Part shown: one piece after another, positions 1 through 64,000 of the stretch
Layout of the letters: each line of letters opens with the position of its first letter
How positions within the stretch are numbered: position 1 is the stretch's first letter
DNA from: Actinocrinis puniceicyclus
GTDB lineage: Bacteria > Actinomycetota > Actinomycetes > Streptomycetales > Catenulisporaceae
Reading direction: 5' to 3'
Length of the DNA: 64,000 bases
Assembly: GCF_018283645.1 (NCBI RefSeq)
Contig: NZ_JAGSXH010000004.1
Location: 1 to 64,000, forward strand
Translations under genes and position numbers: made by a program
The notes under the pieces: generated by a model
Told to the model about the DNA's origin: nothing
The model's input: the letters and a program-made list of their open reading frames with translations, nothing else
Database searches by the model: none

Positions 1-50
1 GGCCGGTGGCGGCCGGGTCGGTTCGGGGCAGGCTGGTCACGCCAGTACTC

Positions 51-854
51 TCAATCACGGCTGACCACTCGGTTGGTCAGGGTTCCGATGTTCTCGATGG
101 TCACGCAGACGCTGTCGCCGATCCGCAGCGGGCCGACGCCGGAGGGCGTACCGGTGAGGATCACGTCGCCGGGCAGCAGGGTCATGGCCTCGCTCACGTG
201 CGCGACCAGCGCGGCCACGTCGTGGATCATCTGCGAGGTGCGTCCGGCCTGCCGCAGTTCGTCGTTGACCGTGCAGGTGACGGCCAGGTCGGCGGGGTCG
301 ACCGCGGTGTCGATCCAGGGGCCGAGCGGGCAGAAGGTGTCGAAGCCCTTGGCCCGGCCCCACTGCGATTCGGCGCGTTGCAGGTCGCGCGCGGTCACGT
401 CGTTGGCACACGTGTAGCCGAGCACCACGTCCTTCACACGTTCCCGCGGCACCTGGCGGCACAACCGGCCGATGACCACCGCGAGTTCCGCCTCGTAATG
501 GACCTCCTTGGAGATCTCCGGATAGGCGATCGTCTCGTTCGGGCCGATGACGCTGGTGGAGGGCTTGAGGAAGGTGATGGGCACCTCGGGCACCTCGTGG
601 CCGAGCTCCTTGGCGTGGTCGGCGTAGTTGCGTCCGATCGCCGCGATCTTGCTGGGCAGCACCGGGGCGAGCAGCCGCACCTCCTCCAGCGGCCAGGCCC
701 GGCCGGTGGGCTGGGGCTCGGGCGTGAAGGGGTGTCCGGCCAGCTCGGCGATCACCAGCGCCTGCGGCTGCTCCAGCTCGCCCTCAACCAGCCCGAAGCG
801 CACCGTCCCGGCGTCGGCCGCGGTGTCGGGCACGGAGAATCTCGCGATACGCAC
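51..854 (-). CDS. Fumarylacetoacetate hydrolase (FAH) family protein
   Basis: The product is 267 aa from a GTG start at 854; the open frame runs further upstream but has no family similarity there. It belongs to the FAH superfamily of Mg/Mn-dependent C-C bond hydrolases, isomerases and decarboxylases acting on 2-oxo-diacid-like substrates. The core is clearly visible: IGRNYADHAKELG, then FLKPSTSVIGP, then the acidic metal-site stretch HYEAELAVVIG, CANDVTARDLQ, and the C-terminal GDVILTGTPSGVGPL. The length suits a single-domain bacterial member. It lies about 60 bp downstream of cimA on the same strand, an arrangement I recall from Streptomyces, where gltX usually follows. The exact substrate cannot be read from sequence. 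Confidence 0.9.
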   Translation of the reverse strand: MRIARFSVPDTAADAGTVRFGLVEGELEQPQALVIAELAGHPFTPEPQPTGRAWPLEEVRLLAPVLPSKIAAIGRNYADHAKELGHEVPEVPITFLKPSTSVIGPNETIAYPEISKEVHYEAELAVVIGRLCRQVPRERVKDVVLGYTCANDVTARDLQRAESQWGRAKGFDTFCPLGPWIDTAVDPADLAVTCTVNDELRQAGRTSQMIHDVAALVAHVSEAMTLLPGDVILTGTPSGVGPLRIGDSVCVTIENIGTLTNRVVSRD

Positions 855-913
855 GGGTCCGAGCCTACCTGGCGGAGGGTGGAGCGACCGACGGATATAC
901 GGGCCCGGCCGGT

Positions 914-2494
914 TTACCTCTGCGCGCGCAGCAGGCCGTAGGTCACGGCGTCGACGATCGCGGTCCAGGAGGCGGCGACGATGTTCTCCTCGACGCCGAT
1001 CGTGGACCAGTTGTCCTCGCCGTTGCCGGTCTCGATCAGCACGCGGGTGCGCGAGGCGGTGCCGTGGTCTCCTTCGAGTATGCGCACCTTGTAGTCCACC
1101 AGTTCCAGGCGCGCCAGGTCGGGGTAGAGCTGGCCGAGGGCCTGGCGCAGCGCGGTGTCGAGGGCGTTGACGGGACCGTTGCCCTCGCCGGTGGCGATGA
1201 TCCGTTCCCCCTTGGCGTGGATCTTGACCGTGGCCTCGCTCACGTGCCGGCCGTCGGCGGTCTGCTCCACGATCACCCGCCAGGTTTCGACGGTGAAGAA
1301 CTCGGTGCTCTGCGGGCCTTCGAGCTCGCTGCACAGCAGCAGTTCGAAGGACGCGTCGGCGGCCTCGAAGGAGTGGCCGCGGGATTCCAGCTCCTTGACC
1401 CGCTCGGTGATGCGGGCCACCGCGTCGCGGTCCGCGGACAGGTCGTAGCCGAGCTGGCGGCCCTTGAGTTCGATGTTGGAGCGCCCGGCCATCTCGGAGA
1501 CCAGCACCCGCATGTCGTTGCCCACCACGGCCGGGTCGATGTGCTGGTACAGGTCGGGATCGGCCTTGAGCGCCGAGGCGTGGATGCCGGCCTTGTGCGC
1601 GAAGGCGGAGAAGCCGACGTACGGCTGCTTGCTGTACGGAACCACGTTGGTCACCTCCGAGATCGCGTGCGCGATCCGGGTCATCTCGGCCAGCGCCTCG
1701 TCCGGGACGACCTTGCGGCCCTTCTTCAGCTGGAGGTTAGCCACCACGGTGAACAGGTTCGCGTTGCCGGTGCGCTCGCCGTAGCCGTTGGCGGCTCCCT
1801 GCACGTGCGTCGCGCCGGCGTCGATCGCGGCGAGGGAGTTGGCGACGGCGCAGCCGGAATCGTCGTGGCAGTGGATGCCGACGCGCGCCGAGGTGGTGGC
1901 GATCACGTCGGCCACCGCGTCGCCGATCTGGTTCGGCAGCATGCCGCCGTTGGTGTCGCAGAGGGCGACCAGACTCGCCCCCGCCTCGACGGCGGTGCGC
2001 ACGCATTCGAGTGCGTACTCGCGGTCGAGCAGGTAACCGTCGAAGAAGTGCTCCGCGTCGACGAAGACCCGGCGGCCCTCTGCGACGAGGTGCGTCACGG
2101 TGTCCCGCCACATCTCCAGGTTCTCGCGCAGGTCCGTCTTGAGCGCGAGATCGACGTGCCGGGGGTGCGCCTTCGCGACGATTGTCACGATCGGCGCGCC
2201 GGATTCGCGCAAGGCGGCCACCAGGGGGTCGTCGGCGGCCTTCACACCGGATCGGCGGGTCATGCCGAAAGCGGCGAGTTGCGCGTGCTTCAGGTCGAGC
2301 TCTGTTTGAGCGCGCTTGAAGAATTCGGTGTCCTTGGGGTTCGCCCCGGGCCAACCGCCCTCGATGAATCCGACTGCGAGCCCGTCGAGGTGCCGGGCGA
2401 TGGCGAGCTTGTCGGCGACGGACGGGCTCAGACCCTCCTGCTGCATGCCATCACGCAGCGTGGTGTCGTAGACGTGGAAGTCGTCGCTCGCCAT
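914..2494 (-). CDS. cimA: (R)-citramalate synthase
   Basis: The product is 526 aa and is predicted to condense pyruvate with acetyl-CoA to citramalate, the threonine-independent entry to isoleucine. The N-terminal HMGL/LeuA-type TIM barrel begins with the signature YDTTLRDGMQQEG near residue 6. The metal/catalytic region HCHDDSGCAVANSL follows, then NGYGERTGNANL. The C-terminal third is the LeuA-type allosteric dimer domain (LLIETGNGEDNWSTIGV-like end). The ATG at 2494 is chosen because AGGGAG lies 7 nt upstream and homology starts there; an in-frame start 33 nt upstream is unlikely. Leu- or homocitrate-type synthases are alternatives, but the length and the leuB/ilvE context favour CimA. A leader peptide and terminator lie upstream. 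Confidence 0.9.
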   Translation of the reverse strand: MASDDFHVYDTTLRDGMQQEGLSPSVADKLAIARHLDGLAVGFIEGGWPGANPKDTEFFKRAQTELDLKHAQLAAFGMTRRSGVKAADDPLVAALRESGAPIVTIVAKAHPRHVDLALKTDLRENLEMWRDTVTHLVAEGRRVFVDAEHFFDGYLLDREYALECVRTAVEAGASLVALCDTNGGMLPNQIGDAVADVIATTSARVGIHCHDDSGCAVANSLAAIDAGATHVQGAANGYGERTGNANLFTVVANLQLKKGRKVVPDEALAEMTRIAHAISEVTNVVPYSKQPYVGFSAFAHKAGIHASALKADPDLYQHIDPAVVGNDMRVLVSEMAGRSNIELKGRQLGYDLSADRDAVARITERVKELESRGHSFEAADASFELLLCSELEGPQSTEFFTVETWRVIVEQTADGRHVSEATVKIHAKGERIIATGEGNGPVNALDTALRQALGQLYPDLARLELVDYKVRILEGDHGTASRTRVLIETGNGEDNWSTIGVEENIVAASWTAIVDAVTYGLLRAQR

Positions 2495-2602
2495 GGTCGC
2501 TCCCTCACTCCTATGGACGAATAACACGGCGCTGGTTCAAAAGCGGTCGCTGGTCACGGCGTCTGTCCAAGCGCGGCGTGTGCTCAAAAGCACGGCGTCC
2601 GC

Positions 2603-2644
2603 CTAAAACAAAAGACCCCTCGCGGTCGCGAGAGGTCTGCGCAT
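2603..2644 (-). CDS. Putative leader peptide of the cimA attenuator
   Basis: A 13-codon ORF, MRRPLATARGLLF, ends in TAG. An in-frame ATG 21 nt upstream would give a 20-residue version. The coding sequence overlaps the terminator hairpin at 2614-2637, and the two adjacent Leu codons fall at the end of the hairpin and the U-tract. It has three Leu in 13 residues. No strong SD is visible. A TATGAT box lies just upstream, so the transcript could start very near the ATG. Its role as a leucine or branched-chain sensing leader is inferred from position, composition and the hairpin. Confidence 0.5.
   Translation of the reverse strand: MRRPLATARGLLF
2605..2637 (-). terminator. Intrinsic terminator/attenuator upstream of cimA
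   Basis: On the minus strand a 10-bp stem (GACCTCTCGC / GCGAGGGGTC, loop GACC) is followed directly by TTTTGTTTT. This is unusually canonical for a high-GC genome. It lies about 110 nt before the cimA start, so read-through must be controlled. It could alternatively be the 3' terminator of the broken GNAT gene, but that reading frame ends about 240 nt earlier. Confidence 0.75.
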
Positions 2645-2872
2645 CGGCGGCGGGTCGTCGATCATAAGCGGATCGGTCAACCCTGTGCTGATGCGCCGCG
2701 GCTAATAATCACCTGCCGGGTCCACACAGTGAGCGAGTCTGCCAGGTTTCGGCGGCGCCAACAAACGGGTCCGCGATGTGGACGGCGATCAGGTGACCGT
2801 TACTGCGACCGAGCGATGGCCGGCGGTAGCCGGGATCGATCGTGGTGCCGGAACGTCCGGCGTGCCACCGGG

Positions 2873-3420
2873 CTATTCGCGCGGCTGGCCGGTTCCATCT
2901 GACGGTCCGGTGGGAGCGATCTCCTTGCGGAAGATCACAGCCTGTGCGGCGTAACCCATTCGCCGCTCGTAGAACGACATGGACAGCGGGTTGTCGAGCT
3001 CCGTTTCGAGCAACACGACGTGCGCGCCCCGGGAGCGTCCCCAGTCCTCGGCGGCCCGCATCAGCGCAGTACCGCCCCGCCGCGCCTGTGCGTCTCCCTG
3101 ACGGCGAGTCCGTCCACGTGCAGCCGCCGCCGCGACAAATCCGTCTGAACCTGTCGATCGGCGCGGTCAACCGGTTCTTGCAGCGATACCGCAACACTGC
3201 CGATGAGAACCCCGTCCGCTTCGGCGACCAGGACCGTCTTGTCCTCGTCGTCCCGGTAGACGGCGTTCACCTCCTCGAACCATTCGGAAAGACCGTCGAG
3301 GCCCGGAACGCGGAACGTTCCCGGGTTGATCGCGGCGAAGTACCGGCCCGCCTCGCGCCATATCTCGGCGCAGTCCGGACCGTCCCCCGCTCTGGTTTCT
3401 CGGATCAGGACGTCCGTCAC
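2873..3420 (-). pseudogene. GNAT-family N-acetyltransferase, frameshifted
   Basis: Two minus-strand frames together make one GNAT domain. Frame one (GTG at 3420, or ATG at 3438) carries VLIRETRAGDGPDCAEIW, VLVAEADGVLIGSVAVSL and the strand before the acetyl-CoA loop, LHVDGLAVRETHRRGG, then stops at about 3060. Frame two continues with TALMRAAEDWGRSRGAHVV, LETELDNPLSMSFYERRMGY and AQAVIFRKE, ending at 2873. The break falls exactly in the RRxGxG/A acetyl-CoA-binding motif, in the G-rich run at about 3071-3085, and one missing base explains it. Either the gene is decayed or a base was lost in sequencing a G-run. Substrate unknown. Confidence 0.75.
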
Positions 3421-3470
3421 GGTTCCAGGCTGCCGCATGTCGGCGCGCTGTGGCGGGATGCGGCCTTAGC

Positions 3471-3500
3471 AGTGCAGTGCAGTGCAGTGCAGTGCAGTGC
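3471..3500. repeat. Pentanucleotide tandem repeat (AGTGC)6
   Basis: Six perfect AGTGC units, preceded by GC and followed by AC, lie about 50-80 bp upstream of the broken GNAT gene, between it and the 3' end of ilvE. A 5-bp unit is not a multiple of three and would be slippage-prone. Confidence 0.95.
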
Positions 3501-3596
3501 ACTACTCGTGACCCGCATCCGGTCGGGCGTGGACCGGGCCGCGAAACGGTCCGGTCCCCGCCCCGGCGTCCTCGCGGCAGCCGGGCGTTCTGCGTG

Positions 3597-4697
3597 TCAG
3601 GCTTCGATCTTGTGCAGCCAGCCGTGCTTGTCCTCGACGGCGCCGCGCTGGATGCCCAGCAGGTGCTCGCGCAGCCGCAGCGTGACCGGGCCGGGGTTGC
3701 CGTCGGCGACGGTGAACTCGTCGTTCTTCGACTTCACGCTGCCGATCGGGGTGACCACGGCGGCCGTGCCACAGCCGAAGGCTTCGCTCATCGCGCCCGA
3801 GGCCGCGTCCGCCCGCCACTGCTCGACCGTGATGCGGCCCTCGGCGGCGGGGATGCCGAGGTCGGCGGCGGCCTGAAGCAGCGAGTCGCGGGTGATGCCG
3901 GGCAGCAGCGAGCCGGACAGCTCCGGAGTGAGCAGGCGCGCCTGGTCACCGGAGCCGTACACGAAGAACACGTTGTTCGAGCCCATCTCCTCCACGTAGC
4001 TGCGCTCGACCGCGTCCAGCCAGCAGACCTGGTCGCAGCCCTCTGCCACGGCCTGTGCCTGGGCCACGAACGAGGCGGCGTAGTTGCCGGCGCACTTCGC
4101 CTCGCCGGTGCCGCCCGCCGCGGCGCGCGTGAAGTCCTCGCACAGCCACACCTTCACCGGCTTGATCCCGCCGCTGAAGTAGGAACCCGCCGGAGAGGCG
4201 ATGAGCATGAACAGGTACTCGCCGGCCGGCCGGTTGACCCCGAGCCCGATCTCCGTCGCGAACATGAACGGCCGCAGGTAGAGAGACTTCTCCGGGTCGT
4301 CCGGCACCCAGGCGGCGTCCTGCTTCACCAGCGCGTCGATCGCGCCGATGAACAGCTCCTCGGGCAGCTGCGGCATGCCCATGCGGCGGGCCGAGCGGTT
4401 CAGCCGCGCGGCGTTGGCCCGCGGGCGGAAGGAGGCGATGCCGCCGTCCTGCTGGCGGTATGCCTTCAAGCCCTCGAAGATCTCCTGGCCGTAGTGCACC
4501 GCGGCGGTGGCGGGGTCCACCTCGATCGGACCGTAGGGACGCAGCTGCGCGTCATGCCAGCCGCGGCCCTCGGTGTACTTGACCATGACCATGTGGTCGG
4601 TGAAGTGCCGACCGAAGCCCGGATCGGCGAGAATCTCGGCGCGCTGGGCCTGCCCGAGCGGCTCGCTGGTGGGCTTGAGCTCGATGGTGGTCGTCAT
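3597..4697 (-). CDS. ilvE: Branched-chain amino acid aminotransferase
   Basis: The product is 366 aa, a PLP fold-type IV aminotransferase that makes or breaks down Leu, Ile and Val with 2-oxoglutarate/glutamate. Visible features are FGRHFTDHMVMVKYTEG near the start, QEIFEGLKAYRQ, the arginine-rich RFRPRANAARLNRSARRM-like segment (here SFRPRANAARL), the PLP-lysine region GGTGEAKCAGNYAASF, and VEEMGSNNVFFVYG. The ATG at 4697 has GAGGA about 9 nt upstream; the frame extends upstream without homology. It lies 134 bp downstream of leuB on the same strand, with an inverted repeat between them. Confidence 0.95.
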   Translation of the reverse strand: MTTTIELKPTSEPLGQAQRAEILADPGFGRHFTDHMVMVKYTEGRGWHDAQLRPYGPIEVDPATAAVHYGQEIFEGLKAYRQQDGGIASFRPRANAARLNRSARRMGMPQLPEELFIGAIDALVKQDAAWVPDDPEKSLYLRPFMFATEIGLGVNRPAGEYLFMLIASPAGSYFSGGIKPVKVWLCEDFTRAAAGGTGEAKCAGNYAASFVAQAQAVAEGCDQVCWLDAVERSYVEEMGSNNVFFVYGSGDQARLLTPELSGSLLPGITRDSLLQAAADLGIPAAEGRITVEQWRADAASGAMSEAFGCGTAAVVTPIGSVKSKNDEFTVADGNPGPVTLRLREHLLGIQRGAVEDKHGWLHKIEA

Positions 4698-4801
4698 CGC
4701 TGGTTGTCCTCTTCTGGGGCCGGTGCGGTCGGTGCTGACCGTGACGGCCCCCGCCGAGGTCGCAGGAGCGCCGGGACCGTCACACTGACTTTTCTCGCCT
4801 A

Positions 4802-4835
4802 GTGAGACGGTAACCCAATAGGACCGCCGTCTCAC
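4802..4835. promoter_or_regulatory. Inverted repeat between leuB and ilvE
   Basis: Nine-bp perfect arms, GTGAGACGG (4802-4810) and CCGTCTCAC (4827-4835), have a 16-bp spacer. They overlap the leuB stop codon. There is no U-tract. The GTCTCA/TGAGAC half-sites recall operators of IclR-type leucine regulators (LtbR/NdgR type); that link is from memory and not verified. An mRNA hairpin acting as an intra-operon element is the alternative. Confidence 0.55.
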
Positions 4836-5947
4836 CTACCTACGTTTACCGCGGCGGCGATCGCGTCGCCGATCTGCGCGGTGCTGCGCGGCCCGAGAGT
4901 GGCACGCTCGGCCAGGTCCGCCTCGGCGGCGGCCTCGATCGCCTCGGCGGCGTGCGCCAATGCGGGATCGAAGCCTCGGGAGGCCAGGTGGCGCAGCAGG
5001 AGGGCACCGGAGAGGATCGCGGCAGTGGGGTCTGCCTTTCCGGTGCCGGCGATGTCCGGCGCGGAGCCGTGTACCGGCTCGAACATCGACGGGAAGGCCC
5101 CTTCCGGGTTGATGTTCCCGGAGGCGGCCAGGCCGATGCCGCCGGTGACGGCCGCGGCCAGGTCCGTGATGATGTCGCCGAACAGGTTGTCGGTGACGAT
5201 CACGTCGAAGCGCTCGGGCGCGGTGGCCAGGAAGATGGTGGCCGCGTCCACGTGCAGGTAGTCCGTGGTGACCTGGGGGTACTCGGCGGCGACGGTGTCG
5301 AAGATCCGCTTCCACAGGCGGCCGGCGTGCACCAGCACGTTGTTCTTGTGTACCAGCGTCAGCTTCCGGCGGGGCCGGGCGGCGGCGCGCTCGAAGGCGT
5401 CGCGCACCACGCGCTCGATGCCGAAGGCGGTGTTGACCGAGACCTCGGTGGCCACCTCGTGCGCGGTGCCGGTGCGCAGCGACCCGCCGTTGCCCGTGTA
5501 CGGGCCCTCGGTCCCCTCGCGTACGACCACGAAGTCGATGGGCGCCTCGCTGCGCAGCGGGCCGGTCACGCCCGGCAGCAGCTTGGACGGCCGCAGGTTC
5601 ACGTAGTGGTCGAAGGCGAAGCGCAACCGCAGCAACAGCCCGCGCTCCAGCACCCCGGACGGGACGGTCGGGTCGCCGACCGCGCCGAGCAGGATCGCGT
5701 CGTGTCCGCGCAGCCGCACCAACGTCGCGTCGGTCAGCGTCTCGCCGGTGGCGTGCCAGTGCCGGGCGCCCAGGTCGTACTCGGTGGTTTCGAGCTTGAC
5801 CGCCTCGTGCAGCGCCACGCGCAGTACCTTCAGGGCTTCCGCGGTGACTTCGGGCCCGATGCCGTCGCCGCCGATCACGGCCAGGTCGATCACGCTGCGG
5901 GTGGCTGCGGGGGCTGCGGTTTCAGACGACGCTGTGCTGGAGACCAT
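4832..5947 (-). CDS. leuB: 3-isopropylmalate dehydrogenase
   Basis: The product is 371 aa and oxidises and decarboxylates 3-isopropylmalate with NAD+ in leucine synthesis; the same enzyme type acts on methylmalate in the citramalate route. The N-terminal Rossmann-like motif [13 protein letters not shown] is followed by LLGAVGDP, the substrate-binding [30 protein letters not shown], the catalytic [12 protein letters not shown], and [18 protein letters not shown] with metal-binding aspartates. [20 protein letters not shown] is near the C-terminus. The first 18 residues (Ser/Ala/Thr rich) are an unusual extension, so an internal start is possible. ilvE follows. Confidence 0.95.
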
Positions 5948-5975
5948 GCGCCGAGCCTAACGCGCGTCTCGCGGC

Positions 5976-6233
5976 TCAAACACCCGCTGTCCGCGATATG
6001 GAACGCGTCACCTCGCGCCGATCACGCCGGGCCGCGGCGCGCGCCGCCGACGTGGAAGACGTCGCAGGGCTCGTGTCCGCCGCCGCCGCGCGCGGCTCGT
6101 CGTCGCGCCAGTCGTAGGCGTCCTGGAGGGCCCGGCGCGCCTGGGCGCGTGCGTCGTGCTCGTCAGCGGGAGTCTCCTGGGTCCGCGGGCGCTGGGGGGC
6201 GCGGGCGCGAAAACCGTCCTCGTACTCGTACAT
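5976..6233 (-). CDS. Small hydrophilic hypothetical protein upstream of leuB
   Basis: An 85-codon ORF beginning MYEYEDGFRARAPQR is rich in Arg, Ala, Asp and Glu with no membrane segment or recognised domain. The ATG is preceded by AGGGACGG at a slightly long spacing. It ends 28 bp before leuB on the same strand and follows a region with promoter-like and repeated elements (6373-6455), so it could be the first gene of the leuB-ilvE transcript. High GC makes chance ORFs common, and the codon pattern is not decisive. Confidence 0.4.
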   Translation of the reverse strand: MYEYEDGFRARAPQRPRTQETPADEHDARAQARRALQDAYDWRDDEPRAAAADTSPATSSTSAARAAARRDRREVTRSISRTAGV

Positions 6234-6372
6234 CGTGTTCCGTCCCTGGCCGGAGGTGAGTGCTGCCGGAGGTCGCGTTGCCTGCCGTCGCTGCGGGTAC
6301 GGACACGCCTGGCTTGTGGCCGAAGACGCGGTCCTGCCGGATCCGGTGCGGCCGCGGGGGTGTCGCGGTCGA

Positions 6373-6455
6373 TACTCGGAAGTCCTAGCAATTCACGGTA
6401 CCGGCCCGGGACGCGCTTGTCTCGCCTATTACTCGGACATCCTACTATCTGAGAC
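6373..6455 (-). promoter_or_regulatory. Repeated element and TGAGAC/GTCTC boxes upstream of leuB
   Basis: Two near-identical 15-mers, TACTCGGAAGTCCTA (6373-6387) and TACTCGGACATCCTA (6430-6444), sit 57 bp apart. The outer copy is flanked by GTCTCGCCTA and CTGAGACGGG, which echo the sequence at the leuB/ilvE junction (TCTCGCCTAGTGAGACGG). On the minus strand TAGGAT within this block is a plausible -10. Promoter/operator function for the leuB transcript is inferred. Confidence 0.5.
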
Positions 6456-6543
6456 GGGAACAGACCGTACCGCGCCGGATACTGTGCGCTGAGCTGCTCA
6501 TGTCCCACGAGCGCCGGAACCGGGCGAATCAAGTCCCCACCGA

Positions 6544-6584
6544 CACCGCGGCCCCCGCCCTCTTTCAGGGCGGGGGCCGCGGTG
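6544..6584 (-). terminator. Strong hairpin terminator after serA
   Basis: A perfect 18-bp GC-rich stem, arms 6544-6561 and 6567-6584 with loop CTTTC, begins 60 bp beyond the serA stop. There is no U-tract, as is common in actinobacteria. Confidence 0.85.
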
Positions 6585-6643
6585 ATGTTCTGGCAGCGGT
6601 GTTCGTTACGGCGGTGTCCTGACAGCGCCGGACGCGCCGTGCG

Positions 6644-8230
6644 CTACGGCAGCGACACCGCGCGGCCCCAGGAAGCGCCGACGGCGTCGGAGATCTCGGC
6701 CAGCACCTCGGCCGGGATCTCGGAATCCACCGCCAGCGCCATCAGCGTCTCGCCGCCCTTGGCCGAACGGGAGACCTGCATGCCGGCGATGTTGATGCCG
6801 CACTCGCCCAGCAGCCCGCCGACCAGGCCGACCACGCCCGGGCGGTCGACGTAGCGGAAGAACGCGGAGTGCTCGGAGACCGCCAGGTCCACGGTGAAGC
6901 CGTTGATGTCGACGATCTTCTCGACGTGCTTGGGCCCGGACAGCGTGCCGGACACCGAGACCACCTCGCCGCTGGCCAGAGTGCCGCGCACGGTCACCAC
7001 GTTGCGGTAGTCCGGGGACTCGGAAGTCGTGGTCAGCCGCACTTCGAGGCCGCGCTCCTGCGCCAGCAGCGGGGCGTTCACGTAGGAGACCGAACCCTCG
7101 ACGACATCGGCGAAGACGCCCTTGAGCGCGGAGAGCTCCAGCACCTTCACGTCGTGCTGGGTGATCTCCCCGGCCACGACCACGTCCAGCTGCTGCGCGC
7201 CGCCGCCGGCCAGGCCGGTGAACAGCCGGCCGAGCTTCTCGGCCAGCGGAAGACCGGGGCGCACGTCCTCGGCGATGGTGCCGCCCTGCACGTTGACCGC
7301 GTCCGGAACCAGCTCGCCGGCCAGCGCCTGACGCACCGAGCGGGCCACCGCGATGCCCGCCTTCTCCTGGGCCTCCTCGGTGGACGCGCCCAGGTGCGGG
7401 GTCACCACGACCGAGTCGAACTCGAACAGCGGCGAGTCGGTGCACGGCTCCTTGGCGTAGACGTCGATCCCGGCGCCGGCGACCCGGCCCTCCTTGATCG
7501 CCGCTGCCAGCGCGGCCTCGTCCACCAGGCCGCCGCGGGCCACGTTGACGATCCGTACGGTCGGCTTGACCTTGCGCAGCGCCTCCTCGCCGATCAGGCC
7601 GATCGTCTCGGGGGTCTTGGGCATGTGCACGGTGATGAAGTCGGAGGCGGCCAGCAACTCGTCCAGGGTGACCAGCTGCGCGCCGATCTGCGCGGCCTTG
7701 CCGGCCTGCACGTACGGGTCGAAGGCCAGCAGCTTCACCCCGAACGGCAGCAGCCGCGCGGCCACCAGCGCACCGATCCGGCCCAGGCCCACGATGCCGA
7801 CGGTCTTGCCGTCCAGCTCGATGCCCGTGTACTTCGAGCGAGCCCACTTGCCGCCCTTGAGCGCGGCGTTGGCGCTCGCCACGTTGCGCGCGCTGGCCAG
7901 GATCAGGGCGACGGTCAGCTCGGCGGCCGAGGTGATGTTGGAGGTGGGCGCGTTGACGACCATGGCCCCGGCCTTGGTGGCGGCGGGGATGTCCACGTTG
8001 TCCAGGCCGACCCCGGCACGGGCGATCACGCGCAGCCGGGTGGCCGCGGCGACGGCCTCGGCGTCGACCTGGGTGGCGGAACGCACCAGGATCGCGTCCA
8101 CGTCGGTGATCGCGGACAGCAGTTGGGCACGGTCGGCCCCGTCGCAATAGCGCACGTCGAAGTCGGGGCCGAGGGCGTCGACGGTGGCAGGGCTGAGTTC
8201 TTCGGCGATGAGAACCACGGGCTTGGGCAC
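6644..8230 (-). CDS. serA: D-3-phosphoglycerate dehydrogenase
   Basis: The product is 528 aa and catalyses the first step of serine synthesis (3-phosphoglycerate to 3-phosphohydroxypyruvate, NAD+). The GTG start at 8230 has GGAGGAA seven nt upstream. Visible features are the 2-hydroxyacid dehydrogenase domain with VIARAGVGLDNVDIPAA, the NAD-binding GIVGLGRIGALVA, NVARGGLVDEAAL, and catalytic VVTPHLGASTEEAQ. The long intervening domain and C-terminal ACT domain (FFRYVDRPGVVGLVGGLLG) mark the type 1 long form, usually about 530 aa. It lies downstream of ilvC but a hairpin at 8471-8496 separates them. A palindrome at 8331-8357 lies in its upstream region. Confidence 0.95.
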   Translation of the reverse strand: MPKPVVLIAEELSPATVDALGPDFDVRYCDGADRAQLLSAITDVDAILVRSATQVDAEAVAAATRLRVIARAGVGLDNVDIPAATKAGAMVVNAPTSNITSAAELTVALILASARNVASANAALKGGKWARSKYTGIELDGKTVGIVGLGRIGALVAARLLPFGVKLLAFDPYVQAGKAAQIGAQLVTLDELLAASDFITVHMPKTPETIGLIGEEALRKVKPTVRIVNVARGGLVDEAALAAAIKEGRVAGAGIDVYAKEPCTDSPLFEFDSVVVTPHLGASTEEAQEKAGIAVARSVRQALAGELVPDAVNVQGGTIAEDVRPGLPLAEKLGRLFTGLAGGGAQQLDVVVAGEITQHDVKVLELSALKGVFADVVEGSVSYVNAPLLAQERGLEVRLTTTSESPDYRNVVTVRGTLASGEVVSVSGTLSGPKHVEKIVDINGFTVDLAVSEHSAFFRYVDRPGVVGLVGGLLGECGINIAGMQVSRSAKGGETLMALAVDSEIPAEVLAEISDAVGASWGRAVSLP

Positions 8231-8330
8231 GAGTGGATTCCTCCGGTCGTCCGTCGCAGCGAGTAACGGAATGGCGCCCGGGTCCACCACGCTGTGGTCC
8301 TGGCAGGATGAAGAGGTCGGAGCACGATCA

Positions 8331-8357
8331 CGTTAACAGCGTGTGTCCGTGTTAACG
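8331..8357. promoter_or_regulatory. Palindrome upstream of serA
   Basis: Perfect 8-bp arms CGTTAACA and TGTTAACG with an 11-bp spacer, about 100 bp upstream of the serA start. The dyad looks like a repressor or activator site; the regulator is unknown. The rest of the 318-bp serA upstream region holds only the ilvC-side hairpin. Confidence 0.6.
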
Positions 8358-8470
8358 CCAGGTGTCGTACAGCCGCTCACGGGCCATGTTACAGATTCGG
8401 CGGCGAGAATCGAGGGCCCGCGACGTGCGCAGATCCACCGCGTCGAGATCGCGCGTACTCCTTCGCCCGG

Positions 8471-8496
8471 CCCGCCGTCAGTGGCCTGACAGCGGG
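8471..8496 (-). terminator. Hairpin terminator after ilvC
   Basis: Eleven-nt arms (CCCGCTGTCAG / CTGACGGCGGG on the minus strand, one T-G pair) with a 4-nt loop lie about 50 bp after ilvC. They probably end the ilvBNC transcript before serA. Confidence 0.7.
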
Positions 8497-8548
8497 ACGG
8501 GCGTCGGAGCGCGCGGCGATCAGGCTTGAGGCCGCGCAGGCGCAGGGG

Positions 8549-9571
<1,023 letters not shown>

Positions 9572-10138
9572 TTAGGCTGCGCGCTCGACGGAGCGCAGGG
9601 TGCGGTCGGTGATGGATCGTGGGCCGCGGCCGATGGCGACCATGCCGGACTGGACCAGTTCCTTGATGCCGAAGGGTTCCAGCACCCGGAGCATCGCATC
9701 CAGTTTGGCCGAGTCCCCGGTACTCTCGACGACCAGGGAGTCCACCGAGACGTCCACGATCCGGGCGCCGAAGGGCTCGACGGTGGCCAGCACCTGGTGC
9801 CGCTCGGCGGCATCGGCGCGGACCTTGACCAGGATCAGCTCGCGGTGCACCGAAGCGGCCGGTTCCAGCTCCACGATCTTGAGCACGTTGACCAGCTTGT
9901 TCAGCTGCTTGGTCACCTGCTCCAGCGGGTGGTCCTCCACGTTGACCACCAGGGTGATCCGGGAGATCTCGGCGTACTCGGTCGGCCCGACGGCGAGCGA
10001 CTCGATGTTGAAGCCGCGCCGGGAGAACAGTGCGGCCACTCGGGCGAGCACGCCCGGCTTGTTCTCGACCAGCACCGAGAGGGTGTGCGTCTGGCCGTGG
10101 CTCTGCGCGCCGTGTGCCGCGTGACTCTGAATGCTCAT
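9572..10138 (-). CDS. ilvN: Acetolactate synthase small (regulatory) subunit
   Basis: The product is 188 aa. The first 17 residues are His/Gln/Ser rich, then the ACT domain starts (HTLSVLVENKPGVLARVAALFSRRG), whose type binds valine for feedback inhibition. A second ALS small-subunit C-terminal domain follows (ELILVKVRADAAERHQVL and VVESTGDSAKLDAMLRVL). The length is slightly above the usual 165-175 aa because of the N-terminal extension. It lies 39 bp after ilvB; a short GCCCGCCGT-type direct repeat occupies that gap. Confidence 0.95.
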   Translation of the reverse strand: MSIQSHAAHGAQSHGQTHTLSVLVENKPGVLARVAALFSRRGFNIESLAVGPTEYAEISRITLVVNVEDHPLEQVTKQLNKLVNVLKIVELEPAASVHRELILVKVRADAAERHQVLATVEPFGARIVDVSVDSLVVESTGDSAKLDAMLRVLEPFGIKELVQSGMVAIGRGPRSITDRTLRSVERAA

Positions 10139-10177
10139 CGCTTCCGCTCCTCGCCGTGCCCGCCGTGCCCGCCGTGC

Positions 10178-12034
10178 CTATTCATCGTCGCCTCCGTCGA
10201 AGACGGGCCGCATTCCGCGCGCCGCCAGGATCTCGTCGTTGGAGACACCGGCCGGCACCATCGGCCAGACCATCGCGTCCTGGTGCACCACGAAGTCCAC
10301 CACGACCGGCGCGTCGTTGATCGCCATCGCCTTCTCGATCGTCGCATCGACCTGGTCCGGCGACTCGCAGCGCAGGCCGACGCATCCGTACGCCTCGGCC
10401 AGCTTGACGAAGTCCGGCACCCGCCGCGGCACCGCCGCACCGCCCGCCGCGGACACCCCGGGCCCGGCGTCCAGGGTCGTGTTCGAGTAGCGCTGGTTGT
10501 AGAAGAGTGTCTGCCACTGGCGGACCATGCCCAGCGTCCCGTTGTTGATCACCGCGACCTTGATCGGGATGTCGTTGATCGCGCAGGTGGCCAGCTCCTG
10601 GTTGGTCATCTGGAAGCAGCCGTCGCCGTCGATGGCCCAGACCGTGGCGTCCGGACGACCGGCCTTCGCGCCCATGGCGGCCGGCAGCGCGTAGCCCATC
10701 GTGCCCGCGCCCCCGGAGTTGAGGAACGTGCCGGGGTTCTCGTAGTTGATGAACTGCGCGGCCCACATCTGGTGCTGGCCGACGCCCGCGGTGTAGATCG
10801 CCTCGGGTCCGGCGATCCTGCCGATCCGCTCGATGACGTACTGCGGGGCCAGGCTGCCCTTCACCGTCTCGTAGCCGAGCGGGTACTTGGTGCGCCAGGC
10901 GTCCAGCATCGACCACCAGGCCGCGTAGTCGCCGGCCCGGCCGGCGGCGTGCTCGGCGCGCACCGCGGTGGCCAGGTCCGTTATCACCTCGCCGCAGTCG
11001 CCCACGATCGGCACGTCGGCGACCCGGTTCTTCGAGATCTCCGCCGGGTCGATGTCGGCGTGCACGACCTTGGCGTCGGGGGCGAAAGAGGAGAGCTTGC
11101 CGGTGACGCGGTCGTCGAACCGGGCACCGAGCGCGATGATCAGGTCGGACTTCTGCAGCGCGGTGACCGCGGCGACGGTGCCGTGCATGCCCGGCATGCC
11201 CAGGTGCAGCGCGTGGCTGTCCGGGAACGCGCCGCGCGCCATCAGGGTCGTGACGACCGGGGCGCCGGTCAGCTCCGCCAGCACACGCAGTTGCGCGGTG
11301 GCACGGGCCTTGAGCACGCCACCGCCGACATAAAGCACCGGGCGGCGCGATTCCACGATCATCCGCGCCGCCTCGCGGATCTGCTTGGCGTGCGGCTTGG
11401 ACACCGGGCGGTAGCCGGGCAGGTCCATCTCGACCGGCCAGCGGAACGTCGTGGTGGCCTGCATCGCGTCCTTGGCGATGTCGACCAGGACCGGGCCGGG
11501 CCGGCCGGTGGCCGCGATGTGGAACGCCTCGGCGATCGTGCGGGCGATGTCCTGCGGCCGGGTCACCAGGAAGTTGTGCTTGGTGATCGGCATCGTGATG
11601 CCGCAGATGTCCGCTTCCTGGAAACCGTCCGTGCCGATGAGGCTGCTGGAGACCTGGCCGGTGATCGCGACGATCGGGACCGAGTCCATGTGCGCGTCGG
11701 CGATCGGGGTGACCAGGTTGGTCGCGCCGGGGCCCGAGGTGGCCATGCAGACACCGACCCGGCCGGTGGCCTGGGCGTAGCCGGTGGCGGCGTGTCCCGC
11801 GCCCTGCTCGTGCCGCACCAGGATGTGCCGCAGCCGCGCGGAGTCGAGCAGCGGGTCATAGGCGGGAAGGATCGCTCCGCCGGGGTAGCCGAAGATGGTG
11901 TCGACGCCCGATTCCTCGAGGGCGCGGATGAGAGCCTGCGCTCCGGTCATCGGGACGCCGGGGGTCGCGGCGCGCTGCGAGCCGTGGCTGTGTGGCTGGG
12001 AACCCGGGGCCGCCGCCCTGGCCTGCTCGGTCAT
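10178..12034 (-). CDS. ilvB: Acetolactate synthase large (catalytic) subunit
   Basis: The product is 618 aa, a ThDP-, FAD- and Mg-dependent enzyme making acetolactate or acetohydroxybutyrate. A 28-residue Ala/His/Ser N-terminal extension precedes [30 protein letters not shown] and the catalytic-glutamate region [15 protein letters not shown] follow. The FAD domain includes [13 protein letters not shown]. The ThDP/Mg motif is [18 protein letters not shown] through [12 protein letters not shown]. It is first in ilvB-ilvN-ilvC and is preceded by a leader peptide and terminator (12094-12210), so attenuation by branched-chain aminoacyl-tRNA supply is expected. Confidence 0.96.
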
Positions 12035-12093
12035 GATCTGGACTTCTCTCGCTCGGTCCGGGCCGCCGCCCGGGACGCGTCACTTTGGCCAAC

Positions 12094-12129
12094 AAAAAAT
12101 CCCCCGGCCCGTGAGGGCAACCGAGGGAT
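12094..12129 (-). terminator. ilvB attenuator terminator
   Basis: On the minus strand ATCCCTCGG pairs with CCGGGGGAT (12121-12129 with 12100-12108), with an inner GCCC/GGGC stem closing loop TCAC. Six T follow at once. It sits between the leader peptide stop (12157) and ilvB (12034), the classic attenuator layout. Confidence 0.85.
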
Positions 12130-12156
12130 GCGCGCTGGCTTGGAGCCTGGAAGGCT

Positions 12157-12210
12157 TCAGCCGGCGCGCTGGCCGAGTACGAGCTCGCGTAGGTGGAAGA
12201 CGATCCGCAT
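12157..12210 (-). CDS. ilvB leader peptide (branched-chain attenuator)
   Basis: A 17-residue ORF, MRIVFHLRELVLGQRAG, is rich in the regulated residues: one Ile, two Val and three Leu. It ends in TGA 28 nt before the terminator stem. Ribosome stalling at the Ile/Val/Leu codons would be expected to favour an antiterminator and read-through into ilvBNC. TTGACG lies on the minus strand about 35-40 bp upstream of the ATG, so a promoter just ahead is plausible. A leader of this style before ilvB is known in other actinobacteria; that statement is recalled, not searched. Confidence 0.85.
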   Translation of the reverse strand: MRIVFHLRELVLGQRAG

Positions 12211-12287
12211 GGGCAAGACACTCTCGCGCCGGTACCTGCCGCGTCAAGCCGGGCCGCGACCTGTCTCGGAATCCGGACATGACGATC

Positions 12288-14459
12288 TCAGAGAATGTTT
12301 GCTCCCCGCGCCCGTGCTCGCCCGTCCAACACCGCATCCGCCGGCACCGCATCCGCCGATTCCGCATCCGCCGGCACCGCGCTTCGTCGCAGCGCCGCGA
12401 TCCCGGGACCGGCTGGGACTGCGCAGGGAGCCTCGGGCTTTGGAGCCTCCGGCCGGCAGATCACCACCCGGCCCTTGCCCGCTGCCTTCGCCTGGTACAT
12501 CGCCAAATCCGCCTCGCGCATCAGTTCCGCCGCGGTCACCCCGGGCCGCCAGAACGCCACACCGATCGAAGCGCCGATCACGAACCGCGCTCCGAACAGC
12601 GCATACGGCTGCGTCAGCGCTTCACACAGCCGCCCGGCAACATCGCGCGCCGCGCGTCCGTCCGGATCGCATTTCACCAGTGCGGCGAACTCGTCGCCGC
12701 CGAACCGCGCGACCGTGTCGCCGGCTCGTACCGAGCCGCGCAGCCTGGCGGCCGCCTCGGTCAGCAGCGCGTCCCCGGCCGCGTGCCCGCCCACGTCGTT
12801 GACCTGCTTGAACCGGTCCAGGTCGAGGAAGAGCACCGCGATCGGCCGGGCCGAAGCAGACTTCTGAGCCAGCGCCTGTTCGAGCCGGTCCGCGAAAAGG
12901 GCCCGGTTCGGTAGGCCGGTGAGCGCATCGTGATATGCGTTGTACGCCAGCTGCCGTTGCAACGCCACCCGGTCGCTCACGTCGCGGCAGGTGAGCACCA
13001 GTCCGCCGCGGTGCCGGGTGAGCGTGCACTCGGCGTGCCGCCACGATCCGGCCGGGCCGCCGGCCGGGCGAGACGCGGCTGCCCTGATCCGCCATTCGAC
13101 CGCGGCCGATACCGCCGAGCCGGCGAGGAAGCCGCGCACGGCACGCGCCACCGCCTGCTCGTCGTCCGGGTGCACGAGCCGATAGAGCGAGGTGTCCGCC
13201 AGCGCCTCGGGTTCGTACCCGAACATGTGAAGCGAAGCCGGGGAGACGTAACCGACCCGGCCACCGGGATCGAGGGTCATGATGACGTCGCCGGAACCCT
13301 GCACGAGAGAGCGGAAGTGATCCTCCCGCGCAGTGAGCTCCCTGGTAAGCCTGCGGTCGTCCCGCAGCGTCACGGCCTGGCGAGCGACCAGCGCGGCGAG
13401 CCCGGTCACGCCGGCGGCCGGCAGCGCGGGGCGCTCCCGGTGGTCGGCGATCAGCGCGTCTGCCATGATCCCCGCCAGGCAGATCAGCCCCGCGAGATAG
13501 GGGGCAAGCAGCCCGAGCGACCCCAGCACCCGGAGCACCCGGCGCACCCGGCGCACCCGCGGAACAAGAGCGGCGCGCACCCGCTGCCCGGCCAGGATGC
13601 GCTCGGGCACGCGCAGCCGCCTGTTCAGCCACGGCGCCGCCGCGAGCAGCAGATGACCGAGGAACCAGCCGGAGTCCGACAGCCGCCCGGTGCCTTGCCC
13701 GGCGCGCACGGGCGGTACGGTCCAGATCGCGTCGGAGACGGCGATCACCGCGTACCCGGCCACCATCGTCGCCATCGACGGCCCGCCGCCGCGCCCGCCC
13801 TGGACCCGGAGCGCGAGCATCAAGCCGACCAGGAGGAGAGCGGAAACCGGGTAGGCGAGGCAGTTCGCGACGGCGAGGTCCGAGCCGCTGCCGCTGCCGC
13901 TTCCGGAGCCGGCGTCCTGCGCGAGCGCGACCGTCCAGCCGCCGACGAACAGCGCCGCGACGAGCATCACACCATCGAGCAGTAGCTTGAGCCGGCCGAT
14001 CCGTCGCTGCGACCCGCGCTGGTGCACCAGCGCGCCGGTGATTGCGAACGGCGCGAAGCACGGCAACAGCCAGTCCGCGGGCGACGGCGAGGACGGCGGG
14101 GGCCGCGATGCGACCTCGTACCAGCCGCACACGCCGCTGCCGAGCCCTGACACCAGCGCGGAGGCGGCGAACAGCGACCAGGACGCGCGCTTCCGCCCGC
14201 GCGCGGTCACGGCCCGCCCGGCGCAGGAGACGGCCGCGAGCGCGGCGGCCGCAGACGGGCCGAACTGCGCCGTCAGATCGGCGCATGTGTGGGTGCTGCG
14301 CTCCCCCGGACTCGGCGGCGAGCCCCAGTGCACGCCGCAACCCGCCGTGTACCCGCAGGCCAGTACGGCGACTGCGGTGAGCACGGCACTCGGCAGCGCG
14401 TTGCGGCCCTTCGGCCAGCGGTGCGCGCGCCCCGCCCGGCGGTTCTGGATGGCGGCCAT
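12288..14459 (-). CDS. Membrane PAS-GGDEF diguanylate cyclase
   Basis: The product is 723 aa. The N-terminal half (about residues 20-350) is a multi-helix membrane region with stretches such as AVLTAVAVLACGYTAGCGV and LLVGLMLALRV. A PAS domain follows (about 365-480; SLVQGSGDVIMTLDPGGRV, SPASLHMFGYEPEALADT). The GGDEF domain spans about 510-670 (DALTGLPNRALFADRLEQ, DLDRFKQVNDVGGHAAGD). The active-site loop ARFGGDEFAALV is intact, so it probably makes cyclic di-GMP; no EAL domain is present. The C-terminal tail is low complexity with repeats (VPADA units) encoded by about 15-bp tandem repeats near 12330-12382. It is transcribed divergently from the four-gene membrane operon. Confidence 0.85.
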   Translation of the reverse strand: MAAIQNRRAGRAHRWPKGRNALPSAVLTAVAVLACGYTAGCGVHWGSPPSPGERSTHTCADLTAQFGPSAAAALAAVSCAGRAVTARGRKRASWSLFAASALVSGLGSGVCGWYEVASRPPPSSPSPADWLLPCFAPFAITGALVHQRGSQRRIGRLKLLLDGVMLVAALFVGGWTVALAQDAGSGSGSGSGSDLAVANCLAYPVSALLLVGLMLALRVQGGRGGGPSMATMVAGYAVIAVSDAIWTVPPVRAGQGTGRLSDSGWFLGHLLLAAAPWLNRRLRVPERILAGQRVRAALVPRVRRVRRVLRVLGSLGLLAPYLAGLICLAGIMADALIADHRERPALPAAGVTGLAALVARQAVTLRDDRRLTRELTAREDHFRSLVQGSGDVIMTLDPGGRVGYVSPASLHMFGYEPEALADTSLYRLVHPDDEQAVARAVRGFLAGSAVSAAVEWRIRAAASRPAGGPAGSWRHAECTLTRHRGGLVLTCRDVSDRVALQRQLAYNAYHDALTGLPNRALFADRLEQALAQKSASARPIAVLFLDLDRFKQVNDVGGHAAGDALLTEAAARLRGSVRAGDTVARFGGDEFAALVKCDPDGRAARDVAGRLCEALTQPYALFGARFVIGASIGVAFWRPGVTAAELMREADLAMYQAKAAGKGRVVICRPEAPKPEAPCAVPAGPGIAALRRSAVPADAESADAVPADAVLDGRARARGANIL
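12327..12382. repeat. Tandem repeats at the 3' end of the GGDEF gene
   Basis: CACCGCATCCGCCGG-like units (ACCGCATCCGCCGGC, ACCGCATCCGCCGAT, TCCGCATCCGCCGGC) repeat in a 15-bp register, so length changes stay in frame. They encode the Ala/Asp-rich C-terminal tail. Confidence 0.8.
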
Positions 14460-14679
14460 CGTCCCGGTTCTGATTCGTACGCTTCGGCCCGTGTGCGGGC
14501 CGGCTCTCGAACGTTTCGCATCGACGGGCCATTACTTTACGACACTGCACGTTCGCTCTCGGTAGCGACCCGGGCGGATACAAGGGGCCTTTCTCACGAC
14601 GGCGGTCCGCACCCGCCCTCGCGGCCGCGGTGACCACGCATGGCAAAGTCCTGCCGCGCCGCTCAGCGGTGTTCCCGCC

Positions 14680-14720
14680 TTGATCACACCCTGATCACCG
14701 CTTGATGCGAGCCTTGATCC
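14680..14720. promoter_or_regulatory. Helically phased TTGATC/TGATCA repeats
   Basis: Four TGAT(C/G) cores, most as TTGATC or TGATCA, start at 14681, 14692, 14703 and 14715, an 11-12 bp spacing that places them on one face of DNA. They lie about 110-145 bp upstream of the first gene of the membrane-protein operon and about 220 bp upstream of the divergent GGDEF gene. An activator or nucleoid-protein array is plausible. The remainder of the 367-bp gap between the two divergent genes shows nothing else I can name. Confidence 0.55.
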
Positions 14721-14826
14721 GATCGTTGCTCAATCCGTGTGCTCTGCGCTGCCGCACGGGTGTATGAATATCTGGCTATCGAGCGGGGCGCTCGCGAAAC
14801 TCGAGAAAATTCAGGGGAGGGGCGGG

Positions 14827-15837
14827 GTGGACGATTCTTCGATCACGCCTTCGGGCAGTACGGATCCAGCTCGTGCCGCAACGGCGGGAAGTACCGACCC
14901 GGCCGGGCCGTCGCCGTCATTCGGTCAGGAGCCGACGATGACTTGGGGCGGTGAGGGTGGGGCGAGCCCGGGTACCGCGGCCGGCTCTCCGACAGCATCC
15001 GTGGTATCCGCATGGGGCGGCGGATTCATCGGCCAAGGCGCCCTCATGGCGCCGCCGGATCCGCCGGCCTCCCCGCCGGCGGCCAAACGGCGTAGCAGGA
15101 CACTAATTGCCACCGTCGTCGGCGCGTCGTACCTGGTGCTCGCCGCCGGTACCGCGGCCGCCGTGGTGGCCGTCGCGTCGCCCGCGCCGGTCGACGTCAC
15201 GGCGTTGGCCTCGGGCTCGGCCGCCGCGACCGCAAGCGGCGCGGGAGGTCGTTCCGCCGGCGCGAGCGCCACGGCATCCGCCTCCGCGTCGCCCTCCCCG
15301 TCGCCGTCGCCGAGCCCGAGATCCACGGTGGTCGGCTCGGTGCACAACGGCGTACACTCCGGCGATCTGCGCTACTTCCTGCTGCCGCCGCCGAATTCAC
15401 CCAGCTCGATCCAGGGCGATCCCGACGGCACCGCGGAAACCCTCAGCGACGTGCTGAAGGGGTACGGCGGCTCGTCCGACGTGAAGTCCTACCTCCAGCA
15501 GGCCGGTTTCAAGCGCGGCGCGACCCGTACCTACCAGGACAGCAAGCTCGGCGCCAATGTGAGCATCGAGTTGCTCCAGTTCGATTCCAGCGACGGAGCC
15601 GACAGCTGGCTTCAGGGCTTTTATCTCAGCGGCAGCGGCTGGACCTCGTTCTCCGTCCCCGGTGAGGGCGGCGCCAAGGCGCGGGAGAAGAAGTCCGACG
15701 GAGCCGACAGCCTGATCGGCGTGTACGCACAGGGCGACACCTTTTATCAGATCACGGTCTTCGGTACGCAGGCCCTTCCGCACGGCGACCTGTCGGATCT
15801 GATGATCGCAGAGCACGGAAGGCTGGCCCATGGCTGA
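14827..15837 (+). CDS. Single-pass membrane protein, paralog 1 of 4
   Basis: The product is 336 aa from a GTG at 14827, chosen for GGGGAGGGG just upstream; ATG codons at 14737 and 14764 are in frame but lack an SD. About 90 residues of Gly/Ser/Pro-rich cytoplasmic sequence precede one membrane helix (about 92-118, IATVVGASYLVLAAGTAAA). A Ser/Pro linker (SASPSPSPSPSP) leads to an exported domain containing SGDLRYFLLPPP (about 185) and SIELLQFDSSDGADSWL (about 246). The LLPxP and LLQF motifs recur in the next three genes. No known domain is recognised. Its stop overlaps the next start by 8 nt. Confidence 0.8.
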   Translation: MDDSSITPSGSTDPARAATAGSTDPAGPSPSFGQEPTMTWGGEGGASPGTAAGSPTASVVSAWGGGFIGQGALMAPPDPPASPPAAKRRSRTLIATVVGASYLVLAAGTAAAVVAVASPAPVDVTALASGSAAATASGAGGRSAGASATASASASPSPSPSPSPRSTVVGSVHNGVHSGDLRYFLLPPPNSPSSIQGDPDGTAETLSDVLKGYGGSSDVKSYLQQAGFKRGATRTYQDSKLGANVSIELLQFDSSDGADSWLQGFYLSGSGWTSFSVPGEGGAKAREKKSDGADSLIGVYAQGDTFYQITVFGTQALPHGDLSDLMIAEHGRLAHG

Positions 15838-16681
15838 GCACACGCAGTGGGAGGCCGAGAGCGCGTCCGATGCGCAAGCCGCGCCGGACGCCGCCTCCGC
15901 GCCGATGCCGATGCCGATGTCAGAGCCCGAGCCCGTGCCGATGTCAGAGCCCGAGCCCGAGCCCGAGCCGATCTCGGCGCCCGGCGAAGCCGCCGCGGGC
16001 AGGAAGCGGACCGTCAAGACCAGGACACTTTTCACCGGGGCGGTCGTGCTCGGCCTGGTTGGCGGCGCATCGGCCGGATACACCGTGCAGGCGCTGCGCA
16101 CACCCACCCCCCTGCCGCCGCTGAGCGTCGCGCAGCCGCTTTACCCGCTCAGCCCGATCTACGACGGCGTCCGGACCGCGGGGCTGCCCACGTCGCAGGA
16201 CGACGCGACGGTCGTCGACGGCGATCTGACCAAGCTCCTGCTGCCGACGCCCGCCGGCGCGACGGCCACCATCGACCACACGTGGATGGATCTGCTCGGC
16301 GAGGCCGACACGTGCGACGACACCGCGTCCTGCTTCGACACCGATCTGCACGACGGCGTCGCGCGCATCGCGGACACCGCCTGGATGCGCGGCGACGGCC
16401 TGTTCGAGGAGATCCGGATCCTGCAGTACCTGCCGGGTCATTCGAGTTACGCCGACCACGGGCTCAACGATCTGCTGGCCGGTGGCGGCGCGAAGCTGAG
16501 CATGCCGGACGGCATCGCCGCGGCCGGGAAGGAGACCTTCGACTCACACCACGAATACGACGACCATGCGGTCTCGGTGCACGGCGACCTGGCCGTCTAC
16601 TTCTGGGTCACCTCAGCCACCCACGTACCCGATCCGTCCATCATCAATGATCTGATCAAGCGGCAGATGGTGAGGCTGTGA
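15830..16681 (+). CDS. Single-pass membrane protein, paralog 2 of 4
   Basis: The product is 283 aa. A cytoplasmic N-terminus with Met/Pro/Glu/Ser repeats (residues 26-48, PMPMPMSEPEP...) precedes one helix at about 66-86. The exported domain has the family motif DGDLTKLLLPTP (130-141) and EIRILQY (194-200). Two cysteines, C162 and C168, could form a disulfide. The ATG overlaps the end of paralog 1 by 8 nt, so translation is coupled. Function unknown. It is more diverged than the others (ILQY instead of LLQF). Confidence 0.8.
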   Translation: MAEHTQWEAESASDAQAAPDAASAPMPMPMSEPEPVPMSEPEPEPEPISAPGEAAAGRKRTVKTRTLFTGAVVLGLVGGASAGYTVQALRTPTPLPPLSVAQPLYPLSPIYDGVRTAGLPTSQDDATVVDGDLTKLLLPTPAGATATIDHTWMDLLGEADTCDDTASCFDTDLHDGVARIADTAWMRGDGLFEEIRILQYLPGHSSYADHGLNDLLAGGGAKLSMPDGIAAAGKETFDSHHEYDDHAVSVHGDLAVYFWVTSATHVPDPSIINDLIKRQMVRL

Positions 16682-17517
16682 TGGAGGTCGAGAACCAGAC
16701 CGAGACCGGGTTCCAGGCCGCCGAGGCGACCGCGGACACCGGCACACCACCGTTCACCGGCGCCGCACCGCGCTCAGTAGCGCGCGGCAGGGCGCTGATA
16801 GCGGCCGGAGCCGTGCTGTCCATCGCCGTCGGCGCGGCGGCCGGCACGGTCGTCGTGCGGCAGCGCGAGGACAGCAACAAGCGCGCGATCGCCGCGGCTC
16901 AGGCCGCGGCGGCCGCCAGGCCCGCGCCGCTGACCGGCGGCGTGCGATCCGACGGCTCACACTACGGCTCGCTTTTCGCTTACCTGCTGCCGCTTCCGGA
17001 CGGCTACACGCCGGGGCCCTACGACGCCGACTACGGCGACAACGGCTACGTCCCTGCCGCGCAGATCACCAGCCAGTTGGAGGACCTGCTCTCCGGCATC
17101 CCGAAGTCCGACCTCTCCAATGCCAAGGGCGCGCTGGCCAACACGCACCTGAAGGGCGTCGCGGTGCGCACGATGGAGAGTTCGGCGTCGACCGCCGACC
17201 TTGTCGTCTCGATCGAACTGCTCCAGTTCGACGTGAAGGACGCCAAGAACGCGGCCACGAGCTTCACCAGCCTCGTCTCGGACCTCAACGTCTTCCGCAC
17301 CGGCCCCACGGTGCCCGGATACGCGCAGGCCAAGTGCGTGCTACCGCCAGGGCTCGGCAGCGACAAGCTCGACGAGATGCTGTGCGTCGCCTCGAGCGGG
17401 GACGTCGAGATCATGGTCGACGCCCAGGGAAGCGCGCCGCTCGACCAGAACAAGGTCGCCACGCTGGTCGCGCGGCAGCTCGACCAGCTCAAGACCGCGC
17501 AGAGCATTGATGAGTGA
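16681..17517 (+). CDS. Single-pass membrane protein, paralog 3 of 4
   Basis: The product is 278 aa from an ATG that shares one base with the TGA of paralog 2 (GTG at 16678 is an alternative). One helix at about 38-59 (ALIAAGAVLSIAVGAAAG) is followed by a charged/alanine linker. The exported domain has SLFAYLLPLPDGY (97-109) and VVSIELLQFDVKDAKNA (175-191). Two cysteines, C219 and C235, flank a Pro/Gly loop. It lacks the long Pro-rich cytoplasmic tail of paralogs 2 and 4. Function unknown. Confidence 0.8.
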   Translation: MEVENQTETGFQAAEATADTGTPPFTGAAPRSVARGRALIAAGAVLSIAVGAAAGTVVVRQREDSNKRAIAAAQAAAAARPAPLTGGVRSDGSHYGSLFAYLLPLPDGYTPGPYDADYGDNGYVPAAQITSQLEDLLSGIPKSDLSNAKGALANTHLKGVAVRTMESSASTADLVVSIELLQFDVKDAKNAATSFTSLVSDLNVFRTGPTVPGYAQAKCVLPPGLGSDKLDEMLCVASSGDVEIMVDAQGSAPLDQNKVATLVARQLDQLKTAQSIDE

Positions 17518-18487
17518 GGCCGCGATGACGACTGACGCAGGACTTCCCGAAGGGGCCGCCGCCGCGGTCGACCCGGCCGCCGAGTCGGCGAAGGCGCCCG
17601 AAACCGGTTGGGCCGCACCGAGCGCCGACCAACCGCCGCCCGCGCTGCCGCCCGCACTGCCGGTCCAGCCGATCGAACCGATCGATCCGGCCGCGCTCGA
17701 AGCCGCGCGGTTGCAGCGCGAGCAGGACGCGGCACGCCGAGCCCGCCGCCGTCGCAATGCCCTGCGCTGGGTGGGCGCGGTCGCCGTGACGATGGCGGTC
17801 GGTGGCGGCACCGCGTTCGCGCTCACGCTTCCGCAGCGCACGGACATGCCCGGGCTGGCCACGGCGCCGGACGGCCGTTACGCCTTCCCGGCGCTCACCC
17901 TGCCGACGCTCCCGGCCGGCCAGCCCGCGCCGAGCGCGTCGGCGAATTCGATGGCGCAGCAGCATCTCGCCGACATCAGGCGACTGCTGCTGCCGCGACC
18001 GACCGGTGCCGGCGCCCAGGGCGTCAAGTCCGCGGTGGACGGCTGGCTCGCCGATCCCTCGCCGCTGTTCGTCGCGCAGGACAGCAAGTCGATCTTCGCG
18101 GAGTTCGGGCTGCGGCACACCGCCGCGGAGAGCTGGAAGACGCCCGACGGCGCGACGACGACGGTCTACCTGCTCCAGTTCACCGACGCCTTGGCGTCGA
18201 GTGCGGCGCTGACCAAGCTGAGCAACGACGACTCGACGGTCGATATGACCCCCTCGCTCTCGGCGGCGCTGACGGGCGTGCCGAGCAACGCCCCGTCGCA
18301 CGAGATCAACCCTTACGGCGGGGTGGACGGGGATTACACGCCCGTCAGCTCCGGCGGCGAACTCACCAGATACGGCACGTTCCGCTCTGGCGACATCATC
18401 GCCGTGGTGATCGAGTCGGGCCCGGCGAAGCTGTCGTTCGCCGCGTTCCAGCAGGTGATGACGCTGCAGGCGGAGCTGCTCCAATAG
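17510..18487 (+). CDS. Single-pass membrane protein, paralog 4 of 4
   Basis: The product is 325 aa from the ATG at 17510, which overlaps paralog 3 by 8 nt; an ATG at 17525 with TGAGG ahead is an alternative. The first 60 residues are Ala/Pro rich (PPPALPPALPVQP), followed by an Arg-rich stretch and one helix at about 86-107. The exported domain carries LADIRRLLLPRP (153-164) and TTVYLLQFTDALASSAAL (218-235). No cysteine pair is seen. It is the last gene before the terminator at 18508. Function unknown. Confidence 0.8.
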   Translation: MSEAAMTTDAGLPEGAAAAVDPAAESAKAPETGWAAPSADQPPPALPPALPVQPIEPIDPAALEAARLQREQDAARRARRRRNALRWVGAVAVTMAVGGGTAFALTLPQRTDMPGLATAPDGRYAFPALTLPTLPAGQPAPSASANSMAQQHLADIRRLLLPRPTGAGAQGVKSAVDGWLADPSPLFVAQDSKSIFAEFGLRHTAAESWKTPDGATTTVYLLQFTDALASSAALTKLSNDDSTVDMTPSLSAALTGVPSNAPSHEINPYGGVDGDYTPVSSGGELTRYGTFRSGDIIAVVIESGPAKLSFAAFQQVMTLQAELLQ

Positions 18488-18507
18488 TGCGGCCGACGCC
18501 GGCGGCG

Positions 18508-18547
18508 CGGGGTCCGGCACCGACTCCCTGATCGGTGCCGGACCCCG
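18508..18547. terminator. Bidirectional hairpin terminator
   Basis: A perfect 16-bp stem, arms 18508-18523 and 18532-18547 with an 8-nt loop, lies between the membrane-protein operon and the convergent gatB. It can serve both strands. Confidence 0.85.
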
Positions 18548-18576
18548 CCGACGGCCGTTCGGCGGTTCGGCTGCTT

Positions 18577-20082
18577 TTACGACAGTCGGCCGAGCACCAG
18601 TTCGCGTACCCGCGCGGCGTCCGCCTGGCCGCGCGTGGACTTCATGACCGCGCCGATGATCACACCGACCGCCGCGTGGTTGCCGGCGCGGATCTTCTCC
18701 GCGACCGCGGCATTGGCCGCGATCGCCGCGTCGATCGCGGCCAGCAGCGCCGAGTCGTCCGAGACCACCTTCAGGCCGCGCGCCGCGACCACCGCGTCCG
18801 GGTCGCCCTCGCCCGCGAGTACGCCCTCGACGACCTGCCGCGCCAGCTTGTCGGTCAGCTCACCGCCCTGGATCAGCCCCACCACCCGGGCCACCTGCGC
18901 CGGGGTGATCGGCAGTTCGCCGACGTCCACGCCGCGCTCGTTGGCGACCCGGGCCAGCTCGCCGGTCCACCATTTGCGCGCCTGGTCGCTGGGGGCGCCC
19001 GCGTCGATGGTGGCCACGATCTGCTCCAGCGCCCCGGCGTTGACGACCGTCTGCATGTCGAACTCGGAGATGCCCCACTCGGCCGCCAGCCGGCGCCGGT
19101 GCACGGTCGGCGACTGCGGCAGCGTGCCGCGCAACTGCTCGACCCACTCGCGCGAGGGGGCCACCGGAACCAGGTCGGGCTCGGGGAAGTAACGGTAGTC
19201 CTCCGCCTCCTCCTTCACCCGGCCCGAGGTGGTCGTGCCCTCGTTTTCGTGGAAATGCCGGGTCTCCTGCACGATTCTTCCGCCGGAGGCGAGCACCGCC
19301 GCGTGCCGCTGGATCTCGTACCTGGTCGCCCGCTCCACCGAACGCAGCGAGTTGACGTTCTTGGTCTCGGAGCGGGTGCCGAACTTCGTCTCGCCCTTCG
19401 GCCGCAGCGACAGGTTCACGTCGCAGCGCATCTGGCCGCGCTCCATCCGCGCCTCGGAGACACCCAGCGCCCTGATCAGCTCGCGCAACTCGGTGACGTA
19501 CGCGCGCGCGACGGCCGGAGCCAGGTGCCCCGGCACCTCGATCGGCTTGGTCACGATCTCGATCAGCGGGATGCCGGCCCGGTTGTAGTCCACCAGCGAG
19601 TAGTCCGCGCCGTGGATCCGGCCGGTCGCTCCGCCCACGTGCGTGGACTTGCCGGTGTCCTCCTCCATGTGCGCGCGCTCGATCCCGATGCGGAAGCTGC
19701 GCCCGTCGACCTCGACGTCCAGATACCCGTTGTACGAGATCGGCTCGTCGTACTGGGAGGTCTGGAAGTTCTTCGGCATGTCCGGGTAGAAGTAGTTCTT
19801 GCGCGCGAACCGGCACCACTGCGCGATCTCGCAGTGCAGCGCCAGGCCGATGCGGATCGCGCCCTCGACCGCGGCGCCGTTGACCACGGGCAGCGATCCC
19901 GGCAACCCGAGGCAGGTCGGGCACACCTGCGTGTTCGGCGCGGCGCCGAACTCGGTCGGACAGGAACAGAACATCTTCGTGTTCGTACCCAGCTCGACGT
20001 GGACCTCCAGGCCCATCACCGGGTCGTACCGCTCCAGTGCCTCGTCGAACCCGAGGAGCTCTTGAGTCTTCGCGATGCTCAT
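18577..20082 (-). CDS. gatB: Asp/Glu-tRNA(Asn/Gln) amidotransferase subunit B
   Basis: The product is 501 aa, the tRNA-binding/kinase subunit of GatCAB, which converts Glu-tRNA(Gln) (and/or Asp-tRNA(Asn)) to the amide form. The GatB signature is clear: [20 protein letters not shown], the zinc cysteines of [39 protein letters not shown] and [11 protein letters not shown]. The C-terminal GatB/YqeY tail domain ends [18 protein letters not shown]. It is third of the gat genes, separated from gatA by a small membrane gene. About 125 bp before it hold short direct repeats. Confidence 0.97.
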
Positions 20083-20140
20083 GGGAAGTGCAGCTCCTTC
20101 AATGCGGTCGTGAGGTAATCGTCGAAGGACTCGAAGCCGG

Positions 20141-20195
20141 CGGTCACGAAGCCGGCGGTCACGGTGCGGTGGAACACGGTGCGGTGGAACACGGT
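20141..20195. repeat. Two short direct-repeat pairs before gatB
   Basis: GCCGGCGGTCAC(GAA) occurs twice, then GGTGCGGTGGAACAC occurs twice back to back. They fill the gap between the small membrane gene and gatB. Function unknown; replication slippage is a simple explanation. Confidence 0.8.
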
Positions 20196-20206
20196 GCTCG
20201 CGGCCG

Positions 20207-20509
20207 TCACTTGCCCGCGCCCGAGGCGGCCGGGAGCATCAGCGGCTCGGCCGCGGGCGCCGCGGCCACCTGCTTGGCCTCGCGGACGGTGCGCGCCGCG
20301 ACAAGCAAGGTCACCACCAGCATCGCGGCGTTCAGCACCGCGTGCACCAGCGCGAGCCGGTCGCTCTTCTGCCGGGCGGCGCGCAGCGAGCGGACCGCGG
20401 ACAGGGCGCCCGCGACCTGCGAACCGAAGAAGAAGGCACGGCCGATCTTGCTCTTGGGTACCTTCACGATCGGCTTTTCCTTGGTTTCCTTGCCCTTGTC
20501 TGCGTTCAC
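20207..20509 (-). CDS. Small membrane protein between gatA and gatB
   Basis: The product is 100 aa from a GTG at 20509. The start forms a GTGA overlap with the gatA stop, so translation is coupled to gatA. A lysine-rich head ([17 protein letters not shown]) precedes a segment [14 protein letters not shown] and a hydrophobic helix [19 protein letters not shown] (about 55-75). The tail is Ala/Pro rich. No recognised domain. Its insertion inside the amidotransferase operon is unusual; no role in aminoacylation can be claimed. Confidence 0.75.
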
Positions 20510-22020
20510 AGCGCCGGGACCTCCTCCAGGATCGGGTGCCCCCACCGGTCTTCGAGTGCCGCCTCCAGCGCGGCGCCGACCCGGTAGAGCCGGTCGTCCT
20601 GGAGCGCGGGCGCCAAGATCTGGAAACCCACCGGCAGGCCGTCCTCGGGCGCCAGGCCGCAGGGCACGGACATGCCCGCGTTGCCCGCCAGGTTGGTCGG
20701 GATCGTGCACAGGTCGGCCAAGTACATCGACACCGGGTCGTCCACGCGCTCGCCGATCTTGAACGCGGTCGTCGGGGTGGTCGGCGAGACCAGCACGTCG
20801 ACGCGCTCGAACGCCTTCTCGAAGTCCCGGATGATCAGGGTCCGCACCTTCTGCGCCTGTCCGTAGTACGCGTCGTAGTAACCGGAGGACAGCGCGTACG
20901 TACCGAGCATGATGCGGCGCTTGACCTCCGGTCCGAAGCCGGCTTCACGGGTCAGCGCGGTGACTTCCTCGGCGCTGTGCACGCCGTCGTCGCCGACGCG
21001 CAGCCCGTAGCGCATCGCGTCGAACCGGGCCAGGTTCGAAGAGCACTCACTCGGCGCGATCAGATAGTAGGCGGGCAGCGCGTGGTCGAAGGACGGCGCG
21101 TCGATCTCCACCACCTCGGCGCCGAGGCCGGCCAGCAGTTCCACGGACTCGTGGAAGCGCTGGCGCACGCCGGGGGCATAGCCCTCGCCGTCGAACTGCT
21201 TCACCACGCCGATCCGCAGGCCCCGCACGCCCTCGTCGGCGCCCCGCCTCGCCGCCGCGACCACCGGTGGGACCGGCATGTCGATCGAGGTCGAGTCGAG
21301 CGGGTCGTGCCCCGCGATGATCTCGTGCAGCAGCGCGGCGTCCAGCACCGTGCGCGCGCACGGCCCGCCCTGGTCGAGGCTGGAGGAGAAGGCCACCAGC
21401 CCGTAGCGGGACACCGAGCCGTAGGTGGGCTTGACCCCGACGGTGCCGGTGACGGCGGCGGGCTGGCGGATCGAGCCGCCGGTGTCGGAGCCGATCGCCA
21501 GCGGCGCCTCGAACGCGACCAGGCTCGCCGCCGAGCCGCCGCCGGAACCACCCGGGACGCGCTCGAGGTCCCACGGGTTGCGGGTCGGGCCGTAGGCGGA
21601 GTTCTCCGTGGAGGAGCCCATCGCGAACTCGTCCATGTTGGTCTTGCCGATGATCACCACGTCGGCTTCCCGCAGCCTGCGGGCCACGGTGGCGTCGTAC
21701 GGCGGCAGCCAGCCTTCGAGGATCCTCGATCCACAGGTGGTGGGGACGCCGCGGGTCGTGAACACGTCCTTGAGCGCGAGCGGCACACCGGCCAGCGGGC
21801 CGAGCCTTTCCCCCTTGGCGCGCTTGGCGTCCACGGCCGCCGCGGCGGCAAGCGCGCCCTGTGCGTCCACGTGCAGGAAGGCTTTCACCTTGTCGTCCAC
21901 CTTGGCGATCCGGTCCAGGTGCGCCTGGGTGACCTCGACGGCGGACAACTCGCCGGAGGCTATCGCGGCGGCCAGATCGGCGGCGGTGCGGCGGATGGCG
22001 TCGGAACCTGATGCGTACAT
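20506..22020 (-). CDS. gatA: Asp/Glu-tRNA(Asn/Gln) amidotransferase subunit A
   Basis: The product is 504 aa, the amidase-signature subunit that releases ammonia from glutamine. The Ser-cis-Ser-Lys triad is visible: Lys in [14 protein letters not shown], Ser in [15 protein letters not shown] and nucleophile region [16 protein letters not shown]. The ATG at 22020 has GAGG seven nt upstream; a TTG two codons earlier is also in frame. gatC ends 8 bp before. Confidence 0.97.
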
Positions 22021-22028
22021 GGACAACC

Positions 22029-22337
22029 TCAGTCCTCCCCGAGGATGCGCGGGACCCGGAAGCGCTCGTCTTCGGCCGCGGGCGCCTGGGCCAGCACCTC
22101 GGCGCGGTCGAGGACCGGCGTGCCGGCAGGCCGCACGATGTCCGCGCGGAAGACGTTGGTCAGTGGTTGCGGATGCGAGGTCGGCGGGACGTGCTCGGTC
22201 GGCAGCTCGCCGACCCGGGCCACCGCGCTGACGATCGCGTCGAGCTGGCCGGCGAAGTGGTCGAGTTCGGCGTCACTGAGCTCCAGGCGGGAGAGCTTGG
22301 CGAGGTGTGCCACCTCCTCGCGGGTGATCGAGGGCAT
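22029..22337 (-). CDS. gatC: Asp/Glu-tRNA(Asn/Gln) amidotransferase subunit C
   Basis: The product is 102 aa, the small belt-like subunit that holds GatA and GatB together. [22 protein letters not shown] is the standard GatC opening, followed by [21 protein letters not shown] and the C-terminal [12 protein letters not shown]...FRVPRIL. It is first of gatC-gatA-(membrane gene)-gatB. Confidence 0.96.
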
Positions 22338-22483
22338 CGGGGCCGAACCTTCCTACGGAGATCGACAGACAGGGATTACACCGCGTGTAGCGTAGAGCGT
22401 CTGGCTGCAATCCTAGTCGCGCCGCCCCTCGCAACCCGCCGCATTTCACCGCCCTGTGGATAACCGAGCGCCCGGCCTCCCAC

Positions 22484-24529
22484 TCAGCGCACGAGGTAGG
22501 ACTCGCGCTCGGGCCCGGCGGAACGGCCGTTGAGCCAGCGGGTGGCCTCGGGCGCGGGCAGCGCCTTCGCCAGCAGCCAGCCCTGCGCGGCGTCGCAGCC
22601 GAGCGCGGCGAGACGGTCCCAGGTGACGTCGTCCTCGACCCCCTCGGCGACCACGTGCAGGCCGAGCGAGTGGGCGAGGTCCACGGTCGAACGCACGATC
22701 GCCGCGTCCTCGGGGTCGTGCGCCAGCCGGGCGACGAAGGACTTGTCGATCTTGATCTCGTTGACCGGGATCTTGCGCAACAACACCAGCGAGGAGTAGC
22801 CGGTGCCGAAGTCGTCGAGAGAAAGGCGCACGCCCAGCGCCTCAAGGCCGCCGAGCGTGGCGGCCGCGCGCTGCGGGTCCTCCAGCAGCACCCGCTCGGT
22901 GATCTCCAGCTGCAGCGCCGTCGGCGGGACACCGTACTTGAGCAGCCCGGCCTGGATCGCCGGGACGAACCCGGGCCAGTGGATGTCGCGCATCGAGACG
23001 TTGACCGCTACCGGTACCGCCAGACCCGAGCGCCACCAGCGTGCGACCTGAGCGAGCGCCTGGTCGACCACGTACGCGGTCAGTTTCGGCATCAGCCCGG
23101 TCTGTTCGGCCAGCTCGACGAACTCCTCCGGATTCACCGCCCCGCGGGTGGCGTGCTGCCAGCGCACCAGGCCCTCGAACCCGACCACCTGCCCGGTCGC
23201 GAACGCCACCTTCGGCTGGTAGTGCAGTTGCACCTCCCCGGCCTCCAGTGCCCGGCGCAGGTCTCCGAGCAGGGCGAGCCGGTCGGGGGTGTTCAAATCC
23301 CGGCCGGCCTCGTAGCAGGCGACGACCGAACGGGACTTCTTCGCCAGGTACATCGCCACGTCGGCGCGCTGCAGCAGCTGCTCGAACTCCTCGGCGTGGT
23401 CGGGATAGAGCGCTACACCGACCGACGCCTCAAGGTCGAGCGTTATCCCGTGCAGCGGGAAGGGGTCCTGGAAGATCTCGGCCAGGCGGTGCGCCGCCTC
23501 GACCGCCGCCAGCTCGTCGGGCACGTTCGGCAGCAGCACCGCGAACTCGTCTCCGCCCAGCCGGGCGACCGTCTCCCCGGCCCCGACCGCGCAGCCGAGC
23601 CGCTCGGCGACGACGCGCAGCAGCTCATCACCGGTCAGGTGGCCGAGAGTGTCGTTGACCTCCTTGAAGCGGTCCAGGTCGAGCAGCAGCAGTGCCACGT
23701 GCCGCCCGGTGCGCGCGGCCTCCGCGAGCGCCTGCTCGCCGTGTTCACGCAGCATCTTGCGGTTGGGCAGCTCGGTCAGCTCGTCGTGACTGGACTCCCA
23801 GTCGCGTTCGCGGCCGACCTCGGCGTTGCCGTGCACGATCAGCAGCACGGGAACGAAGAACGGCAGCAGGCCCGGGTCGCTCAGCGCCACCGACGCGACC
23901 AGCGGCGCGAGCGCCACCATCGCGCCGGTCGCCTTGACCTGGTGCACGGCCTCACGCCGGATCAGGTCGGGCAGCGGCACGCCACTGGACAGGCTGAGCG
24001 CCGCCCAGACGAACAGGTGGTTGGCCGTCGCGTACACGATCCCCGCGGCCAGCAGCGCGAGCGAGCGGTGCCAGCCGAGCGCGTCGCCGATCTGCAGCGG
24101 ATGCTGGAAGAAGAGCCCGAACACCAGGCCGCCGAGCGCGAGAGAGACCGCGTACTGGGTCACGTTGAAGGTGGTGCGCCACCAGCTGTGCCGGTTGACC
24201 ACAGCGCACACCACCACCGCGGCGCCCTGCGCGAGCGCGGCGGCGTGCCAGCCGCACAGGCTCAGCAGCGCCAGCGAGAACGCGACCGCGGTGGTCGAGC
24301 CGTCGTGCTCGTGCCGGGCCAGCACCGGCCGCAGCTCGCCGACGACGACCAGCAGGCCGAGCAGCCAGGCCGCGCCGGAGCCGCGCAGGTGCCCGCTGTT
24401 CAGGTCCTGGATCACCCGGGCCGCCGCGTAGCCGATCACGCAGGCGCCGGCGACGTTGGTCAGCAGCAGATAGGCGCGGAACGCGAGCGGGCGCGCGACA
24501 GCGTCAGTACGGTGCACCGCCTGCGCCAT
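22484..24529 (-). CDS. Membrane GGDEF-EAL cyclic di-GMP protein
   Basis: The product is 681 aa from an ATG at 24529 with GAGGG close upstream. The first about 230 residues form six or more hydrophobic segments (AYLLLTNVAGACVIGYAAA, GAAWLLGLLVVVGEL, SVALSDPGLLPFFVPVLL). GGDEF follows (about 240-400: ELPNRKMLREHGEQ, DLDRFKEVNDTLGHLTGDELL, active loop ARLGGDEFAVLL). EAL follows (about 415-665). The signature reads FEGLVRW rather than EALVRW, with NVSMRDIHWPGF, LEITERVLL and LDDFGTGYSSLVLL intact. It may be bifunctional or have one active domain. It is the second c-di-GMP protein in 12 kb. Confidence 0.88.
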   Translation of the reverse strand: MAQAVHRTDAVARPLAFRAYLLLTNVAGACVIGYAAARVIQDLNSGHLRGSGAAWLLGLLVVVGELRPVLARHEHDGSTTAVAFSLALLSLCGWHAAALAQGAAVVVCAVVNRHSWWRTTFNVTQYAVSLALGGLVFGLFFQHPLQIGDALGWHRSLALLAAGIVYATANHLFVWAALSLSSGVPLPDLIRREAVHQVKATGAMVALAPLVASVALSDPGLLPFFVPVLLIVHGNAEVGRERDWESSHDELTELPNRKMLREHGEQALAEAARTGRHVALLLLDLDRFKEVNDTLGHLTGDELLRVVAERLGCAVGAGETVARLGGDEFAVLLPNVPDELAAVEAAHRLAEIFQDPFPLHGITLDLEASVGVALYPDHAEEFEQLLQRADVAMYLAKKSRSVVACYEAGRDLNTPDRLALLGDLRRALEAGEVQLHYQPKVAFATGQVVGFEGLVRWQHATRGAVNPEEFVELAEQTGLMPKLTAYVVDQALAQVARWWRSGLAVPVAVNVSMRDIHWPGFVPAIQAGLLKYGVPPTALQLEITERVLLEDPQRAAATLGGLEALGVRLSLDDFGTGYSSLVLLRKIPVNEIKIDKSFVARLAHDPEDAAIVRSTVDLAHSLGLHVVAEGVEDDVTWDRLAALGCDAAQGWLLAKALPAPEATRWLNGRSAGPERESYLVR

Positions 24530-24712
24530 CCGCCCTCGCCCTGGTCTCTCGCGCGTCCCGGCCGACGCCGCGCGGCCGGCATGGAAGGCGCGGCCGCGGT
24601 CTCGGTGCGCTGCGCCCGGATCCGACCGACCCAGATTATTCGCAAGGCTCGTACTCCCGCGAGGGCTGGCGGCAGATCGTGACTCAAACAAGCCTGATTG
24701 AAAATGGCAGGA

Positions 24713-26974
<2,262 letters not shown>

Positions 26975-26996
26975 CTACCGGCCGCCACCGACAAGA

Positions 26997-28064
26997 CTAG
27001 TCAACCTCTTCAAGGGCCCGAGCGGTGTCCCGGCACAGCCGCAGGGCCCGGCGCGCCCAGCCGGGCGATGCCCCGGAAAGGCCGCAGGACGGGGTGACGA
27101 TCACCGCTTCGGCCACTTGCGGCCAGGAGAAACCCAGGCGCCGCAGGCGGAGCACGCGGTCCCTCAGCTCGCTCACGGCCGGCCCGGGCGTGGCCGGCTC
27201 GGTCGAGGGAACGACGCCGGCAAGCAGGAGCACGCCAGCCTCGATGAGCTCGCCCAGAGCCTCGTCATGCCGTCCGGACAACAACGACATATCAAAGGAG
27301 ATGCCTGCCGCCCCGGCACGATGCAGCGTGCCGAACGGTACGTCCGGCGCACAGCAGTGCACGATGACAGGAATGGCCGAGTCTGCCGGGCCGCCGGCTT
27401 TGACGCCGTCGATGACGGACCGCAGGAGGTCGCGTACGACGTTCTCCTCGACCGCGCGCAAAGCGCCGAAGCCGCTTGCGGTACGGACGGAGCCCTTCAA
27501 CACGCCGGGCAGTGACGGTTCATCAAGCTGGATGACAAGCTGCGCGCCGGGCACTCGCTTTCGCAAGTCCTGCGCGTGCAACCGCAGTCCTTCGGCAAGG
27601 GAAGCGGCGACGTCGCGTACTGCGCCCGTATCCGCGAGCATCTTGTCGCCGTGCGGTAACTCGACCGCAGCTGCCATAGTCCACGGTCCAGCGACTTGGA
27701 TCTTGAGCGGGCCGACGTACCCCTGCGTGTACTCCTCCAGCAGATCCAGGTCCGCCGACAGGTGGCTTCGCGCCCGTCCGTGATCGCGTCCGGGCCGGTC
27801 CACGATCCGCCATCCGGAGGGCTGGACCTCCGCGTAGAGGTCGACCAGGAGCGCGGCACCGCGCCCGATCATGTCCGCGCCGACGCCGCGTTGCGGAAGT
27901 TCGGGGAGAAAGGGCACCCCCGGCGGCTCGCCGAGCTCGCCCATGACCATGCGGATCGACTCGGCCATGTCGTCGCCGGGTAACGATCCGACTCCTGTCG
28001 CGGCGGGCGCGGGTGGCGGCTCGGGCGCGCGTCGGGGGTCAGAATCGGCAGCAGCGGTGGTCAT
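26997..28064 (-). CDS. MetE-like (cobalamin-independent) methionine synthase domain protein
   Basis: The product is 355 aa from an ATG at 28064. It matches the short proteins annotated as methionine synthase downstream of ligA-type loci in actinobacteria. It has only the catalytic UROD/MetE-like barrel: GVGSLPGDDMAESIRMVMGEL, IQVAGPWTMAAAV, LVIQLDEPSLPGVL, and candidate zinc ligands in VIVHCCAPDVPF and VTPSCGLSGASPGWA. The full-length MetE N-terminal domain (about 400 aa) is absent. Methyl transfer to homocysteine is therefore a family assumption; another thiol methyltransferase is possible. Confidence 0.8.
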   Translation of the reverse strand: MTTAAADSDPRRAPEPPPAPAATGVGSLPGDDMAESIRMVMGELGEPPGVPFLPELPQRGVGADMIGRGAALLVDLYAEVQPSGWRIVDRPGRDHGRARSHLSADLDLLEEYTQGYVGPLKIQVAGPWTMAAAVELPHGDKMLADTGAVRDVAASLAEGLRLHAQDLRKRVPGAQLVIQLDEPSLPGVLKGSVRTASGFGALRAVEENVVRDLLRSVIDGVKAGGPADSAIPVIVHCCAPDVPFGTLHRAGAAGISFDMSLLSGRHDEALGELIEAGVLLLAGVVPSTEPATPGPAVSELRDRVLRLRRLGFSWPQVAEAVIVTPSCGLSGASPGWARRALRLCRDTARALEEVD

Positions 28065-28299
28065 GCAGCCGAGCCTAGACCGTCCGGTCGCTTCCTCCGA
28101 CTCAGCGAACGCGCACCAAATCCGCTGCGCGACACCGGCGGTTCTGCAACACTCTGGCACTCAACGGGGTAGTGATCCCGCGCGCCGGTCCGCGACACGA
28201 CTTAGCCGGGCTGGAACGGGTAGCAGCGTGTCTGACGTTGAAAATTCTGAAACACGGGCACAGGGAGCAACGGCAAGCAGCGGCAGAGGAGGGAACCGC

Positions 28300-28752
28300 A
28301 TGCAGACTATCTTCTTCGCGGCCGACGCCGAGCAACTGCTGCGGCTGGCGACCGCCGGGGGCGAGACCGACGGACTCGACCTGGCCTGCGTAGACGCGGC
28401 GGATCTGGACCCGGCGCAACTGCTGGAGCTGGACACGCTGATGACCGGCCACGACCCTGTGGCGGTGCGGGAGGCGGTGCTCACACCGGCACGCGAGCTG
28501 GCGCCGGGACCCGGCGCGTTGGCGCAGGGCACGGAGGAACGCGTCGTGCTTTGCGTCCGTCCGGCGCTGGCCCGCAGCCTACGCGGCCGCATCGACGAAG
28601 AACTCGACGACATCGCGCTGGACTGGGAGCTGCGGGCGTGGGGCGCGGACTGGAACGCGCAACGCTACGGAGCGCTGTTGCGGTCGCTCTCGTTGCTGGC
28701 CGAGGTGGCGCACAACGAGCGGCGCGGGGTGTACGTGCGCTTCGACGTCTGA
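28300..28752 (+). CDS. Hypothetical acidic protein
   Basis: The product is 150 aa from an ATG at 28300 with GGAGG eight nt upstream. It starts MQTIFFAADAEQLLRLAT and is rich in Leu, Asp and Glu; the C-terminal half (RSLRGRIDEELDDIALDWELRA) looks helical and the end reads ERRGVYVRFDV. No signal peptide, membrane helix or known domain. It stands alone on the plus strand between two minus-strand genes, converging with mnmA. Confidence 0.75.
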   Translation: MQTIFFAADAEQLLRLATAGGETDGLDLACVDAADLDPAQLLELDTLMTGHDPVAVREAVLTPARELAPGPGALAQGTEERVVLCVRPALARSLRGRIDEELDDIALDWELRAWGADWNAQRYGALLRSLSLLAEVAHNERRGVYVRFDV

Positions 28753-28801
28753 CCGAAGGGCCTTGGTGGACTCCCGGGGACTCCTCGTCGTGCCCGGCTT
28801 G

Positions 28802-29917
28802 TCAGTGCCCGGCGCGCGTTCCGGCCTGCTCGGTAGCGCGGCGCGTCGCGCTGATCGTGGCCGAGCCGATGACGCGCGTTCCGTCGTAGAGCACTGCGGT
28901 CTGCCCGGGCGCGATCCCGCGTGCGGGCGACGAAAGCTGTGCCGTGACAACGCCCTGTTCCACGTCGTACCGCACTGCCGCGGGGACCGGCTCGCCGTGC
29001 GCGCGCATCTGCACTAGGCACTCGAACTCTTCCGCATCGACCGGACCGCACCAACGCGGATGGCTACCGGAGACCTCGGTCACGGCCAGTTCCTCCGTTG
29101 TGCCCACCGTGACGGTGTTGGTCACCGGAGAGATGTCCAGCACGTAGCGCGGCCGACCGTCGCCAGCCGGGTCGCCGATCCGTAACCCCTTGCGCTGGCC
29201 GATGGTGAAGCCGTACGCGCCGGAGTGCGAACCGACCACGGCGCCGGTGGTGTCCACGATCGGGCCGGTCTCGGTGCCCAGTCGCTCGGCGAGGAAGCGG
29301 CGGGTGTCGCCGTCGGCGATGAAGCAGATGTCGTGCGAGTCCGGCTTGTCGGCGACGGCGAGGCCGCGCCGGTCGGCCTCGGCCCGCACGTCGGTCTTGA
29401 GCGAGTCGCCGAGCGGGAACAGGGCGCGGGCCAGTTGCTCCGCGTCCAGGACGCCGAGGACGTAGGACTGGTCTTTGGCCGGATCGACGGCGCGGTGCAG
29501 TTCGCGCGCGCCGTTCGAGTGCTGCACGATGCGCGCGTAGTGCCCTGTGCACACCGCGTCGAAGCCGAGCGCTAGCGCCTTGTCCAGCACGGCGGAGAAC
29601 TTGATCTTCTCGTTGCAGCGCAGGCAGGGATTCGGAGTGCGTCCGGCGGCGTATTCGCTGACGAAGTCGTCGACCACGTCGGCGTGGAAGCGTTCGGCGA
29701 GGTCCCAGATGTAGAACGGGATGCCGATCACGTCGGCGGCGCGGCGGGCGTCGCGCGAGTCTTCGACGGTGCAGCAGCCACGCGCCCCGGTGCGGAAGGA
29801 TTGCGGGTTCTTGGACAGCGCGAGGTGGACCCCGGTCACCTCATGCCCGGCCTCGACGGCCCGGGCGGCCGCCACCGCCGAGTCCACTCCCCCGGACATC
29901 GCCGCAAGAACACGCAT
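28802..29917 (-). CDS. mnmA: tRNA-specific 2-thiouridylase
   Basis: The product is 371 aa and installs the 2-thio group on U34 of Lys, Glu and Gln tRNAs. The PP-loop [11 protein letters not shown] is at the N-terminus. The catalytic cysteine pair is in [12 protein letters not shown] and [25 protein letters not shown] and the C-terminal beta-barrel segments follow. Sulfur would come from the cysteine desulfurase encoded about 0.7 kb upstream on the same strand; a Uma2 gene separates them. Confidence 0.96.
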
Positions 29918-29980
29918 GGTTAATAGGGTACGTGCTGCCGCGAGCCGATTTGTTCAGATGATCAGCCGAGATGGACTGCT

Positions 29981-30532
29981 CTACAGCTTCGGCGCCTCGA
30001 GCCGGACCTCCATCGAGAACGGGATCTCGGTCTGCAGATGGCCGATGTGTGTCCGCATCAGCCGGTAAGCGCCCCCGTAGAGCTGGTGCTCATGCACGAT
30101 CGGCGCCAGGTCCGCGCCGCGCTCGACGAGCCAGAAGGTCGGGATGCCCATCGCCGCGTACATGATCGGCTTGTCCTCGCGATCGCGCTCCTCGGACTCC
30201 GGCGAGATGATCTCAGCCGCGACAAGAACATCAGCCGGTGAGTAAATGCTCTTGTCGGCTTCGACCGCGCCGGCGCGCACGATCGAGAGATCCGGCTCAG
30301 GGGCGGAGCGATTGCTGCGCCGCACTGCCATCTCGAAAAGAAGCGCGTACTCGTCCGGCACCTGGTCGTACAGCTGCCGGTCGAACATGCGGATGATCGC
30401 CATGTGCCAGGTCTTCTGCGGACTCATGACGAGAACCCCACGGATCAGTTCCGTGTGCTTCGGCAGGTTGTCCGGGAGGTTGTCGAGTGTCCAACCATCC
30501 TCTGGCGTCATGGGGAGGGTCGGTGCTGTCAT
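29981..30532 (-). CDS. Uma2-family (DUF820) putative restriction-endonuclease-fold protein
   Basis: The product is 183 aa from an ATG at 30532 with AAGGAG seven nt upstream. The Uma2 pattern is clear: HTELIRGVLVMSP (conserved Glu), SAPEPDLSIVRAGAV (catalytic-type Asp), then VAAEIISPESEERDREDKPIMYAAMGIPTFWLVE (Glu and Lys of a PD-(D/E)XK core). The family is a nuclease-fold protein of unknown role, expanded in cyanobacteria and actinobacteria. It sits between cysteine desulfurase and mnmA, genes often adjacent, so it may be an insertion. Confidence 0.88.
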   Translation of the reverse strand: MTAPTLPMTPEDGWTLDNLPDNLPKHTELIRGVLVMSPQKTWHMAIIRMFDRQLYDQVPDEYALLFEMAVRRSNRSAPEPDLSIVRAGAVEADKSIYSPADVLVAAEIISPESEERDREDKPIMYAAMGIPTFWLVERGADLAPIVHEHQLYGGAYRLMRTHIGHLQTEIPFSMEVRLEAPKL

Positions 30533-30594
30533 GACACGGCTCCTTCCGGTTTCTGCCGGTGGATCCAGAGTAGCAATCAGGCGAGGCGGCCAGC

Positions 30595-31776
30595 TCAGCT
30601 CAGGCCGGCGGAGCGGGCCCGGTCGACCACGGCCGGGAGTGCTTCGACCAGCGTCTCGACGTCTTCGGTCGTCGAGGTGCGGCCGAGGGAGAACCGCAAC
30701 GAGCACCGCGCCAGCTGCGACGGCACGCCCATCGCCAGCAGCACGTGGCTCGGCTGTGCGATACCCGCCGAACAGGCCGAACCGGTGGAGCACTCGATGC
30801 CCTGCGCGTCGAGCAACAGCAACAGCGAGTCGCCTTCGCAGCCGGGGAAGCAGAAGTGCGCGATACCGGGCAGCCGCGCCTCGGGGCCGCGATCCGGATC
30901 GCCCGACAGCACCGCGTCCGGGACCGCGTCGAGCACCTCGTCGATCAGCAGGTCCCGCAGCTGTGCCAGGCGCTTGGCCTCCTGATCCCGTTCGCGCACG
31001 GCAGCGGTGGCGGCAGCGGCGAAACCGGCGATCGCGGGGGTGTCCAGCGTGCCCGACCGCACGTCGCGCTCCTGGCCGCCGCCGTGCAGCAGCGGCGTGA
31101 GCTCGGCCTTGCGGTCCAGCAGCAGCGCGCCGACGCCGATCGGGCCGCCGATCTTGTGCGCCGTGACGGTCATGGCGTCCAGGCCGCTGGCGGTGAAGTC
31201 CACCGGCAGATGGCCGAAAGCCTGTACCGCGTCCGAGTGGATCGGCAGGTCGTGGGCGTGTGCCACGGCGACCAGGTCCAGGACCGGCTGCACGGTGCCG
31301 ACCTCGTTGTTGGCCCACATGACGGTCACCAGGGCGACGGACTGTGGGCCGGGACCGCGCCGGATCGCTTCGTCCAGTGCCGCGGGATGTACCCGGCCGT
31401 GCGCGTCCACGGGCACCCAGTCGATGCTCGCGCCCTCGTGCTCGGCGAGCCAGTGCAGCGTGTCCAGAACCGCGTGGTGCTCGATCTTCGGCGCGAGGAT
31501 GCGGGTGCGGCGCGCATCCGCCGCGCGCCGCGCCCAGTACAGGCCCTTGACCGCCAGGTTGTCGGCCTCGGTGCCGCCGCCGGTGAACACGACGTGGCTC
31601 GGCCGCGCGCCCAGAGACTCGGCCAGCGCCTCTCGGGACTCCTCGACCACGCGGCGGGCCGCGCGCCCCGAGCCGTGCAGCGAGTTCGCGTTGCCGACCC
31701 GCATGTACTGCTCGGTGATCGCCGCGACGGCGTCAGGATGCAGCGGCGTGGTGGCCGCGTGATCGAGATAAGTCAT
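30595..31776 (-). CDS. Cysteine desulfurase (NifS/IscS family)
   Basis: The product is 393 aa, a PLP class V enzyme that releases sulfur from cysteine as an enzyme persulfide. MTYLDHAATTPLHPDAVA opens the protein; VFTGGGTEADNLAVKG, the PLP lysine in TVTAHKIGGPIGVGAL, and GGGQERDVRSGTLDTP follow. The catalytic Cys loop is IECSTGSACSAGIAQPSHVL. The start at 31776 is where homology begins. Upstream of mnmA on the same strand, so a role in tRNA thiolation is likely. Confidence 0.94.
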   Translation of the reverse strand: MTYLDHAATTPLHPDAVAAITEQYMRVGNANSLHGSGRAARRVVEESREALAESLGARPSHVVFTGGGTEADNLAVKGLYWARRAADARRTRILAPKIEHHAVLDTLHWLAEHEGASIDWVPVDAHGRVHPAALDEAIRRGPGPQSVALVTVMWANNEVGTVQPVLDLVAVAHAHDLPIHSDAVQAFGHLPVDFTASGLDAMTVTAHKIGGPIGVGALLLDRKAELTPLLHGGGQERDVRSGTLDTPAIAGFAAAATAAVRERDQEAKRLAQLRDLLIDEVLDAVPDAVLSGDPDRGPEARLPGIAHFCFPGCEGDSLLLLLDAQGIECSTGSACSAGIAQPSHVLLAMGVPSQLARCSLRFSLGRTSTTEDVETLVEALPAVVDRARSAGLS

Positions 31777-31792
31777 TTCACTCTCAAGTGTA

Positions 31793-31821
31793 GTGGCCCC
31801 GGCTTGTGCCGCCGGGGCCAC
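31793..31821 (-). terminator. Hairpin terminator after etfA
   Basis: An 11-bp perfect stem GTGGCCCCGGC / GCCGGGGCCAC with a 7-nt loop lies between the etfA stop and the cysteine desulfurase start, on the minus strand. Confidence 0.75.
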
Positions 31822-31854
31822 ATCACCTGAGCGACGCACTACGCGCGCACCGTG

Positions 31855-32814
31855 TCACTTGCGCTTCGCGATCTCCTCGGTGAGCTGCGGGATCACCTTG
31901 AACAGGTCGCCGACCACGCCGTAGTCCACCAGCTCGAAGATCGGGGCCTCGGGGTCCTTGTTGACCGCGACGATCGTCTTCGAGGTCTGCATCCCGGCGC
32001 GGTGCTGGATCGCACCGGAGATGCCGGCCGCGATGTAGAGCTGCGGGGAGACGGTCTTGCCGGTCTGGCCCACCTGCGACTGGTGCGGATACCAGCCCGA
32101 GTCGACGGCGGCGCGGGACGCGCCGACCGCCGCGCCGAGTTGGTCGGCCAGCGCCTCGATCACGGAGAAGTTCTCGGCCGAGCCGACGCCGCGGCCGCCG
32201 GAGATCACGACGGCGGCCTCGGTCAGCTCCGGCCGGTCGCCCTTGGGCACCACGACCCGGTTCACGACCTTCGCCAGCTTCGCCGCGTCGCTCAGCTCGA
32301 CCGACACCTCGACCCGCTCGGCCGCGGCCGGCGCGGCGGCCGGAGGCGTCGAGTTCGGGCGCATCGTGATGATCGGCGTGCCGGTGGTGACCGCGGAGTG
32401 CACGATCGAGGAACCGCCGAAGATCGACTGCTCGGCGACGAGGCGGTCCCCGTCGAGCCTGAGGTCGCCCGCGTCGGTGATCACACCGGAATCGGTCTTG
32501 ATCGCCAGCCGTCCGGCGACCTCCTTGCCCTCGGCGGTGGCCGGCACGAGGACCGCGGCGGGCTGCGCCTCGGCGATTAGCTTGGCCAGCAGCTCGGCCT
32601 TGGGCGCGACGACGTAGCCGGTCAGCTCGGGGTCCTGCGCGACGTACACCTTCGCGGCGCCGTACTCGGCCAGCTTGTCCTTGGCCTCGTCGTATCCGGA
32701 GCCGATGAACACGGCGGCCGGCGTGCCCAGCTCGCGGGCCTTGGTGAGCAGTTCGAGGGTGACCTTCTTGACCGCGCCGTCGGCGTGGTCGACCAGAACG
32801 AGGATCTCAGCCAT
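31855..32814 (-). CDS. etfA: Electron transfer flavoprotein alpha subunit
   Basis: The product is 319 aa, the FAD-binding subunit that passes electrons from acyl-CoA dehydrogenases to the membrane quinone pool. The N-terminal domain begins [13 protein letters not shown]; the FAD domain has [58 protein letters not shown] and [23 protein letters not shown]. It follows etfB by 21 bp. Confidence 0.96.
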
Positions 32815-32835
32815 CTGACAGCTACCCGGCCCTTC

Positions 32836-33615
32836 CTAGACGAACTTCTTCGTGGCGAGGAAGTCGGCGAGCTCGACCCCGCCGCTGCCCTCGTCGGTGA
32901 CGATGGTGCCCTTCGAACGCGGCGGGGTGACCGTCGCGTCCAGCACCTTGGACCACGAGCCGACTGCGCCGACCCGCGCGGTGTCGATGGCCGCGGCGGC
33001 CGCGTCCAGGGTCTGCACCGGCTTCTTCTTGGCGGCCATGATCCCCTTGAAGGAGGGGTAGCGCGGCTCGTTGATCTTCTCGACGACGGAGACCACCGCG
33101 GGCAGGCCGGCCTCGACCACGTCGTGGCCGTAGTCGGTCTGCCGGTTGATCTTGATCGACGTGCCGTCCACCTCCACCTTCGACGCGAAGGTCAGCTGAG
33201 GCAGGCCGAGACGCTCGGCCAGCAGCGCCGGGACGATCGAGGTGCGCGCGTCGGAGGCCTCGGAGCCGAGGATCACCAGGTCGTATTCGAGCGTGCCGAG
33301 CACCTGCGCGAGCGCGTAGGACGTACCCACGGCGTCGGAGCCGGCGAGCGCCGGGTCGGTGAGGAAGACCGCCTTGTCGACGCCCATCTGCAGCGCCTTC
33401 TTGTACGCGTCGGTCGCGCCCTCAGGGCCCATGCAGACCACGGTCACCTCGCCGCCGTGCTTCTCGGCCAGCTGCAGCGCCTCCTCGACGGCGAACTCGT
33501 CCATCTCGTTGATGAGGCCGTCCACGGACGCACGGTCGACGGTGAGGGTGTCGGGATCGAGCCGCTTCTCAGCCCAGGTGTCGGGCACCTGCTTAACAAG
33601 GACAACGATCTTCAT
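32836..33615 (-). CDS. etfB: Electron transfer flavoprotein beta subunit
   Basis: The product is 259 aa, partner of EtfA, binding AMP rather than FAD. MKIVVLVKQVPDTWAEKRL opens it; INEMDEFAVEEALQLAE, TSYALAQVLGTLEYDLVILG and PALLAERLGLPQLTF follow. The beta signature VEKINEPRYPSFKGIMAAKKKP is intact. First of the etfB-etfA pair. Confidence 0.96.
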   Translation of the reverse strand: MKIVVLVKQVPDTWAEKRLDPDTLTVDRASVDGLINEMDEFAVEEALQLAEKHGGEVTVVCMGPEGATDAYKKALQMGVDKAVFLTDPALAGSDAVGTSYALAQVLGTLEYDLVILGSEASDARTSIVPALLAERLGLPQLTFASKVEVDGTSIKINRQTDYGHDVVEAGLPAVVSVVEKINEPRYPSFKGIMAAKKKPVQTLDAAAAAIDTARVGAVGSWSKVLDATVTPPRSKGTIVTDEGSGGVELADFLATKKFV

Positions 33616-33808
33616 TGCTCCGGCGCCTCCCGCACGGTCGGTCTTTCGGTAGTCGGGTGCCGGACCTCCGGTGCCCTGCCGGACGGTTCCAGTCCCTCAG
33701 CCGAGAATACGGGATTCCGGCTACCAAACTACCGTTCAGTAATGTGTCGTGGACCACAGCATGCCACACGCGCGCGGGTGGAGGGATGGCCCGCCCGCCG
33801 CGGCTTCC

Positions 33809-34258
33809 CTACTGTCCGCCTGCGACCATGTCCAGCCCTGCCGGGGAACCGCTCGTCCGTGCCAGCTTCCGAGCGCGCCGGTAGGCCGCGAGGAAAAGCG
33901 CCGAAGCCCCGAGCTGGAACGCCAGGGTCGGCGCGAGGTAGGCCAGTCGGACCAACCCGCTGCCGATGGCGTAGCAGCCGGCGGCGAACAAGCCGACCAG
34001 CACCGGGAGCACGGTCAGCACGAGGACGCCGCGCCGCTGCACCGGCTCGCGATCCGCCCAGACCAGCAGCGCCGTCCAGCCGGCCATCAATGCAGCGCAC
34101 AGCCCGGCGGCGTAACGGTAGTCCGGCCCCGGTGCGAAACGGTCGATACCCAGCATCGCCCCGGCGGCCCCGGGAGCCAGCAACAGCACGACCATCGCCG
34201 CGTCCACGATGGCCCCGGTCCAGTAGGCCAGGTGCAGCAGACGGTTCGGGCTCGTCAT
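33809..34258 (-). CDS. Four-helix hypothetical membrane protein
   Basis: The product is 149 aa with about four transmembrane helices (GAIVDAAMVVLLLAPGAAGA, AAGLCAALMAGWTALLVWA, GVLVLTVLPVLVGLFAAGCYA, LAYLAPTLAFQLGASALFLAA). The ATG forms an ATGA overlap with the stop of the MarR gene, so the two are translated as a pair. No domain is recognised; it is presumably the target or partner of that regulator. Confidence 0.8.
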   Translation of the reverse strand: MTSPNRLLHLAYWTGAIVDAAMVVLLLAPGAAGAMLGIDRFAPGPDYRYAAGLCAALMAGWTALLVWADREPVQRRGVLVLTVLPVLVGLFAAGCYAIGSGLVRLAYLAPTLAFQLGASALFLAAYRRARKLARTSGSPAGLDMVAGGQ

Positions 34259-34749
34259 CTCGTTCCTCCTATCGAGGTCGACATCGCCGTGAGGGATCCA
34301 CGGACGAAGGTGCGCAGATCAGCCGCGAACCGGGCGACGGTGGCCACCTCGGCGGGTGAGTAGCCGTCCAGAAAACTGTCGAGATCCGCGCCGAGGCGCG
34401 CCCGCAGCGCGGTGATCTGGGCGTACAGGCTCTCACCGAGCGGGGTCAGCCGCACCGTGGCGGTGTTCTTGCGGGAGCGGTCCTTGTCGACCACGACGAT
34501 CCCCTTGCCGGCAAGCCGGGAGACCGTCTGCGACACGGCGCCCTTGGTGATGCCGAACTGCCGGGCGATCTCGACGAAGCTCATGCCGCGCACGGCGCAC
34601 ACCAGCAGGTGCGTCTCCGACGGGTGCAGTCGCACTCCCGCGGCCTCCACGATCTGCTTCTTGTCCAGGTACAGCACCGCGTCGAGGACGTCGATGAGGA
34701 CCTCGCTGATCGGGACTTCGCCGATAGGGACGTCGGACGGTTCGTTCAT
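34255..34749 (-). CDS. MarR-family transcriptional regulator
   Basis: The product is 164 aa. The winged HTH is visible in the middle: LHPSETHLLVCAVRGMSFVEIA, then the recognition region ITKGAVSQTVSRLAGKGIVVVDKD and the wing TATVRLTPLGESLYAQI. Helices at both ends would dimerise. A perfect palindrome ends five bp before its start and overlaps a -10-like sequence, so autoregulation is likely. Ligand unknown. It is followed by a coupled membrane protein gene. Confidence 0.9.
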   Translation of the reverse strand: MNEPSDVPIGEVPISEVLIDVLDAVLYLDKKQIVEAAGVRLHPSETHLLVCAVRGMSFVEIARQFGITKGAVSQTVSRLAGKGIVVVDKDRSRKNTATVRLTPLGESLYAQITALRARLGADLDSFLDGYSPAEVATVARFAADLRTFVRGSLTAMSTSIGGTR

Positions 34750-34753
34750 ACTC

Positions 34754-34774
34754 TGAGTTTAGCAGGTAAACTCA
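34754..34774 (-). promoter_or_regulatory. MarR operator overlapping a leaderless promoter
   Basis: Perfect 8-bp arms TGAGTTTA and TAAACTCA with a 5-bp centre, in an otherwise GC-rich context. On the minus strand TAAACT lies about 7-8 nt before the ATG at 34749, suggesting transcription begins at or near the ATG. Binding by the adjacent MarR protein is inferred from location. Confidence 0.75.
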
Positions 34775-34958
34775 CGGTTGGTCGCCCGCGCGTCGAGCCA
34801 CCGACACCGACACCGCCACCGCCACCGGCCCGGCGCCATGCCCGGCCGTCGAGCTCCGCGCGTCGAAATCCGCACAGCAGCTCGCCCACCCTGCGAAGGT
34901 TCGTGGTCAGCGCACTATCGAGTCCGGGTCAGTCCGGGCCAGTCCTGTCCTGACCTGC

Positions 34959-36110
34959 TCACAGCTTCGGAGCGATGTGCTCGGCGAACAGCCCTCGGCG
35001 CTGCTGCGGCCAAAGGTGACAGGAGACGAGCGTGCCCTGGCCGTTGTCTACGAGCTGCGGTACCTCGTTCCGGCAGTGCCCACCGGCCATCTGTGCGTAC
35101 CCGCAGCGGGGGTGGAACGCACAGCCGGAGGGCACGTTGATCAGCGATGGCGGGTTGCCCGGGATCGGCAGCAGCCGCTCCTGCACGGCCCGGTCCAGCC
35201 GCGGCATCGAACCGAGCAGGCCCCACGTGTAGGGATGCTCCGGGTCCGTGAACACGGCCTTGGCCGGCCCGTACTCCACCGCCTTGCCGGCGTACATCAC
35301 CATGATGTCGTCCGCGAGCTCCGCCACCACGCCCAGATCGTGCGTGATCACGATCAGGGCGCTGTTGAACTCCTGCTGCAGGTCCCGCATCAGGTCCAGG
35401 ATCTGCGCCTGCACCGTCACGTCCAGCGCCGTGGTCGGCTCGTCCGCGATCAGCAGCTGCGGATTGCACACCAGCGCCATCGCGATCATCGCGCGCTGCC
35501 GCATGCCGCCGGAGAACTGGTGCGGGAAGTCGTCCACCCGGGCATCCGGCTGCGGGATGCCGACGCGGTCGAGCATCTCGATCGCGCGCTTGCGGGCGAC
35601 GGCCTTCGACGCCCGGTTGTGCACCAGGAACGCCTCCGCGATCTGCTCGCCGACGGTGTAGTACGGGTGCATCGCGGACATCGGGTCCTGGAAGACCATC
35701 GCCAGCTTCTCGCCGCGCAGCGTCTCCAGCCGCTCGGGCGGCGCGGCGACCAGATCCTCCCCGTCCAGCCGGATCTCGCCGCGGATGCGAGCGCCGCCGC
35801 GCCCGCGCTTGTCCGGCCGCTTGTGCAGGCCGAGCAGCGCGAGCGAGGTGACCGACTTGCCGGAACCGGACTCGCCCACGATGCCGAGGGTCTGCCCGCG
35901 CCGCAGCGTGAAGCTGAGCCCGTCCACCGCCTTGACCAGGCCGTCCTCGGTCGGGAAGTGCACGTTCAGGTCACGCACCTCGAGAAAGGCCGGACCGTCG
36001 CGCTCAGGCTCGGCGCCGCGAGGCTGCGGCCGGCCCTCCGGCTCGCTCGCCACGCGCGCCGGCTGGAACCAGTTCGAGGGCTGGTTCGGCCTGCTGTGCC
36101 GGCCGCTCAC
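34959..36110 (-). CDS. Oligopeptide/dipeptide ABC transporter ATP-binding protein
   Basis: The product is 383 aa of the OppD/DppD type. A 40-residue N-terminal extension precedes VRDLNVHFPTEDGLVKAVDG. Walker A is GIVGESGSGKSVTSL, the Q-loop is MVFQDPMSAMHPYY, the signature is HQFSGGMRQRAMIAMAL, Walker B is LLIADEPTTALDV, and the H-switch is VITHDLGVVAE. The C-terminal peptide-transporter extension has cysteines (SGCAFHPRCGYA, HCRNE) typical of the iron-sulfur motif in this family. It overlaps the permease gene by ATGA. A second ATPase (OppF) is not in the operon. Confidence 0.93.
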   Translation of the reverse strand: MSGRHSRPNQPSNWFQPARVASEPEGRPQPRGAEPERDGPAFLEVRDLNVHFPTEDGLVKAVDGLSFTLRRGQTLGIVGESGSGKSVTSLALLGLHKRPDKRGRGGARIRGEIRLDGEDLVAAPPERLETLRGEKLAMVFQDPMSAMHPYYTVGEQIAEAFLVHNRASKAVARKRAIEMLDRVGIPQPDARVDDFPHQFSGGMRQRAMIAMALVCNPQLLIADEPTTALDVTVQAQILDLMRDLQQEFNSALIVITHDLGVVAELADDIMVMYAGKAVEYGPAKAVFTDPEHPYTWGLLGSMPRLDRAVQERLLPIPGNPPSLINVPSGCAFHPRCGYAQMAGGHCRNEVPQLVDNGQGTLVSCHLWPQQRRGLFAEHIAPKL

Positions 36111-37102
36111 GCCAGCCTCACCCGCGGATCCACGACGGCGTAGAACACGTCCACGACGATGTTGGCGACCACGATGAAGAAGGCGGCCAGCAGTGTCACG
36201 CCCATGACCACCGGGAAGTCGTCCTGCTGAATCGAGTTGATCGCGAGCAGGCCGAGGCCGGGCAGCGAGAAGGTGACTTCGAGCAGCACCGCGCCGCCGA
36301 GGACCGCGCCCAAGTCCATGCCGAAGATGGTGATGATCGGGGTGAGCGCGGACCGCAGTGCGTGCCGGTAAAGCACCTTTCGCTCACGCACGCCCTTGGC
36401 TCGTGCGGTACGCACGAAATCCTCGTTGAGTGCGTCGAGCATGCCCGCCCGGGTCATGCGCGCGTACAGAGCCGCGTAGCCGAAGGCCAGCGCGACCCAG
36501 GGAATCGACAGGTGCTGCGCCCACTGGAACGGATTGCTGAGGAAGGGCACGTACGTGGTGTTCCACCGGCCCGTGAGCGCTTCAAGGAGCGGGCCGACGA
36601 AGTACACCGGCAGCGCCACACCCGCAAGCGCGATACCCATCGACACGCGGTCGGCGATGCTGCCCTTGCGTACTGCCGAGATCACTCCGGACAGCACGCC
36701 GAACACCAGCCACAGCACGCCGGCGCCGAGCGCGATCGAGACGGTCACCGGCGCGCGGCTGAGCAGAGTCGGCCAGACCTGCTCGTAGTTCTTGAACGAG
36801 TATCCGAAGCAGGGGGCGTTGCAGTGGATCAGCGAAACCCCGTCGCTGTAGGTGCGGCCGTGGACGATGCCGATCACGTAGTCGAAGTACTGCGCGAACA
36901 GCGGTTTGTCGAAACCGAAGCGGTCGACCACGGCCCGCAGCGCGAGCGGATCCTGCTGCTTGCCGACGTAGGCGGCGGCCAGGGACTGCGGGGTCTGCCC
37001 GGCCCACAGCGGCAGGATATAGAAGATCCAGAACGTGATCAGGGTGACCACAAGCAGCAGGCCGACGGCGGCCAGCAGACGCCGGACGATGTAAGTCAGC
37101 AT
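36107..37102 (-). CDS. ABC transporter permease (OppB/DppB type)
   Basis: The product is 331 aa with about six transmembrane helices, starting MLTYIVRRLLAAVGLLLVV, the standard opening of this family. The BPD-transporter EAA loop lies in MLDALNEDFVRTARAKGVRE, which contacts the ATPase. It is translated upstream of, and overlapping, the ATPase gene. A 251-bp gap with GGTGCTTCCTG-like repeats separates it from the solute-binding protein. Confidence 0.93.
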   Translation of the reverse strand: MLTYIVRRLLAAVGLLLVVTLITFWIFYILPLWAGQTPQSLAAAYVGKQQDPLALRAVVDRFGFDKPLFAQYFDYVIGIVHGRTYSDGVSLIHCNAPCFGYSFKNYEQVWPTLLSRAPVTVSIALGAGVLWLVFGVLSGVISAVRKGSIADRVSMGIALAGVALPVYFVGPLLEALTGRWNTTYVPFLSNPFQWAQHLSIPWVALAFGYAALYARMTRAGMLDALNEDFVRTARAKGVRERKVLYRHALRSALTPIITIFGMDLGAVLGGAVLLEVTFSLPGLGLLAINSIQQDDFPVVMGVTLLAAFFIVVANIVVDVFYAVVDPRVRLA

Positions 37103-37184
37103 CGTGATGAGTGGCTCGGCCGTCGCCGATCGCGGATCGGCGCCGCCGCTGGCCGTTCACCTGCCTTCGCGGAGCGTGGGGTTT

Positions 37185-37260
37185 GTTCGGTGTTTCCTGC
37201 TCGGTGCTTCCTGGTGCTGGTCTTCTTGCGACGGTGCTTCCTGCTGCGGTGCTGGCGGCG
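37185..37260. repeat. Imperfect direct repeats between oppA-like and oppB-like genes
   Basis: CGGTGTTTCCTGCT, CGGTGCTTCCTGGT and CGGTGCTTCCTGCT occur within about 70 bp. This 251-bp gap holds no gene I can support. The repeats could reduce expression between the highly expressed binding protein and the permease; this is inference. Confidence 0.6.
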
Positions 37261-37353
37261 AGCGGTGTCCGCCGCCTCCCGGACCGCTCCCGGGGCCCCG
37301 GATCCGCCGGGACCGCCGAGAGCGGCGCGCGCCACGCGCTGACGCGATGCGGG

Positions 37354-39144
37354 TCAGCTGCCTGAGACGCCGAGCATGGAGAAGTCCGGCATGCCGAACG
37401 CGGGCTGCATGTACCAGTTGGCGACGTTCGCCGGGTGGTATTCCAGCGCCTTGTTGTACGTCAGCGGCACGATCGCGGCGTCGTCCATCGCCTGCTGGTC
37501 GATCTGCGCACCGACCCGTGCACGCGTCGCGGCGTCGTTGGTCCCCAGGTACTGGCCGAACAACTGCTGCACCTTCGGGCTGCTGTAGTCGCCGAGGTTG
37601 GTCGAACCGCCGCCCGGGTGGATGCCGTCGGGCGTGATGACCTGGTCAAGGTCGCCGAACACGTCCGGCCAGTCGGCCAGCCACTTCATCATCGACAGGC
37701 CGATCTTGTTCGACTTGACGAAGGCGTCGTTGCCGGCGAAGGCGCTGAAGTACTTGTCCGAGGGGTACTTCTCGATCTCCACGTTGATGTTCGCCAGCGC
37801 GAGCGCGGCCTGGATGGCGACCGCCGAGTTGACCTCCTTGGGCCGGTCCAGCCGCGCCGACAGCTTGACGTTGAGCATGCCGCCGCCGGTGAACTGGCCG
37901 GGCTCGGCCTTCTGGCAGGTCGCCAGCTCCGCCTTGGCCTGCTGCGGGTCGCCCTGGTTGCCCGGGGTCGGGTACCGGTTCGACTGCTCGTAGCCGGACA
38001 TGTTCGGAGTCAGCAGCGTGGAGGCGATGTCACCGCCTCCGATCGAGCCGCCGAGCGCGGACTGCACCGTGGTCTTGTCCACCGCGAACTCGACCGCGCG
38101 CCGGCAGTCGATGTTGTCGAACGGCTTGACCTGCGTGTTGATGGTCATGAAGGTCAGCGCGTTGGTGTAGCCGTCGTCCGCCTGGCTCTTGAGCGCGGGA
38201 TTGGCGAGGATCTGCGACTGCGCGGTGGTGCCCACGCCGGTGCCGCCGAGGTCGACGTCGAGCTGCCCGTGCAGCAGTTCCTGATCGAGCTGGTCCTGGT
38301 TCAGGTCGAGCTGGACCGTGATCTTGTCCGCGGTGACCTTGTGGATGCCGTCCGGGTCGGAGGAGGACTTGAAGTTCGGGTTCGGCACCAGCACGGCCTG
38401 CTTGCCCGGCACGTACGAGGAGACCTCGTACTGGCTGGAGGAGACCACGGACTTGTAGTAGTTCGCACCGGTGTCCTTGGCCCGCGGCACCGGGATGGTC
38501 GAGGGCAGCGCCGCCAGCTCGGGGAAGTCGGAGAACTTCCGGGTCAGGTGGAACTTGATCGTGTCGGTGCCGTCCACCTCGATGCCGGAGACCCCGTCCG
38601 CGGGGTTCTTGTCGAGGTAGGGGCCGCGGTAGTTCGTCTTGTCCTGGACGATGTTCTTGAAGTACCCCGGCCCGTTGACCAGCGTGTCCTGCCCCCAGTT
38701 CGAGCGCTCGACCGCGTACTTGACGTCAGCCGCGGTGACCACGCTGCCGTCCTGGTACGTGGCGCCGTCGCGCAGGTGGAAGGTCCAGGTCAGCCCGTCG
38801 GGGGAGACCTGGCCGGTGTCCGTGGCCAGGTCCGGCACGAGTTGCAGGCCGGCCGTGCCGGGCGCCTGCTTCCACGTCACCAGCGAGCGGCCGTAGAGCC
38901 GGATGAAGTCCCAGGAGAAGCCGTAGTAGGTGTTGCCCGGGTCGATCGAGTCCCAGTCGGAGGCCATCGCCATGCGCAGGACGCCGCCCGGGTGCGACGA
39001 CGGGTTCACGACCGTGGTCATGCCCGCGTTGAAGCTGCTGGTCGACGAGTTGACAGCGCCCGATGACGAGCTGCCGCAGGCGGAGGCGGCGGTGGCGACG
39101 GCTATCGCGCCCGCGACCGCGGCGATGAGCTTGGTCTTTCGCAT
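37354..39144 (-). CDS. Solute-binding lipoprotein, family 5 (OppA/DppA type)
   Basis: The product is 596 aa from an ATG at 39144. A lipoprotein signal peptide is clear: MRKTKLIAAVAGAIAVA then lipobox ASAC with Gly/Ser after the Cys. The SBP family 5 signature lies in YGRSLVTWK and LTWTFHLRDGATYQDGSVVTAADVKYAVER. Aromatic and charged substrate-site elements follow through KWLADWPDVFGD. It would be anchored outside the membrane and deliver peptides or similar solutes to the permeases. Confidence 0.93.
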   Translation of the reverse strand: MRKTKLIAAVAGAIAVATAASACGSSSSGAVNSSTSSFNAGMTTVVNPSSHPGGVLRMAMASDWDSIDPGNTYYGFSWDFIRLYGRSLVTWKQAPGTAGLQLVPDLATDTGQVSPDGLTWTFHLRDGATYQDGSVVTAADVKYAVERSNWGQDTLVNGPGYFKNIVQDKTNYRGPYLDKNPADGVSGIEVDGTDTIKFHLTRKFSDFPELAALPSTIPVPRAKDTGANYYKSVVSSSQYEVSSYVPGKQAVLVPNPNFKSSSDPDGIHKVTADKITVQLDLNQDQLDQELLHGQLDVDLGGTGVGTTAQSQILANPALKSQADDGYTNALTFMTINTQVKPFDNIDCRRAVEFAVDKTTVQSALGGSIGGGDIASTLLTPNMSGYEQSNRYPTPGNQGDPQQAKAELATCQKAEPGQFTGGGMLNVKLSARLDRPKEVNSAVAIQAALALANINVEIEKYPSDKYFSAFAGNDAFVKSNKIGLSMMKWLADWPDVFGDLDQVITPDGIHPGGGSTNLGDYSSPKVQQLFGQYLGTNDAATRARVGAQIDQQAMDDAAIVPLTYNKALEYHPANVANWYMQPAFGMPDFSMLGVSGS

Positions 39145-39227
39145 GGTGCGGAGAAACCCCTCAGTGTGCGAGTGACCGGGCCGTTCAGGGCCCGGGTGGG
39201 TAATGCCGGAGACGCGCCGTAACACGG

Positions 39228-40217
39228 TCAACGCGACCCCTTCGGATCAAAGGCGTCGCGCAGCCCGTCGCCGAGCAGGTTGAACGCCAGGACCGTGACG
39301 AAGATGGCGGTGCCGGGCACGATCAGGTACTCCGGGTCGATCTGGAAGGTGCTGATCGCGGAGTTGATCATCGCGCCCCAGGACGGCGTCGGATCCTTCA
39401 CGCCGACGCCGAGGAAGGAGAGCCCGGCCTCGAACAGGATGTTCGCCGGGATCAGCAGGGTCGCGTAGACCAGGATGGGGGCGAGCAGGTTCGGCAGCAG
39501 TTCGCGCACGATGATCCGGCCCGGCCGGGCGCCGAGGGAGCGGGCGGCGGCGATGAACTCGCGCTCGCGCAGCGCGATGGTCTGACCGCGCACGATCCGC
39601 CCGATGTAGGGCCAGGAGAAGAAGCCGATCACCACCACCAGCACGCCGAAGCGCAGCCCGGAACCGGACAGTCCGAACGCGGTGTCCGGCAGCACGCCGA
39701 TGATCGCGATGGAGAACAGCAGCAGCGGGAAGGCGAGGAACACGTCCATGATCCGACTGATGATCGCGTCGACCCAGCCGCCGAAGTAGCCCGCCACCAG
39801 GCCCAGCGCCACGCCGATCACGAGGGCGACCAGGGTGGAGGTCCCGGCGATGCCCAGCGAGACCCGGGCTCCGTAGAGGACGCGGCTGAAGAGGTCTCGG
39901 CCGTTGGGCAGGTCCACCCCGAGCCAGTGCCGGGCGCTGATACCGCCCATCCCGCCGTAAGGGATCTGATAGTTCGGGTCGATCAGCTTGTTGTGCAGCG
40001 AGTCCGGATCGTTGCCGCTGAGGGCGGACAGCGGACCCGCCAGCAGCGCCGCGAGCACGAGCAGGAGGACCACGACGCCGCCGGCCATCGCGAGCCGGTC
40101 CCTCTTGAGTCGGTTCCACGCGATCCGGCCGAGGGAGCGCCCTTCGATCGCCGGCGCGGCCGGCGCGGCGTCGGCGCCGGGCAGGAACGTCCCGTCCGAC
40201 TCCCTGGTCATCGTCAT
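39228..40217 (-). CDS. ABC transporter permease (OppC/DppC type)
   Basis: The product is 329 aa from an ATG at 40217 with AAGGAC upstream; a second ATG lies two codons later. The OppC N-terminal domain (RIAWNRLKRDRLAMAGGVVVLLLV) precedes the membrane domain. RHWLGVDLPNGRDLFSRVLYGARVSL is the standard family motif. The EAA loop is in REREFIAAARSLGARPGRIIVREL. It is first in the order C - binding protein - B - ATPase, which differs from the common A-B-C-D-F order. Confidence 0.93.
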   Translation of the reverse strand: MTMTRESDGTFLPGADAAPAAPAIEGRSLGRIAWNRLKRDRLAMAGGVVVLLLVLAALLAGPLSALSGNDPDSLHNKLIDPNYQIPYGGMGGISARHWLGVDLPNGRDLFSRVLYGARVSLGIAGTSTLVALVIGVALGLVAGYFGGWVDAIISRIMDVFLAFPLLLFSIAIIGVLPDTAFGLSGSGLRFGVLVVVIGFFSWPYIGRIVRGQTIALREREFIAAARSLGARPGRIIVRELLPNLLAPILVYATLLIPANILFEAGLSFLGVGVKDPTPSWGAMINSAISTFQIDPEYLIVPGTAIFVTVLAFNLLGDGLRDAFDPKGSR

Positions 40218-40740
40218 CGAGTCGCGTCCTTGAGAAACCGTTTCGGTGCAGGCGAAGCGGCTCTCCGCGCCTTCGGCGCGACCCTGTGGGGCTACGCACA
40301 CCGGCGCGGATCACCGCCGACGTGTGCGGTGCTGCTCAACACGGCGCCTTGGTAGGCGCCGCCAGGCAGGACCCTGCCCCAAACGGAAGATCGAAGGGAA
40401 GAGCCCGTCGGCCTCCGTTGCGCAACCGTGATCAGTCGGCCATGCCGCCGCTTTCACCCTTTACTGCTGGTGACCGGGCGTATGCGAACTGTTCCGGATC
40501 TTTCGCGCATTTACGGGCATCGGCGACTGCTGCCACTTCGCATCGGACGGCGCGAGGTCTCGAACACCGCGCTCCCGGCCGGGTTGGGTCGGGGCGACCC
40601 TATCGCGGGGTGTCCGGCGCGGCATACCTGGGGTCCTTACCGGTCGTGGCTCGATGACGTCGCATCGGACTCGATGTGTCGAACGTGTTGCGACGAATTC
40701 GTAGCGTCGGGCTCATCGCATCGCACCCGCCGGGTCGCAC
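40218..40740. other. 523-bp gap between the TetR gene and the opp-type operon
   Basis: No supported gene. It should hold the promoter of the ABC operon on the minus strand. Visible structure: GGCGCC pairs around 40340-40358, a CGCGCCTTCGGCGCG hairpin near 40266-40280, and TCGCATCGGAC repeated near 40539 and 40660. No confident -35/-10 pair was found. Confidence 0.5.
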
Positions 40741-41355
40741 TCAGCGAGTCGCGGCGGGCAGCACCAGGTCGAGGAAGCGCTCGACGTACCCGTCGTCCAC
40801 CGGCTCGCCGGCGATCAGCAGCCGGTGCACCATCGTTCCGGCGATCACGTCGAACAGCAGGTCCGGATCCGTGATCCGCCCCCCTTCGCCGCGGGCGTCG
40901 GCCCGGCGTGCCCCGGCATGCACGAGCCGCCGCTGCCGGTCGACGATCTTCTCCCGGACGGCGGCGCGCAGCCCGGGGTCGCGTGCGGCGTGCGCGGCCA
41001 GTGCCAGGAAGGCGGTCTGCGTCTCCGGGCGGCCCAACAGCGCTATCAGGTCCCTGATGGCAATGGTGGCGTCGGCACGCACCGAGCCGGCGTCCGCCGG
41101 CTCCAGGGTGTCGAACAACTGGGCCATCGCGTCGACGACGAGCTCCGCCTTGCCCGGCCAGCGCCGGTAGAGCGTGGTCTTCGCGACGCCGGCCCGGGCC
41201 GCGACATCGCCCAGGGTCATGCCGTCCCAGCCGCGTTCCGCCAGCAGCGCGCGGGCTGCGGCCAGGATCGCCGCGTCGGCCCCAGCGGACCGGGGACGGC
41301 CGCCGCGCCCGCCCGTTTCCGAACCTTCACGACCGTTCCCGGTGACCGACGCCAC
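40741..41355 (-). CDS. TetR-family transcriptional regulator
   Basis: The product is 204 aa. A Gly/Arg-rich head leads to the TetR HTH (AAILAAARALLAERGWDGMTLGDVAARAGVAKTTLYRRWPGKAELV, residues about 28-72). The C-terminal ligand domain (LFDVIAGTMVHRLLIAGEP) resembles the TetR_C_11/16-type fold. It is upstream of and co-directional with the ABC operon and divergent from cnoX; an imperfect dyad (41383-41415) lies in the divergent region. Target unknown. Confidence 0.9.
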   Translation of the reverse strand: MASVTGNGREGSETGGRGGRPRSAGADAAILAAARALLAERGWDGMTLGDVAARAGVAKTTLYRRWPGKAELVVDAMAQLFDTLEPADAGSVRADATIAIRDLIALLGRPETQTAFLALAAHAARDPGLRAAVREKIVDRQRRLVHAGARRADARGEGGRITDPDLLFDVIAGTMVHRLLIAGEPVDDGYVERFLDLVLPAATR

Positions 41356-41382
41356 GCCGCGCCGCCTTTCCGTCCGCCGTCA

Positions 41383-41415
41383 GATTCCGCTACGCTACGA
41401 CTCGTATCGGAAATC
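41383..41415. promoter_or_regulatory. Imperfect dyad upstream of the TetR gene
   Basis: GATTCCG...CGGAAATC outer arms (one extra base) with inner TA steps surround CTACGCTACGACTCG. It lies about 30-60 bp upstream of the TetR start and could be its autoregulatory site. Weak evidence. Confidence 0.35.
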
Positions 41416-41539
41416 GTCCACTGCGGCACCGCGCGGAACCGAGGGAAGCGCCCGATGGGGATCGGGCGCGTGGGACGTGCGGGACGGGTGCGCCGGGCTT
41501 CGCGCGCGGTGCGCCATCCGCGTCCTCGGGGATGGGACA

Positions 41540-42529
41540 ATGGAGCACATGCGACCTTCGTTCTCGATGTCGGGTGTGGTGGACCTGTCCGCGCTCAAGC
41601 AGCCGTCCGGTCCGCCCGCGGGAGCGCCGCAGGGCTCGGCCCCGGGCTCCGCTCCCCAGGCCACCGCGTCACAGGCCACCGGACAGGGCTCCGCGTCACT
41701 GCGCCCCGCGTCTCAGGGTTCCGAATACGTGTTGGACGTGTCCGAGGCCGACTTCCAGTCCACCGTGCTGGAGCGCTCCCTCCAGGTGCCGGTGGTGCTG
41801 CACGTGGGTGCGGACTGGTCCGAGCAGAGCAGGCAGCTCGCCGATCTGCTGGAGCGGCTGGCCGCCGAGTTCTCCGGGGGTTTCGTGCTCGCTCGGGTGG
41901 ACGCGGAGGCGAACCCGCGGCTGGTGCAGGCGCTGCGGGTCCAGGGTGTCCCCTCGGTCAAGGCGATCGTGGCCGGCGAGTTGATCGGCGAGTTCTCCGG
42001 GGCTCAGCCCGAGGCGCAGGTGCGCCAGTGGGTCAGTGAGCTGCTGGCGCTGGTCCAGCGCGAGTTCGGGCTCGGCGGCGGGAACACCGGCGGCGCGCAG
42101 CCGGCCGAGCCGCCGATGGATCCCGCGCTGGCCGCCGCCTACGACGCGCTCGCGGCCGACGATCTGGACGGCGCGGCCCGCGCACTGCACAACGTGCTGA
42201 GCCAGAACCCGAGCCATCCCGACGCCAAGCCGGCCCTGGCGCAGGTCGAATTGCTGCGGCGGACCAGGGACGCCGATCCGGCCGCCGCGATGACGCTGGC
42301 GAAGCAGAACCCGAAGGACATCGACGCGCAGTGCGCCGCCGCGGACGCGGCGATGGCCACCGGCGACGCGGACACCGCGCTGGCGCTGCTGCTGGCCGCG
42401 GTGCGGGTCTTCACGGGCGAGGAGCGCGATCGGGCGCGCAAGCTGCTGCTCGACTACTTCGAACTGCTCGGTCCGCAGGATCCGCGGGTCGGCCCGGCGC
42501 GCTCCCGGCTCACCACGCTGCTGTTCTAA
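41540..42529 (+). CDS. CnoX-like thioredoxin-fold TPR protein (co-chaperone)
   Basis: The product is 329 aa (ATG 41540; ATG 41549 also possible). A Gln/Ala/Pro-rich head of about 60 residues precedes a thioredoxin domain (EADFQSTVLERSLQVPVVLHVGADW...ARVDAEANPRLVQALRVQGVPSVKAI). The usual WCxxC is WSEQS, so there is no redox-active pair. TPR-like repeats follow (AYDALAADDLDGAARALHNVLSQNP, LAKQNPKDIDAQCAAADAAMATGD). This is the YbbN/CnoX architecture, a holdase co-chaperone family. Its TAA stop is the left copy of the target duplication of an inserted element. Confidence 0.88.
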   Translation: MEHMRPSFSMSGVVDLSALKQPSGPPAGAPQGSAPGSAPQATASQATGQGSASLRPASQGSEYVLDVSEADFQSTVLERSLQVPVVLHVGADWSEQSRQLADLLERLAAEFSGGFVLARVDAEANPRLVQALRVQGVPSVKAIVAGELIGEFSGAQPEAQVRQWVSELLALVQREFGLGGGNTGGAQPAEPPMDPALAAAYDALAADDLDGAARALHNVLSQNPSHPDAKPALAQVELLRRTRDADPAAAMTLAKQNPKDIDAQCAAADAAMATGDADTALALLLAAVRVFTGEERDRARKLLLDYFELLGPQDPRVGPARSRLTTLLF

Positions 42530-42741
42530 GAGGGCGTTTGGTCTGGTTTTGGGGGCGAATCGGCCGATCGACGACGCTCGCTGCGTTGCCGAAACACCCA
42601 CAGACAACCCGGTATGAGGGTGTTCCGGCGCCTTGCGAGCGCCGCCGCTTGGCCGATTCGCTGCCTGGTACCCGACTTCTCGGGCAAAACGGACGTCTAA
42701 CTATCGTGATGGTTGACCCCAAAACCAGACCAAACGCCCTC
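42530..42741. mobile_element. 212-bp MITE-like element inserted at the cnoX stop codon
   Basis: Perfect 25-bp terminal inverted repeats (42530-42554 and 42717-42741; outer ends GAGGGCGTTTGG and CCAAACGCCCTC) are flanked by a TAA duplication, the left copy being the cnoX stop codon. Inner inverted repeats (GCGAATCGGCC at 42555-42565 with 42651-42661) would let the whole element fold into a long hairpin. There is no transposase ORF. The short TNA-type target resembles IS5-family (IS427-like) elements; that assignment is inference. Confidence 0.88.
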
Positions 42742-42754
42742 TAAGTTTCAGAGA

Positions 42755-42860
42755 TCCTTCGGCCTGGTTTCGGGGTCTTATGCAACGGCCGGTCTGCCGC
42801 GGATGCCCGGATTGTCAGGGAAGGCATGGTGAATCGGCCGACCGGCCTGTGTCTTCCACG
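42755..42860. mobile_element. Possible degenerate relic of a related element
   Basis: CTTCGGCCTGGTTTCGGGG and GTGAATCGGCCGACCGG, in this order, resemble TTTGGTCTGGTTTTGGGG and GCGAATCGGCCGATCG of the adjacent intact element. The spacing differs and terminal repeats are not paired, so it is at most a remnant. Confidence 0.4.
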
Positions 42861-42895
42861 CGATGACGGTTCGTCACGTAGCACAGCGACCCTCC

Positions 42896-42927
42896 GCGCG
42901 GGGTCACTCGAACGAGTGACCCCGCGC
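42896..42927. terminator. Perfect hairpin downstream of the MITE
   Basis: A near-perfect palindrome, 15-nt arms GCGCGGGGTCACTCG / CGAGTGACCCCGCGC separated by AA. It may be the original cnoX terminator displaced by the insertion. Confidence 0.7.
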
Positions 42928-43100
42928 AGCGCATTACTAACTATTTACCGTTGCGCACGTCACCGCTTTCTCTAGCGCTGCGTAGTCAGCCGTGCGTATG
43001 TCGGCGCGAAATGCCTGGAATAGCGGGTTGCGCGGGCATGCCGGAGCGACCGCGAGGCCACAGCGCCGGCGAAATCCCCGCTGAGCTCGCCCGCCGCTTG

Positions 43101-43116
43101 GTTACCGGTCGGTAAC
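43101..43116. promoter_or_regulatory. Palindrome GTTACCG-GT-CGGTAAC upstream of the DUF6230 gene
   Basis: Perfect 7-bp arms with a 2-bp centre, about 250 bp upstream of the start. Just downstream TTGTAT - 17 bp - CACGAT is a possible promoter. Two leader hairpins follow (GTCCCACC/GGTGGGAC at about 43168-43189 and CCCGGT/ACCGGG at about 43199-43215). It resembles a TetR-type operator. The rest of 42931-43366 shows no gene. Confidence 0.55.
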
Positions 43117-43366
43117 GAACCCCTTGTATTGCGTCCACCTGTCGAGCACGATCGCTCCTACCCGGTCAGGCGGGTCCCACCCCCACGGTGGGACTCGCCC
43201 GGTTCCCCACCGGGTCAGCGCCGATGGAGTCGCGTCTTTTCCGCGTCCGCCGGTGCATTGCTCGCAGCGCCACCACCGCGCGGCCGTGGAAACGCGGGCG
43301 CCGCGCGGTCCCTCGGTTCCGCCGCGGCCCGGACATCCGGCGCCGCGCAAAGCTTCAGGAGTGGAC

Positions 43367-43990
43367 GTGAAGGACACCTCCGGCGCCCAGGTTCTCGGGC
43401 GCACCTCGTGGAAACGGCTCGGCCTCGTCATGGTGCCGACCGTCATTGCCGCGGGCGCACTTTCCGTCGCCATGGCCAACGGCGCCATCGCGGCCTCGTT
43501 CGCCGTATCGGGCCAGCAGTTCAAGCTGACCGCGGGTACGCTCACCGGCACCGGCTTCGTGCAGTACGGCACCGTCGACCAGCACGTCGACGGCTCGCCG
43601 GTCCCGGCCGCCGTGTCAGCGTTCGCCTCGGCGGACATCACCAACCTGTGCCAGTCCGTGGTGACTCCAATTCCGGGCATCGGCAACGTCACGCTGACCA
43701 TCAGGGCCGGCGGCGGCAGCACCCCGGTGCACGCCGACAACCTGATCATCGACATGTCGCAGCTGAACGCCAGCACCGCGACGTTCACGAACATCAACAT
43801 CGGCCAGGACGCCTCGACGCTCAGCGGGAGCGCCACCGGCGCGAAGGGCCAGGCGGGACTGTTCGGCCAGCAGGCCGAGAAGGCCGACCTCAGCGGCGTG
43901 CAGCAGGTGGCCTACTCGACCAACGCGGGCAGCTTCCAGCTGCACGACATGTCGCTGGGCATTTCCATGGGCAGCAACCCCTGCTTCTGA
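43367..43990 (+). CDS. DUF6230-family exported protein
   Basis: The product is 207 aa from a GTG at 43367 with AGGAG five nt upstream. A membrane/signal segment (RLGLVMVPTVIAAGALSVAMANGAIAA, about 17-43) precedes an exported beta-rich domain (FAVSGQQFKLTAGTLTGTGFVQYG, NVTLTIRAGGG, NLIIDMSQLNASTATFTNINIG) ending MSLGISMGSNPCF. Matching Streptomyces proteins are labelled DUF6230, sometimes cholesterol esterase; no catalytic triad is seen here. It is followed by a hairpin and the DUF6114 gene, its usual neighbour. Confidence 0.8.
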   Translation: MKDTSGAQVLGRTSWKRLGLVMVPTVIAAGALSVAMANGAIAASFAVSGQQFKLTAGTLTGTGFVQYGTVDQHVDGSPVPAAVSAFASADITNLCQSVVTPIPGIGNVTLTIRAGGGSTPVHADNLIIDMSQLNASTATFTNINIGQDASTLSGSATGAKGQAGLFGQQAEKADLSGVQQVAYSTNAGSFQLHDMSLGISMGSNPCF

Positions 43991-44014
43991 CGATCCGTTT
44001 CCTGACGATCCGTT
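43987..44014. repeat. Direct repeat CTGACGATCCGTT x2
   Basis: Two perfect 13-bp copies (43987-43999 and 44002-44014), the first overlapping the stop codon of the DUF6230 gene. It looks like a slippage duplication. Confidence 0.85.
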
Positions 44015-44053
44015 AGAGTCCGCACTTCGGAGCAGTCCGCAACCGCCAGGCGC

Positions 44054-44083
44054 GGGTGCGGGGACAAGTGTGTCCCCGCACCC
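44054..44083 (+). terminator. Hairpin between DUF6230 and DUF6114 genes
   Basis: A 13-bp perfect stem GGGTGCGGGGACA / TGTCCCCGCACCC with loop AGTG. No U-tract, so it may attenuate or stabilise the upstream mRNA rather than fully end transcription. Confidence 0.75.
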
Positions 44084-44110
44084 TTCGCCGCCCTTACCGG
44101 AGCAGCAGCG

Positions 44111-44767
44111 ATGACTACGCACACCCTTGACAGCCCTGCGTCCAGAGAGCCGAATCAGCCGGCCGTGCTGCGCGCCCTGCGCGCCTTCCGGCACTGGCGC
44201 AAGGGACGGCCCTTCCCCGCCGGACTGCTGATCGTGCTTGCCGGAGTCGAACTCTGGCTCGCGCCGCTCTCGTCTATAGGCAACATCATCCACGAAGGCG
44301 TCGGCGGGGTATCGGCGTTCTTCATCGGCGCCCTGATGATCATGTTCGGGCTCACCGTCTGGCTCGCCCCGGCCTACCGGGTGTTCGCCGGGATCGCCTC
44401 GATCCTGCTCGGCCTGATCGCGCTGCCCGCCACCAACCTCGGCGGCTTCTTCATCGGCACGCTGCTTTCGCTCATCGGCGGCGGCCTCGCGGTGGCGTGG
44501 ACCCCGCGGCCTGGCTGGGTCGCGCCGACGCGCCGCGAACGGCGCCGGCCGGGCGCCGACGAGCAGCAGCCCGAGACCCCGGCGCAGACGCAGACGCAGG
44601 CCGGCGAGAGCGCCGACGAGCCGGCGTTCATGCAGGCCGAGGCGCCGGCCGGCCCCAGTGCCGAAGAAATGGCCGCGCTGGAGGCCCGCACCCACGACGA
44701 AGCGGCCCCGGCCAGCGCCCTTGCGGAAGTGGAGGACGGCGGTGCCGACCAGCACCCGCAAGACTGA
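44111..44767 (+). CDS. DUF6114-family membrane protein
   Basis: The product is 218 aa. Residues about 35-130 form four hydrophobic helices (PFPAGLLIVLAGVELWLA, GVSAFFIGALMIMFGLTVWLA, VFAGIASILLGLIALPATNL, GGFFIGTLLSLIGGGLAVAW). A long acidic Gln/Ala/Glu cytoplasmic tail follows. DUF6114 proteins are of unknown function and commonly pair with DUF6230 in actinobacteria. The gene end overlaps the next start by 26 nt. Confidence 0.82.
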   Translation: MTTHTLDSPASREPNQPAVLRALRAFRHWRKGRPFPAGLLIVLAGVELWLAPLSSIGNIIHEGVGGVSAFFIGALMIMFGLTVWLAPAYRVFAGIASILLGLIALPATNLGGFFIGTLLSLIGGGLAVAWTPRPGWVAPTRRERRRPGADEQQPETPAQTQTQAGESADEPAFMQAEAPAGPSAEEMAALEARTHDEAAPASALAEVEDGGADQHPQD

Positions 44768-45866
44768 GGACAAGAACCGGCGCGCCCTGGTCGCGCTCGG
44801 CGCGCCGATGGCCGTCGCGGCCGTCGCCGGGGCACTGACCTTCGCCACGCCGGCCAACGCGGCCGGAGCGTCGTCGCCGCTGCCGTTCCCCACCTCGGTC
44901 TGCGGCACCGCCACCCCGGTGGGCGCCGGCTCGGCGAGCCCGTCCGCATCCGCCCACCGCTCGGCCAGCGCCACGCCGAAGGCCGGCGCCAGCGCGAGCG
45001 GCACCGGCTCCACCAAACCGAACAGCCCGCGCAGCCCGGCCGCTTCTCCGTCACGTTCGGCCTCCGCGACTGCGTCGCAGAGTCCTGCCGCGGGAGGTAC
45101 CACTGCGCCCAGCCCCTCGCCGAGCGCGTCGAGTTCGAGCAGCGGCGGGTTCTGGGGATGGCTCAACGGTGTGTGGACCTGGATCTGGGGCTCCGAGCAG
45201 CTGCCGCACGCCGGGGCCGCCGTGGTGATGGGCGCGGCGTTCGCGCACTCGTCCGTGCACGTCGACGCGAGCGGGAAGCCGGTGAATCTGGACGGTACGA
45301 TCGCCCGGGCGAGCAGCACCCCCGGCCCCGGCTCCCTTTCGAGACCGACTCCGGTGTCGGCGCCGACACCGACACCGACCCGGACGTGCATCCCGAAGTC
45401 GCAGATCAAGAAGAACACGGCGAGTTCAGCCGGCAACACCGCGGCCGAGCTGCCGTGGCACCTGTCCGCGCCGTCGATGACGATGTACAGCCTGACCTAC
45501 AACGGCGTCACCACGATTCAGACCGCGAACGGCCCGGAACAGGTCCTTGATTTCACCGCGGCCAAGGTGACGCTGGTGAGCATGGTGACCTTCTCGCAGC
45601 AGGGCGGAGGCAAGCTCCAGTACGTCAACGGCGGCCAGGGCCAGACGGTGACGCTGGAGAACGTGCACCTGTGGTCGACCTCGTTCACGGCGGATGTGCT
45701 AGGCCTGCTGCACCAGACCTTCACCCCGCAGAACCCGGGCCTGCTGGCCCCGCTGCAGGGCATCACAGTCCCGCTGCCGCTGCTGTTCACGAACGTCGAG
45801 GCGGACAACGCGTTCCTCAGCACCGGAACGATCGTGATCCCCGGCTTCAACGGGCACGGAAACTGA
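44742..45866 (+). CDS. Exported protein associated with DUF6230/DUF6114
   Basis: The product is 374 aa from a GTG at 44742 with GGAGG upstream, inside the DUF6114 gene. A signal-type segment (ALVALGAPMAVAAVAGALTFATPANAAGA, about 16-44, likely cleavage after ANA) leads to a Ser/Ala/Pro-rich region of about 90 residues. WGWLNGVWTWIWGSEQ and a beta-rich C-terminal domain (SAPSMTMYSLTYNGVTTIQ, VLDFTAAKVTLVSMVTFSQQGGGKLQ) follow. The C-terminal half resembles the DUF6230 fold in style. Cell-wall or extracellular location is likely; role unknown. Confidence 0.78.
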   Translation: MPTSTRKTEDKNRRALVALGAPMAVAAVAGALTFATPANAAGASSPLPFPTSVCGTATPVGAGSASPSASAHRSASATPKAGASASGTGSTKPNSPRSPAASPSRSASATASQSPAAGGTTAPSPSPSASSSSSGGFWGWLNGVWTWIWGSEQLPHAGAAVVMGAAFAHSSVHVDASGKPVNLDGTIARASSTPGPGSLSRPTPVSAPTPTPTRTCIPKSQIKKNTASSAGNTAAELPWHLSAPSMTMYSLTYNGVTTIQTANGPEQVLDFTAAKVTLVSMVTFSQQGGGKLQYVNGGQGQTVTLENVHLWSTSFTADVLGLLHQTFTPQNPGLLAPLQGITVPLPLLFTNVEADNAFLSTGTIVIPGFNGHGN

Positions 45867-45909
45867 GCCGGCGGTAGACCGGCACACCGCCGGGCACGAG
45901 CGCGGCGGC

Positions 45910-45969
45910 CGCGGTGACGCAGAGGGCGGCCCGGACAACGAGGTCCGGGCCGCCCTCTGCGTCACCGCG
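45910..45969. terminator. 27-bp bidirectional hairpin terminator
   Basis: Perfect 27-bp arms (45910-45936 and 45943-45969) with a 6-nt loop AACGAG lie between the exported-protein gene and the convergent AIM24 gene. The longest stem in the window. Confidence 0.9.
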
Positions 45970-45984
45970 TGAGCGAGAGCCCGC

Positions 45985-46785
45985 TCAGCTTCCGCCGCCG
46001 AGCAACCCGCCGAGGATGCCACCGGCGACCGCGCCGCCGAGCCCCGCGCGCGCACCGCCGGCCACCGCGCCCGCGGCCGCGCCGACCTCGGCGCCGCCCG
46101 GGTGGAAGTAGCCGGACTGCAGCCCGACGCGGCCCGGGCCGGTGAACCGGTTGAACACCAGGTTCCCGCCGCCGCCGAGGATGCCCGTCTTCAGGCCGAA
46201 GACCTGCTGCGAGTACTGCACGCTCATGTCGCGATAGATCCACGAGCCCGGCTCGACGTCGATGACCTCGCCGGGCTGGAGCACCACCTCGAACGCGTTG
46301 CCGTGCGCGTGCAGCCACAGCACCCCGTCGCCCTGGTGCGCCTCGAAGCGGTCCTGCCAGAAGCCCTGGCTGCCGAAGAGCATCGAGCCGATACCGCGCA
46401 CCCGCTCGAAGTTGTACGCCAGGTTCGCGGTGGCGGCCAGGAACTGGTGCTCACGCACCAGGATCGCGCTACCGTGCGGCACGGTCAGCGGGAAGACCTG
46501 CCCGGCCGAGTCGCGCGAGAAGGCGATCTCGCCGAAGCCGACCGCCTGGGTCATGAAGATGGGCATGCCGCCGATGACCCGCTTGAACGCGCCCTTGAGC
46601 GGCATGATCTGGATGTCGACCTGGGGCTGCTTCCAGAGCACCACGTGGTGCTCGAAGTAGACCGGCACCTGGCCGTTCATGGCCAGGTGCAGCACCGGGA
46701 CGATCTGGCCTTCGATGCGGTACGCCACCCCGGGACCCTGGCCCTGGGTCACGTGGGATGGAAGCAGGCTTACTTGGGCGGTCAC
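45985..46785 (-). CDS. AIM24-family protein
   Basis: The product is 266 aa from a GTG at 46785 with AGGGGGA upstream. The AIM24/TIGR00266 beta-barrel is visible: QIVPVLHLAMNGQVPVYFEH, PIFMTQAVGFGEIAFSRDSAGQVFPL, VREHQFLAATANLAYNFERV, LWLHAHGNAFEVVLQPGE, and DMSVQYSQQVFGLKTGILGGGGN. The C-terminus is Gly/Ala rich (GAVAGGILGGLLGGGS). Family members are conserved from bacteria to mitochondria; molecular function in bacteria is unknown. Confidence 0.88.
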   Translation of the reverse strand: MTAQVSLLPSHVTQGQGPGVAYRIEGQIVPVLHLAMNGQVPVYFEHHVVLWKQPQVDIQIMPLKGAFKRVIGGMPIFMTQAVGFGEIAFSRDSAGQVFPLTVPHGSAILVREHQFLAATANLAYNFERVRGIGSMLFGSQGFWQDRFEAHQGDGVLWLHAHGNAFEVVLQPGEVIDVEPGSWIYRDMSVQYSQQVFGLKTGILGGGGNLVFNRFTGPGRVGLQSGYFHPGGAEVGAAAGAVAGGARAGLGGAVAGGILGGLLGGGS

Positions 46786-46926
46786 CGGTGGTCCCCCTGT
46801 CGTTCGCTGATGTGGTCGGCGACGGTGCCGCGGCAGGCGCGCCGCGGCGTCAGCACCGTCGTTGACCCGCGAGCATACGGCTTACGGGGATTGCGGGAGC
46901 GCGCCGCGCGCAGAGGCGATGCCCGC

Positions 46927-47397
46927 TCAGTCCAGGCCCAGGTCCCGGCGCAGCTTCGCCACATGCCCGGTCGCCTTGACCGCGTACTGGGCCACTTCGA
47001 CACGGCCGTCCTCACCGACCACGAACGTGGAACGGATGACGCCTTGGACGAGCTTGCCGTACAGCTTCTTCTCGCCGTACGCGCCGTAGCTCTCCAGCAC
47101 CTTCTTGTCCGGGTCGGAGAGCAGCGGGAAGTTCAGCCCGTCGCGCTCGCGGAACTTGGCCAGCTTCTCGGGCTTGTCCGGTGACAGGCCCAGCACCGCG
47201 TACCCGGCCGCCGCCAGCGATTGGAGCGAGTCACGGAAGTCACATGCCTGCTTCGTGCAGCCGGGAGTCATCGCAGCCGGGTATACGTACACGATGACCT
47301 TGCGTCCGGCATAGTCGGACAGCGACACCGGTGTGCCGTCCGCGTCCGGGAGAGTGAACTGCGGGGCCTCGGTCCCCGGCTCCAGTCGTACTGACAC
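46927..47397 (-). CDS. bcp: Thioredoxin-dependent peroxiredoxin (Bcp/PrxQ)
   Basis: The product is 156 aa from a GTG at 47397. It reduces peroxides. The PrxQ motif is YVYPAAMTPGCTKQACDFRD, with peroxidatic Cys47 and resolving Cys52 five residues later. VLGLSPDKPEKLAKFRERDGLNFPLLSDPD and the C-terminal RSTFVVGEDGRV follow. The expected Thr three residues before the peroxidatic Cys is present (TPGC). Next to DUF3618 and a GroES-like gene, a grouping seen in Streptomyces. Confidence 0.95.
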   Translation of the reverse strand: MSVRLEPGTEAPQFTLPDADGTPVSLSDYAGRKVIVYVYPAAMTPGCTKQACDFRDSLQSLAAAGYAVLGLSPDKPEKLAKFRERDGLNFPLLSDPDKKVLESYGAYGEKKLYGKLVQGVIRSTFVVGEDGRVEVAQYAVKATGHVAKLRRDLGLD

Positions 47398-47598
47398 TGC
47401 GGCCGTCCTCGTTCTCGCGCTCGCGGCGGGTCCGCCCCGCCCGGCCTCCAGCCTACGATCGCCGGCCGACAGCGACGCGCGAGACGGGCCCCGCTGCGCC
47501 AGACGGCTGACGCCCGAGGGCGCGCGGGCCCGCGGCCGAGGGAAACCTCGAAAAGCGGGTAGGCGGTCACGGACGCTACGAGCGAGGGAGTCGAGGCG

Positions 47599-48045
47599 AT
47601 GGCCGAGAAGAAGTCCGAGTGGACCCGCCCCGGGGTGGTCGACGTCGCGAAGGACGAAGGACGCAAGGGAACCGCGGCCGCGAATCCGGTCCTGGTGGTC
47701 ACCCCCCACGGCGAGGTCGCCGGCACCCAGGTACCGGCCGGCGCCCACGAACAGAAGGACGGAGAGGTCCGGATGGAGGTGAAGGACACTCGCTCCCCCG
47801 CCGAGATCGAGGCCGACCTGGACCGCACCCGCGAGCACCTTTCCACCACGCTGGACGAGTTGACCGAGCGGCTCACGCCGCGGGAGGTGCTGCGGCGCGG
47901 CGGCCTCAGCCTCAGGTACCAGTTCGTCTCGCGGCGCACCGGGCAGTTGCGGCAAGAGCGCGTCGCCGTGCTGCTGGCCGGCCTCGGCGTCGTGATCGGC
48001 GGCAGCGTCGCACTGCACGCGGTACGCGGCCGCGGATCGGGCTGA
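47599..48045 (+). CDS. DUF3618 membrane-tail protein
   Basis: The product is 148 aa. The DUF3618 motif SPAEIEADLDRTREHLSTTLDELTERL (about 66-92) is followed by a basic linker and one C-terminal helix (VAVLLAGLGVVIGGSVAL). Role unknown; possibly a small membrane stress protein. It is divergent from bcp and about 70 bp before the GroES-like gene. Confidence 0.85.
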   Translation: MAEKKSEWTRPGVVDVAKDEGRKGTAAANPVLVVTPHGEVAGTQVPAGAHEQKDGEVRMEVKDTRSPAEIEADLDRTREHLSTTLDELTERLTPREVLRRGGLSLRYQFVSRRTGQLRQERVAVLLAGLGVVIGGSVALHAVRGRGSG

Positions 48046-48115
48046 CCCGGTGGTCGGACGGGCCGCGGGCAGCGGCGGGGCGAAGAGCGCGCCGCGGATG
48101 CGCTAACGTCGGGAC

Positions 48116-48520
48116 GTGAGTCCGCGAGCCAAGTCCGACGACGAGCAGCCGATCCCGCCAGCCGCCGATCCCGCACTCCGCGGCAAGGACGCGTCCCTCG
48201 ACAAGCTGCCGATCAAGATGCTGCATGACCGAGTGCTGGTCAGGGCCGACGGCGCCGAGGGCGAACGTCGCTCCAGCGGCGGGATCCTCATCCCGGCGAC
48301 CGCCCAGATGTCCCACCGGCTGGCCTGGGCCCAGGTCGTCGCGATAGGGCAGAACGTGCGCACGGTGGAGACCGGCGACCGCGTCCTCTACGACCCGGAC
48401 GAGCGGGCCGAGGTCGAGGTGCGCGGCGTGGAATATGTGCTGCTACGCGAACGCGACATCCACGCCGTGGCCGCCGAACGGCTCGGCGACTCAAGCGGGG
48501 CGACCGGCCTGTACCTTTGA
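48116..48520 (+). CDS. GroES-like co-chaperone fold protein
   Basis: The product is 134 aa from a GTG at 48116. After a 30-residue acidic/Pro head, IKMLHDRVLVRADGAEGERRSSGGILIPATAQ matches the GroES barrel with a mobile-loop-like segment. WAQVVAIGQNVRTVETGDRVLYDPDERAEVEVRGVEYVLLRERDIHAV completes it. It is not the main groES (no groEL beside it); it is the divergent GroES-family gene recalled next to bcp in streptomycetes. Function unknown. Confidence 0.82.
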   Translation: MSPRAKSDDEQPIPPAADPALRGKDASLDKLPIKMLHDRVLVRADGAEGERRSSGGILIPATAQMSHRLAWAQVVAIGQNVRTVETGDRVLYDPDERAEVEVRGVEYVLLRERDIHAVAAERLGDSSGATGLYL

Positions 48521-48523
48521 CCC

Positions 48524-49645
48524 ATGGTCTCGGGCGGTCAGGCGGACGGGGCAGCGGAACAGGCCGTCCCGCGGCCTGTTGACGCGGCCGGCGAGACCTC
48601 GGCCGTGTCGGCGCAGCATTCCTACTTCACGTACGCCTTCGGTCTCGCGGCCGGGGCGCTGTCCGCCTACCTGCTCGTGCGCGGGATCGCCCGCGCGGGC
48701 GGCGTGATCACCATGGTGCTGCTGGCCGCGTTCCTCGCGGTCTCGCTCAACCCCATCGTCACCGCGCTCACCCGGCAGACCCGAGTGCCGTTGCGGCGCG
48801 GCGGCGCGGTACTCGTCGTCGCACTCGGGGTGATGGCGCTGGTCGCCGGGTTCCTCGCGGTGATCGTGCCGCCGGTGGCCGCGGAGGTCACCGCGCTCGT
48901 CCGCGCCATCCCGCACGTGCTGCAACAGATCCAGGACCGCTCGACCTTCCTCGGCCGCATAGAGGGCAAGTACCACGTCGTCTCGAAGGTGCAGTCGGCG
49001 CTCTCCTCGCGCGGCCTCGGTTCGAGCGCGGTGTCCGGGATCCTCGGCGCCGGGAAGTACGTGCTCTCCACACTCACCTCGACGCTGGCTGTGGTCGCGT
49101 TGACGATCTACTTCCTCGCCGGGCTGCCCAACATCGTCGCGGTGGCGTACCGCGCCGCGCCCGCATCCCGTCGCGACCGGGTACGTGCGCTCGGGGACGA
49201 GATCCTGACCCAGGTCGGCCGGTACATGCTCGGTTCCGCGCTCAACGCGTCGATCGCGGGGCTGGCCACCTACATCTGGACCGCGGCCTGGGGCATCCAG
49301 TACCCGGCCGCGCTCGGGCTGCTCGTCGCACTGATGGACATGATCCCGGTCATCGGCTCGACCATCGGCGGCGCGATCGTCACTCTGGTCGCGCTGACCG
49401 TCTCCACCCCCGTGGCCATCGCGACGCTGTTGTTCTACATCGGCTTCCGGCTCACCGAGGACTACGTCCTGCTGCCCAAGGTCATGCGGCACGCGGTGGA
49501 CGTGCCGCCGATCGTGACTGTGGTCGCGGTGCTGGTGGGCGGCTCGCTGCTGGGCATCATCGGCGCACTTGTGGCTATCCCGACCGCCGCAGCGCTCAAG
49601 TTGATCACGGTCGAGGTGCTCATTCCCCGTCTCGATCGGCGCTGA
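48524..49645 (+). CDS. AI-2E family transporter
   Basis: The product is 373 aa with about seven to eight transmembrane helices. The family pattern is visible: MVLLAAFLAVSLNPIVTAL, a long periplasmic/cytosolic segment (RAIPHVLQQIQDRSTFLGRI), then YFLAGLPNIVAVAY, LGSALNASIAGLATYIWTA, LLVALMDMIPVIGSTIGGAIV and EDYVLLPKVMRHAVDVPPIVTVVAVLVGGSLLGIIGALVAIP. Members include exporters and Na+/H+ antiporters; substrate cannot be assigned. It starts 4 bp after the GroES-like gene. Confidence 0.92.
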   Translation: MVSGGQADGAAEQAVPRPVDAAGETSAVSAQHSYFTYAFGLAAGALSAYLLVRGIARAGGVITMVLLAAFLAVSLNPIVTALTRQTRVPLRRGGAVLVVALGVMALVAGFLAVIVPPVAAEVTALVRAIPHVLQQIQDRSTFLGRIEGKYHVVSKVQSALSSRGLGSSAVSGILGAGKYVLSTLTSTLAVVALTIYFLAGLPNIVAVAYRAAPASRRDRVRALGDEILTQVGRYMLGSALNASIAGLATYIWTAAWGIQYPAALGLLVALMDMIPVIGSTIGGAIVTLVALTVSTPVAIATLLFYIGFRLTEDYVLLPKVMRHAVDVPPIVTVVAVLVGGSLLGIIGALVAIPTAAALKLITVEVLIPRLDRR

Positions 49646-49768
49646 TCGACAGCGGTGCGGCCGGCGCCGCGTTCGGTGAACGCCGGTTGCCCGACCGCAA
49701 GCAGTACTCGTGTATGCATGACGGGTGAGCCGGGGCGCACTAGGGTGTGCTTTTGGAAGGAGCGCCGG

Positions 49769-49834
49769 ATGACGCGATACTTCCAGAGCGTGCCCGAGTT
49801 CTCCCGGGGCGCCATGGATGCGGACTTCGACTGA
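49769..49834 (+). CDS. 21-residue small ORF with a strong ribosome-binding site
   Basis: MTRYFQSVPEFSRGAMDADFD, preceded by GGAAGGAG at seven nt. It ends 12 bp before the TTG start of the FAD oxidoreductase, which has no SD of its own, so translation of this ORF may feed ribosomes to that start. Encoded peptide has no recognised motif. Confidence 0.55.
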   Translation: MTRYFQSVPEFSRGAMDADFD

Positions 49835-49846
49835 GTAGCGGCCACA

Positions 49847-51313
49847 TTGAACAGCAGCACTGACCTCGTCGTCCTCGGCGCGGGACCGGCCGGGCTCGCC
49901 GCCGCGTGGCGAGCGGCCCGACGTGGCCTCTCCGTCGTGGTGCTGGACCGTGCGGAGGCCGTCGGGGGCATGGCAGCCTCCTTCGACGTGGCCGGGGTCC
50001 GTGTGGACTACGGAAGCCACCGCCTCAACCCCGACATGCCCGCGTACGTGCTGGCGGATCTGCGCTACCTGCTCGGCGGCGACCTGCAGACCCGGTACCG
50101 CGACGGACGGCTACTGGTGGGCGAGCGGTGGATCACGTACCCGTTCAAGCCGCGCGAACTGGCCCGCGCGCTGCCCGCCGTCCCGATGGCGCGCGCCGCG
50201 TTCGACGCGATCTCCACGCCGTGGCGCCGGTCGAAGGCCCCCGAGAACCCTGACACTTACGCCGAACTGATGCGCGCCGGCTTCGGGCCGACGCTGTACG
50301 AGCAGGTGTACGCGCCCTACGCGCGCAAGCTCTGGGGTCTGACCGGCGACCAGATCGACGCCGATCAGGCGCGCCGCAAGGCCGGCGCCCCTACCGCGCT
50401 CGCGGCGCTGGTGCGGTCGGTGCGTTCCGCGATGTCCAGCGAATCGCTCGCCTACCTCTATCCGCGGCGCGGCTTCGGCCAGTTGTGCGAGACGCTCGCC
50501 GACGCCGCGGTCACGGCGGGTGCCCGGTTGCGGCTCGGCGCGATGGTCGAGCGGCTGGACGTCGGCGAGAGCGACATCGCGGTGCGGTTGGGCCGCTCGG
50601 AGCACCACGCGGCCGCCGCGGAGCGCGGCGGCTGGTCCGGTCTCGACCACTGGGAGAGCAGCGGCTGGCTTCGCGCCCGGCACGTCTTCTCGACGCTGCC
50701 GCTGCCGCTGCTGGCCCGGATGACCTCGCCGGGTGCGCCCTACGAGGCGGTGGAGGCCAGCGGCAACCTGCGCTTCCGCGCGATCGTGCTCGTGTACGCG
50801 GTGCATCGGGGCGGGCGCTGGACGAAGCACGACGTGCACTACCTCCCGGCGTCCGACACACCGGTCAGCCGGATCTCGGAGCCGGCGAACCACCGGATCA
50901 ACCCGGAGGACCCGGAGGACCGTTCGGTGGTCTGCTTCGAGCTGCCCTGCGACATCGGCGACGAGATCTGGAACGCCTCCGACGACGGGCTGAGCGATGT
51001 GATCGCGGACACGGTGCGGCGCACCGGCCTGCCGCCGTTGAACGTCGAGTGGCTCCAGGTGAAACGGCTGCGCAACGTCTACCCGGTCTTCCAACGCGGC
51101 TACAAGGAGCACCTCGCCGTGCTCGAGGAGTGGGTGGAGGGGCTCGGCAGCATCACCACCTTCGGCCGGCACGGCCTGTTCACCCCGGACAACACGCACC
51201 ACGCGATGGTGATGGGCTACGAGGCCGCCGACGCGCTCGGCAGCGGCCAGTTCGACCGGAGCCACTGGTCGGCCGCCCGCGATCGCTTCGCCCAGCACAG
51301 CACGGAAACCTGA
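49847..51313 (+). CDS. FAD-dependent amine-oxidase/protoporphyrinogen-oxidase-like oxidoreductase
   Basis: The product is 488 aa from a TTG at 49847. The N-terminal dinucleotide-binding motif is DLVVLGAGPAGLAAAWRAARRG, then VVVLDRAEAVGGMAASF and GVRVDYGSHRLNPDMP. YARKLWGLTGDQIDADQARRK resembles UDP-galactopyranose mutase and glycan-associated FAD enzymes. The C-terminal FAD segment GRHGLFTPDNTHHAMVMGYEAADAL is present. Substrate unknown; sugar-linked or lipid-linked substrates are possibilities. A small ORF immediately upstream may couple its translation. Confidence 0.85.
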   Translation: MNSSTDLVVLGAGPAGLAAAWRAARRGLSVVVLDRAEAVGGMAASFDVAGVRVDYGSHRLNPDMPAYVLADLRYLLGGDLQTRYRDGRLLVGERWITYPFKPRELARALPAVPMARAAFDAISTPWRRSKAPENPDTYAELMRAGFGPTLYEQVYAPYARKLWGLTGDQIDADQARRKAGAPTALAALVRSVRSAMSSESLAYLYPRRGFGQLCETLADAAVTAGARLRLGAMVERLDVGESDIAVRLGRSEHHAAAAERGGWSGLDHWESSGWLRARHVFSTLPLPLLARMTSPGAPYEAVEASGNLRFRAIVLVYAVHRGGRWTKHDVHYLPASDTPVSRISEPANHRINPEDPEDRSVVCFELPCDIGDEIWNASDDGLSDVIADTVRRTGLPPLNVEWLQVKRLRNVYPVFQRGYKEHLAVLEEWVEGLGSITTFGRHGLFTPDNTHHAMVMGYEAADALGSGQFDRSHWSAARDRFAQHSTET

Positions 51314-51539
51314 CCGCCACCGCCTGACCGCCGGCCGGCCGCAAGTCACACCGGTCCCTTACCTGGTTTTTAGCTGAGCCACAGGAAACTGCGGGACAGT
51401 GAAGGCACAGGAAGGCCGCCGGGGCTGACCGGGATCGCCGGGCCCGACCGCGCGATCGGTTGTCGGGGTACGGATCCACGCCCGAGCCCATGGAACGTCC
51501 CGGGTCCCGGCGGCGCCTGTCCAACCTGTGGAGGGGCTC

Positions 51540-52022
51540 ATGACTGCGCTGGATCTGCCGGAACGGGGCATGAGCGCGGGCCGCCGGGCCGGCTCGGCGG
51601 GCGGGAGTTATTCGCTGGCGGCGGGAGGCATCGTCGAGGTGCGGTCCGGGCGCCGCTTCGGTGGCCCGAAGACGCTGCTGCGCCGCGGTGAAACGCAGTG
51701 GTTCCCTCTAGTCTCGGGGGCGCTGAGTGTTCGCGAACCGGTGCATCTGACGGTCGGTGAGGTCGCGATCGCGCTGGGCAAGACCCAGTCGGTGCGCCTT
51801 ACACTCGCCGAGGTGACCGCGCTGGGGAATCGGCGGTACTCGGTCGAGGTGATCGCCTCCGCACTCGGGGAGGACGGCGGTCCGGATGAGACCGTTCGGC
51901 TCGAAGGTCATGCGGAACGGGTACGCGGCGGAGCACTGCGCGTCGTGCTGACCGGTCCGGCGCCCTGCGGGCTGGGCGGTTCCGGCAGGCGCGTGCGACT
52001 CGCGGCCACCTTCGACCGCTGA
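51540..52022 (+). CDS. Hypothetical beta-rich protein
   Basis: The product is 160 aa from an ATG at 51540 with GGAGGGG five nt upstream (GTG 51528 is also open). It has alternating hydrophobic strands (HLTVGEVAIALGKTQSVRLTLAEV, RYSVEVIASALG, ALRVVLTGPAP) and no signal peptide or membrane helix. No family recognised. The gap 51314-51539 shows no element I can name. Confidence 0.65.
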   Translation: MTALDLPERGMSAGRRAGSAGGSYSLAAGGIVEVRSGRRFGGPKTLLRRGETQWFPLVSGALSVREPVHLTVGEVAIALGKTQSVRLTLAEVTALGNRRYSVEVIASALGEDGGPDETVRLEGHAERVRGGALRVVLTGPAPCGLGGSGRRVRLAATFDR

Positions 52023-52094
52023 CGCAGCCACCGAGCGCCGCGCCGGCTCCCGCGAACCCCCCTGTTCGCTTTCTGATGCCGTCTTCGTCTTCTC

Positions 52095-52131
52095 ATACAG
52101 CGGACACTGATACAGCGGACACTGATACAGC
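52095..52131. repeat. 15-bp tandem repeat ATACAGCGGACACTG x2.5
   Basis: Two perfect copies plus ATACAGC lie in the 295-bp gap before the next gene. The unit length keeps frame. Could be an operator array or slippage product. Confidence 0.8.
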
Positions 52132-52317
52132 CGCGTCTTCGCATGCCTCTGCTTCGCTTCCGGCCGCCAACGGTTTCCCCACGGCCACCACGAGTTCACC
52201 TCCCGTTCCCGTCGGCCTGCAACAAAGGGATCCTGCCGGCCCAGAACGGAGGCGCAACGCACGGTCGGCACCCGGCACGCAGCCGCAGCAGGTTTTGCCG
52301 AGTGGGGGTACATCACG

Positions 52318-52932
52318 ATGACCCGGTTCTACCGCCCCGATCGCATCGAGTACGAGGTCGTGGTTCTCGACCGGCAGACCGGGATCAGCCACTGGGCGAC
52401 CGCCGGCGTGGACGTGGTGGAGCGGCCGCAGGCGCTGGTCGACGGCGGCGGTTCGATGTCCAGCGAGGCGTTCCGCAGCTACGCCGCCTCGGTGGCGCCG
52501 CGGTTGCGCGACTTCGCCGAGCACATCTCCGGAGCGGATCAGGTCGGCGCGAACGTGCACCGCTACCAGAGCTACCAGGCGGTGCGCGCGGTGCTGCGCG
52601 ACGAGCGGGGAGTCCTGCTGGCCGAGGTGCGCTGCGACGGCTCCGTCACGATTCCCGGCGAGTTGGACGAGGATCTGCGCCGGCAGTTCATCGGCATGAT
52701 CAACGGCTGGCTCCCGATGACGATCCGTGAGGTGGACCGCAGCTCATACCAGAACGCGCTCGCGTCCTTGGTCAAGGCGCGGCGGGTGGTGGACGCGATG
52801 CTGCGCGAGGTCGTCGGGCTGGCCGCGGGCGGCCTGGACCCGATGCCCTGGGAGAAGGTCGCCGCCGCGATGGGCGTGCCGCCGGAGGCGCTGGATTCCT
52901 GGTATCGCGCACCGGACGGGCTGGCGAAGTGA
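52318..52932 (+). CDS. Hypothetical protein with possible C-terminal helix-turn-helix
   Basis: The product is 204 aa. It starts MTRFYRPDRIEYEVVVLDRQ. The middle (VRAVLRDERGVLLAEVRCDGSVTIPGEL) looks like beta strands, and the end (PMPWEKVAAAMGVPPEALDSWYR) resembles an HTH. No known family. The SD is weak (GGGGGT about 10 nt upstream). Same strand as uppP, about 90 bp before it. Confidence 0.65.
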   Translation: MTRFYRPDRIEYEVVVLDRQTGISHWATAGVDVVERPQALVDGGGSMSSEAFRSYAASVAPRLRDFAEHISGADQVGANVHRYQSYQAVRAVLRDERGVLLAEVRCDGSVTIPGELDEDLRRQFIGMINGWLPMTIREVDRSSYQNALASLVKARRVVDAMLREVVGLAAGGLDPMPWEKVAAAMGVPPEALDSWYRAPDGLAK

Positions 52933-53020
52933 CTATTGTCTAAGCGGCGCCGCTCCGGCGGCAGGCTTCCCATCGGCATCACCACCCGACCGACGCGCTG
53001 ACTATGACCAGGGGTTGAAC

Positions 53021-54049
53021 TTGTCCGGTACCGTGACGTACCTCGAAGCGATCGTGATCGGCCTGGTTCAGGGCGTGGCCGAGTTGTTCCCCGTCTCCAG
53101 TCTCGGACACGCGGTGCTGATCCCGGCGTTCCTGGGCGGCAGCTGGGCGGCCGACATGGACATGACGGCGAAGCAGTCGCCTTACCTGGCGCTCGTGGTC
53201 GCGCTGCACGTGGCCACCGCCTGCGCGCTGTTGCTCTTCTTCCGGCGCGACTGGGTGCGGGTGATCTCCGGGCTGATCAGTTCGGTGCGCAATCGCCGGA
53301 TCGAGACCCCGTACGAGAAGCTGGCCTGGTTGCTGATCATCGGCACCATTCCGGTCGGCCTGGCCGGACTGGTGCTGGACAAGCTGCTGCGGGAACACCT
53401 GGGCAAGCCGCTGTGGGCCGCGGTCTTCCTGGCCCTGAACGGCCTGCTGCTGCTCGGCGCCGAGCGGCTGCGCGGCGGTCGGGCCGGCGCGGCCGAGCAG
53501 GCGAGCGCCACGGGACGCCGGGCGGAACGCGGCGCGCGCGCGGACCGCGGTGCGGTCACGGCCGCGTCCGGCGGCAGCCGGCGCAAGCAGAGCACGGCCA
53601 CCCTGGAGCCGCCGCGGGAACTGGACCGGCACGGCCGCGAACTGCCGCCGGAGATCGCCAGCGACATACGGCTCGCCCGGCTCTCGCGTGGCACGGCGGT
53701 TCAGGTGGGCGCGGCGCAGATCCTCGGCCTGTTCCCGGGGCTGAGCCGGTCCGGCGCGACCATCGTCGCGGGGCTGTTCAAGGGGCTGCACCACGAGGAC
53801 GCCGCGCGTTTCGCCTTCCTGCTGGCCACGCCGGTCATCCTGCTGGCGGGCCTGTACAAGCTGCCCGAGCTGGCGAAGCCGGAGAACTCGGCCGTGATAG
53901 GCCCGGCCATCGCCGGTTCGCTGGTCACCTTCGTGGCGTCGTACGTCTCGGTGCGCTACCTGGTGCGGTACTTCGAAACCAGGACGCTGACTCCGTTCGC
54001 GATCTACTGCCTGGTGGTCGGCGCACTCTCAGTGGTCCGGTTCGCGTAG
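53021..54049 (+). CDS. uppP: Undecaprenyl-diphosphatase
   Basis: The product is 342 aa from a TTG at 53021 with AGGGG six nt upstream. It recycles undecaprenyl pyrophosphate for cell-wall synthesis and can confer bacitracin tolerance. The family motifs are QGVAELFPVSSLGH (Q17-H30, with the (E/Q)xxxE glutamate) and PGLSRSGATIVAGL. About 70 hydrophilic residues (rich in Arg, Gly, Ala) interrupt the membrane helices between about 150 and 220, longer than usual in this family. Its 3' end overlaps the convergent MarR gene by 46 nt. Confidence 0.92.
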   Translation: MSGTVTYLEAIVIGLVQGVAELFPVSSLGHAVLIPAFLGGSWAADMDMTAKQSPYLALVVALHVATACALLLFFRRDWVRVISGLISSVRNRRIETPYEKLAWLLIIGTIPVGLAGLVLDKLLREHLGKPLWAAVFLALNGLLLLGAERLRGGRAGAAEQASATGRRAERGARADRGAVTAASGGSRRKQSTATLEPPRELDRHGRELPPEIASDIRLARLSRGTAVQVGAAQILGLFPGLSRSGATIVAGLFKGLHHEDAARFAFLLATPVILLAGLYKLPELAKPENSAVIGPAIAGSLVTFVASYVSVRYLVRYFETRTLTPFAIYCLVVGALSVVRFA

Positions 54050-54579
54050 TCGCGTTCGGCCAGCGCGTTGGCGCAGCCCGTCCCCGGCGACTGGCGCAGC
54101 TTCTGCGCGATGGCCTCCATCGCCTGCCCGACCGCGTCGATCTGCTCGGGCGTGATCAGGTCGACGAAAAGCTCGCGCACGTCGTCGACGTGGCGCGGGG
54201 CGGCCGCGCGGATCAGCCCCCAGCCCCGCTGCGTGATCACCGCGAAGGAGCCGCGCCGGTCCGAGGGACAGTCCTGGCGCTCCACCAGGCCGGCCTTCTC
54301 CATCCGGCCGATCTGGTGGGAGAGCCGGCTCTTCGACAGCGACGTGCGGTTCGCCAGCTCGGTCATCCGCAGCCGGCTCTCTTCCGCCTCGGACAGCTCG
54401 ACCAGAACCTGATAGTCCGTCAGGTTAAGGTCGTGCCGCTCGTGCAGCCGGTCTTCCAGCAGGGCCGGCAGCAGCCGCATCACTTCGAGCCAGGCACGCC
54501 AGGTGTGCTGCTCGACGTCACTGAGCCAGCGGGTTGCGGTCGCGCCCGCCGGCCTGTGGTCTTCCAAGCTCATAGACAC
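54004..54579 (-). CDS. MarR-family regulator (3' overlap with uppP)
   Basis: The product is 191 aa (ATG 54579; ATG 54573 also possible). The winged HTH is LNLTDYQVLVELSEAEESRLRMTELANRTSLSKSRLSHQIGRMEKAGLVERQDCPSDRRGSFAVIT, with the conserved DRRG wing. A near-perfect palindrome (54593-54605) lies just upstream and may be its operator. The last 46 nt overlap uppP on the opposite strand. Confidence 0.9.
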   Translation of the reverse strand: MSMSLEDHRPAGATATRWLSDVEQHTWRAWLEVMRLLPALLEDRLHERHDLNLTDYQVLVELSEAEESRLRMTELANRTSLSKSRLSHQIGRMEKAGLVERQDCPSDRRGSFAVITQRGWGLIRAAAPRHVDDVRELFVDLITPEQIDAVGQAMEAIAQKLRQSPGTGCANALAERDYANRTTESAPTTRQ

Positions 54580-54592
54580 AGCATACGTCGCA

Positions 54593-54605
54593 ATAGTTGA
54601 AGTAT
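54593..54605. promoter_or_regulatory. Candidate MarR operator ATAGTTGAAGTAT
   Basis: A 13-bp near-palindrome (one mismatch) in an AT-rich patch 14 bp upstream of the MarR start. ATAGTTGAA-type sites are typical of MarR regulators. Autoregulation is inferred. Confidence 0.6.
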
Positions 54606-54612
54606 AAACATC

Positions 54613-55491
54613 CTATTCGGCCGACCGAGGGGGCACCTGCTCGCGTTCCCGCTCTCGCGGCTCGGGCCGCGCTTCAACCCGCTCCCGTTCAACCCGCTCC
54701 CGCGCCGTCGCCTCGGCCATGACCTGCCCGTGCCGGTCCGTTTCCCCGGTCGCCTCCTCGATCTCCAGCAGCGAAGCGCTGTGCAGTTCCCGCTCGGCCG
54801 CGGCTTTCCCGCCGCGCAGCCCGAACAGCCGTTTGGCCAGCAGCAGGTAAAGCACCGCGAGCACGTTGACCACGAAGGTGGCGATCTTGAACGGGGACTG
54901 CTTGGTGATGATCTCGTCGATCTCGATCGGCAGGAACGCCGCGGTGGCCACCACGGCGAAGTACTCGCCCCAGCGCTTGGCCAGCCACAGGCCGATCGCC
55001 TCGATCAGTTCGATCGCGGCGTAGACGACCAGCAGGATCGCGACGACCGTGAGGGTGGAGTGCTTGTAGTTGAAGGACTTGCGGATCGTGTCGACGATCG
55101 AGGAGTGGTCCAGGTCGTAGCCCCAGTGTGTGGCCAGGGGCTTGAGCAGGGTCAGGTCGTTCTCGAACAGCTGGGAAAGCGCCCGCTGCGAGTTCTCGAA
55201 CCGCCACACCGCGTACGCCGCCGCGCCGACCAGCAGGAAGCGGAAGACCCGCTCCACCGCGAGCACTCGCATGATCAGCAGCGAGCGCAGCGCCTTGCCG
55301 CGAGGGATCACCGGGGCGTCCTGCGCCGGGCCGCTGCCCCGCGGCGCCTCCAGTACGAAGTCGCCGCAGCGCAGACACCGCCACGCCGTGCCGACGGCGG
55401 TCTCGGTCCTGATGCGGTCGCGGTACTCGGGTTCGAGGGGCTCGTAAAGGACGTGTCCCCGCCTCGCGCAGTGGCGCCTGTTCCAGTCCAT
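54613..55491 (-). CDS. DUF2127-family membrane protein
   Basis: The product is 292 aa from an ATG at 55491. The N-terminus has Cys pairs (HCARRGHV..., RCLRCGDFVLEAP) that could bind zinc. A DUF2127-type membrane region follows (LLIMRVLAVERVFRFLLVGAAAYAVW, LTVVAILLVVYAAIELIEAIGLW, GEYFAVVATAAFLPIEIDEI, VVNVLAVLYLLLAKRLFGL). The tail is highly charged (ERERVEARPEPREREREQV). TAGTCT about 10 nt before the ATG suggests a leaderless start. Role unknown. Confidence 0.82.
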   Translation of the reverse strand: MDWNRRHCARRGHVLYEPLEPEYRDRIRTETAVGTAWRCLRCGDFVLEAPRGSGPAQDAPVIPRGKALRSLLIMRVLAVERVFRFLLVGAAAYAVWRFENSQRALSQLFENDLTLLKPLATHWGYDLDHSSIVDTIRKSFNYKHSTLTVVAILLVVYAAIELIEAIGLWLAKRWGEYFAVVATAAFLPIEIDEIITKQSPFKIATFVVNVLAVLYLLLAKRLFGLRGGKAAAERELHSASLLEIEEATGETDRHGQVMAEATARERVERERVEARPEPREREREQVPPRSAE

Positions 55492-55723
55492 GGCCACACA
55501 GACTAGGTGGCGCCGCGCGAGCGCGGCACGAGACTCGGCGAGCCGTGCACTTTTTGCCGACACAACGTCGGAAAGATCGCTGTACACACGTGGACCGCTC
55601 CTGCGATGTGCTCGCGAAACACGATCCACGATGCCCTCCGCGCCCGGAGAAATCCACCGTCTCCGGGCCGTCCGAGGCCGGGCGCACCGACCACGTGATC
55701 GATCGGCGTCCATGGCTGAGCCG

Positions 55724-55813
55724 AGCACCGCAAGCACCGCAAGCACCGCAAGCACCGCAAGCACCGTGAGCACCGCAAGCACCGCAAGCACCGCGAGCAC
55801 CGCAAGCACCGCG
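55724..55813. repeat. Minisatellite, AGCACCGCA x10
   Basis: Ten 9-bp units with variants CCGTG and CCGCG. On the plus strand they read (Ser-Thr-Ala)n, but no convincing gene contains them. It occupies the gap between DUF2127 and ilvD, where no supported gene exists (55492-55954). Confidence 0.95.
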
Positions 55814-55852
55814 TGAAGGCGCGGCAACACCCGGGCGAAGCAGCGCCGACGT

Positions 55853-55918
55853 CCCAATAGTTGGGATAGCTGGTCCGCGCCACGGACCAGGTGGGACAAT
55901 CCCGTGCGAGTAACGCAC
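55853..55918 (+). promoter_or_regulatory. Cluster of inverted repeats upstream of ilvD
   Basis: Four dyads in 65 bp: TCCCAATAGTTGGGA, CTGGTCCG-CGCCA-CGGACCAG, GGGACAATCCC and GTGCGAGTAACGCAC. The first has TAG between perfect 6-bp arms and TAGTTGGGATA suggests an overlapping promoter. They may be an operator plus leader hairpins controlling ilvD. No leader peptide with branched-chain codons was found here. Confidence 0.6.
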
Positions 55919-55954
55919 GAGACGGACGACGAGCGACAGAGCAAGGAGCCGACC

Positions 55955-57820
55955 ATGCCGGCACTGCGGTCACGCACCTCCACGCACGGACGGAACATGG
56001 CCGGCGCGCGGGCGCTGTGGCGGGCCACCGGCATGGCCGAGTCGGACTTCGGCAAGCCGATCGTCGCGATCGCCAACTCCTTCACCCAGTTCGTGCCCGG
56101 CCACGTACACCTGCGCAACGTCGGCGAGATCGTGGCCGAGTCTGTCGTCGGCTCGGGCGGCGTCGCCAAGGAGTTCAACACGATCGCGGTCGACGACGGC
56201 ATCGCGATGGGCCACGGCGGCATGCTCTACTCGCTGCCGTCCCGCGAGTTGATCGCCGACGCGGTCGAGTACATGGTGAACGCGCACTGCGCGGACGCAC
56301 TGGTCTGCATCTCCAACTGCGACAAGATCACCCCGGGGATGCTGATGGCCGCGCTGCGGCTGAACATCCCGACCGTGTTCGTCTCCGGCGGCCCGATGGA
56401 GGCCGGGCAGGCGCACATCCGCGACGGCGTGGCGTACGACAAGCTGGACCTGATCGACGCGATGTCCGCGGCCGCGGACGAGAGCGTCTCCGACGACACC
56501 CTGGACACGATCGAGCGCTCCGCGTGCCCGACCTGTGGCTCCTGCTCCGGGATGTTCACCGCGAACTCGATGAACTGCCTGGTCGAAGCGCTTGGCCTGG
56601 GGCTGCCCGGCAACGGCTCGACCCTGGCCACGCACGCCACGCGGCGCGCCCTGTTCGAACGGGCCGGATCGCTCGTCATCGAACTGGCCAAGCGCTACTA
56701 CGAGCAGGACGACGAATCCGCCCTGCCCCGCTCGATCGCCACCCCGGCCGCGTTCGGCAACGCGATGGCGCTCGACGTGGCGATGGGCGGCTCGACCAAC
56801 ACCGTGCTACACCTGCTCGCCGCCGCGCAGGAGGCGGGGGTCGGCTTCGGCCTGAAGGAGATCGACGCGACCAGCCGCCGCGTGCCGTGCATCGCGAAGG
56901 TCGCGCCGAACAAGGCGTCGCTGAGCAAGACGTACTACATGGAGGACGTGCACCGGGCCGGCGGCATTCCCGCCATCCTCGGCGAGTTGCGCCGCGGCGG
57001 TCTGCTCGACGAGTCGGTGCACTCGGTGCACTCCCCCACGCTGACCGCCTGGCTGGAGCGCTGGGACGTGCGCGGCGGCAAACCCGCCGACGAGGCTCTG
57101 GAACTCTTCCACGCCGCCCCGGGCGGCGTACGCACCACGGAGCCGTTCTCGACGCAGAACCGGTGGGCCTCGCTGGACACCGACGCGCAGAACGGCTGCA
57201 TCCGGTCCGTGGCGCACGCTTACACCAAGGACGGCGGCCTGGCCGTGCTGTGGGGGAACATCGCCGCGGACGGCGCGGTGGTCAAGACCGCCGGCGTCGC
57301 CGAGTCGATCTGGTCCTTCCGCGGACCGGCCCGGGTGTTCGAGTCCCAGGAGCAGGCGGTCGAGGCGATCATGGGCAACCGGATCGTCGAAGGCGACGTC
57401 GTGGTGATCCGCTACGAGGGGCCGAAGGGCGGACCCGGCATGCAGGAGATGCTGTATCCGACCGCGTTCCTCAAGGGCAAGGGACTGGGCGCCAAGTGCG
57501 CGCTGATCACGGACGGACGCTTCTCCGGCGGCACCTCGGGCCTGTCGATCGGCCACGTCTCCCCCGAGGCGGCCTCGGGCGGCACGATCGCGCTGGTCCG
57601 CGAGGGCGACGAGATCGCGATCGACATCCGCGATCGCTCGATCACCCTCGACGTGCCGGACGAGGAACTGGCCGCGCGCCGCGCCGCCCTGGAGGCGGAG
57701 GGCGGCTACCGGCCGGCCGGGCGCGAGCGTCCGGTCTCGCTGGCGCTCAAGGCGTACGCGTTGCTGGCCACCTCGGCGGCGACCGGGGCGGTGCGCGACC
57801 GCTCCAAACTGGAAGGCTGA
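55955..57820 (+). CDS. ilvD: Dihydroxy-acid dehydratase
   Basis: The product is 621 aa and dehydrates dihydroxy-isovalerate and dihydroxy-methylvalerate, the step between IlvC and IlvE. The ATG at 55955 has AAGGAG upstream. Iron-sulfur cluster cysteines are in [11 protein letters not shown] (C122) and [11 protein letters not shown] (C191-C197). [17 protein letters not shown] and [12 protein letters not shown] are also characteristic, and the C-terminal [24 protein letters not shown] is intact. It lies 44 kb from ilvBNC. Confidence 0.97.
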
Positions 57821-57874
57821 GGCGCGGGGGCGCGGCCACGTTCCCGCAGCCGAGGAGAAAGAGGAAGACGGTCG

Positions 57875-58420
57875 ATGGCGAACCAGCCCAGTCGCGGCGA
57901 GCGCCTGCCCTTCGATCCGGTCCTGCGGGCCTTCGAGCTGTGGCAGCGGCGCTGGGGCACGTCCACCTCGATGCTCGCGGTGACCTCGCTGATGCGCGCG
58001 CACCAACTGGTACTGGCGGAGGTGGACGCGATAGTGAAGCCGTACGACCTGACGTTCGCCAGGTACGAGGCCCTGGTGCTGCTCACCTTCAGCCGTCGCG
58101 GCTCGCTGCCGCTGTCCAAGATGGGCGAGCGGCTTCAGGTCCACCCGACCTCGGTGACCAACATCGTGGACCGGCTGGCGAAGTCGGGGCTGGTGGCGCG
58201 AAGGCCCAACCCGCAGGACGGTCGCGGCGTGCTGGCCGAGATCACCGCGCAGGGCCGGGTCGTGGTGGAGAAGGCGACGGCCGACCTGATGGCCGCCCAG
58301 TTCGGCTTGAGCTCGCTGGATGCGGACCGGCACCTCGCGCTGTTCGACACCCTGCGCGAGCTGCGGCTCGCGGCCGGCGACTTCGCCGAGCCGGACGACG
58401 CGGCGGTGCCGGAGGGGTGA
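57875..58420 (+). CDS. MarR-family regulator beside icmA
   Basis: The product is 181 aa with GAGGAAGA-type SD about 10 nt upstream. The winged HTH spans PYDLTFARYEALVLLTFSRRGSLPLSKMGERLQVHPTSVTNIVDRLAKSGLVARRPNPQDGRGVLAEIT. Dimerisation helices flank it. It is 63 bp upstream of icmA, with the palindrome TAGGACGTCCTA in between, so it likely controls icmA and perhaps itself. The pairing with an acyl-CoA mutase gene is recalled in Streptomyces. Confidence 0.9.
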   Translation: MANQPSRGERLPFDPVLRAFELWQRRWGTSTSMLAVTSLMRAHQLVLAEVDAIVKPYDLTFARYEALVLLTFSRRGSLPLSKMGERLQVHPTSVTNIVDRLAKSGLVARRPNPQDGRGVLAEITAQGRVVVEKATADLMAAQFGLSSLDADRHLALFDTLRELRLAAGDFAEPDDAAVPEG

Positions 58421-58458
58421 GGACGGCGGCCGGGTGCGCCCGCCGCGTCGACAGATAT

Positions 58459-58470
58459 TAGGACGTCCTA
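58459..58470 (+). promoter_or_regulatory. Palindrome TAGGACGTCCTA before icmA
   Basis: A perfect 12-bp palindrome 14 bp before the icmA ATG. TAGTAC immediately after it could be a -10 for a leaderless or nearly leaderless transcript, so a bound repressor would block the promoter. The neighbouring MarR protein is the likely ligand-responsive factor. Confidence 0.65.
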
Positions 58471-58483
58471 GTACTTTGGTCGC

Positions 58484-60160
58484 ATGGATGATGCGAGCAT
58501 CGCCGCGGGCCGCGAGCGTTGGCGTGCGGCCTACGACCGGGCGCCGAAGACCGACCGTGATACGACCACGATCTCCGGCGAGGAGACCGAGCCGGTGTAC
58601 GGCCCGCCGCCGGGCTCGCCGGTACCCGGCTTCGAGCGGATCGGCTGGCCCGGTCAGTACCCGTACACGCGCGGGCTGTACCCGACCGGATATCGCGGCC
58701 GGCCGTGGACCATCCGGCAGTTCGCGGGTTTCGGCAGCGCGGAGCAGACCAACGAGCGGTTCCGGGCGATCCTCGCGGCCGGCGGCGGCGGGTTGTCCGT
58801 CGCCTTCGACATGCCGACGCTGATGGGGCGCGACTCCGACGACCCGCGCTCGCTCGGCGAAGTCGGGCACTGCGGTGTCGCGATCGACTCCGCCGCGGAC
58901 ATGGACGTGCTCTTCCGCGGCATCCCGCTGGGTGAGGTCACCACCTCGATGACGATCAGCGGCCCGGCCGTGCCGGTCTTCTGTATGTACGTCGTCGCGG
59001 CGGAGCGCCAGGGCGTCGATGTGGGAAAGCTCAACGGCACGTTGCAGACCGACATCTTCAAGGAGTACATCGCGCAGAAGGAGTGGCTGTTCCCCCCGCA
59101 GCCGCATCTGCGCCTGATCGGCGACCTGATGGAGTACTGCGCGCAGGGCATCCCCGCGTACAAGCCGCTGTCGGTCTCCGGCTACCACATCCGCGAGGCC
59201 GGGTCCACGGCGGCGCAGGAGTTGGCGTACACGCTGGCCGACGGTTTCGGTTACGTGGAGCTCGGGCTCTCGCGCGGCCTGGACATCGACCTGTTCGCGC
59301 CGGGGCTGTCCTTCTTCTTCGACGCGCACATCGATTTCTTCGAGGAGATCGCGAAGTTCCGGGCGGCCCGGCGGATCTGGGCCAGGTGGCTGCGGGACGT
59401 GTACGGCGCGAAGAGCACCAAGGCGCAGTGGCTGCGCTTTCACACGCAGACCGCGGGGGTGTCGCTCACCGCGCAGCAGCCGGAGAACAACATCGTGCGC
59501 ACCGCGATCGAGGCACTCGCGGCGGTGCTCGGCGGCACCAACTCTCTGCACACCAACGCGCTCGACGAGGTGCTCGCGCTGCCTTCCGCGAAGGCGGCCG
59601 AGATCGCGGTGCGCACGCAGCAGGTCATCCTGGAGGAGACCGGGGCGGCGAACGTGGCCGACCCGCTCGGCGGCTCCTGGTACATCGAGGCGCTCACCGA
59701 CCGGATCGAGGCCGAGGCGGAGGATATCTTCCAGCAGATCAAGGATCTCGGCCAGGACGGCTCGATGACCTCCGGTCTGCTGCGCGGCATCGACGAGGGG
59801 TACTTCACCGGGCAGATCGCCGAGGCGTCCTTCCGGTATCAGCAGGCTGTGGAGAAGGGCGACAAGCGGATCGTCGGGGTCAACGCGCACACCGAGACCA
59901 TCGAGGCGCCGCTGGAGATCCTGCGGGTCTCGCACGAGGTCGAGCTGGAGCAGAACAGGGTGTTGGCCGAGCGACGCGCCGAGCGCGACGAGGGCGCGGT
60001 GCATTCCGCTCTGGCCGCGCTCCGGGACGGCGCGGCGCGAGACGGAGTCAACCTGATCCCGCCGATGCTCGACGCGGCGCGGAATGAGGCGACCCTGGGC
60101 GAGATCTGCGGTGTGCTCAAGGACGTTTACGGCACATACACGGAGCCGGCCCGGTTCTGA
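58484..60160 (+). CDS. icmA: Isobutyryl-CoA mutase large subunit
   Basis: The product is 558 aa, the substrate-binding chain of a B12-dependent acyl-CoA mutase; it has no cobalamin-binding DxHxxG domain, as expected for IcmA, which needs separate IcmB. The substrate-specificity residues match IcmA: Phe80 in [11 protein letters not shown] (Tyr in methylmalonyl-CoA mutase) and Gln198 in [12 protein letters not shown] (Arg in methylmalonyl-CoA mutase). Other conserved stretches are [28 protein letters not shown]-like ([14 protein letters not shown]) and [25 protein letters not shown]. It interconverts isobutyryl-CoA and n-butyryl-CoA, linking valine breakdown to fatty acids or polyketides. IcmB is not in the window. 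Confidence 0.93.
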
Positions 60161-60183
60161 CCGCCGAAGCCGAGAGGGCGATC

Positions 60184-60224
60184 GGTGTCCGGTCCGGTTT
60201 CCCCCCGAAACCGGACCGGACACC
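60184..60224. terminator. Hairpin terminator between icmA and the MBL gene
   Basis: An 18-bp perfect stem (60184-60201 / 60207-60224) with a C5 loop lies 23 bp after icmA and serves both convergent genes. Confidence 0.88.
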
Positions 60225-60280
60225 CTCCAGGCACGCCGTGCCGGATCCCGAACGCCGCTCCCGAATACAGACCGCGAATG

Positions 60281-60940
60281 TCAGATCTCGAAGGGTTCAC
60301 CGAGTGTGAGCCGGCTATAGGGCACGCCCGTGCCCGGGCCATAGCCTGGCTGCTCGCTGAGGAACGCCTCCAGTCCGTTCTTGCCGATGGGGCTGAGCAT
60401 CGCGTCGTGGATCGGCGACATCCGTCTCGGCTTCAACTCCCTGACGAAGTCGATCAGGTCCCCGGTACGGGTCCACGGTCCGTGCGATGGGACGAGCAGC
60501 AACTCGACCGGCACTTGCGGGTCGGTCAGCGCGTCCCCGGGGTGGAAGACCTTGCCGTCTATCAGGAAGCCGGTGTTGCGCACGAGGGGGATGTCGCGAT
60601 GGATTCGCGCATGCCACTCGCCGAATGCCCGCACCTCGATGCCGCCCGCCGCGAACGCGGATCCGTCCGCGACGGTGTGCACCGTCGCGGGCGTCCCGTC
60701 GAGCAGGGCAGCCACCGAACTGTTCGTCCACACCTCGATCCGGTTCTTTCGCGCCAGCGCGGCCCTGACCGGGTCGGCGGCGAAGTGGTCGAAGTGCTCG
60801 TGCGTTATGAGCAGGCCGTCGGCATCGTCGAGCGCTGAACCGAGCGCCTGTTGGTCGCAGAACGCGCCCGGATCGACCACCAGCGTGTATTCGTCCCGCT
60901 CTATGCGGAGCCCCGCGTGACCCAACCATGTGACCCGCAT
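60281..60940 (-). CDS. Metallo-beta-lactamase-fold hydrolase (UlaG/YcbJ-like)
   Basis: The product is 219 aa from an ATG at 60940 with AAGGTGA upstream. MRVTWLGHAGLRIERDEYTLVVDPG and the metal site LLITHEHFDHFAAD (HxHxDH) are clear. ELLLVPSHGPWTRTGDLIDFVREL, PIHDAML and GEWHARIHRDIP supply further ligands. Members of this family include lactonases and other zinc/manganese hydrolases; the substrate is unknown. It is divergent from a MarR gene, with a TACAG/CTGTA dyad in between. Confidence 0.85.
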   Translation of the reverse strand: MRVTWLGHAGLRIERDEYTLVVDPGAFCDQQALGSALDDADGLLITHEHFDHFAADPVRAALARKNRIEVWTNSSVAALLDGTPATVHTVADGSAFAAGGIEVRAFGEWHARIHRDIPLVRNTGFLIDGKVFHPGDALTDPQVPVELLLVPSHGPWTRTGDLIDFVRELKPRRMSPIHDAMLSPIGKNGLEAFLSEQPGYGPGTGVPYSRLTLGEPFEI

Positions 60941-60986
60941 GACCAATCACCTTTCGCTCAGCGTGCACCTGCCACGAAAAACTATA

Positions 60987-61005
60987 CAGCGAGACTGTAC
61001 AGCTT
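60987..61005. promoter_or_regulatory. Candidate operator between MBL and MarR genes
   Basis: Within ACTATACAGCGAGACTGTACAG, TACAG and CTGTA are inverted around CGAGA, and CTGTACAG is itself an 8-bp palindrome. It is about 50 bp from the MBL start and about 65 bp from the MarR start, in an AT-rich patch. TATCCT ahead of the MarR gene may be its -10. Confidence 0.6.
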
Positions 61006-61068
61006 CGCTGGAGATTCCGCGGTATCCTGTGGATGACGCGCGACGGCGGATCTTGGGAGAGGTGGTGG

Positions 61069-61533
61069 GTGAGCATGGAGGAAAGCGACTCCTCGGCTCT
61101 CGCCGCGCAGTTGCGCCTGGTGATCGGACAGCTCGTCCGCAGGGTGCGGGTGATGGAGGACGAGCCGTTCGCGCATCGCGCCACCCTCGGCTTCCTGGAC
61201 CGCGACGGACCGATGACGACGAGCGATCTCGCGCACGCCCAACGCGTGCGCCCGCAGTCGATGGCTCGCACCGTCGGACAACTCGCCGAGGAGGGTCTAG
61301 TGCGGTTCGAGCCGCATCCGAGCGACCGCCGCAAGACGCTGGTGGTGCTGACCGAGAGCGGACGAGAAGCAGTGCGCGATGGGCGGGTGCGTCGCGCCGG
61401 TTGGCTGCATCAGGCCATCGCGAGCGAGCTGACCGCCGAGGAACAACGCGTCGTGGCGGCGGCTGTGCCGCTGCTCAGCCGCATGGCCGAGCTGCCTGAC
61501 GACGCCGTCCGGGACCAACGGCGCCCGTCATAG
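61069..61533 (+). CDS. MarR-family regulator divergent from the MBL hydrolase
   Basis: The product is 154 aa from a GTG at 61069 with GGGAGAGG upstream (ATG 61075 and ATG 61033 are alternatives). The winged HTH is FLDRDGPMTTSDLAHAQRVRPQSMARTVGQLAEEGLVRFEPHPSDRRKTLVVLTESG, with a DRR wing. It probably senses a small molecule and controls the divergent hydrolase. The gap 61534-61784 shows nothing I can name and marks the change to lower GC. Confidence 0.9.
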   Translation: MSMEESDSSALAAQLRLVIGQLVRRVRVMEDEPFAHRATLGFLDRDGPMTTSDLAHAQRVRPQSMARTVGQLAEEGLVRFEPHPSDRRKTLVVLTESGREAVRDGRVRRAGWLHQAIASELTAEEQRVVAAAVPLLSRMAELPDDAVRDQRRPS

Positions 61534-61784
61534 AGGGCGGTGGCTCGCTTGCGACGGCAGCGGCGAGGATCTCGCGGTGTCGCACCGCGTCGCGCTTCCG
61601 GTTTCGATCGCTGCGGCGGATCAGACGGTGAGACACAAGCAGTAGACCGAAGAAGCTGTCATCTGCACGCCCTCGTCTCATCGCCCCATCGACCACTGCC
61701 AGTGCGGCGTACACAATGACGTGAGAACGGCCGAATGCTGAGGCAGCCAAGCGGGATCCGTGAGCCGCGCGGACGGAGGGGACT

Positions 61785-62417
61785 ATGTCAGCACTCGACA
61801 CGCTCTCAGCATCCTCGCTTGGTCACGATTCAGCGCCTAGCATCCACACTGAGACAGTTGGTGTGCTTGAACCGAGTGCGGTGGTGGGGAGCGGCTGCGT
61901 GGCGCTGAATGGCGAGGTTTGGCAGGGCCACTTCGCAGAAGGGCTTGTTTGGGCGCTGGCATGTGCGGCTGGGCTAAATCCGGGGAAGCGCGTCCTCGAC
62001 GTTGACGGGGTAGACGTCCAGATCAGCTTCCCGGGTAAGGCTGAGACCCGGCGATATCCGCAGATCGAGGCCCAAGTCAAATCTTGCAGTAACCCGACCT
62101 ACGTGAACGACTGCTTCTCGTACTCGATCCCAATTAAGAATTTCAATGATCTGATCGGGACCGTGGGAACCGACTTCCCTGTGAGACGTTATCTGTTCTT
62201 GGTCCACGCACCAGCGGCAAAGACGGACTACGTGGACTCATCCTCCGCCTCGACTCACTTTCGTCACGCCGTCTACTGGGTGGATCTGATGGACGAGCAA
62301 CCCATAGACCCCGCTCAACAAGCCACGAAGAGTATTCATATCCCTAAAGCGAATCTTCTGACTGTCGGCAGTCTCCAAGACCTGGTTAAGGGAACGATTG
62401 GCGAAGGAGGTAACTGA
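61785..62417 (+). CDS. DUF4365-like putative PD-(D/E)XK nuclease
   Basis: The product is 210 aa from an ATG with GGAGGGG five nt upstream. The pattern AEGLVWALACAAGL ... VLDVDGVDVQISFPGK ... YPQIEAQVKSCSNP has an Asp then Glu-x-Gln-x-Lys, the metal site typical of DUF4365-type restriction-endonuclease folds. The rest (VRRYLFLVHAPAAKTDY, RHAVYWVDLMDEQPI) fits that fold loosely. The region has clearly lower GC and less biased codons than its neighbours. It is coupled with the next gene. A defence or mobile-element role is inferred only. Confidence 0.65.
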   Translation: MSALDTLSASSLGHDSAPSIHTETVGVLEPSAVVGSGCVALNGEVWQGHFAEGLVWALACAAGLNPGKRVLDVDGVDVQISFPGKAETRRYPQIEAQVKSCSNPTYVNDCFSYSIPIKNFNDLIGTVGTDFPVRRYLFLVHAPAAKTDYVDSSSASTHFRHAVYWVDLMDEQPIDPAQQATKSIHIPKANLLTVGSLQDLVKGTIGEGGN

Positions 62418-62418
62418 G

Positions 62419-63573
62419 ATGTTTGTCGGGATGAACGCCCTTCATTTCTCCCACGCGCCAGATCCGCAGCGTATTTCACTCTACCTCTCCTCGCGCGGCT
62501 GGGTTCCGGATGACGATCCCGGAGGAACTCTCTGGACCTCGCTTGACGAGGAGTTTCAGGTCTTCGTTCCGAAATCAGTGAGGATGCGCGGCTACGCAAA
62601 GTATATCGAGGATGTCCTCAAGACGCTTTCAACAGCCGAGGATCGCAGTCAGGCTCAAATCACTTTAGAGGTCTCGTCATCGGACGCGGACGTGCAGTAC
62701 GTACATACCGATGCCGACTCGGATCCCGGCACCACGCCGATTAACGATGGCGTGAGATCCTTTGAATGTTTACGCCAGTGGGTCCTTTCTGGTGCCGTGT
62801 TCGCAAGCAGTGATCTTCCCCGTCTGGTGCAACCGTCTCGCAAACCGGTACCGGCGTTAGATTTCATGCGCACTGTGCGGCTAGGTCCGACGTTGGAAGG
62901 CAGCTACGTACTAACCGTCTATATCCCCATCCCACCTCTCATCGGGCAGACTGCGATAGAGATGGAGGATCCCCGGCATAATCTTGCCACACAACCATTT
63001 GAGCGACGCGTCTCGTTGAGTTTAAGAAAGGCAACGAGAGAGGCGTTGAATGCGGCGAGTGAGGTGATTCAACGGCGAGAAGATATGGACGCATTTACCC
63101 GGCGCGCCGCCAGTGGTGTTAATGCCAACCTCTGCGAGGCGCTCGCCGGTCTCTCCTCAGAAACAGCCAGGGATGTGGCGATCGATTTTTCCTGGGCGCT
63201 TTCCCGTCCCGTCGAACCATCTCCGCCGATTTACGTCTCCCGCGATCAGCGCACAGTTCTGAAGGAAGCTGCGCAGGAGCTTCGAGCGCAGGCGCCCGAG
63301 GAAGACGTGACAGTCGTCGGTGCCGTGGTACGCCTGCACCGAGACGGAGCATTCGGAGCCGGCGAGGTCAGCATCGCAGGAATCGTCGAAGGAGGATTGA
63401 ACGATCGTCTTCGGCGCGTCTGGGTCGAGTTGGCAGAGGACGATTATTCGCGTGCTACCCGGGCTCACGAATCTGGGGTCACGGTTACGGTCACTGGAAG
63501 CCTGATCAGACGCGGCACTCGCCACTTACTTCAGAATCCCAGCAACTTCAACGTCATTCCAGAACTGCCTTAG
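62419..63573 (+). CDS. Unknown partner protein of the DUF4365-like gene
   Basis: The product is 384 aa from an ATG at 62419 with AAGGAGGT about 7 nt upstream, starting 2 bp after the previous stop. MFVGMNALHFSHAPDPQRISLYLSSRGWV opens it; the middle is helical (RVSLSLRKATREALNAASEVIQRREDM), and the C-terminal about 90 residues look like an OB-fold (EEDVTVVGAVVRLHRDG, GVTVTVTGSLIRRGTRHLLQNPSNFNVIPEL). No family is recognised. Low GC matches the first gene of the cassette. Confidence 0.7.
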   Translation: MFVGMNALHFSHAPDPQRISLYLSSRGWVPDDDPGGTLWTSLDEEFQVFVPKSVRMRGYAKYIEDVLKTLSTAEDRSQAQITLEVSSSDADVQYVHTDADSDPGTTPINDGVRSFECLRQWVLSGAVFASSDLPRLVQPSRKPVPALDFMRTVRLGPTLEGSYVLTVYIPIPPLIGQTAIEMEDPRHNLATQPFERRVSLSLRKATREALNAASEVIQRREDMDAFTRRAASGVNANLCEALAGLSSETARDVAIDFSWALSRPVEPSPPIYVSRDQRTVLKEAAQELRAQAPEEDVTVVGAVVRLHRDGAFGAGEVSIAGIVEGGLNDRLRRVWVELAEDDYSRATRAHESGVTVTVTGSLIRRGTRHLLQNPSNFNVIPELP

Positions 63574-63647
63574 CCGGCGCGGAGATCTCTGCACAGCAGC
63601 GATCCGGCCCAACAGTGAAGCTCTCCGACCGGAACATGAAGGTCGAC

Positions 63648-64000
63648 TCAGATCTCCAGGAAACGCTCCAGCGCTTCGCGGGCGCGCGCGCTCGACTCGG
63701 CCGTCGCGGCCAGAGCCCGGGCGAGGGCCGCGATCCACTCGTCCAGACCCACCTGCTGACGCGAGAGCACGATGCCGCGCACCTCTTTGCACACCTCACC
63801 GCTGATGCGTCCCCGGTCGAGCCGCAGGCCCAGGCGCTGCTCGCCGAGCGCCACGTCCAGGCTGCTCACCGCGCCCTCACGGCCGGCCACACGATCAGCC
63901 ATCGTGCGCTTGCGCTCGACCTGGACCGCCCCCCGCGGCAGTGAGTCGGCCAGTGTGACCGACAGCACCTTCGCGTACATTTCCAGGTCCGCCGTGTCGC
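63648..64000 (-). CDS. Partial hypothetical protein, C-terminal part
   Basis: The reading frame continues beyond the window edge (…ADLEMYAKVLSVTLADSLPRG) and ends ALERFLEI at 63648. The visible 117 residues are charged and helical, with RLGLRLDRGRISGEVCKEVRGIVLSRQQVGLDEW in the middle. High GC shows it belongs to the backbone, not the cassette. No family recognised. An internal ATG at 63980 is unlikely to be the true start. Confidence 0.7.
   Translation of the reverse strand, partial: DTADLEMYAKVLSVTLADSLPRGAVQVERKRTMADRVAGREGAVSSLDVALGEQRLGLRLDRGRISGEVCKEVRGIVLSRQQVGLDEWIAALARALAATAESSARAREALERFLEI

Follow-up and report, generated by a model that had tools for sequence, protein, structure and literature searches.

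Four tandem genes of Actinocrinis puniceicyclus, here called A, B, C and D, form an operon that is real, ancient and unnamed; the fold of its products is already known, and its arrangement in several genes is new. Neither Pfam nor NCBIfam has a name for the set, and we found no paper on it. Coordinates are those of the window, meaning the whole stretch of 64,000 nucleotides analysed, unless another locus or contig is named.

Gene layout and predicted topology

The four genes lie on the + strand and each of them is predicted to encode a type II single-pass membrane protein: A (336 aa) at 14827..15837, B (283 aa) at 15830..16681, C (278 aa) at 16681..17517 and D (325 aa) at 17510..18487. Gene A probably starts at the GTG at 14827, as a ribosome-binding site precedes this codon (GGGGAGGGG). 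The coordinates of C correspond to an ATG start, and an alternative GTG start at 16678 is equally possible because Streptomyces genes of this set regularly overlap by 4 nt (GTGA). The original prediction gave overlaps of 8, 1 and 8 nt in four tandem genes, and the reading frames agree with it: A/B overlap by 8 nt, B/C by 1 nt (4 nt with the GTG 16678 start) and C/D by 8 nt. The extent it gave, 14680-18487, holds for the coding part from around 14827 onwards; the part beginning at 14680 is included upstream region and is not coding. The in-frame third-position GC is 0.81-0.91 for the four genes, and A-D are translationally coupled tandem genes.

Regarding the topology, hydropathy gives one hydrophobic helix per protein, with 3-7 Lys/Arg within the 15 residues on its N-terminal side, so that by the positive-inside rule the N-terminus is predicted to be cytoplasmic. 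The transmembrane helices are at aa 98-116 of A (15118..15174), aa 71-89 of B (16040..16096), aa 40-58 of C (16798..16854) and aa 88-106 of D (17771..17827), all on the + strand like the domains that follow. A head, one helix and an exported domain are therefore predicted in each protein, as originally described, the cytoplasmic head being 39-97 aa long and the exported domain 162-194 aa. Both motif boxes reported earlier were recovered in the same order. They are LLPPP (15379-15393) and LLQF (15571-15582) in the exported domain of A (15337..15834), LLLPTP (16235-16252) and ILQY (16418-16429) in that of B (16193..16678), LLPLP (16984-16998) and LLQF (17218-17229) in that of C (16933..17514), and LLLPRP (17984-18001) and LLQF (18170-18181) in that of D (17939..18484). 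Their spacing is also similar, namely 64, 61, 78 and 62 aa in A, B, C and D respectively.

Paralogy and fold of the exported domains

A, B, C and D are true paralogues, with homologous exported domains that fall into four ancient orthologous groups. The B, C and D domains are only 20-27% identical to that of A, and single-sequence BLAST gave one clear match, A-C (3e-9), among the three comparisons run. Profile-profile comparison with hhalign, using profiles built from orthologues out of 20 genomes, linked all six pairs of domains: the E-values were 1.5e-19 for A-B, 2e-18 for B-D, 7e-17 for A-C, 2e-11 for A-D, 3e-10 for B-C and 1e-5 for C-D. A maximum-likelihood tree of 75 domains contained one clade per gene (support 96/85 for A, 81/87 for B, 100/99 for C and 100/99 for D) and paired A with C and B with D (97/90). 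Since each orthologous group forms one clade, B, C and D are older than the split from Streptomyces. The tree and the conservation described below also agree with the earlier view of divergent copies rather than redundancy, that is, old non-redundant lineages that have been retained together. A scan of the genome found no fifth copy.

The AlphaFold2 model of the A domain had a pLDDT of 95 and a pTM of 0.90, and the weaker model of the D domain had a pLDDT of 80 and a pTM of 0.79. The top PDB match of both was 4ESQ, the sensor domain of PknH from M. tuberculosis, with E 1.6e-5, probability 1.0 and TM 0.51/0.45 for A, and E 7.6e-4 and TM 0.44/0.42 for D. The second match of A was TiME (7CU8/7CU9), with E 2.8e-4 and probability 1.0; for D, TiME again came after 4ESQ, with E 0.05 and probability 0.9. 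According to these models the exported domains of A and D share one fold, that of PknH_C and TiME, with A fitting it well and D less well, and by homology B and C probably have it too. Identity of A and D to the PknH_C/TiME structures is 8-13% and the TM-scores are about 0.4-0.5, which indicates a shared fold and not close kinship. Weaker matches of the A model to PsbP, LpqN and Mtc28-type structures (2vu4, 6e5d and 4ol4; E 0.03-0.2, partial overlap) suggest a shared superfamily, and we claim no membership there.

No family could be assigned by sequence. The scan of Pfam and NCBIfam gave no match of A-D above the family cut-offs, and we discarded the sub-threshold VirB8 and PARP matches of D and B, which lie in the helix region or the low-complexity head. 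Searching solved structures by sequence with the domain profiles gave no match either. The PknH_C model, PF14032, was absent from the Pfam matches of 64 domains at E 0.1, and in a scan of the organism's own genome its best score, 11.3 bits against a curated cut-off of 27 bits, fell elsewhere in the genome. A profile comparison with the mycobacterial PknH_C domains reached a probability of 9.5% and E 0.0034, with a full-length alignment in the expected register: LLPxP pairs with LLLTASE, and LLQF pairs with the V-x-FP strand, so that the landmarks of PknH_C (LLLxxxE and V-x-FP-x-x-x-A) align with our two motifs. As PF14032 does not recognise the proteins and this profile match is weak, we treat A-D as a new family, similar in fold to PknH_C and TiME but belonging to neither of the two. 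DUF7373 (PF24088/PF24092), itself uncharacterised, matched weakly in 7 of the 64 domains, scattered among the relatives (best 6.6e-4), and may therefore be distantly related; the majority of the domains gave no match to it, among them the A and D domains of the window, nor did the full-length A-D. The original statement that no known system has this form thus stands in that no characterised family claims the proteins by sequence, while the fold itself was already known.

The likeness to PknH, which extends to the extracytoplasmic position of the domain, suggests that A-D might be a set of sensors, i.e. PknH-like receptors without a kinase, whose outer domains bind small ligands and which signal via their heads or via a separate Ser/Thr kinase. 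The PknH sensor domain is reported to have a cleft that has been proposed as the binding site of a small molecule (PMC4118811, PMC3601408), and a single-pass topology with a cytoplasmic part would suit a receptor. Nevertheless, PknH is a receptor kinase, whereas A-D carry no Ser/Thr kinase on the chain (no Pfam domain above cut-off) and no kinase gene stood beside the operon in the loci examined; furthermore, the window has four tandem copies. The heads contain no known domain, and in Streptomyces they vary more than any other part of B, C and D (2.0-2.4 bits of entropy, uncorrected for composition), which argues against signalling through them. PknH_C has two disulfides, and its four cysteines are conserved in most mycobacterial members, whereas the exported parts of A and D have no cysteine and those of B and C have two each (in C an invariant pair, domain residues 135 and 151). 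On balance we consider the sensor explanation rather unlikely.

The match to TiME suggests instead a conduit, in which the domains would form a ring or tube carrying proteins or nutrients across the wall. TiME (Rv3705c / MSMEG_6251) likewise has an N-terminal hydrophobic helix and one domain of this fold. It assembles into rings that stack, it has effects on secretion and uptake, and in its full-length form, with the N-terminal helix included, it makes a pore in membranes (PMC11434571). However, TiME is found mainly in the cell wall and capsule, and its helix is signal-peptide-like and right at the N-terminus (PMC11434571), whereas the helices of A-D are preceded by 39-97 residues. These long cytoplasmic heads and the conserved helix suggest retention in the plasma membrane. 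Moreover, TiME is a single homo-oligomeric ring protein of Mycobacteriaceae and the window has four paralogues. We therefore regard a TiME-like conduit as unlikely.

Conservation and surroundings of the operon

Among 13 other genomes sampled in the family, C was found in 12 and D likewise in 12. We examined the surroundings of the operon in 11 family genomes, and it adjoins gatB in each (11/11), with B below the tblastn threshold in 2 of them, for one of which a named copy (L077) does show B. Gene A was seen in the Actinospica/Catenulispora family only. D-type domains were present in 178 of the 295 genomes sampled from the order (around 60%), mostly Streptomyces, where the operon has three genes, BCD, and occupies another conserved site, with LmeA, rhodanese, DUF1416 and DsrE on one side and nitrobindin, Fur and YgfZ on the other. 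Thus, the four-gene order is conserved in other genomes of the family, and as BCD in Streptomyces. The S. coelicolor orthologues probably lie in the stretch SCO4168-SCO4179, where the literature places a FabG-like gene (SCO4168), an XRE-DUF397 pair (SCO4176/77) and nitrobindin (SCO4179). We set aside the expression notes on SCO4173/4174, since neither is tied to a B, C or D orthologue.

In 74 of the best 80 named loci, which come from a pattern-based scan and are skewed to close relatives, B, C and D were all present, and the other 6 run off contig ends. The overlap in these loci was exactly 4 nt at 73 of 74 B/C junctions and 74 of 75 C/D junctions. We also looked at the corresponding sites of 12 order-mates without D: in most of them, both flanking genes being visible in only part of the 12, the DsrE and nitrobindin genes are close together, with a few hundred bases between them and no detected remnant of BCD, which indicates that the block comes or goes whole. 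The complete loci, the 4-nt overlaps and the closed-up empty sites are the strongest evidence that these genes are one functional unit. They also bear on another alternative, namely independent surface binding proteins that share an operon and form no complex. The strong divergence of the domains, seen in the low identity to A of the other three, would fit such binders, and in some Streptomyces an extra B-D pair without C, directly upstream of the BCD operon (L094, L134, L138 and L049, the last two probably being one genome), indicates that the stoichiometry is not rigid. Yet full triplets in every untruncated locus, clean absence elsewhere and near-universal overlaps are not what independent proteins would lead us to expect, and we find this alternative very unlikely.

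Beyond the order, a search of 397 genomes of the phylum gave one match, in G326 (L059:1501-1920, +; E 5.7e-9). This is a distant single-copy relative; its frame looks secreted, and the hydrophobic stretch follows the domain, so that the order is opposite to that in the window. A short D-like match in genome G022 (L060, C19:57461-57703) covers 68 positions of the profile, within a frame of 92 aa, and is perhaps a decayed copy. D-type domains had no match in phages or plasmids, and we rejected a mobile element.

The operon was originally described as divergent from a PAS-GGDEF gene. This is correct for the window, and the gene is also the divergent neighbour in three Actinospica-type genomes, but it does not flank the annotated Catenulispora locus, which has a dehydrogenase there, or the Streptomyces loci examined, with their DsrE and nitrobindin genes. 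The PAS-GGDEF gene is a partner by position only. That the operon could be the output or target of this protein, as a surface system controlled by cyclic di-GMP, would draw on that neighbourhood; as the neighbour is not conserved and the operon is conserved without it, we rejected the link and hold it to be extremely improbable. A GGDEF-EAL gene lies beyond gatA in the window (22484-24691, -), so that the ABCD-gatB-gatA region has a cyclic di-GMP gene on either side. Between D and gatB, one Actinospica-type genome has an ORF of 301 aa that matches no Pfam family (L031:6938-7843, -).

Upstream of A, the alignment showed only patchy conservation. In Streptomyces loci such as L140, L111 and L126, the interval that separates B from the divergent DsrE gene contains a conserved block, CGAATCGTAATCAAC...ACAACC...TTGGCCATGGGTCTC. 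No regulator was recognised in the upstream alignments before A or, in Streptomyces, before B.

A putative surface assembly

The reading that we prefer, and to which we give about an even chance, is that A-D (BCD in Streptomyces) make up an obligate, membrane-anchored, hetero-oligomeric surface assembly. In each subunit, a cytoplasmic head of variable, low-complexity sequence would be followed by one helix, then by a juxtamembrane linker and, on the outside, by one domain of the PknH_C/TiME fold. Translational coupling would cause the subunits to be made in matched amounts, these would pack via their helices and juxtamembrane segments, and the outer domains, aligned as a hetero-oligomer, would act within the cell envelope on some ligand or cargo. 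In Streptomyces the entropies of helix and linker were 0.82 and 0.98 bits in B and 0.75 and 0.91 bits in D, against 1.49 and 1.35 bits for their domains and 2.04 and 2.23 bits for their heads, values that are uncorrected for composition and in which hydrophobic helices score lower partly for compositional reasons. This conserved helix and linker together with variable heads suggests packing within the membrane and directly above it, as well as an outward-facing role, at least for B and D; in C the helix and linker are not more conserved than the domain. That the subunits form a hetero-oligomer is what we infer from these patterns, and the coupling and all-or-none loss also fit proteins of one pathway that never touch.

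A ring shape and a role with cargo or ligand are speculative and are suggested by analogy with the TiME rings and the PknH cleft. The most specific version, a plasma-membrane-anchored hetero-oligomeric ring or conduit of three or four ancient TiME-like paralogues, reaching into or through the thick wall of Streptomyces and their relatives, seems to us distinctly unlikely. Some points also speak against the preferred assembly: the likeness to PknH_C and TiME is one of fold, TiME is a homo-oligomer, and Streptomyces have no mycomembrane.

Should the subunits indeed make up a single complex, antibiotic producers would have a new envelope machine, and the PknH_C/TiME fold, studied so far in mycobacteria, would be a wider actinobacterial building block. 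A ring or conduit, if true, would amount to an envelope machine in bacteria that lack an outer membrane. The operon is accessory, as its clean empty sites indicate, and small, and therefore it is well suited to a single-deletion test in Streptomyces.
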